A DNA stretch of 32,319 bases from Kordiimonadaceae bacterium (lineage in GTDB: Bacteria > Pseudomonadota > Alphaproteobacteria > Sphingomonadales > Kordiimonadaceae): NCBI GenBank assembly GCA_016765035.1, contig JAESQS010000167.1, forward strand, positions 1 to 32,319, read 5' to 3'. The notes beneath the pieces were generated by a model. That model had not been told where the DNA came from and did not search any database. It saw nothing but the letters and a program-made list of their open reading frames with translations. Made by a program: the position numbers and the translations under genes. Below are positions 1-32,319 of this stretch, in pieces (position 1 is the first letter of the stretch; the number at the start of each line of letters is the position of its first letter).

Positions 1-215
1 ATACGTTCAGCAGACTCTCGGAACACTCGCCCTGCCGCTGTAAGTTTCACATGCCTTTTCCTGCCACGCTCAAAAAGAGGCGCGCCAATTTCGGTTTCCA
101 GTTGCTTTATGGTTTGGCTAAGAGGCGGCTGACTCATGCTCAGTTTTTCTGCCGCCCGACGGAAATGAAGCTCTTCGGCTAAAACCACAAAATATCGTAA
201 ATGTCGAAGTTCCAT
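1..215 (-). CDS. LysR-family transcriptional regulator, N-terminal part (truncated by window edge)
   Basis: Reverse-strand translation from ATG at 215 reads [65 protein letters not shown]..., a typical LysR winged-HTH N-terminus; ORF open at the window edge. Confidence 0.93.
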
Positions 216-491
216 CACACTGCCTGATTTTTATTTCATATCAAAAATACAGTAACACTTCGGAAAAAAAATGAAACCCCTCAACAAATATACAAAAACA
301 GTAAGTCTGGGCTACCGCGTACCAAACCTTGAACGCTGCATCGGCCTCCATAATCAACCGGAACAAGCCGGAATAAATCTTTTTAAAAGGAGGCGTTCTT
401 TTCCGCCACCTCCGTGTCTTAGTAAATAGAACCCCTGATTCCGGGCAAAATATTTATGTGCTATCATGGCATATGCAATCCTCTATGAGGA

Positions 492-1085
492 ATGAGCGAA
501 GACATGGTTGATATTGTTGGAACGCCAGAAAATCTTGGTCAAAAAAGAGACAGCCGGCAAAGGCTAGCTCACCTATACGAGCGGTATCAAACCGACATCT
601 GCAAATATGTTGGCAGAACCTTTGGCGATGGCCCGCCTGACCCAGAAGACGTTGCCCAGCAGGTTTTTGTCAAGTTCGTCGAACTGGATGAAAAAACTGA
701 TATTAAAAACCCCCGGGCATATCTTTACCGTATCGCCCATAACCTTATCGCAAACCTCCACCGCAAAGCCTCTACTCGGCGGCGGTATATTGCAGACCAG
801 AAAAATACCGGGCAGGCCCTTGAAAGTGACACCATTCATCCCGAGCGCATTCTCATCGCGCGCGAAAGGCTTGCTTTGTTAGAGCAGGTCATGTGGGCCA
901 TGCCCGTGAAACGCCGACGGATGATCATTCTGAACTGGTTTCAAGACCTGACCTATGCGGAAATTTCAAGGCAGACAGGGGTCTCAAAATCAGTTGTCCG
1001 AAAACATGTACTTAACGGACTGGAAGATTTTCAAAAAGCATTACGAAAGCAGCACGCGCAGGAACAGGGGGAGTTGGACACATGA
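492..1085 (+). CDS. FecI-type ECF RNA polymerase sigma factor (cassette 1)
   Basis: 197 aa ORF with sigma region 2 (DPEDVAQQVFVKFVEL...NPRAYLYRIAHNLIANLHR) and region 4 (MPVKRRRMIILNWFQDLTYAEISRQTGVSKSVVRKHV); ATGA overlap with downstream FecR gene. Confidence 0.93.
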   Translation: MSEDMVDIVGTPENLGQKRDSRQRLAHLYERYQTDICKYVGRTFGDGPPDPEDVAQQVFVKFVELDEKTDIKNPRAYLYRIAHNLIANLHRKASTRRRYIADQKNTGQALESDTIHPERILIARERLALLEQVMWAMPVKRRRMIILNWFQDLTYAEISRQTGVSKSVVRKHVLNGLEDFQKALRKQHAQEQGELDT

Positions 1086-2155
1086 AATTGCATATAGAAA
1101 CCGAAGGCAGGGTTGATAAAGCCGCCCGTGAATGGTTCACCCTCCTCACCTCAACCGCCGCAACAGACACCGACATTGAAGCCTTTGAGCAATGGCGTAA
1201 CCAAGCCAGCGCCCACGCCGAAGCGTATCAACAGATTAATCAGGTCAGAAATGAACTTGGCATCCTCGCCCACACCCCACAAGGGGAGGCTTTGCTCCGC
1301 TCTATTATGCAGGAGCCAGCCACGCCCTCTTTCTGGTCCCGCTGGATTATGGGCGTGAGAGGATGGCCTCACCTGCCCGCATATGGCGCAGCTATGGCAG
1401 CTATGGTGCTTGTTCTTATCGGCTCATTATTGCAACCGCCCGTGCCGGCCCCTGCGGTATACCAAACCACCTCTTCCGAAGTGCGAACAATCGCGTTGGA
1501 CGATGGTAGTTTGGTCACTCTTGGCGCACAGTCCCATGTAGCGGTTCACTACACTCCCAACCGCCGGAACATTCATTTACAAAAGGGGCAAGCCTTTTTT
1601 AATGTGGCCCGAAACCCGGCACGGCCCTTTGTCATAAAAATGCGCGGTGCAGAAGTATCAGTTTTGGGTACAAAGTTTGATGTGCACCTTGGCCGCACAA
1701 AGGCCACTATCGCTGTATTAGAAGGCCGCGTTCGGGTCACACCGCAGCAGGCCTTGCCGAGCATAAAAACTCAGGCAGTAAGCAAGCCCAAAGTCCTAAC
1801 CGCAGGGCAGGTTATTTCGCTGTCTGACAAAGGCTTTACCGCTGAAATCAAAAAAACAAAAACAATACCCGGTGCCTGGCGAGATGGCAGGTTTACCTAT
1901 GTTGATGTACCCCTTTCCCAAATTATTGCCGATGCGGGGCGCTATTATAAAGGCGCGATTATACTGAGAGATAAAAGCCTTGGTACTACCCTGCTAACAA
2001 CCAGCTTTGATGTGGACCAGATTGATGGTTTTTTACGAAATTTACAAGATATGCTGCCAATTAACGTCACCTATACGCCCTCTGGAAAGGTACTTATAAA
2101 GCGAGCGCCAGAATTAGAAAATACTATAATTAAAGATAAAAGGAGCTCATTTTAA
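1082..2155 (+). CDS. FecR-family anti-sigma factor / signal transducer (cassette 1)
   Basis: N-terminal AREWFTLL...FEQWRNQASAHAEAYQQ (DUF4880-like), one TM segment, FecR core (TTSSEVRTIALDDGSLVTLGAQSHVAVHYTPNRRNIHLQKGQAFFNVARNPARPFVI...VLGTKFDV), directly after an ECF sigma. Confidence 0.93.
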   Translation: MKLHIETEGRVDKAAREWFTLLTSTAATDTDIEAFEQWRNQASAHAEAYQQINQVRNELGILAHTPQGEALLRSIMQEPATPSFWSRWIMGVRGWPHLPAYGAAMAAMVLVLIGSLLQPPVPAPAVYQTTSSEVRTIALDDGSLVTLGAQSHVAVHYTPNRRNIHLQKGQAFFNVARNPARPFVIKMRGAEVSVLGTKFDVHLGRTKATIAVLEGRVRVTPQQALPSIKTQAVSKPKVLTAGQVISLSDKGFTAEIKKTKTIPGAWRDGRFTYVDVPLSQIIADAGRYYKGAIILRDKSLGTTLLTTSFDVDQIDGFLRNLQDMLPINVTYTPSGKVLIKRAPELENTIIKDKRSSF

Positions 2156-2251
2156 GGGCTTCTGTGTCTTCTAGGTAGGGCTCGGCATAAGGGCCCTCTA
2201 AAGCAAGCAGCACCTTGCAGGCTGCCTTGCATAACAAGGGGAGAATACACC

Positions 2252-4871
2252 ATGAATAATAAGAGCCAACTGATATCAAAGGGCAACAGGGCCTTAAAAG
2301 AAAGCCGGTTGAAACTATTGGGCGCGGCTTCGCTGCTTGTGCTTGGCGCTGCCTTCACAAATGTTCAAGCGTCGGAAGACCTGCAAAGTAGATTTCTTTT
2401 TGAACTGGAATCTCAACCTCTTGCAGAGGCATTGGTGCGCTATTCCAAAATGACCGATGTTGTGGTCACTGTTCAGGCTGATTTGCTCTGGGGTAAAACA
2501 TCCCCGGCCATCAATGCCAAGATGTCGGCCAAAGAAGCCCTAACCTATCTGTTGCAAAACACACAGCTTGCCGTGATAGAGCGAAACGACGGCAGCATCA
2601 CAATCCTCCCACCTCGGGCATCAGGCTTTCAAAAAATTGGTTTTGCAAGCACTAAAGAATATGAAGCTGGGCTCGTTGTTTATCCCGATGACGAGGAAAT
2701 GGATGACATAGATGGTGACACAGTCTTTGAAGAAATCGTCGTAACAGGCTCACACATCCGAGGCGTACGCTCCGCCTCACCCGTGTTTGTCTATGGCCGC
2801 AAAGATATTGACCTAACAGGTGTCTCCACTGCCCCAATTCATCCAAACCCTCCCGCAAAATTTCGGGGGTGGTGTTACTGAAGTGGGAGCAGGCGTCACC
2901 AATGTGAATAGCGGTACCGGTGTTAACCTGCGAGGCCTTGGCAATGACAGCACCTTGGTGCTCTTGAATGGTCGCCGTTTAGCGCCTGCCGGGGTGGGTA
3001 ATTTTGTTGATATATCGATGATTCCGCTAACGGCAATTGAAAGGATTGAGGTGCTAACAGATGGTGCCTCTGCCATTTATGGCTCAGACGCTGTTGGTGG
3101 TGTGGTGAATTTCCGCCTGCGGACTGATTATGAAGGTTTTGAAACCAGAGTACGTTATGGCAGTGCTACATCAGGAGACCTTGACGATATTCAACTGGGC
3201 CAAACCTTCGGCACAACATGGGATACAGGCCATGTCCTGATCTCCTACGAATACCAAAAGCGGGATAATCTGGATGCTAATGATCGAGCTTTCGCTGAAG
3301 ATCAACCTGACCCTACTGACCTGTTACCACGGCAAAAACGACATAGTGCCTTTCTAACCGCAGGACAAAGTTTGAGTGATACTTTCGATATATTTGCTGA
3401 CATCTTTTATTCCAAACGCAATGCACACTTGCGGGCAGCGGCCCTCGTGAACGCAGAAGATAATCAGGAGACAGAGCAATATGGCGCTTCACTTGGTTTA
3501 GTAGCTACATTGGGAGCCAACTGGCAGGCAGAGCTGGTTGGGTCCTTCAGTCGAAATGACGTTTTATCACATTCATCGGAACTCTTTGACTTTACATCAG
3601 ACCATCTGTCGCTTGAGGGTAAGATAGATGGCTCTCTGTTCACGTTGCCCGGTGGAGATGTGAAGCTTGCAGTGGGTGGGCAGGTTCGCGGCGAATCATT
3701 CAAAGAGGTTAGAGAATCTTTACCTGATCCTGCAATTGACGCTGACCGAACTGTTTACGGGCTTTTTGGCGAAATATTTGTACCACTGGTAGGCAAGGAA
3801 AACCGCATGGCAGGGGTTGAGCGGCTGGAAATAACTGTTGCAGGGCGTTATGAAGATTACAGCGACTTTGGCTCTTCTACAGATAGCAAATTAGGCCTGT
3901 TATGGTCCCCCACTGCAGGAATAAACTTACGTGGCACCTATGGCACTTCCTTCCGGGTACCCCTTTTTAGAGAGTTGTTTGGTACCCAAGGAGGCATTCT
4001 TGTGCCCTTGCCCGACCCGTCTTCCACTAGCGGTAGCACACTATCTTTGGTCGGGGCAGGTGCCAATTCTGGCCTCCAACCGGAAATTGCTACCACCTGG
4101 ACCGCAGGTTTTGATATAGCGCCACCATCACTGCCGGGCCTCACTATTCAGGCGACATATTTTGATATTGATTTCAAAAACAGAATTGCCTCGCCAGGAA
4201 TAGGTTTTGATGCTCTCTTCAATCCTAGATTTGAACCTGTTGTAGACCGTAATCCGGACCAAGCATTATTGGCCTTTTTAGGTTCGAGTCCGGAGTCTTT
4301 TAATTTAACGGGTGGAGTATTTGACTTTACCGATGCAGAGGTTTTTATCGATAATCGATTCCTCAATTTGTCGAGTGTTCAAACGCGCTGACTTGATGTC
4401 TCTGTTACCTATTCGCTCGACAGTGATGTAGGCAGTTTCGGTTTCAACTTGAATAGTACTTATCTGTTTGAACAATCAGACCAGCTACTTCCCACAGACA
4501 GCCCGTTTGACCTTGTTGGCACAGTCAGTAATCCTCCAAATTTAAAACTACGCGGCAGTATCAATTGGGCCTACGACAGTTTTTCGACCAATCTGGCAGT
4601 TAACTATATCGATGGCTTCCGCAACGAGCAAGTTGATCCGGTGGAGGATGTCAGTTCATGGACGACAGTGGATATGACTGTTAGTTATAGAACCGGTGAT
4701 CGCTCAGGCAGTGGATGGCTGGATGGTACGGTATTCTCCGTGAACGCACTGAATCTGTTTGATCGGGATCCACCATTTGCAGCATCTGCCGGGTTTGACC
4801 GGGATTATGACACCGCGAATGCCAGTGTGCTTGGCAGAACGATTGCCTTTCAGATTACCAAGCAATGGTAA
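2252..4871 (+). pseudogene. STN-domain TonB-dependent receptor, disrupted (cassette 1)
   Basis: Three collinear pieces: 2252-2881 (signal peptide, STN domain, EEIVVTGSHIRGVRSASPVFVYG), 2820-4391 (plug and barrel, shifted frame) and 4392-4871 (barrel end, same frame after TGA at 4389-4391, final residue W). Collinear with the intact paralogue at 9442-12150. Confidence 0.88.
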
Positions 4872-5014
4872 CCTGAAACATGTGCGATCTCCAGTCAGCA
4901 AGGCTACACCTATTTCTTCTCTTCTATCCTTGCTGATCTCCTCTTTTGTCAGGGGCCAAAACCATCCATATGGTCTCAAATAAAAGGTGTGATAAAAAAT
5001 CAGGAAACAACAAT

Positions 5015-7174
5015 ATGAAACACTATGCCGTCTGGTTTAAAAAGCCTGTTTTCCAGCTTTTTACCATATTGATCGCTTGTTATATTATCTGGCAAGTCCC
5101 TGTCGCTGAAGCTGGGGACAAGCGTAGTATTACTGCCAAAGATTTGCTGGAAATCCGTGATATTAAAACCATGGCTCTGTCCCCTGATGACAATTATATT
5201 GCCTATCAGGTGGTGCAGGCCGACAAAGACAAAAATGATTATGATATTAATTGGTATGTAGCCACTACTAAAGCAAACGCAAAACCCCTCATGGTGGCTG
5301 ATGGTGGTGAAGCTCATCTATTTACAAATGGTATTGGGTACAAAGTGGGAGAGCTGGAAACAAGTAAAATAGTCTGGGCGCCTGATAGTGAGTGGATCTA
5401 TTATACAAAAATGCAGAATGGTGCATTGCAGATTTGGCGCAGCCATCGCAACCGCTATGGACAAGAACAAGTGACCCATAATGCAGCAGATGTTGAAGGC
5501 CTGAAGTTTTCAACAGATGGATCAAAACTGTTGTTTGCTGTAGGGCGCACACGGGCGGATATTAAGGCAATATTTGAAAAACAGGCCCGGCAAGGCCATT
5601 TATTACAGTATCCCGGTATCTATAGTGTTGAGGAGGGACCATCTTTGCCACCCTGTAGCGATGGACGAGAAAGGTGGGTTCAATATACTATTGAAAAATG
5701 GTCCTGCACCCAGACAGTTTGGGTGGTTGATGCTCAGACAGGTATTGAACATAAAGCCAGCCTTGAGGAAGCCAAGGCATATTTTGCCAAATCTGATCTC
5801 AACACTAGTTTTGGGAAATTGAAAGACCAGACTCGGTCCATGGAAACCCCCTCCCCGGATGGTAGCCACCTTGCCTGGTTTGAAAATAAAGACTCTACCA
5901 TTTATAGAGGGTATAGGCCGCCTATGCGTGTGGTCGTCTCTGACGGAAGCAAAACAGAGCGTTGCTCTACAGATGCCTGCCGTAGTGTGCTGCCTGAAAA
6001 ATTATGGTGGAGCACAGACGGCAAAGAGGTAATATTCTTGATGCGTGATGGCCCGCGTGAGACCCTTAGTTCACTATATGGCTGGACACCGGGTGAGGCA
6101 GATGTGCGCACAATCCGCAGCAGCGATGATGTGCTTGATAATTGTGATATTGTGGGAGATCGCCTGATATGTGGCTACGAGACATGGACATCACCTAAAA
6201 AGATTGTCTCTGTTGACCTGAACAACTGTGAAATCACGACCATTGTGGATATGAACCCTGAGTTTCAAAATTTTAATTTTACCAAAGTTGAGAAAATTCT
6301 TGACGAGGATGCCTATAATAACAAAGCCCATGCCCATCTGGTTTACCCAAAGGATTACACGGAAGGGCGGCGATATCCGCTGGTAATCGTTCAATATCGA
6401 TCCGACGGGTTCCTGAGAGGCGGGATGGGCGATGAGCAACCCATTCATGTTTTCGCGCAACAAGGTTTCGCTGTGCTTAGTTTTGATATGCCGAGACAAG
6501 ATGATAATTACGCGAAAATTGATGATGTAATAGAATTAAACAAGCATGATTATAGGTGGCGCATTATTGATCGTGGGCCTGTGACAGCAATTGACCGCAT
6601 GGTTAAAGTTCTGGGAAAACGTGGCATTATTGATCCCAACCGAGTAGGTATTAGCGGATTAAGTGGTGGTGCAATGACGACCATGTCTGCCCTGTTGGAG
6701 CGAGATTATGCGGCGGCATCAGTGGCAGCAATTAATGGTGCCCCGCCAAGCTTTAGGTTGCCTCCTTCAAGTCTTTTCAGGAAAGTGAGAGATTATACCT
6801 TTGGCGGAACCCCTTTTAGCAAGGTAGGATTTGAAATGCGCGCTAAATACTCATTTGCCATGAATGCTCACAGAATTGATACACCTTTTTTAAGTCAGGT
6901 TTCCGACAGTGAATATTATTTTAACAGACAAAGCCACCATGCGTTAGAGGAGGCAGGTAAGCCGGTGGAAATGATTATTTACCCTGATGAGTATCATGTG
7001 AAATGGCAACCAGCACACCGATATGCGGTCTACACCCGCACTGTCGATTGGTTTAATTTTTGGTTGCGGGGCGTGGAGGACAACAGCGCTGATAAGGTAG
7101 AGCAATATGAGCGTTGGCGTGGCCTGAGGACGGTGCATCAGGCCAACCTGCAAACGCTTGCGGCGGTGCATTAG
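5015..7174 (+). CDS. Secreted S9-family serine peptidase, resembling Atxe2-type lasso peptide isopeptidases
   Basis: N-terminal signal/TM segment (MKHYAVWFKKPVFQLFTILIACYIIWQVPVAEA), beta-propeller-like N-half (ITAKDLLEIRDIKTMALSPDDNYIAYQVVQADKDKNDYDINW), paired Cys motifs, nucleophile elbow GISGLSGG, C-terminal His region PDEYHVKWQPAHRYAVYTRTVDWFNFWLRG. ATG at 5015 chosen over the ORF-track start 4946. Confidence 0.85.
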   Translation: MKHYAVWFKKPVFQLFTILIACYIIWQVPVAEAGDKRSITAKDLLEIRDIKTMALSPDDNYIAYQVVQADKDKNDYDINWYVATTKANAKPLMVADGGEAHLFTNGIGYKVGELETSKIVWAPDSEWIYYTKMQNGALQIWRSHRNRYGQEQVTHNAADVEGLKFSTDGSKLLFAVGRTRADIKAIFEKQARQGHLLQYPGIYSVEEGPSLPPCSDGRERWVQYTIEKWSCTQTVWVVDAQTGIEHKASLEEAKAYFAKSDLNTSFGKLKDQTRSMETPSPDGSHLAWFENKDSTIYRGYRPPMRVVVSDGSKTERCSTDACRSVLPEKLWWSTDGKEVIFLMRDGPRETLSSLYGWTPGEADVRTIRSSDDVLDNCDIVGDRLICGYETWTSPKKIVSVDLNNCEITTIVDMNPEFQNFNFTKVEKILDEDAYNNKAHAHLVYPKDYTEGRRYPLVIVQYRSDGFLRGGMGDEQPIHVFAQQGFAVLSFDMPRQDDNYAKIDDVIELNKHDYRWRIIDRGPVTAIDRMVKVLGKRGIIDPNRVGISGLSGGAMTTMSALLERDYAAASVAAINGAPPSFRLPPSSLFRKVRDYTFGGTPFSKVGFEMRAKYSFAMNAHRIDTPFLSQVSDSEYYFNRQSHHALEEAGKPVEMIIYPDEYHVKWQPAHRYAVYTRTVDWFNFWLRGVEDNSADKVEQYERWRGLRTVHQANLQTLAAVH

Positions 7175-7532
7175 GCAGGCTTGCTACCCAAAAATGGAGC
7201 ATGAAACACCTGTGTCTAAGGATGATTGGCACCCACGTTTCATGCTTCTTCTTATGCCGCGTCTCGCGCTACTTCCCGCCGTTGGGGCCCCTGCGCAAAA
7301 CACAGCTCATTACTATACAACGTATAAAAAAACAAACCGTTCCAAATTTTTTGCACTTTTTTATAGATAAGTATCAATTGTGCCTTCTTGGCCTAATTTA
7401 TGTGTCTAAACCGCTGCACTCCTCAAAAAATTCCGGTAATCGCCTTAGTTTTTCTTGCCAGATATTATTCAGCGAGCATAATGGCGGTGTGGCAACCGGT
7501 GTGGTGGGACAGGCTGGTATTGTGGGGCTGGG

Positions 7533-8177
7533 ATGAAAAAGTGGTTTTTTAAAAATAGGAAAAAGCGCCTCGTAAGTGGCGGCGGTGAGCAGGCGGCCTC
7601 CTTGCTGGTCGAAACATTATATCGGGACCATTTCACGGACCTTTGTAAAAATATCCACATATCTTTTGGGGGTGGCCCGCCAGAGCCAGAAGACATTGTG
7701 CAGGCAGCCTTTACAAAATTTGCCAGCCTTGATCATGCAACATCCATTGAAAAGCCGCGCTCGTTTATTTTCATTATTGCCCGCAATTTGGTGCTCGATT
7801 ATAAACGTCGCCGCAAGATGGACGATGCTTATATTGCAGAGCAAATTGCGCTTGATCATGACTTTAAATTGGAAGGGATCACGCCTGAACGCGTTGTATT
7901 GGCGAAGGACTATCTTAATCAGCTTATTCGCGTTCTTCGTACCTTGCCGAAAAAGCAGCAGGTTATTCTGTCCATGAACCGCCTTGAAGGGAAGTCATTC
8001 AAACAAATCACACAAGAGACAGGCTGGTCTGCCGGGGACATTAGCCGCAACATGAATGCCGGGATGGAGACGTTAATCCGCATCATGGACACAGGCACCC
8101 CCACGGAAATTGATAGTGCTGCGCACACAGAAACAGCAGGCCCCTCTCACAGTCGACAAGTAGATAAAAAGCAATGA
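7533..8177 (+). CDS. FecI-type ECF RNA polymerase sigma factor (cassette 2)
   Basis: 214 aa; PEPEDIVQAAFTKFASLDHATSIEKPRSFIFIIARNLVLDYKRR and LPKKQQVILSMNRLEGKSFKQITQETGWSAGDISRNM; ATGA overlap with FecR. Confidence 0.92.
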   Translation: MKKWFFKNRKKRLVSGGGEQAASLLVETLYRDHFTDLCKNIHISFGGGPPEPEDIVQAAFTKFASLDHATSIEKPRSFIFIIARNLVLDYKRRRKMDDAYIAEQIALDHDFKLEGITPERVVLAKDYLNQLIRVLRTLPKKQQVILSMNRLEGKSFKQITQETGWSAGDISRNMNAGMETLIRIMDTGTPTEIDSAAHTETAGPSHSRQVDKKQ

Positions 8178-9262
8178 GCACGCATAGCAACATGGATCAG
8201 CATATTAAAGAGCAGGCTCGGGAATGGCATGTGATTATGCATTCCGGCAACCTGCCGCAGGAAATGCGCCAAAAATTTGAGGCATGGCTTCATGCAGACA
8301 GAGCCCATAAACAGGCCTACCATGCGTTTGAGCAACTATACCGAGATTTGGACTTTGCCTTGCCACGGGCGGGCATTAATGTTGATGAACTGTTGGGCAG
8401 GCAACAGTCGCCTTTCATGGCGGCCTGCTCTGGCTGGGCAGAAAAGTTAAAGGCATGGCCGGTGCCTGCCGTTGGCACCCTTGCCGCAGGGTTTGTGGCC
8501 GTTGCGCTGGTTTTTGGCGGGCTGCACTTGCGTGATCTATATTGGGGCCCGCAAAGCCACGAAGCACCGCTCCCCCCCTCCACAACATATGCCACAGCGG
8601 TTGCCGAAATCAGCGAAGTCACCCTGGAAGATGGCACTATCATCACCTTGGGGGCGAAATCCAGTTTTGATGCTGTGTTCACCCCCGGCTCACGGCGCGT
8701 CACCCTCGTTAGGGGCCAAGCCTTTTTCGATGTAGCAAAAGACCCAGCCCGGCCCTTTTACGTCACTGTGCAAGATACGCTGGTGCGTGTGGTTGGCACA
8801 AAATTCGATGTTAAAAGCATCCGAGGTGAAGTCCGGGTTTCGGTTTTGGAAGGCGTTGTTGAGGTCATGAAGCCGGGCAAAATTCCCGCAAGCTTCACCG
8901 ATACCGCCCTTATGAATACACCAAAGCACACGCTGACCGCCGGTGAGCAAGTTACAGCACAGATGCGCAAGGCCTTGCCACAGGTGGAAAAGGTTGGCCC
9001 TACAGAGGCAGGCGCATGGCGCAGCGGGCGGCGCTCCTATGAAAATGCCAGCCTTATTGAAATAATTTCTGATTTAAACCGCCACCACAAACGCCAAATA
9101 AATATTGCCTCACAGGATATTGCTGGCCTGCGCACAACAATCACCTTCAATACAGCTGATGTGGCGGCAGTCCTTGAAATGGTGGCGGCAATACACCCCG
9201 TTGAAGTTATTGACGGGCAAAGAGACCAAATTCTATTGCGGCGCAAACACACCCGCAATTAA
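8174..9262 (+). CDS. FecR-family anti-sigma factor / signal transducer (cassette 2)
   Basis: AREWHVIMHSGNLPQEMRQKFEAWLHADRAHKQAYHAFEQ, TM segment, FecR core ISEVTLEDGTIITLGAKSSFDAVFTPGSRRVTLVRGQAFFDVAKDPARPFYVTV...VVGTKFDV. Confidence 0.93.
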   Translation: MSTHSNMDQHIKEQAREWHVIMHSGNLPQEMRQKFEAWLHADRAHKQAYHAFEQLYRDLDFALPRAGINVDELLGRQQSPFMAACSGWAEKLKAWPVPAVGTLAAGFVAVALVFGGLHLRDLYWGPQSHEAPLPPSTTYATAVAEISEVTLEDGTIITLGAKSSFDAVFTPGSRRVTLVRGQAFFDVAKDPARPFYVTVQDTLVRVVGTKFDVKSIRGEVRVSVLEGVVEVMKPGKIPASFTDTALMNTPKHTLTAGEQVTAQMRKALPQVEKVGPTEAGAWRSGRRSYENASLIEIISDLNRHHKRQINIASQDIAGLRTTITFNTADVAAVLEMVAAIHPVEVIDGQRDQILLRRKHTRN

Positions 9263-9441
9263 CGGCAGCGGCCAACGCCCCGCGGGGCGGCCCCCTATAT
9301 GCCACAGCATAAAGCTGGAGAAGTAAATTGGAACGATAACCCGACCCCTGCGTTGTTTAACTAAGATCAAGCTTTTGGTAAGGGCCAACCCACACCAAGC
9401 ATTGATCGCTAAAAAAACGCATAATCGGGAGGACGAATGCA

Positions 9442-12150
9442 ATGAGCCAGTCAGGGATCAGTGGACTTTCATCAAAAAAAGGGCGTGCCCTCAAGCGCGC
9501 GCTTGGCAGTGCCGTATCAATAGTTGCAGTAACACTTGCAAGCAATTGCGCCTTTGCGCAACCAACAGACTTTAATATAAAAGCCCAATCCCTCAGCAAG
9601 GCCTTGCTGGCATTTGGCGAGCAATCCGGCGTTAATGTCGCGGCATCACGCGCGCTGATTGAGGGAAAAACCGCCCCTGCCGTGCGCGGTGAAATGGACC
9701 CCACAAAAGCCCTTAACAAAATCCTGTTAAATTCCGGCCTAAAATCAAAAGAGCTGCGCTCAGGCGCTTATACAATCACTCTTGCCGCCGCCAATGTAAC
9801 AGGCAGAAACGTCGCCCCTCACCGCGCCGCGCAAGCGAGCAAACAGACGCCGCAAAAGGCAAACACCTCTGCCCGCCCCTATGACGAAGAAGCGGAGGAA
9901 GACCCTGAATTAAGGTCCGGGTTTGGCAAGCTATCCGCAGATGAGCTTGATGAGATTGTCATTACGGGGTCACACATCAAAGGGGTCAAATCAGCATCTC
10001 CAGTGTTTGTATTTGGACGTACTGATATTGAACAAACCGGTATATCAACAATACCAGATTTTCTCAGAACATTGCCGCAGGTATTCGGCGGCGGGCAATC
10101 TGAGACGACTGCAGGTTTATCAGGTGCTAACAATGCAGACCAAAATCTCTCTGTCGGATCTGGGATCAACTTAAGGGGCTTGGGGACTGAATCCACTTTG
10201 GTATTACTCAATGGGCACCGGCTTGCTGCCACTGGGGTCGGAGATTTTGTTGATGTTTCATTGTTCCCCTTGACAGCGATAGAAAGGGTAGAAGTGTTGA
10301 TAGATGGGGCATCTGCTCTCTACGGCTCAGATGCAGTCGGGGGTGTCGTTAACTTTGTTCTGCGAAAAGACTATAGCGGGGCAGAAACCCGTGTGCGTTA
10401 TGGTACTGCTACAGATGGTAGTACCGATGATATTCAAATTGGACAAGTTGTTGGGGATAGCTGGGATAGGGGCCACGCGCTCATCTCCTATGAATATCGC
10501 AAGCGGCACCATTTGGATAGTGAAGAGCGTTCCTTTACGAAGGACAGCGCAGATCCAACTTATCTACTCCCTGATCAAGAACGACACAGCCTTTTTTTTA
10601 CAGGCGGTTATGAAGTTTCCGAAGATATAAGTCTTTTTGGAGATGCCTTTTATAGTGAGAGAAAAGGGACCCGTTATAGTTCCGTTTTATCATCGATAAG
10701 CTCCTCGGATAGCACGTCACATCAATATGGCACAAATATTGGAGCTGAGATCGAGATTGGCGAAAATTGGCAGGCCGAAATTTCTGGTACTTATAATAAA
10801 AGCAAAACTTCTAGTGTACTTGAAATATACCTACATCCATTTGGCCCATCAATTTCACCGCTGGTTTCATTTCCCTCACAGCAACGTACAGAAGTTTGGT
10901 CTGTTGATGCTACAACAACTGGAAAATTATTTAGCATTTCGGGAGGTGACATAAAATTAGCGACAGGTGTTCAATATCGCAACGAACACTTTTACACTTT
11001 AAGGGATAGCGTCCCTGAATCTGATTTATCCCGAGATATTTTTGCAGTATTTACCGAGTTAAATATTCCCTTAGTAAGTGAAAATAATCGATTTGACGGC
11101 GTAGAAGCCCTCGAACTCACGCTGGCCGGTAGACTTGAAAGCTATAGTGACTTTGGTACCTCTATAGACCCAAAAATAGGGTTGATCTGGTCTCCCTTGT
11201 CCGGGCTTCAGGCACGAGGTACTTATAGTACGTCCTTTAGAGCGCCAATATTGGAAAACCTTTCTGAATATAGTGTTTCAGCAGTTATGTTTAATCTTCC
11301 AGATCCTGCGTCCCCGACTGGCGAAACATTATCGGTCATAGCACTCGGCAATAATGCTGCACTTAAAGAAGAAAGCGCAAACACTTGGACAGTAGGGTTT
11401 GATATTAAGCCGCCATCCTTACCTGGCTTCAACTTGGGTGTCACCTACTTTAATATTGCTTACAAGGATAGAATTGAAGCGGGGGATGCGTTTTTTGATG
11501 CGTTTCTCGTCCCACGATTTGCACCTTTAATTGATAGAAACCCCGATTTGAATTTCATAGAATTTCTTTTCGAAAGCCCGTTTTCATTCAACGGAACTGC
11601 TTCAGACCCGATAGAAGCGGAAGCTCTGGTGGATAATCGCTTGCGTAACGTTTCTAGGCTCGCTACTAGCGGGTTAGATGTCACAATGAGTTATGCATTC
11701 GATGCCGATATAGGTTTCTTTAATGTCAATATCAACACCACATATTTACTCAAAAGAGAAATTCAGTTGTTTGAAACCGAGGCAGCATTTGGTGTATTAG
11801 ATACTGTAAATAACCCCGCTGACTTAAAGGTTCGTGGTGGCTTATCTTGGGCTTCTGGCAATCTTTCATCGAGCTTATTTGTCAACTATGTCGATGGATA
11901 TCATGACGAGCGCATGGTTCCTGTTGTTGATGTGGATTCTTGGACAACAGTTGATCTACAATTGCGTTATCAGTTTGATGATGACACCAGTAATGGTTTG
12001 CTCACTGGTACGGAACTATCCATCAGTGTACAGAACCTCTTTGACCAAGCGCCACCTTTTGTTTTCAATGTGTCAAATAGGAACTTTGATTCTAACAATG
12101 CAAGCGCCCTTGGTCGCTTTGTTGCCTTTCAACTTATTAAACACTGGTAA
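9442..12150 (+). CDS. STN-domain TonB-dependent receptor, intact (cassette 2)
   Basis: 902 aa; signal peptide, STN domain (FNIKAQSLSKALLAFGEQSGVNVAASRALIEGKTAPAVRGEMDPTKALNKILLNSGL), plug (LDEIVITGSHIKGVKSASPVFVFGRTDIEQTGISTIPDFLRTLPQVFGGG...ALYGSDAVGGVVNFVLR), C-terminal barrel ending in W; gggagg RBS. Confidence 0.95.
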   Translation: MSQSGISGLSSKKGRALKRALGSAVSIVAVTLASNCAFAQPTDFNIKAQSLSKALLAFGEQSGVNVAASRALIEGKTAPAVRGEMDPTKALNKILLNSGLKSKELRSGAYTITLAAANVTGRNVAPHRAAQASKQTPQKANTSARPYDEEAEEDPELRSGFGKLSADELDEIVITGSHIKGVKSASPVFVFGRTDIEQTGISTIPDFLRTLPQVFGGGQSETTAGLSGANNADQNLSVGSGINLRGLGTESTLVLLNGHRLAATGVGDFVDVSLFPLTAIERVEVLIDGASALYGSDAVGGVVNFVLRKDYSGAETRVRYGTATDGSTDDIQIGQVVGDSWDRGHALISYEYRKRHHLDSEERSFTKDSADPTYLLPDQERHSLFFTGGYEVSEDISLFGDAFYSERKGTRYSSVLSSISSSDSTSHQYGTNIGAEIEIGENWQAEISGTYNKSKTSSVLEIYLHPFGPSISPLVSFPSQQRTEVWSVDATTTGKLFSISGGDIKLATGVQYRNEHFYTLRDSVPESDLSRDIFAVFTELNIPLVSENNRFDGVEALELTLAGRLESYSDFGTSIDPKIGLIWSPLSGLQARGTYSTSFRAPILENLSEYSVSAVMFNLPDPASPTGETLSVIALGNNAALKEESANTWTVGFDIKPPSLPGFNLGVTYFNIAYKDRIEAGDAFFDAFLVPRFAPLIDRNPDLNFIEFLFESPFSFNGTASDPIEAEALVDNRLRNVSRLATSGLDVTMSYAFDADIGFFNVNINTTYLLKREIQLFETEAAFGVLDTVNNPADLKVRGGLSWASGNLSSSLFVNYVDGYHDERMVPVVDVDSWTTVDLQLRYQFDDDTSNGLLTGTELSISVQNLFDQAPPFVFNVSNRNFDSNNASALGRFVAFQLIKHW

Positions 12151-12160
12151 CACCCATATC

Positions 12161-12201
12161 AGGCCTTAAAGCCGAAATGTAATTCTTTTGCTTTAAGGCC
12201 T
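12161..12201. other. Stem-loop between TBDR and S9 peptidase (12-bp perfect inverted repeat, 17-nt loop)
   Basis: aggccttaaagc (12161-12172) and its exact reverse complement gctttaaggcct (12190-12201), starting 10 nt after the TBDR stop; no T-tract follows. Confidence 0.8.
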
Positions 12202-12229
12202 ACTTGCTTCCAACCAAAAACTTCCTCCT

Positions 12230-14701
12230 TTGAAAGCTAATATGATGTTCAATTTGGCATTATGCCCTCTAGTATTACCTTGGGTCAAACCAATGTTGAG
12301 CAAGATCGGCACGTACATGCTATTGATCGTAGCGGCAACTATTATACAAACTCATACTCTTGAAGCACAAATTGAAAGCCTGCAAAAGCGTTCGCTTACG
12401 GTACATGATGTTATAGAGATGCGCAGTATTATTGACCCTTTCCATCCTGCAACTATCTATGGACCCGCTAAATTCCAATTCTCGCCTGATTTTCATCATT
12501 TTCTTTTAGTTACACAAACGAGAAATCTTAAAACAGGCTATAATGATGCGGAGCTCTGGCTTTTTCATTCAAAGAAAGTGTTAGAGTTTATAAACAAAAA
12601 AGGCAAACATGCCCTACCGGAGGCAGAAATAGTGGCACGTTTTTCCTCCTCCTCAAATAGGGCGGCTATTCGTCAACTTCAGTGGCTAGCAGATGGGAAT
12701 TCCATTGCCTTCATTGCGGAAAGCCCCGGTAACCTAAGTCAAGTTTTCCAGTTAAATATTTCTTCCGGCGAGCTCATACAACTGACCCAGCATCCTCGAT
12801 CCGTCTTATATTTTTCTCTAAGTGATACGGCCAATACTCTTGTATTTCTCTCCACCCATATCAGTAAAAATCAAGACTGGGAGAACCCTAGTTTTATTGT
12901 CGGAACCCGAACGTTAAGCCAAGTGATGTCGAGGGATCAGCCTTATCCATCCCATATTACCACCGAGTTACAATATTATAGCAAGTCCTTGCACCAAGGT
13001 GCTTCCACGCAGCCCTTGATGCACTCTTTTGTGACCGGTAAAGAGTTTACTGCGTTTCGTTCATATGACATCTGGATATCACCTGATGGTCAAAAAGCGG
13101 CTTTACATGTGCCGGCCACCTTCGAACGTCAAATGGACTGGATTGGCGATTTTCACCCTATATCAAACAGTTCCACCTATAAAAGTATCGCTAATGATTT
13201 TGATGAAAATGTGGAACCAAAAATCGGTTTTTTGTTTTGTCAATTTGCCATTGTCAACTTGGCGGACGGCACGCTGGAGAAACTTATTGATGCCCCCATT
13301 GGGCATATGCTTGGCGGCCTCAATGCCAAGGCAGTATGGCACCCTAATAGTCAGATAGTTTTCCTCTCAAACACCTTTCTGCCTTTAAAGGATGTAGGTG
13401 CTGAAGAAAGAGAAATCCGCAGGCGAGCGCCTGCCATAGCTGCCTACAATCTCGCCACAGCTCAGGTAAAACGCCTAGTCGAAATGGAGGTGCCAGATGG
13501 CGGCACTCAAAGTACCCTTCAAGTTACAGATATAAAATTCGGCACAAATACTAATTTGATCACTAGCTGGTCAACAACGAATGGCGTCGCAGCCCCAGAC
13601 CGGGTATATAGGGCCGTAAGAAAGGATTGGGTAGAAGTTTACAACAATGAAAGGGAACCAATAAGAAATCACAACAGGGAAAACCCGCTTAAACTTTCCA
13701 TAAATGAAAATTTAAACACCCCCCCTAATCTACTTGCCGAAGATGTAGCCACCGGCAATAAAAAGCTGATCACTAATTTGAATCCACAATTCGAGGCTTT
13801 AACATTTGGCAGAATAGAGACTTTTGACTGGATTGGTTTAGAAAAACGCTTAGTGTCAGGGGGTCTCGTCTATCCTACAAATTACAACATCAAAAAACGC
13901 TACCCTTTAGTGATACAGGTCGGGTATTTCTTGCCAGAGCGGTTTTTAATATCTGGCCCTATAACAGGATTGACAACCAGTGCCTATGCTGCTCAAGCCT
14001 TGGCTAATCAAGACATAATGGTTCTACTTGTAAACGACAGCCCTAAATTGGGTAAACATAAAGAAATTTTAGCAACCCGGATTGAAATTGAAGCAGCAAT
14101 CCAAAAGCTGGATCAAATGGCCTTGATTGATACGGACAAAATGGGTTTGGTTGGTTTTAGTCGTACCGGGTTCTTTGTGCAAGATTTAATCACATTTTCT
14201 GAGTATAATTTTACGGCGGCTGTCGTAGCTGATGCATCCAATCTCAGTCGATATTCTCTCTCTGTTTACCATGGTCGCCCACTGGGAATTCAGGATATGG
14301 AAAACCTGATGGGAGCGCGCCCCTTTGGAAATAGTCGTGTAAAGTGGATTCAAAAGGACCCTAATCTACATTTGGATAATATTAAAACAGCGCTCAGGAT
14401 TGAAAGCAACGGCCCTGAAATTCCACTATGGTGGGGTGCTTATACTATGCTTCGGCGTATGAACAAGCCAGTAGAGCTTGTGATATATCCTAGGGGTGAG
14501 CACAATCTTAAAAAGCCCTTTGAACAATTATCCTCACAACAGGGTACCGTGGATTGGTTAGCATTCTGGTTAAAGAATGAAGAAAACCCCGACCGTGCCA
14601 AAGCAGAGCAATATGATCGCTGGCGCAAGATGCTGCCCCAGCAAGCCCTAAGCATATCTGCCGCTGCATTGGCACGTGGCGATGCTATGCGAACACAATA
14701 G
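12230..14701 (+). CDS. Secreted S9-family (prolyl oligopeptidase-type) peptidase (cassette 2)
   Basis: Collinear with the 5015-7174 product; signal peptide-like MLSKIGTYMLLIVAATIIQTHTLEA; LTVHDVIEMRSI; LVGFSRTGFFVQ elbow; VELVIYPRGEHNLKKPFEQLSSQQGTVDWLAFWLKNEENPDRAKAEQYDRWRKM. True start may be ATG 12242 or 12293 rather than TTG 12230. Confidence 0.85.
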   Translation: MKANMMFNLALCPLVLPWVKPMLSKIGTYMLLIVAATIIQTHTLEAQIESLQKRSLTVHDVIEMRSIIDPFHPATIYGPAKFQFSPDFHHFLLVTQTRNLKTGYNDAELWLFHSKKVLEFINKKGKHALPEAEIVARFSSSSNRAAIRQLQWLADGNSIAFIAESPGNLSQVFQLNISSGELIQLTQHPRSVLYFSLSDTANTLVFLSTHISKNQDWENPSFIVGTRTLSQVMSRDQPYPSHITTELQYYSKSLHQGASTQPLMHSFVTGKEFTAFRSYDIWISPDGQKAALHVPATFERQMDWIGDFHPISNSSTYKSIANDFDENVEPKIGFLFCQFAIVNLADGTLEKLIDAPIGHMLGGLNAKAVWHPNSQIVFLSNTFLPLKDVGAEEREIRRRAPAIAAYNLATAQVKRLVEMEVPDGGTQSTLQVTDIKFGTNTNLITSWSTTNGVAAPDRVYRAVRKDWVEVYNNEREPIRNHNRENPLKLSINENLNTPPNLLAEDVATGNKKLITNLNPQFEALTFGRIETFDWIGLEKRLVSGGLVYPTNYNIKKRYPLVIQVGYFLPERFLISGPITGLTTSAYAAQALANQDIMVLLVNDSPKLGKHKEILATRIEIEAAIQKLDQMALIDTDKMGLVGFSRTGFFVQDLITFSEYNFTAAVVADASNLSRYSLSVYHGRPLGIQDMENLMGARPFGNSRVKWIQKDPNLHLDNIKTALRIESNGPEIPLWWGAYTMLRRMNKPVELVIYPRGEHNLKKPFEQLSSQQGTVDWLAFWLKNEENPDRAKAEQYDRWRKMLPQQALSISAAALARGDAMRTQ

Positions 14702-14813
14702 AGGGCTGGTAGCGAATGGCTGAGCTTCAACAAATGTTGGGCTTGCCATGCTACTTAGGCATTCTCATTGGTTTGGGAAAAGAATGTGTTGGCGTAGCCC
14801 CTGCCGCTGGTGC

Positions 14814-15533
14814 CTAGATTGGCGTATATTCATTTGATAAATAATCAGCAGCAGCCTGCCCTTCTGGGTCGCAACCAAAAATTACCCGGTGCCATAATAC
14901 GGCTAGAAACTTCGCCAGGTTTTCTTCGTCCAGGCCGCTGTCGCTTATCAGGTTACGCAGGGTGTCATCTTGCCTAAATGTCAGCCGCGCGACGATATCG
15001 TCGGTCATTGATGCCAGACAGTGGGCTGATATTAAAGTACATGCTTCATGCAGGCTTTCGTTGCTGCGTAAAATCGATTTTGTAACTCGCAAGGCCCAAG
15101 ATGCAGTGCTGCGCTCTACAATGGAACCAAGGCGATATTCTTGATCATCGGCGTTCAATAAGCAGCGAAAGAGCCCGTGGTTTGCATCAGCAAATTTGAT
15201 GAATGTTACATTTGCCTCGGTTAGTAATTCGAACATAGACTGTCCACGCTTCAGCCTGCCGGCGTTAGACATTAAGCTTGAAAACTTTGCAATAACATCT
15301 TCCAAAACTTCCTCGGTTAGTTCTCGCTTGCTTGGAAAATATCTATAAAAAGTGCCTGCGCCAACGTTTGCTTGCTCACATATTGATGTAATATGTAAGT
15401 CTTGGTAGGGCGTGTCGTTCAATAACTCCGCTACAGCTACCTTTAATAGGGCTCTGGTCCGATCGCTTTTTTTGTTAGCAGAGCGCGCATCATTTTTTTC
15501 CTGCAACCATATTGGGTAGCTAAAGTTGTTCAT
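14814..15533 (-). CDS. TetR/AcrR-family transcriptional regulator
   Basis: TRALLKVAVAELLNDTPYQDLHITSICEQANVGAGTFYRYFPSKRELTEEV HTH; overlaps the upstream hydrolase end by 4 nt (15530-15533). Confidence 0.9.
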   Translation of the reverse strand: MNNFSYPIWLQEKNDARSANKKSDRTRALLKVAVAELLNDTPYQDLHITSICEQANVGAGTFYRYFPSKRELTEEVLEDVIAKFSSLMSNAGRLKRGQSMFELLTEANVTFIKFADANHGLFRCLLNADDQEYRLGSIVERSTASWALRVTKSILRSNESLHEACTLISAHCLASMTDDIVARLTFRQDDTLRNLISDSGLDEENLAKFLAVLWHRVIFGCDPEGQAAADYLSNEYTPI

Positions 15534-16528
15534 TGTAAAACAGCATTTTTGTTAGAGTTAAACCAATTAGCTACCATAGGCCCAACGCGCCGCCAATGGC
15601 GGATATGCAATTCATGGTCCCCTTCCGGCAGCAAAGTAATATTTGCACGCGGGACATATTTTTTAAGCAAAGCTGCACTTGTGGGCATAATTAATTCATC
15701 CTGCTCGCCAAACAGAGCAAGTGTTGGCACATTCCCCTCGGCTAATTTCTGGTAAATATGGTCCTGATTTTTCATTGGGAAATGGCGTAATATATCTAAA
15801 AGGGCGGCAAAGTAGCCTTCGTATCTTGCTTGCACAAACCGGTCCCCGCTGAGCGTGCCATTGCCACACACATCACAAGGAGGTGGCAGGGGTTGATACA
15901 TGGCGGCACGCCCAACAACACGCCAAATCCATTCACCAAGCAGGGGGACATCAAGCATGTCTGTTAGCAGCTTATATTTGCTTTCATACATTCTAAGCCC
16001 TGCTGGAACGAAAAGGGCCAGTTTTTTAACTTTCTCAGGGTGCTGCGCGGCATATTGAGCTGCAATAAGCCCACCCATGGACTGTCCGACCAAGAAGAAG
16101 GGGGTTTCTATATGAAGCTCTGTCACCAAATCATTAAGCTCGCGTTCGAAGAAAGCCTGATCATAAGGGCCGCTGGGCCTATCTGAATAGCCATGACCAA
16201 AATGATCATAAATGAGGACGCGGTGCCCTTCCTCCGCAAGAATGTCAGCTATCTGCTGAAACATAAAGCCGGGGATACCATAGCCGTGCGACATCACAAC
16301 AATTTCCCCTGTTGCAACCTGCTGCGTTGGTTCAACCCAATAATAGTGAATATTGCCATCATGCAGTTGCACAAAACTGCCGGGCGCTTTCTCTTTTGCA
16401 GCAGCGTCAAAAGGTAGGTCGTTCCACCCGGCCTTCACATATAAAACGGCCGCTCCGCAGAATATCACTATGATACTTATAGCGAGGATTTTTTTGACCA
16501 TTGTCATGTTTCCCAGAAATGGCTGCAT
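15530..16528 (-). CDS. Alpha/beta hydrolase (lipase/esterase-like), membrane-anchored or secreted
   Basis: N-terminal TM/signal segment; VVMSHGYGIPGFMFQQIADILAEEGHRVLIYDHFGHGYSDRP; nucleophile elbow VGQSMGG; LALFGEQDELIMP; EGDHELHI. Confidence 0.9.
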   Translation of the reverse strand: MQPFLGNMTMVKKILAISIIVIFCGAAVLYVKAGWNDLPFDAAAKEKAPGSFVQLHDGNIHYYWVEPTQQVATGEIVVMSHGYGIPGFMFQQIADILAEEGHRVLIYDHFGHGYSDRPSGPYDQAFFERELNDLVTELHIETPFFLVGQSMGGLIAAQYAAQHPEKVKKLALFVPAGLRMYESKYKLLTDMLDVPLLGEWIWRVVGRAAMYQPLPPPCDVCGNGTLSGDRFVQARYEGYFAALLDILRHFPMKNQDHIYQKLAEGNVPTLALFGEQDELIMPTSAALLKKYVPRANITLLPEGDHELHIRHWRRVGPMVANWFNSNKNAVLQ

Positions 16529-16602
16529 TGTTGATAGATTTCCATGTAAGCAGATACAGGCTTTATTCCCAGCGCAGTTTCAATCCACCGACCAGATGAA
16601 AT

Positions 16603-17688
16603 TTACCGGCGTTTTATTTTATCAGGGGCCTTTGTCATCAACCCATCCAACTTCAAACCATATAATAAATAGTCTGAATAGGCTTCTATGTCATAGCCTT
16701 TGGGCGGGAATGCTGCATAGCCTTTCCAGCCGTGCACAACGAGCTTGTTGGCATGTGCAGCCTTAATGATATGTGAGCTTGGCGGTAATATCATACTTAA
16801 CATCGGGCCAATGCCGTCAGCATAACTGGCGACATGCTCTAGCCCCTTTTCTGTCATATAGAGGTGCCAAGTTGAAAACCATATGAGCTGAATGAGTGTA
16901 TAGCGGTCACCGCCCAGCTCTCGAAGCCTGTGCAAACTACGCTCATGAAATGATTCAAGTATCACAGGTTTGATGGGCGCTGCTGCTTGCCCTGCAAAAA
17001 CTTCAGCGTTCAAGAACTGATGGAGCTGTAATTCAATGTCGACACCGCGTGCCTGATAAAAAGGGTGGTCTTTGGGTTCAAGATAAAGCCCAGCAGTGTT
17101 TCCTATAAGATCGACCAGTTCTTTTAATGTTACGAGTGGCACCGCCATTATTAGTTCTTTAATTTCCGCTAAAGTAAAGTCATTCACAAACCATCGTTTA
17201 ACTTGTTCCCCATTTTCGCTCACCATCTTAAAACGGTCCGGAAAAACATCTGAAATATTAGAGTTTTTCTCTAGGAATGGGTCATGCAGACAAACAAGTA
17301 TACCGTCTTTGGTAAGTTGTAAGTCTGCCTCAATATAATCAGGACTTAATGCCAGAGCATTAACAAAAGATGTGCGGCCATTATTGCCCCCACCCGGAAC
17401 ACTGTGAGCAATGATTAGTTTATCAGCATTCGTTGATGTTACTGGTTGAAAGGGATCCGCACCTACCGGGGCAATGCCGGGTATTTGGTTCATAAACAAA
17501 AGCACAACAAAGGAAGTGCACATCTGGAAAATGCGAACCAGACACCTGTTGGCCCAGACATTTGCCAACTTGCACGCCACAGATATGATGCGTCTTTTCA
17601 CGATACTATCCTTATAGTTATATAAGCTTTGCAGTAATCTAAGCACCAAAGACCGCGCGGCCTTAGAATGTGCCCTTGGCCCCTCCAC
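16603..17688 (-). CDS. Divergent glycerophosphodiester phosphodiesterase (GDPD)-like protein
   Basis: LIIAHSVPGGGNNGRTSFVNALALSPDYIEADLQLTKDGILVCLHDPFLEKNSN matches the GDPD layout (IEADLQLTKDG...HDP), but the usual HRG is HSV. Likely start is ATG at 17523 (MCTSFVVLLF signal-like). Confidence 0.75.
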   Translation of the reverse strand: MEGPRAHSKAARSLVLRLLQSLYNYKDSIVKRRIISVACKLANVWANRCLVRIFQMCTSFVVLLFMNQIPGIAPVGADPFQPVTSTNADKLIIAHSVPGGGNNGRTSFVNALALSPDYIEADLQLTKDGILVCLHDPFLEKNSNISDVFPDRFKMVSENGEQVKRWFVNDFTLAEIKELIMAVPLVTLKELVDLIGNTAGLYLEPKDHPFYQARGVDIELQLHQFLNAEVFAGQAAAPIKPVILESFHERSLHRLRELGGDRYTLIQLIWFSTWHLYMTEKGLEHVASYADGIGPMLSMILPPSSHIIKAAHANKLVVHGWKGYAAFPPKGYDIEAYSDYLLYGLKLDGLMTKAPDKIKRR

Positions 17689-17785
17689 CTATAAGCGCCA
17701 AAACCTTCTGCGTATATGTCTCTGCCCCCAGAGGGCATTGGCTCCTTACCCAAAGCCATAACCATCTGGGTGGGGTGGGCAATGA

Positions 17786-20181
17786 TTAAAAGTTTAACCG
17801 CGCAGTGATCCCATACGTTCGTGGATCATTTGGGAAACCACTCAGGCTACCAGCTTGAGCCACAGAATTAAATATGGACTGAAGGTAATCTGTCTTAGTC
17901 AAGTTTCTGACCCACAAAGAGACTTCTCAACCAGTCGCTTCAACAGAGCGAATGCCAAGGCTTGCATTTACCATTGTTGTTGCCTCCTGCACGGTCAAGT
18001 CAGACAGAGCATCACCAACATTGCGCTCCCCCATATAATAGATCTCACCACGGATAAATCCATTTAGGCTGTCAGTTAATGGCCTGACATAGTCACTGGA
18101 AGCGGATACCGTCCACTTTGGCGCATCAGGCAGCGTTTCTCCGCTTAGGTCACACGGGGGCGCTACACCGGAAGGACACGGCGCATTTACAAACACCTCA
18201 TAAGCGGCATCATTATAGGAAAATGCTAAGGAGGCACTCAGGTTTTCAGTAAGGGCAAAACTAGAGTCAAGCTCAAAGCCTTTCACTGTAATGCTGCCCG
18301 CGTTGCTAAGCTCAAAGCCGATGCCATTAAATACTGATGCTTGGAAGTCCTTTACTTTTTGGTGATATAGCGCAGCATTCATTTGGCCACGTCCTTCCCA
18401 AAAACGCACTTTAGCACCAACCTCAAAGGCAGTGACGTTTTCGGGGAAAAACTCAAATTGATTGTCGTCACTCGCAACATTGTTAGAGGCCCCTCTTGAA
18501 ACGTTAAAGCCCCCTGCTTTATAGCCCACCGAAAAACTGGCGTAGGTATTGAATTGATCACTCCAGCTATGGGATACAATAGCATTGCCTGTCAGCTTAT
18601 CTTCTGAACGGGAGCGATCAAAATCCCGCAGAGGCGAAAATATTTGCAAGCCTGAGAAACCTATAAAGGCACCGCCAAACAAGGTATTTAAATCCAAGGC
18701 GGCAAGTGTATCTTGTACATCAAAGGTACCTGTCGCATCTTTATTCTCTTTGGTGTAACGCAGGCCGCCTGTCAGCGTCGTTTGATCGCTGATGTGGAAA
18801 TCTACTTGGGCAAAGACAGCAAAACTCTCTGATTTAGTATCGAATGCCTCTGAAACCTGCCCAGTCCCTTCGGCAAAAAAGGTGCCTGCTGGCAAGCCTA
18901 GAATAAGCTGCTCAAGAGCATCCAAATTACCGAACCCTTCACAATGGTCCCAAAGCCGGCCAAGAGGTCGAAATACGGCCTTGTATCGGCACCATAAAGT
19001 GACCAGCCAAGGGAATCTAGGCTCTGGTTGGAATAGAAGCCGCCAGCCATCCAATCAACAACCGTGTCCTCTGTTGACGTGAAGCGTACCTCTTGTGTGA
19101 AGATCTGAATAGCGCTTTCCGAGCCATTACGAACAGTTATATCGATATCCGTATAATCGGTGTCAATATCCACCGCAGTTTGAAAATCGCGATATGCTGT
19201 AATCGAGGTTATTTCAAAACCATCTAAATCCACAGTCACTTCTGCAGAAAACCCAAAGTCATCCATTGTGGTATTCAATATGCCATCAAAGCTAACTCTT
19301 CGGTCGAAAGGTGTACTTGGGGCATTTATTGGGCCAATCACAGTGCCACCCAATGCTGCAATTGCACCTTGGGTTGGCCCGTTAAAGACAAAAGGTGCTG
19401 CGCAACAGCGTTCGTCAATCTGAGAATAATCAGCTATCATTCTAACGGATACTGTTTCAGAGGGCTCAAATAACAATTGGCCGCGAAGCGCCCACCTGTC
19501 CTTATCGTTAACCTCGCTTCCATCAAATAGATTAGTAATGAAACCGCTGCGCGAATTAACGTTGCCAGAAAGCCTAAAGGCCACTTTATCGTCAACAATT
19601 GGGCCTGTTACAGTCCCTTTGACAATAACTTGATCGTAGTTTCCGTATGTTGCAGAAACCATGCCTCCTGCATCATATTCGGGTTTTTTCGTTACAAAAG
19701 AGATCACACCCGCAGAGGTATTTTTACCGAATAATGTGCTTTGTGGTCCGCGTAATATTTCTGCGCGTTCTAGGGAAAGAAAATCCCCAATCGCCGTGCC
19801 TGTGCGTGCACGATAGACACCATCCACAAAAATGCCGACTGATGGCTCTATACCGATGTTGAAACTGGATGTACCAAGCCCTCTTATGGCCACAATAACA
19901 TCCCCCGGCGCGGCAGACTGCGTAACATTGAGCGTGGGCGCGAGTGACATTAGACCACGAATATCTGTAATATTCGATTTGCGAATAATGTCGCCTGTAA
20001 TGGCATTAATCGAGATTGGAACGTCTAAGAGTGATTTCGCCCGCTTTTGAGCAGTGACTGTAATCTCTTCCAAAGTAAAACCTTCGGCGTCAGCTCTGTC
20101 TTCAGCAAGCAATGGCTGGCTGGCCATTGCTGCCGCGACTGCCAGCGATGAAATAGATGTGCATAATCTGGTATTGGTCAT
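17786..20181 (-). pseudogene. TonB-dependent receptor, disrupted by frameshift and in-frame TGA
   Basis: ORF 20181-18898 (LEEITVTAQKRAKSLLDVPISINAITGD...SLERAEILRGPQSTLFGKNTSAGVISFVTKKPEYD) continues in another frame as 19054-17927; after the TGA at 17929-17927 the same frame reads EVSLWVRNLTKTDYLQSIFNSVAQAGSLSGFPNDPRTYGITARLNF-stop, a canonical TBDR C-terminus. Confidence 0.88.
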
Positions 20182-20568
20182 ACTACTCCCCTATTTTATT
20201 CTTGAAGCTCTCCTCTTTTGCTCTAGATCGCATCCGGCTAAATATGCATCGCCTGCTCACGCGCGACTTACCATTTGGCACACTCCACAGTGTATCTAGC
20301 AAGTGGGTGTGCCAGAGAGTAAGCGGGGCGTGAGCGGATATGTAACTACGCAAAAAGGATACGATCTAACGGCAGTTTTGAGCTTCCCCCATCCTAAGTA
20401 TTGTTACCTCTTATTAAGGCCCCCTATCAGCAAAGCCGATTGCGCACCATTAACGGAAACTGAATTCTATTTCAGTTTTATTTAAAAAGCAACTGGAAGT
20501 TACCTATCAGCACCTATAGGTATGACTATCTACTATGTTGGTTGAAATATCACGCTTCTATTTTAAGC

Positions 20569-21744
20569 TCATTCCTGCACTACCACAGTGTTTTCAGCGG
20601 CCCAATCTATCGCCCCCTGAACTGTTTTTTGGAAGATATCCTGAGCTTGAACCAATGCCTTATCCTGCCACTTTTCGTCTGTAGGGCACCATAATTCCCG
20701 GCTCTGCCAATAGAATTTTTTACCTCTCTCGGAGGTAATGTCCCGCGTATGTACAAAATAGCGGGATAAAAGCATAGCGCGTAAATTCTCCACTTTCTGC
20801 ATCAGCGGCTCTATAGCTTCATCGGTAAATTCAACAACCCCGCCAGCTACATCCATAGCCGGGGCTACACAACGCTGAACCCCCCACATTAAGATGCCAT
20901 TTCTGTCTGGTCGTCCGCCATCACGGCCAAGACCAGCATCCCATTTTCCGTCTACTATGGCCGGGTCTACATTTTCAGCACCCCACCATGACCGGCAGCG
21001 ACCAAAAAGCTGACCCCCTGGTTTATTGAAATTCAAATAGCCAAAATCATCAGTGCCACAGCGGATCAAAGAATGCCAATCTAGATAGGCTATATGGCGA
21101 ACCTGCTTGTTCAACCGAGCAAGAATGCGCTCCATAACACGCGAAGACCATTCTAATTGCCCCCCGCCATAACCAACGCCAGTAGGCCATCCATATTGGC
21201 CAGCACTCAGTGCATTCTCTACGGCCAACCCGCCATGTTCTTGCAAGAGAGCGGCAAAGGCGCCAAGCGTGTCACCAAACAACGCTTCGTCAAAACGATC
21301 TACTGGTGGTAGTTTATCATGGAGTTTTTCATACAGTGCTGGCGCGCTAGGCACGTCATTAAAGTTGACCCAATTTCTATTCAAGTCCACGTTATTTTCA
21401 TTGTAGCGGGTCATATACGCAAAGCCGAAGGGATTGAGCGCATGGACCATCAGCACAGCCACATCTGATGGCAAATTTGCCAAGGATCCATCCGTAAGAG
21501 CCTGAATTTGTGCCGCAGAACCGCAAAACCCTTCAGGCCCGTGCACACCACTTACACATAAAAGTACAACGCTGGCATCTTCGGCTCCCAGCCAAGCAGT
21601 GTCCACGGACAAGTCAGATCCATCCGCCGTTTTTTCTGAAGGGTGTACATAGGCTTGGCACGTTGCCCCCGCTGTTTCAGCGGCAGCCAAAAAGGCAACC
21701 CGCGCTTCTTGGTAACTATTTGAAAAATATATTGGTCTCGTCAT
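20569..21744 (-). CDS. DUF2817 / M14-like zinc carboxypeptidase-type protein
   Basis: VSGVHGPEGFCGSAAQI (HxxE), VLMVHALNPFGFAYMTRYNENNVDLNRNWVNF, AYLDWHSL; no signal peptide seen, so probably cytoplasmic. Confidence 0.85.
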   Translation of the reverse strand: MTRPIYFSNSYQEARVAFLAAAETAGATCQAYVHPSEKTADGSDLSVDTAWLGAEDASVVLLCVSGVHGPEGFCGSAAQIQALTDGSLANLPSDVAVLMVHALNPFGFAYMTRYNENNVDLNRNWVNFNDVPSAPALYEKLHDKLPPVDRFDEALFGDTLGAFAALLQEHGGLAVENALSAGQYGWPTGVGYGGGQLEWSSRVMERILARLNKQVRHIAYLDWHSLIRCGTDDFGYLNFNKPGGQLFGRCRSWWGAENVDPAIVDGKWDAGLGRDGGRPDRNGILMWGVQRCVAPAMDVAGGVVEFTDEAIEPLMQKVENLRAMLLSRYFVHTRDITSERGKKFYWQSRELWCPTDEKWQDKALVQAQDIFQKTVQGAIDWAAENTVVVQE

Positions 21745-21851
21745 TTAGCTTTTCATTTTCTATTATTCTGAAGCAACTCATTGCCTATAAAATGGACCGA
21801 TTGACGGCCAAACATGGTGTTTCTCCCATACCGCCTAGCATATTCTTTTTT

Positions 21852-21863
21852 TTATTTAAATAA
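21852..21863. promoter_or_regulatory. Candidate operator palindrome TTATTTAAATAA in a divergent promoter region
   Basis: 12-bp perfect palindrome, about 108 bp upstream of the DUF2817 start and 114 bp upstream of the TetR start. Confidence 0.45.
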
Positions 21864-21976
21864 GAAAAATAATGAAAAAGCTTTAAATGATATCAGTAGG
21901 TTCTCACTTGCCAAAACAAATGAGGGCGACTAGCCTGTGAAAATCATCAACTCTTATAGAGATCGTAGCAGTCACT

Positions 21977-22615
21977 ATGGCGAGACCCGCAAAACTAACC
22001 GCGCAGCCCGCTAAAAAGGCAGTACAGCAACGCGGTGAAAAAACAAAAAAGAGATTTGTTGAAGCAACCTTGAAGCTGGCAAGCAAAGCGCCAATGCATC
22101 TAGTAACCTCTAAAAATATTTCCGAGGAAGCGGGTACTGCATGGGCCTCGGCGCAGTATTTTTTGGGCAGCAAAGAGGACTTGATGGTCGCGTCAATCCG
22201 ACATGCGTCAGAACAATTTATCAAAATATGTGAAAAAGAATTCTCTCGCCCCTCCTATTCCAAAGAAGATTTGGAAACCGTGGTTTTCTTCTTTTGGCGT
22301 GCGGCTAACAAAAGCAAGGCGGTGCTAAACCACGAGATTGCAATTAGCTGTTTGCATGACAAAGCTGTTACTGAGCTAAACCGAGAAATAATCCTGCATA
22401 CAATGGATTTAACAATAAAATATGTTGAAGAAAAAATCACAGAATTTTACCCTAACGCATGCATCGAACACTTTCAAAACCTACTCTTCGTGATAGAAAC
22501 TTTTTTCACCGGGCTGCATTTCCGCCGGGACTTTACACGGCCTGATGTTGCCGAAAGAAAGTTAGATCTTCTTAGTAAATTATGGGTGAATGCATTACAT
22601 GGCTGTGCTCAATAG
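21977..22615 (+). CDS. TetR-family transcriptional regulator
   Basis: KTKKRFVEATLKLASKAPMHLVTSKNISEEAGTAWASAQYFLGSKEDLMVASI HTH followed by an all-helical ligand-binding-like region. Confidence 0.85.
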   Translation: MARPAKLTAQPAKKAVQQRGEKTKKRFVEATLKLASKAPMHLVTSKNISEEAGTAWASAQYFLGSKEDLMVASIRHASEQFIKICEKEFSRPSYSKEDLETVVFFFWRAANKSKAVLNHEIAISCLHDKAVTELNREIILHTMDLTIKYVEEKITEFYPNACIEHFQNLLFVIETFFTGLHFRRDFTRPDVAERKLDLLSKLWVNALHGCAQ

Positions 22616-22677
22616 TTTCAGAAACACTTTATCTTTTCTAATAATTTATTTAGTTGAATAAAATATAAATTCACTTT

Positions 22678-23970
22678 ATGAACAATGTGGAAAGCTGCAT
22701 TGGCCAAATATGGCAAGTAGAAAAGAGTGAGCGAAAAATGGTGACAGTTGCAGAAACCTTGACCGAAACCAATGGTACAATACCCGCAGCCGTCACGCCT
22801 CTAATTTCCGGCCCTCTCGAAATCTTTATGGTTTTGGTCTTTATTGTTTGCGGCCTGATTTGGTTAAGCGAAAAGCCTCCCTTCTCCCGCATCTTTAAAA
22901 CACTGCCGCTGGTTATTTGGGTAGTGCTCATTCCCGCTATGCTGACAGGGTTCGGCATCATACCAACAGGCTTGGACCTCTATTTAGACATCGGTAAAAT
23001 CGGATTACCTCTCTCTCTTTTTTATCTGATCATTTCATGTGACCTGAAAGGCATCAGTAAACTCGGCAAGCCAGCCATCATAGCGGCCTTAGGGGGCACA
23101 CTTGGCATAGCCATCGGCGGCACACTAGTCGTGATGATATTTGCCACGGGAGACAATGCTGGCCTTTGGCAAGGCTTTGCCGTTATTTCAGCGGGCTGGA
23201 TTGGCGGCACTGCAAACGGCGTAGCTGTACAGCAGGGGTTACAGGCTCCTGCCGATATTATCGCACCCTTGATACTGATGCAGACACTGACAGGTTTCAT
23301 CTGGCTCATGCTCTTGCTATCATTTGCTCGGCACCAAAAGTGGCTAACGAACATTCTACAGAGCCAGCACAAAGACACACCACATGTCGCAGCATCAGTT
23401 ACAGATGATGCAAAGGAAAAATTTTCGCTAAAAGCTCTTACTGGCCTGCTCGCCCTTGGTTTTCTGGCATTAATTGTATCTGGTGCAATTGGCCAAGCCC
23501 TTCCAGAAATAGGCACCCCAACGATTGTCTCTCACGCTACCTGGGTAATATTGCTCATCTCATCGCTTGCGATTTTCGTGTCCAGCAGCCGCACAATAAA
23601 AGTACCCACAGACCAAGCATCAAACTTCGGCTATCTGTTTCTTTATATGATGCTCGCTTCCTTGGGGACGCAGCTTGATTTTTCAGCCTTTGACCAAGTC
23701 GGTATCTATTTCCTCGCAGGATTTATGTGGCTGGCAGTCCATATTATTGTGCTGTTACTCGTTGCTCGTCTATTTCGCTTACCGGCGGCGATGGTGGCAA
23801 TTGGTAGCATGGCCAATATTGGCGGTATCGTTACGACACCCCTCGTCGCAAGCTATTATGACAAAAAATTGGTGCCACTGGCATTACTCATGGCAATAGG
23901 GACACAAATCATCGGAATTTATTTGCCATTTCTCCTAGCAAGCCTCTTCGCAGCATTAGCCTTACCTTAA
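22678..23970 (+). CDS. DUF819 family integral membrane protein (putative transporter)
   Basis: Multi-TM protein: LPLVIWVVLIPAMLTGFGIIPTG...SLFYLIISCDLKGISKLGKPAIIAALGGTLGIAIGGTLV...GWIGGTANGVAVQQ, MANIGGIVTTPLVASYY. Alternative ATG at 22738. Confidence 0.88.
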   Translation: MNNVESCIGQIWQVEKSERKMVTVAETLTETNGTIPAAVTPLISGPLEIFMVLVFIVCGLIWLSEKPPFSRIFKTLPLVIWVVLIPAMLTGFGIIPTGLDLYLDIGKIGLPLSLFYLIISCDLKGISKLGKPAIIAALGGTLGIAIGGTLVVMIFATGDNAGLWQGFAVISAGWIGGTANGVAVQQGLQAPADIIAPLILMQTLTGFIWLMLLLSFARHQKWLTNILQSQHKDTPHVAASVTDDAKEKFSLKALTGLLALGFLALIVSGAIGQALPEIGTPTIVSHATWVILLISSLAIFVSSSRTIKVPTDQASNFGYLFLYMMLASLGTQLDFSAFDQVGIYFLAGFMWLAVHIIVLLLVARLFRLPAAMVAIGSMANIGGIVTTPLVASYYDKKLVPLALLMAIGTQIIGIYLPFLLASLFAALALP

Positions 23971-24001
23971 CAGCGACGAGAAACATCGTTTTCAAGCCTC
24001 T

Positions 24002-24022
24002 TTATTTAATTTGCTTAAATAA
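24002..24022. promoter_or_regulatory. Candidate operator: 8-bp inverted repeat TTATTTAA-N5-TTAAATAA
   Basis: Perfect arms 24002-24009 / 24015-24022, 83 bp upstream of the TBDR start at 24105. Confidence 0.45.
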
Positions 24023-24104
24023 GATATTTATGCATATAGTCCCGTCATAAATAAATTCAGCCCTACATCTTAAAGCCAACGGCTGGAACCAGGAGGAATT
24101 AATT

Positions 24105-26276
24105 ATGAAGATATGTACTACACATACAGCTAACCTTAAAACCGTAACATCAATACTAGCACTTAGCCTATCTGCCACAGCCATGACACATACCGTGTCA
24201 GCCGCAGGCCAAGACGATGAGTTCGCGTTTGAAGAAATCATCGTAACAGGTGAGAAGCGCGCGAAATCGCTGCAGGACACACAAGTTAGTGTTGCCGTTT
24301 TAACTGGCGAGACGCTCAACCGCCAAGTAGTGATTGACATCGAAGAAGCCCTACTGCGGATTGGTAACGCCGATATTGCAACAACGGGTGATCTTTCAAT
24401 CCGTGGAATTAGCAAACAAGGCCCAACCGGTGGCGTCCCCACCAACCGCATGGTGCTTGGTTATTATGTGGATGGCATTGCCTTAAGTGGTCAAGCTCAA
24501 CGCTTTGCGCTCTCCAATTGGGATATTGGCCAGATCGAAGTTTTGCGCGGTCCTGTTACGACAGTTCAAGGGCGCAATGCACTTGCAGGCGGCTTAATCA
24601 TTACTACAGGCACTCCTGAAAATGAATGGGGCGGCAAAGCGCGCATAAGCTACGGTGAGCACAACACTTACCAACTTGCTGCGGCACTCACAGGCCCGCT
24701 TGTTGAAGATATTCTCGCTTTCCGCGTTTCAGTTGATCACAATAAATCTGATGGCTATGTAACCAACACGACCAGAAACGAAGACGACTACGGACAGTCT
24801 GACTCGACTACTATTCGAGGCAAGCTTCGCTTTGAGCCGGCTAGCCTGCCAGATTTCACTGCCACAGCCGCTTTTACCCATATCACTATGGATAGAACTG
24901 CTGGCATGGTTGAAATACTAGGCCCTGACTTTGAAGCACGCACCTCAATCTCTGGCGCGCCAACAGTTTCAAAAACGGATGGTATAAGCCTGTACTCACT
25001 CACAATGGATTATGATTTTTCAGATCATTTCTCAGTAAGGTCCGTAACAGCCTACCAAGAAAGTGATGTGATCAACGAAGGGCCGTTTCAAGAAACTGAC
25101 CCGAATAATCCTCAGCGTACCACCTTTGGTCTCTTTGAAGATTCCCTCTTTTCACAAGAGCTTTTATTCACTTACACCAGTGACCGTTTCACAGCCCTAA
25201 CGGGATTTTATTACGCAGATATAGAAAACCGTCAGGAACGTGGCGGCACTTTTGAAGCTGGCCTTTTCAATCCTCAGCTATTTGGCTTGGATGCCGTCAA
25301 TGTCTCTCCTCTCACCGAAGAAATCAGCAACTATGCAGGGTTCCTTGATCTCAGCTTTCAGCTCAATGAATGGCTTGAGCTGACAGGCGGCATACGGATA
25401 GACAAAGAAAATAACTCTTTCACGCGCTCTTCAAGCGGCCTTTCCATCCCGGCCCTATCCTTAGACCTATTCCCTGCGTTACCGGCAACGACGACGGAAA
25501 ACAGCGGCGGCACAGAGGTTCTTCCTAAAATTGGTGTTGTTGCATCCCTGAATGACGATGTATCCCTAGGCTTCACCTATTCACGTGGATACCGCCCAGG
25601 AGGCTCTGGTGTAAACCTTATCGAACTCTTGCGCACTGGGCAGCCAGATTTCTTTGAATATGATGCCGAGCAAACCGATAACTATGAAGTTAGTTTCCGG
25701 TCACAGTGGTTTGAGCGCGCTCTAACAATCAACGCTAATGCCTATATGATTGACTGGAGCAACCAACAAGTGAATATATTTGGCTCGTTTGGTGCTGGGT
25801 TTGATGACACAATTATTACAAACGCAGGGGCTTCCACCGTGAAGGGCCTCGAAGTTGAAATCACAGGTCACATTGGCAGGCTGGATCTATTCACAAGCTT
25901 CGCCTTCTCCGATACAGAATTCGATGAATTCATCGCTAACGGTCAGGACTTTCAGGGACTAGAATTTTCCCGCAGCCCTAACTTTTCCGGGTCTGCAGGG
26001 TTCTCCTACGACTTTGAAAATGGCTTTTTCCTGTCTGGAAACGTGAACCATATGGGCTCATCTTACCAGAATAACGAGAACAGCATTTCACTAGATAGCT
26101 ATACAATTGTGAATGTAACTGCGGCTTATGAAGGGGAAAACTACCGGGTCTTTGCTTTCGCGAAAAATCTTTTCGACGAAACAGCAACGACGCAGATATC
26201 CTTCGAAGGGCCTGCAGAACTCCGCCGCCTACGCCCTCCGCGCTATATTGGTGCTGGTGTAGAGTTTAGCTTCTAA
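24105..26276 (+). CDS. TonB-dependent receptor, intact
   Basis: 723 aa; signal peptide, FEEIIVTGEKRAKSLQDTQVSVAVLTGETL, plug IGQIEVLRGPVTTVQGRNALAGGLIITTGTPENEWGG, C-terminus RPPRYIGAGVEFSF; aggagg RBS. Confidence 0.95.
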   Translation: MKICTTHTANLKTVTSILALSLSATAMTHTVSAAGQDDEFAFEEIIVTGEKRAKSLQDTQVSVAVLTGETLNRQVVIDIEEALLRIGNADIATTGDLSIRGISKQGPTGGVPTNRMVLGYYVDGIALSGQAQRFALSNWDIGQIEVLRGPVTTVQGRNALAGGLIITTGTPENEWGGKARISYGEHNTYQLAAALTGPLVEDILAFRVSVDHNKSDGYVTNTTRNEDDYGQSDSTTIRGKLRFEPASLPDFTATAAFTHITMDRTAGMVEILGPDFEARTSISGAPTVSKTDGISLYSLTMDYDFSDHFSVRSVTAYQESDVINEGPFQETDPNNPQRTTFGLFEDSLFSQELLFTYTSDRFTALTGFYYADIENRQERGGTFEAGLFNPQLFGLDAVNVSPLTEEISNYAGFLDLSFQLNEWLELTGGIRIDKENNSFTRSSSGLSIPALSLDLFPALPATTTENSGGTEVLPKIGVVASLNDDVSLGFTYSRGYRPGGSGVNLIELLRTGQPDFFEYDAEQTDNYEVSFRSQWFERALTINANAYMIDWSNQQVNIFGSFGAGFDDTIITNAGASTVKGLEVEITGHIGRLDLFTSFAFSDTEFDEFIANGQDFQGLEFSRSPNFSGSAGFSYDFENGFFLSGNVNHMGSSYQNNENSISLDSYTIVNVTAAYEGENYRVFAFAKNLFDETATTQISFEGPAELRRLRPPRYIGAGVEFSF

Positions 26277-26300
26277 GCTTTTCTTTCTTGAACAATTGTT

Positions 26301-26334
26301 GGCAGCATGGCTTTTTGTCGTGCTGCCTTTTTTT
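26301..26334 (+). terminator. Rho-independent terminator
   Basis: ggcagca ... tgctgcc stem followed by ttttttt, 24 nt after the TBDR stop. Confidence 0.85.
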
Positions 26335-26366
26335 ATATTTCAGGCCCTATAAATGAGATTGCAGGT

Positions 26367-27815
26367 ATGATTGACCTCCTTTTTTACACTGGTATTTTAC
26401 TGATCCTCGCTTTTCTATCCCGGCGTATATCAAACCGTGTCGGAAAAAATTGGCTCTCACGTGGCCTAACTACAGCCGCCAGCTTCTGCCTCTTGTTTGC
26501 TACATTTATTTTCTGGGCTACACCGTCTATCAATCTACCGTTACCCAGTGGCACACATACTGTTGGGCTTTCTCACTGGGTCATAAACACTGACAGAACT
26601 GAGCCCTTCACACTCAACCCTTCAGACAAACGTAAATTACACATCAAGGTGTGGTACCCGACAGCCGACGTATCAAACATTGACTTTTTACACTATAGAC
26701 CAGCCCCAAAATTAGCTGCCTATGCGTCACCAAACATGGCGCCTGTTCATGCAGCCCTTATCGGATCCATCGGACCTCTGTCGTTTTTAGAGCCTCGCCT
26801 GAAAAAGGCCTTAGCAGAAGCCAAGCTCAGTACCTATGCCGGGCCAGCCCCGCTCAAGACAAACGAAAAATTCCCAGTCCTGCTTTTTTCCCATGGGCAC
26901 CGAGCGCATTTGGATTTTTTTTCGACAACGATGCAAGATCTGGCGAGCCACGGTTATATCGTTATCGGCATCAATCACAGCTATGAAGTACCTCATTCCA
27001 TAATGCCCACAGGCGAAACTTTTAGTCGCACCGACCATATAATGGAACATAGTGCAGCCTCTGATGCACAAACCTATCAAAGCTACGAAAAGCAACTAGC
27101 AACGCTTACCAACAACATCAACAACATCACGTCGAACGGTGGGTTTGAAGCGAATAAAGAGCGTTTCGCGCAAGCTTACAATGCCATTATCGACACGCCA
27201 CAAGACTTGACCTACGACCTGCCTATTCGCGTAGCTGACATGTTGAGTACGATTCAATTTATGGAACATGCCGCCAAACAAGCCTCGGCTTCTGCGCTTT
27301 TGAAAATGATGGACTTGTCTAAGGTTGGTGCATTTGGCATGTCATTTGGTGGGCCCACATCCGCGGAATTTTGTCGTCAATACGGGAAATGTATTGCAGC
27401 CGCCAATATTGATGGCAAAAACTGGGGCGACATGCTGCGCGCGCCCCTGGATGTACCTATGCTCTGGATTGCAGGCACCTATACTCAAGGCGAGCGCTTT
27501 GATGTGCCTTATACCCTTGAAAACTGGCAGGCCAGCGCCTTCCGCGTTTTGGTGCCCGGGGCTACGCACCAAGCCTTCACTGATGTGCCCTTTCTGTCCC
27601 CTCTCCTCGATGTTGCCGTGCTGGAGTTTCCTTACAACTTCATGCCCCGTGGGCACAGGGAGGACATCCACCGTGTTACAAACGGTGCACTCGTTGCATT
27701 GTTTGATCATTATGCAAAGGACAAAGCCTTCAATTTAAACATGCTGGAAACTGCTCTTGAAGGGGTTATTGTTGAAGAGTATACCGCAAAAATAAACCCC
27801 GCCCCTTTAGACTAA
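26367..27815 (+). CDS. Alpha/beta hydrolase, PAF-acetylhydrolase-like, with N-terminal TM segments
   Basis: KFPVLLFSHGHRAHLDFFSTTMQDLASHGYIVIGINHSYEVP; GAFGMSFGGPTSAEFCRQYGKCIAAANIDGKNWG; ATHQAFTD. ATG 26367 chosen because the ORF-track start (26307) lies inside the terminator. Confidence 0.82.
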   Translation: MIDLLFYTGILLILAFLSRRISNRVGKNWLSRGLTTAASFCLLFATFIFWATPSINLPLPSGTHTVGLSHWVINTDRTEPFTLNPSDKRKLHIKVWYPTADVSNIDFLHYRPAPKLAAYASPNMAPVHAALIGSIGPLSFLEPRLKKALAEAKLSTYAGPAPLKTNEKFPVLLFSHGHRAHLDFFSTTMQDLASHGYIVIGINHSYEVPHSIMPTGETFSRTDHIMEHSAASDAQTYQSYEKQLATLTNNINNITSNGGFEANKERFAQAYNAIIDTPQDLTYDLPIRVADMLSTIQFMEHAAKQASASALLKMMDLSKVGAFGMSFGGPTSAEFCRQYGKCIAAANIDGKNWGDMLRAPLDVPMLWIAGTYTQGERFDVPYTLENWQASAFRVLVPGATHQAFTDVPFLSPLLDVAVLEFPYNFMPRGHREDIHRVTNGALVALFDHYAKDKAFNLNMLETALEGVIVEEYTAKINPAPLD

Positions 27816-27825
27816 GGGAGCGGGG
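27797..27825. terminator. GC-rich hairpin between convergent genes, possible bidirectional terminator
   Basis: ccccgcccctttagactaagggagcgggg, imperfect stem overlapping the hydrolase stop codon, between convergent stops at 27815 and 27853. Confidence 0.6.
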
Positions 27826-27852
27826 CTTCTAAACCATTCTATAACGGTATGC

Positions 27853-29559
27853 CTACATAATATGGTTACCCAAACCAAGTTTGAACAACAGCATCACGCC
27901 CCAAGAAAGCGTGTCATATTTGATCGGTGGCAAAGTCACTGTTTCTTTCAATCCTGCAGGGAACTGCCCAGTGCGTAAAAATTCTGCACTGAGCTGATGA
28001 AACTCTTCATCAAAGTGATAAATTTCAGTTGCATAATGCCCAGAGTTTTCAACCATTACCATACGGCTATTAGGCATCATAGCGTGCAAACGCCGCGCAT
28101 TTCCTGCTGGAGTAATCCCATCAAAAGTTCCATTCACAATCAACAAAGGCACGTCGGTTTTAAAGGGTGCCCGAAACTCATCCCCGAGATCATCAACAGC
28201 CCAGATATGGCAGAGAGGCCCTGGGTTTCTTTCTTGCAGTCCTACGTAGGAAAGAGCACCCATCATTATATTGTCAGGATTTTCAGTGTCTTTGGTTAGA
28301 CGCTCAAGCCTGTCCGCACTAATACCAGAGGCACAGTCAATTACATTTGCAGCCGCATTGAGCACAACCATATCGCGGAATCCATCATAGTTTTTCTCTA
28401 CGATGCGGGTGATACCCTCATACGCCTTATGATACAGTGCCGCGACAAGCGGCGGAATGCGGGCAGCGCCTGCGCTACGTGCAAAAGGGCCATCCCCTCT
28501 ATTTTGCACAAGACCATTTGCAACAAGCAATAGTTTGGCTGCATGGGAATTGAACAATATGTCAAAAGGCTCACTGCCTTTAGGCTGGATGCTAAATATA
28601 CGCTGTTGCTCATCAAGCTCTCGGTAAATCTCTTGTATTGCATACTTCATATCGCCCTTAGGCATCATGGCCGCCACATCAGGGTTGGCATTTGCAATCT
28701 TGAAGGCTTGTTCTGTTGCAGCTTGAATTTCAGATGGCACATCATACGTAGCATCTAGGCCTTCGATCCCCACAAGCGATGCCGCTGTTACATTGGCGTC
28801 ATACCGCTGAAGATAAGCAAGCGCGGTTTGCGTACCAAAGCTCGCACCGTGCAGAGCTATTTTCTCAAACCCAAGGGCCATACGCAGTGCATCAATATCG
28901 TCTGCTACTTCAACAAGGTTATACCCCGCGAAATTAATACCCATTGTTTGAAAGTGGCCACGGCAATCTTGCAACACCTTGGTCAACCGCCTGTGTGTTT
29001 CTTCACGCTCTTGCATCAAATCAACAGGCTCTGGCGGACGCGGGCATGTTAGCCTAGGCTCCGACAAGCCCATACCTCGGCCATCCATCAACACAAGGTC
29101 TGCAAACTCCAGATACCGACTATAATAGAGATAGGCAATGTCGTAATTAACCTCGATTACGTCTGACGACTGCTGGCTAAAATCTATACTCTCCATAAAG
29201 GTAAACGGGAGCTTCTCTGCCAGTTGCGCTTCGTTATCAGGGCCGCCGTGAAAGCGAAAAATAGGCGCCGCTGATTGCTTGTTTTTTGAGTAAATATGGA
29301 GAAAGGCGATTTTAATTTTGTTACTACTGTCATCCGCCCGTACTTCTGGCACAGTCAAAAAACCAATCTGCCCGGAATAGATCGCATCCTTCATGTTCAC
29401 ACGTACGTCACGTGTTTGAAGTGTGCCTACCTCCACGTCAGAAAATATATTTTTGGCATCAGTTTCAGCCGACGTTATTTGCCCCGATGCGACAGCTAAG
29501 CCCACCAATAGCCAGCACCATACTCGCCCCATTACATTTTTATATCTCATACATTTCAT
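27853..29559 (-). CDS. Secreted alpha/beta hydrolase, S33 (proline iminopeptidase / tripeptidyl aminopeptidase)-like
   Basis: Signal peptide-like N-terminus; FRFHGGPDNEA; LVLMDGRGMGLSEPRL; IALHGASFGTQTALAYLQRY; PLLIVNGTFDGITPAGNARRLHAMMPNSRMVMVENSGHYAT. Confidence 0.87.
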   Translation of the reverse strand: MKCMRYKNVMGRVWCWLLVGLAVASGQITSAETDAKNIFSDVEVGTLQTRDVRVNMKDAIYSGQIGFLTVPEVRADDSSNKIKIAFLHIYSKNKQSAAPIFRFHGGPDNEAQLAEKLPFTFMESIDFSQQSSDVIEVNYDIAYLYYSRYLEFADLVLMDGRGMGLSEPRLTCPRPPEPVDLMQEREETHRRLTKVLQDCRGHFQTMGINFAGYNLVEVADDIDALRMALGFEKIALHGASFGTQTALAYLQRYDANVTAASLVGIEGLDATYDVPSEIQAATEQAFKIANANPDVAAMMPKGDMKYAIQEIYRELDEQQRIFSIQPKGSEPFDILFNSHAAKLLLVANGLVQNRGDGPFARSAGAARIPPLVAALYHKAYEGITRIVEKNYDGFRDMVVLNAAANVIDCASGISADRLERLTKDTENPDNIMMGALSYVGLQERNPGPLCHIWAVDDLGDEFRAPFKTDVPLLIVNGTFDGITPAGNARRLHAMMPNSRMVMVENSGHYATEIYHFDEEFHQLSAEFLRTGQFPAGLKETVTLPPIKYDTLSWGVMLLFKLGLGNHIM

Positions 29560-29620
29560 CTTTCAAATACGCCCATTCCAATATGTATTAATATGAGTAA
29601 TTTTCGAAAAAAACAATATT

Positions 29621-29632
29621 TTATTTAAATAA
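29621..29632. promoter_or_regulatory. Candidate operator palindrome TTATTTAAATAA
   Basis: Second exact copy of the 12-bp palindrome, 62 bp upstream of the minus-strand gene starting at 29559. Confidence 0.45.
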
Positions 29633-29789
29633 ATAAATTAATGTATTTTTAATAGCACTCGCAGCATACTAGTCCCCAGGCTGTAAAGCGCCAGCTATAT
29701 TGTCTTTCTCCTTCCCAAAATATCTCAAAAATTCAGGCCAAAGCTCCGTTATCAGTGATATGAATTGCTAGATTACAGGCTATGAATAA

Positions 29790-29855
29790 ACATATTTAAC
29801 TGTTGCTATAGAAATATTTATAATATATTATTTCTATAGCAACAGTTAAATATGT
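29790..29855. repeat. Perfect 27-bp inverted repeat with 12-nt spacer upstream of the toxin-antitoxin pair
   Basis: acatatttaactgttgctatagaaata (29790-29816) / tatttctatagcaacagttaaatatgt (29829-29855); spacer tttataatatat. Confidence 0.95.
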
Positions 29856-29901
29856 ACGTCTAAACCTAATTCTGTATCTGAAATTGACACACGAGAATAG
29901 T

Positions 29902-30285
29902 ATGAAACTCGCAAAACATAGCAACAAAGACATAGCTTCCAGAGAGCTCGTGCTGACCAAAGCAGTTTTAAGCGCAAGTGACAAATTGGGCATCAATTCT
30001 ACTACACTTGGAAAAATCATAGGGTTATCTGCTGCAACAATCAGCAGAATGAAAAAAGAGGGATATTCTCTCAAAACTGATAAGAAGGAATATGAATTAG
30101 GCGCAGAGTTTGTTCGATTATACCGAGGCATTGATTCAATCAATGGCGGGGATGATACGGCGAACCAAAGCTGGATCAAGTCAAACAACACGGTCCTTAA
30201 TGGCGCTCCGATTGACCTGATACAGAAAATCAGAGGTCTTGTTCATACGATTGAATATGTGGATACATTTAGAGCTAAAATCTAA
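29902..30285 (+). CDS. MbcA/ParS/Xre-type antitoxin (RES-associated)
   Basis: Small HTH protein (KLGINSTTLGKIIGLSAATISRMKKEG) with C-terminal NTVLNGAPIDLIQKIRGLVHTIEYVDTFRAKI, typical of toxin-binding DUF2384; directly upstream of and overlapping a RES gene. ATG 29902 preferred over TTG 29884. Confidence 0.9.
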   Translation: MKLAKHSNKDIASRELVLTKAVLSASDKLGINSTTLGKIIGLSAATISRMKKEGYSLKTDKKEYELGAEFVRLYRGIDSINGGDDTANQSWIKSNNTVLNGAPIDLIQKIRGLVHTIEYVDTFRAKI

Positions 30286-30991
30286 AATTACAGAATTTAC
30301 AGCACAAGTCTGGCGCATTGTAGAAAGCCAGTCACAGTCATCGACGTTAAAGATAACCGACAGTCTTGACGACCAACAGATACTGGAAAAGCTGCTTGAG
30401 GAAACTAAACCAGTCCTCCCAGAAATTGCAAACGGCTTTCACTATCTAATTTCTACCCCTTTTAGATATAAACCATACCCTCATGGTTCACGCTTCAGAA
30501 AAGCAGGCCAGCCTGAAGGGGCCTATTACGCTTCTCTTTCCCCAGAAACCGCCATAGCGGAAATGGCATTTTACCGGATGCTATTTTATAGCCATTCACC
30601 TGATGCAATATTGCCCGAAAACGGGGCTGAATATACCGCTTTTCAAGTAGGTGTTAAAACACCCTATGCCCTTGACCTTACGGAGGAACCGTTCGTCGCC
30701 ATGCTAGAGCTTTTGCTGAAAGAGGACTATCACGCCTGCCAAGAGTTAGCAGACGCGGCGCGTGCTGCTGGTGTTCAAGCCATCATCAGCCAGTCAGTCC
30801 GCTGCCCAAAGAAAGGCGATAATATCACTGTATTTGATATGAAGGCATTCACCAGCAAAGAACCCAAGAAGACGCAAACATGGCGGCTTCACCCCAGTCG
30901 GGATAAAGTCATCGCCTTACGGGAATTTCCGCGTCTGTCCCTAGAGTATCGAGCAGACAACTTTAACGATCCAAGGATTTCTCAGAAATAA
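30257..30991 (+). CDS. RES-domain toxin (predicted NAD+-targeting)
   Basis: FRYKPYPHGSRFRKAGQPEGAYYASLSPETAIAEMAFYRMLF...TPYALDLTEEPF...AAGVQAIISQSVRCPKKGDNITVFD; overlaps the antitoxin by 29 nt. ATG 30257 preferred. Confidence 0.9.
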   Translation: MWIHLELKSKITEFTAQVWRIVESQSQSSTLKITDSLDDQQILEKLLEETKPVLPEIANGFHYLISTPFRYKPYPHGSRFRKAGQPEGAYYASLSPETAIAEMAFYRMLFYSHSPDAILPENGAEYTAFQVGVKTPYALDLTEEPFVAMLELLLKEDYHACQELADAARAAGVQAIISQSVRCPKKGDNITVFDMKAFTSKEPKKTQTWRLHPSRDKVIALREFPRLSLEYRADNFNDPRISQK

Positions 30992-31044
30992 GCCTCTCCC
31001 GTGGTGTAGTCACGACCCTCTCAAGAAACCATCGCCCCCAAATA

Positions 31045-31113
31045 ACGCAACCATGGCGGCTTCATCCCCGCCGGGGTAAAGTCATCGCCTTACGGGGGTT
31101 TCCACCCCTGTCC
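31045..31113 (+). pseudogene. Remnant duplicate of the RES gene 3' end
   Basis: Ungapped match to 30872-30940 with 10 mismatches in 69 nt by hand count; translates TQPWRLHPRRGKVIALRGFPPLS versus TQTWRLHPSRDKVIALREFPRLS. Confidence 0.85.
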
Positions 31114-31318
31114 TGCTCGCTTTTTAATTTCGGCGAAAAGGGCATTGGGTGTTAAACTAGCCTGAAAGCAACGCGTATGCTTGTGTTTTAGGGGCTCAAA
31201 AACTTTTTCTTAAAATGGCGTACCGGATTATTCCGGCTCGTTCGTCTACATTAGACAGACAGTATTCCCCCCGGAACTCTTGCTAGGGAACCGAGGGGCA
31301 TCGCCAACCGGAGAAGAC

Positions 31319-31891
31319 ATGCCGCATCGCCATATCGATGATTGGTTTACGGAGGAAGTACTGGCCTTAGAGCCGGTGCTGGTTGGTTTCCTGCGCCGTC
31401 ATTGGCGTGATGAGGCTGACATCCTTGATTTACGGCAGGAAACCTATGCCCGGGTGTATGAGGCTGCGCACAAGCAGCGACCAGTTTATGCCAAGGCTTT
31501 TGTATTTAGGACAGCGCGTAATTTAATTATTGATCGCGCCCGTCGGGCACAGGTTGTCTCCATGGAGACAATAGCGGATTTTGAGAGCGTGCCCGTCATA
31601 GAAGATGAACTGGATGCGGAGGCGCGTTTGTCTTCCCGCCAGGAACTGAAAGCCCTGCAACGAGCGTTGGATTTATTGCCCCCCCGGTGCAGGGAAATTG
31701 TTATCATGCGGAAAATCGAAGGGCACTCTCAACGCCATGTGGCCACAGCGCTTGGCCTTGCCCAAAGCACGGTGGAAAAACAAGTGAGCAAAGGCGTGAG
31801 AAAATTGGCCGACGCGCTGTACGGCGAAGGCGGCACATATGCAAATGATGCAACCCCTCGCGCCCGCGCACAACAGGAACGCAAAAAATGA
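31319..31891 (+). CDS. FecI-type ECF RNA polymerase sigma factor (third pair)
   Basis: FLRRHWRDEADILDLRQETYARVYEAAHKQRPVYAKAFVFRTARNLIIDRARR; LPPRCREIVIMRKIEGHSQRHVATALGLAQSTVEKQVSKGVRKL; ATGA overlap with the next gene. ATG 31319 preferred over 31280. Confidence 0.93.
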   Translation: MPHRHIDDWFTEEVLALEPVLVGFLRRHWRDEADILDLRQETYARVYEAAHKQRPVYAKAFVFRTARNLIIDRARRAQVVSMETIADFESVPVIEDELDAEARLSSRQELKALQRALDLLPPRCREIVIMRKIEGHSQRHVATALGLAQSTVEKQVSKGVRKLADALYGEGGTYANDATPRARAQQERKK

Positions 31892-32319
31892 CCGACGCCC
31901 AGCGCATAGAACGCGAAGCTGCCGATTGGATAGCGAAATTTGACAGCGGCCAGGTGGGCAGCCACCAAATTGAAGCAGGCGGCAATGCTGTTGAAGCCTT
32001 TTGCCGCGCTGATCAGGCGTTTACCGATTGGGTGTCTGCATCCTTTATAAACCGCACGGCTTTCCTAAGGGCCCACCAAGCATGGTGCCGCGCTGACAGG
32101 TTGGCAGCCCTGCCACAAGCTGCGGGTGTTACGCAAGATATCCCTCAGGACATCTCTCAGGACATCTCTCAGGGCACCAGCACTCAGGGCACCACCCCTC
32201 AGGCAACAGCTTTCGGCCTTGTGCATATGCATAAGGCGCTGAAACAGCATGGCTTAAAACCGGCGTGGGTTATAAGTGCTGCCGCTGCGTGCCTTGCCGT
32301 GGTGGCAAGCGTGGCGCTC
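31888..32319 (+). CDS. FecR-family anti-sigma factor, N-terminal part (truncated by window edge)
   Basis: MTDAQRIEREAADWIAKFDSGQVG...RTAFLRAHQAWCRADRLAALPQ..., then the TM segment (WVISAAAACLAVVASVAL) at the window edge; follows the ECF sigma. Confidence 0.85.
   Translation, partial: MTDAQRIEREAADWIAKFDSGQVGSHQIEAGGNAVEAFCRADQAFTDWVSASFINRTAFLRAHQAWCRADRLAALPQAAGVTQDIPQDISQDISQGTSTQGTTPQATAFGLVHMHKALKQHGLKPAWVISAAAACLAVVASVAL
32137..32202 (+). repeat. In-frame coding minirepeat in FecR (3 x 12 bp, 2 x 15 bp units)
   Basis: gatatccctcag / gacatctctcag / gacatctctcag / ggcaccagcactcag / ggcaccacccctcag, encoding DIPQ-DISQ-DISQ-GTSTQ-GTTPQ. Confidence 0.9.

Follow-up and report, generated by a model that had tools for sequence, protein, structure and literature searches.

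A tandem pair of receptor-S9 peptidase cassettes that may represent the detached consumer half of a lasso peptide cluster

Can the genes with which a bacterium would sense, import and open a lasso peptide stand apart from those that make it? The window, i.e. the whole stretch of 32,319 nucleotides analysed here, is the entire contig C86 of a Kordiimonadaceae-related MAG (3.36 Mb, 360 contigs, completeness 76%). A sequence-only reading had described two collinear cassettes in it, each composed of FecI, FecR, a TonB-dependent receptor (TBDR) and an S9 peptidase. Order and strand were as described, with all eight genes on the plus strand; the receptor of the first cassette is not one frame, and the peptidases are not equal copies. 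We propose, with a probability of about 0.6, that the region holds, in two copies and detached from the rest, the 'consumer half' (sensing, import and linearisation) of a proteobacterial lasso cluster. What the sequence shows is the identity of the modules, the lack of biosynthesis genes in the window, a lasso cluster elsewhere in the genome and the recurrence of orphan modules.

The first cassette begins with a FecI-like ECF sigma factor (492..1085; Pfam Sigma70_r2 and r4_2, TIGR02937 at 88 bits) and a FecR-like anti-sigma factor (1082..2155; PF04773 at 81.9 bits, DUF4880). Its STN-type receptor, TBDR1 (2252..4871), is interrupted in the assembly. The frame changes at about 2820-2881, a TGA stop lies at 4389-4391, and the Plug and beta-barrel Pfam matches fall in the second frame; the STN domain scored 26.6 bits, slightly below the Pfam cut-off of 28.4. 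Such damage would be expected if the cassettes were decaying leftovers of lasso clusters which had lost their biosynthesis genes, and the truncation of an orphan isopeptidase in genome G299 and the fusion of a fragment of the peptidase 2 type (P2) to another ORF in G042 point the same way. We regard decay as improbable: apart from TBDR1, the other seven cassette genes, among them both peptidases and both sigma/anti-sigma pairs, have open frames, and tblastn revealed no traces of lasso B or C in the window. Frame breaks were also seen in other TBDRs of the MAG, including that of its resident lasso cluster, which suggests an assembly or sequencing error in TBDR1.

Peptidase 1 (5015..7174), whose open frame could begin at 4946, carries an N-terminal hydrophobic signal. 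It scored 600.6 bits with NF033523 (curated cut-off, 400) and matched the AtxE2 structures 5TXC/5TXE with E=2e-90. The triad is intact in the columns aligned to AtxE2: S573, D654 and H684, encoded at 6662-6664, 6905-6907 and 6995-6997, respectively. It also shares with AtxE2 the N-terminal propeller-type region and the alpha/beta hydrolase. These sequence comparisons place peptidase 1 firmly in the Atxe2 family of lasso peptide isopeptidases, as had been suggested, and isopeptide hydrolysis is predicted. The structure models of the two peptidases, built from three-row alignments, were poor (pLDDT 42 and 50). A plain DPP4/POP identity, which the sequence-only reading had named as an outcome that would overturn it, is ruled out for peptidase 1 by the profile and solved-structure matches. 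That the region is an ordinary DPP4/POP cassette for oligopeptide scavenging, with no lasso connection, is very improbable: the S9 fold is indeed common to DPPs, but peptidase 1 scores 200 bits more than the curated cut-off for lasso isopeptidases requires, and its solved relatives by sequence are only AtxE2 and then SpI-IsoP. The latter, from the sphingopyxin I cluster (5JRK/5JRL), is of the same S9 type; it differs in being cluster-linked, and it matches less well (peptidase 1, 69.5 bits; peptidase 2, 30.1 bits).

The second cassette comprises a FecI-like ECF sigma factor (7533..8177; Pfam Sigma70_r4_2 and r2), a FecR-like anti-sigma factor (8174..9262; PF04773 at 77.8 bits), an intact STN-type receptor, TBDR2 (9442..12150), and peptidase 2 (12230..14701). 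TBDR2 has Plug (67.7 bits) and barrel (118.5 bits) matches, and its STN domain, at 28.5 bits, is above the cut-off of 28.4. Peptidase 2 is identified as a divergent lasso-cluster S9 protein from its clade and a column comparison. With NF033523 it scored 138 bits, below the cut-off of 400. No Pfam model, S9 included, matched peptidase 2 at E<=0.001, which together with the low profile score shows that the two enzymes are not equal copies; they align across only about 300 residues, with 27% identity. A Foldseek search with its low-confidence model, likewise from a three-row alignment, returned S9 folds including AtxE2, and this modelled result confirms the S9 fold only.

Unlike AtxE2, peptidase 2 lacks the canonical acid. 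Its Ser644 and His758 are encoded at 14159-14161 and 14501-14503, and Gly728 occupies the triad-acid position in the AtxE2 columns. The usual Asp/Glu has been lost throughout its clade, in which a Glu three residues earlier (Glu725 in peptidase 2, codon 14402-14404) is conserved; from this comparison the acid of the triad seems to have shifted to the conserved Glu on the same strand. The position of this acid, away from that of AtxE2, and the interruption of TBDR1 were both counted against the detached-module reading.

In the peptidase tree, peptidase 2 groups with proteins of G020, G079 and G091 (support 99/94). Its nearest kin (35-37% identity, with a conserved LRxE) belong to complete lasso clusters, of Eilatimonas milleporae (NZ_REFR01000012) and of G079, in which they fill the isopeptidase slot; this position is held by the relatives in G020 and G079, not by peptidase 2 of the window. 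A search of genome contigs with the P2 alignment matched Eilatimonas alone, and the locus there has the same FecI-FecR-TBDR-S9 order as the window cassettes. In both genomes the P2-type gene adjoins, and is convergent with, the lasso cyclase (C) and B protein genes and precursors, whereas peptidase 2 of the window is convergent with a TetR-type regulator (14814..15533, minus strand; PF00440), the right boundary of the module, which occupies the lasso C position of a normal cluster. Because its nearest relatives have these neighbors in two genomes, cassette 2 also belongs with lasso clusters, in agreement with the earlier proposal. It is nonetheless conceivable, if unlikely, that cassette 2 is a receptor-S9 system retargeted to another modified peptide and no longer a lasso isopeptidase. 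The missing acid and the NF033523 score would fit such a change, as would relatives further removed, in G228 and G162, which lie in sigma/anti-sigma/TBDR cassettes with no lasso genes nearby; the two members of its nearest clade within complete lasso clusters argue against it.

Are the biosynthesis genes truly absent? Lasso B, C and D proteins searched against the window with tblastn gave a best E of 0.14 and no gene, and a scan for precursor leader motifs returned two chance-like matches only. The claim that the window holds no lasso cyclase, leader protease, B protein or precursor is therefore borne out, and no GntR gene was found there either. The left flank measures only 491 bases upstream of FecI 1; a divergent LysR-like gene begins there (1..218, minus strand, from its translation; the N-terminal part, at the contig edge), which forms the left boundary outside the module. 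A lasso cluster directly to the left was rejected for these 491 bases on this ground and because no end overlap joins C86 to C91, C247 or C76; one might lie further out. A recent foreign origin was rejected on base composition, the cassettes having the same G+C content (46-48%) as the rest, and a common promoter motif was looked for upstream of the receptor genes and not found.

The absence of a biosynthetic cluster holds for the window and not for the genome, as the same MAG has a separate lasso cluster on C91/C247 that includes a TBDR and an isopeptidase of its own, together with two precursor-like ORFs on C247. Since the MAG is 76% complete, further lasso clusters may be missing from the assembly. 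The isopeptidase of this resident cluster is the closest kin of peptidase 1 (sister in the tree), and TBDR1 is the sister of its receptor (100/99); TBDR2 groups with the receptors found in P2-type lasso clusters (93/89). The receptor and peptidase trees thus agree, which implies that each receptor-enzyme pair travelled together.

The sisterhood of peptidase 1 and the resident enzyme is also compatible with extra service to self-made peptides. On such an account, both cassettes would re-import and linearise the MAG's own lasso peptides (those of the two C247 precursors and perhaps of others left unassembled), for which the resident cluster, the kinship of TBDR1 and peptidase 1 with its receptor and enzyme, and the usual occurrence of more than one precursor per cluster among those compared here all speak. 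It is a possibility of some substance, albeit a doubtful one. The resident cluster is already equipped with a receptor and isopeptidase, cassette 2 is of a different receptor and enzyme type, and orphan cassettes are kept in genomes without lasso B or C.

These last came from a survey of 301 Sphingomonadales genomes, in which about five of 53 scorable Atxe2-type genes had no biosynthesis genes nearby. Two essentially complete genomes (G068 and G265) possess a TBDR-isopeptidase cassette with lasso B and C nowhere, and two more (G286 and G299) have an orphan module plus one lasso cluster elsewhere in each. A class-wide search of 385 genomes recovered one isopeptidase outside the MAG. In all seven plasmid-borne isopeptidase loci inspected, C is convergent with E and an annotated B or benenodin-family precursor is present, which marks the window as a real exception. 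The orphan modules of lasso-free, essentially complete genomes lend indirect, sequence-based support to scavenging. A limited literature search found no paper on orphan lasso isopeptidases, an absence which is weak evidence.

The closest described parallel is the AtxE2 module of the astexin clusters of Asticcacaulis excentricus, where isopeptidase, TBDR, FecR and FecI occur together as in the window; the latter differs in having two tandem modules and no adjoining lasso A, B, C or GntR gene. The STN domain and the FecR, FecI order are shared with FecA-type transport and signalling receptors, except that the window TBDRs are linked to isopeptidases rather than to siderophore genes. For the import, induction, substrate and benefit of the cassettes we infer the following. 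A threaded lasso peptide would bind the STN-type receptor, whose STN domain would act by way of FecR to set free the FecI sigma factor; FecI would then switch on the receptor and peptidase genes, perhaps, as first suggested, with a separate ligand for each cassette. Import into the periplasm would be powered through TonB. There the exported S9 enzyme, of the standard Atxe2 type in cassette 1 and, in cassette 2, of the divergent type that fills the isopeptidase slot in relatives, would hydrolyse the isopeptide bond and leave a linear peptide. Isopeptidases have narrow specificity for the cognate lasso peptide and require the threaded form (PMC9266682). Given this narrow recognition of lasso shape, and the receptor and isopeptidase of the resident cluster, it is most likely that the extra cassettes act on additional lasso peptides, plausibly including those of other bacteria.

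The review literature describes the function of isopeptidase-type lasso peptides as still enigmatic (PMC9266682). We tentatively suggest, at somewhat less than even odds, that lasso peptides from isopeptidase-type clusters may be shared goods, that some bacteria may have retained just the receptor-isopeptidase half so as to import and open the lasso peptides of other species, much as happens with foreign siderophores, and that cassette 2 may stand for a second type of isopeptidase whose catalytic acid has been relocated. P2-type enzymes also offer a natural test of the triad arrangement of lasso isopeptidases. Import-and-linearise modules in non-producers, if true, would mean an intercellular or interspecies use of lasso peptides, for example as cargo carriers or signals.

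The window spans the whole of contig C86 from a MAG (3.36 Mb, 360 contigs, 76% complete) and contains two collinear FecI-FecR-TBDR-S9 cassettes, at 492–7174 and 7533–14701, which the sequence-only reading rightly recognised as the sigma/anti-sigma/TBDR/S9 peptidase module of lasso clusters. Peptidase 1 scores 600.6 bits against the Atxe2 family lasso peptide isopeptidase profile (NF033523; cut-off 400 bits), the only solved structures matching it are AtxE2 (E=2e-90) and SpI-IsoP, and the catalytic Ser, Asp and His are all present in the alignment columns. On sequence we assign it with confidence to the Atxe2 family, and it would be expected to act as a lasso isopeptidase. TBDR1 of the same cassette is interrupted by a frame shift near 2830 and a TGA at 4389–4391. 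Split frames also occur in the TBDR of the resident lasso cluster and in two more, one on contig C247 and one in the window outside the cassettes (17927–20181); since several TBDRs of this MAG are affected alike, a genuine pseudogene is no more likely than an error in the sequence. The window also encodes a Xre/ParS-type antitoxin followed by a RES-domain toxin (29884–30991), and a third ECF sigma factor followed by the beginning of a possible FecR-like gene, weakly matching DUF4880 and truncated where the contig ends (31280–32319).

Screening the window by tblastn with three lasso cyclases (C), three leader proteases (B) and one ABC transporter protein (D) gave a best E-value of 0.14, and a leader-motif scan for precursors returned only two chance-like matches. 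The proposed absence of a biosynthetic cluster thus holds for the window, but not for the genome. The MAG has a single Transglut_core3 gene and a single gene for a lasso-type cyclase, both on contig C91, and the B protein exceeds the lasso B2 cut-off (63.1 versus 33 bits). The last 64 bases at the 3' end of C91 recur at the end of C247. On the latter contig are two precursor-like ORFs (LGKVSVETK, LGKVSAETK) and, behind a TBDR, a gene of the Atxe2 type; joined, the two contigs read D-B-C-precursors, then isopeptidase and TBDR on the opposite strand, as in the same-genus genome G018. A further Atxe2-type gene lies behind a TBDR on the short contig C76. Trees place the C247 enzyme as the sister of peptidase 1 (99/96, 62% identity) and the C247 receptor as that of TBDR1 (100/99), so that cassette 1 is most simply read as a duplicate of the genome's own sensing, import and linearisation genes.

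Other features of the compared lasso loci were recorded. Three genomes, from two families, have a LuxR-type, cytochrome P450 and TBDR gene trio next to a lasso receptor/isopeptidase locus (L058:5622–10178, L103:14282–18661 and L105:1192–5599; identities 45–59% for P450, 63–77% for TBDR), the LuxR-type protein on C247 being autoinducer-binding. Unlike usual lasso cores, which start with Gly/Ala/Ser/Cys, those predicted in the MAG's genus and G073 apparently begin Val/Ile/Leu-Lys, with an acid at position 8 (L058, minus strand, 15736 and 15923; L062:10221–10539; L111:8651–8740). Transporter and isopeptidase occur together in five clusters or cluster parts (L057, L062, L065, L103, L113); a 2022 review gives rubrinodin as the sole case (PMC9266682). 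L066:6553–17919 has two tandem isopeptidases opposite two C-B pairs and at least four near-identical precursors.

Peptidase 2 scored 138 bits against NF033523, under the cut-off, and had no Pfam match at E<=0.001. It forms a close clade (99/94) with enzymes of Eilatimonas milleporae (Kordiimonadaceae, as is the MAG; NZ_REFR01000012), G079 and G091. In the Eilatimonas locus FecI, FecR, TBDR and S9 genes are followed by oppositely oriented C and B genes, and three precursor-like ORFs lie past B; in G079 an ABC transporter gene, two precursor ORFs, B and C precede, in that order, oppositely oriented S9 and TBDR genes. Predicted cores, among them GPLQGFEIDAFGANKRL (preceded by LGKVSEVTM), resemble ordinary lasso cores. 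Peptidase 2-type genes thus occupy the isopeptidase slot of these two clusters. Cassette 2 is judged to descend from a different lasso cluster type than cassette 1. Where Atxe2-type enzymes have Asp or Glu, the four clade members have Gly, Glu, Ile and Gly; a Glu three residues upstream (LRxE; Glu725 in peptidase 2) is invariant in all four and recurs in a more distant G062 protein. We propose Ser644-Glu725-His758 as the predicted triad. Less closely related proteins of G228 and G162 are encoded in similar cassettes lacking lasso genes, so peptidase 2 may have a changed substrate. Distant peptidase 2-like genes follow FecI-FecR-TBDR with no lasso genes nearby at L107, L108, L116 and L117, and G162 alone has three such cassettes. 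L025:1018–1812 of G042, which has a standard lasso cluster elsewhere, is a gene remnant, a fragment of a peptidase 2-type C-terminus continuing an acetyltransferase-like ORF.

Among 301 Sphingomonadales genomes, 55 genes passed the NF033523 cut-off. Context was judged from B gene positions and local tblastn, and orphans were counted from the listed positions: five of the 53 Atxe2-type genes with readable context had no B or C within reach, namely peptidase 1 and those of G068, G265, G286 (contig 11) and G299 (contig 8, truncated), with G218 contig 13 (B and C about 10 kb off) counted as linked. In seven of seven plasmid loci inspected the isopeptidase is convergent with a cyclase; a B gene is annotated in six, and most have a GntR gene and an annotated precursor. 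Orphan modules thus genuinely exist but are in the minority. G068 (two contigs, 100% complete), whose module adjoins a phage-type integrase, and G265 (one contig, 99% complete) contain no lasso B, and their cyclase-profile matches are general asparagine-synthase-like only. The 97% complete draft G091 has a peptidase 2-type gene, with no lasso B or C found.

Isopeptidases open only threaded lasso peptides and, in tests, cleaved only those of the cognate cluster, loop shape being the main recognition element; release of bound cargo has been proposed as the biological purpose (PMC9266682). In the window's modules, a ligand would bind the STN receptor, induction would proceed via FecR/FecI, import would be powered through TonB and the peptide would be linearised in the periplasm. 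Because complete genomes possess the module and no lasso genes, we favour the use of foreign lasso peptides in at least some species. The substrates of the window's cassettes may be foreign, self-made or both, and scavenging of lasso peptides by them is a good, testable hypothesis.
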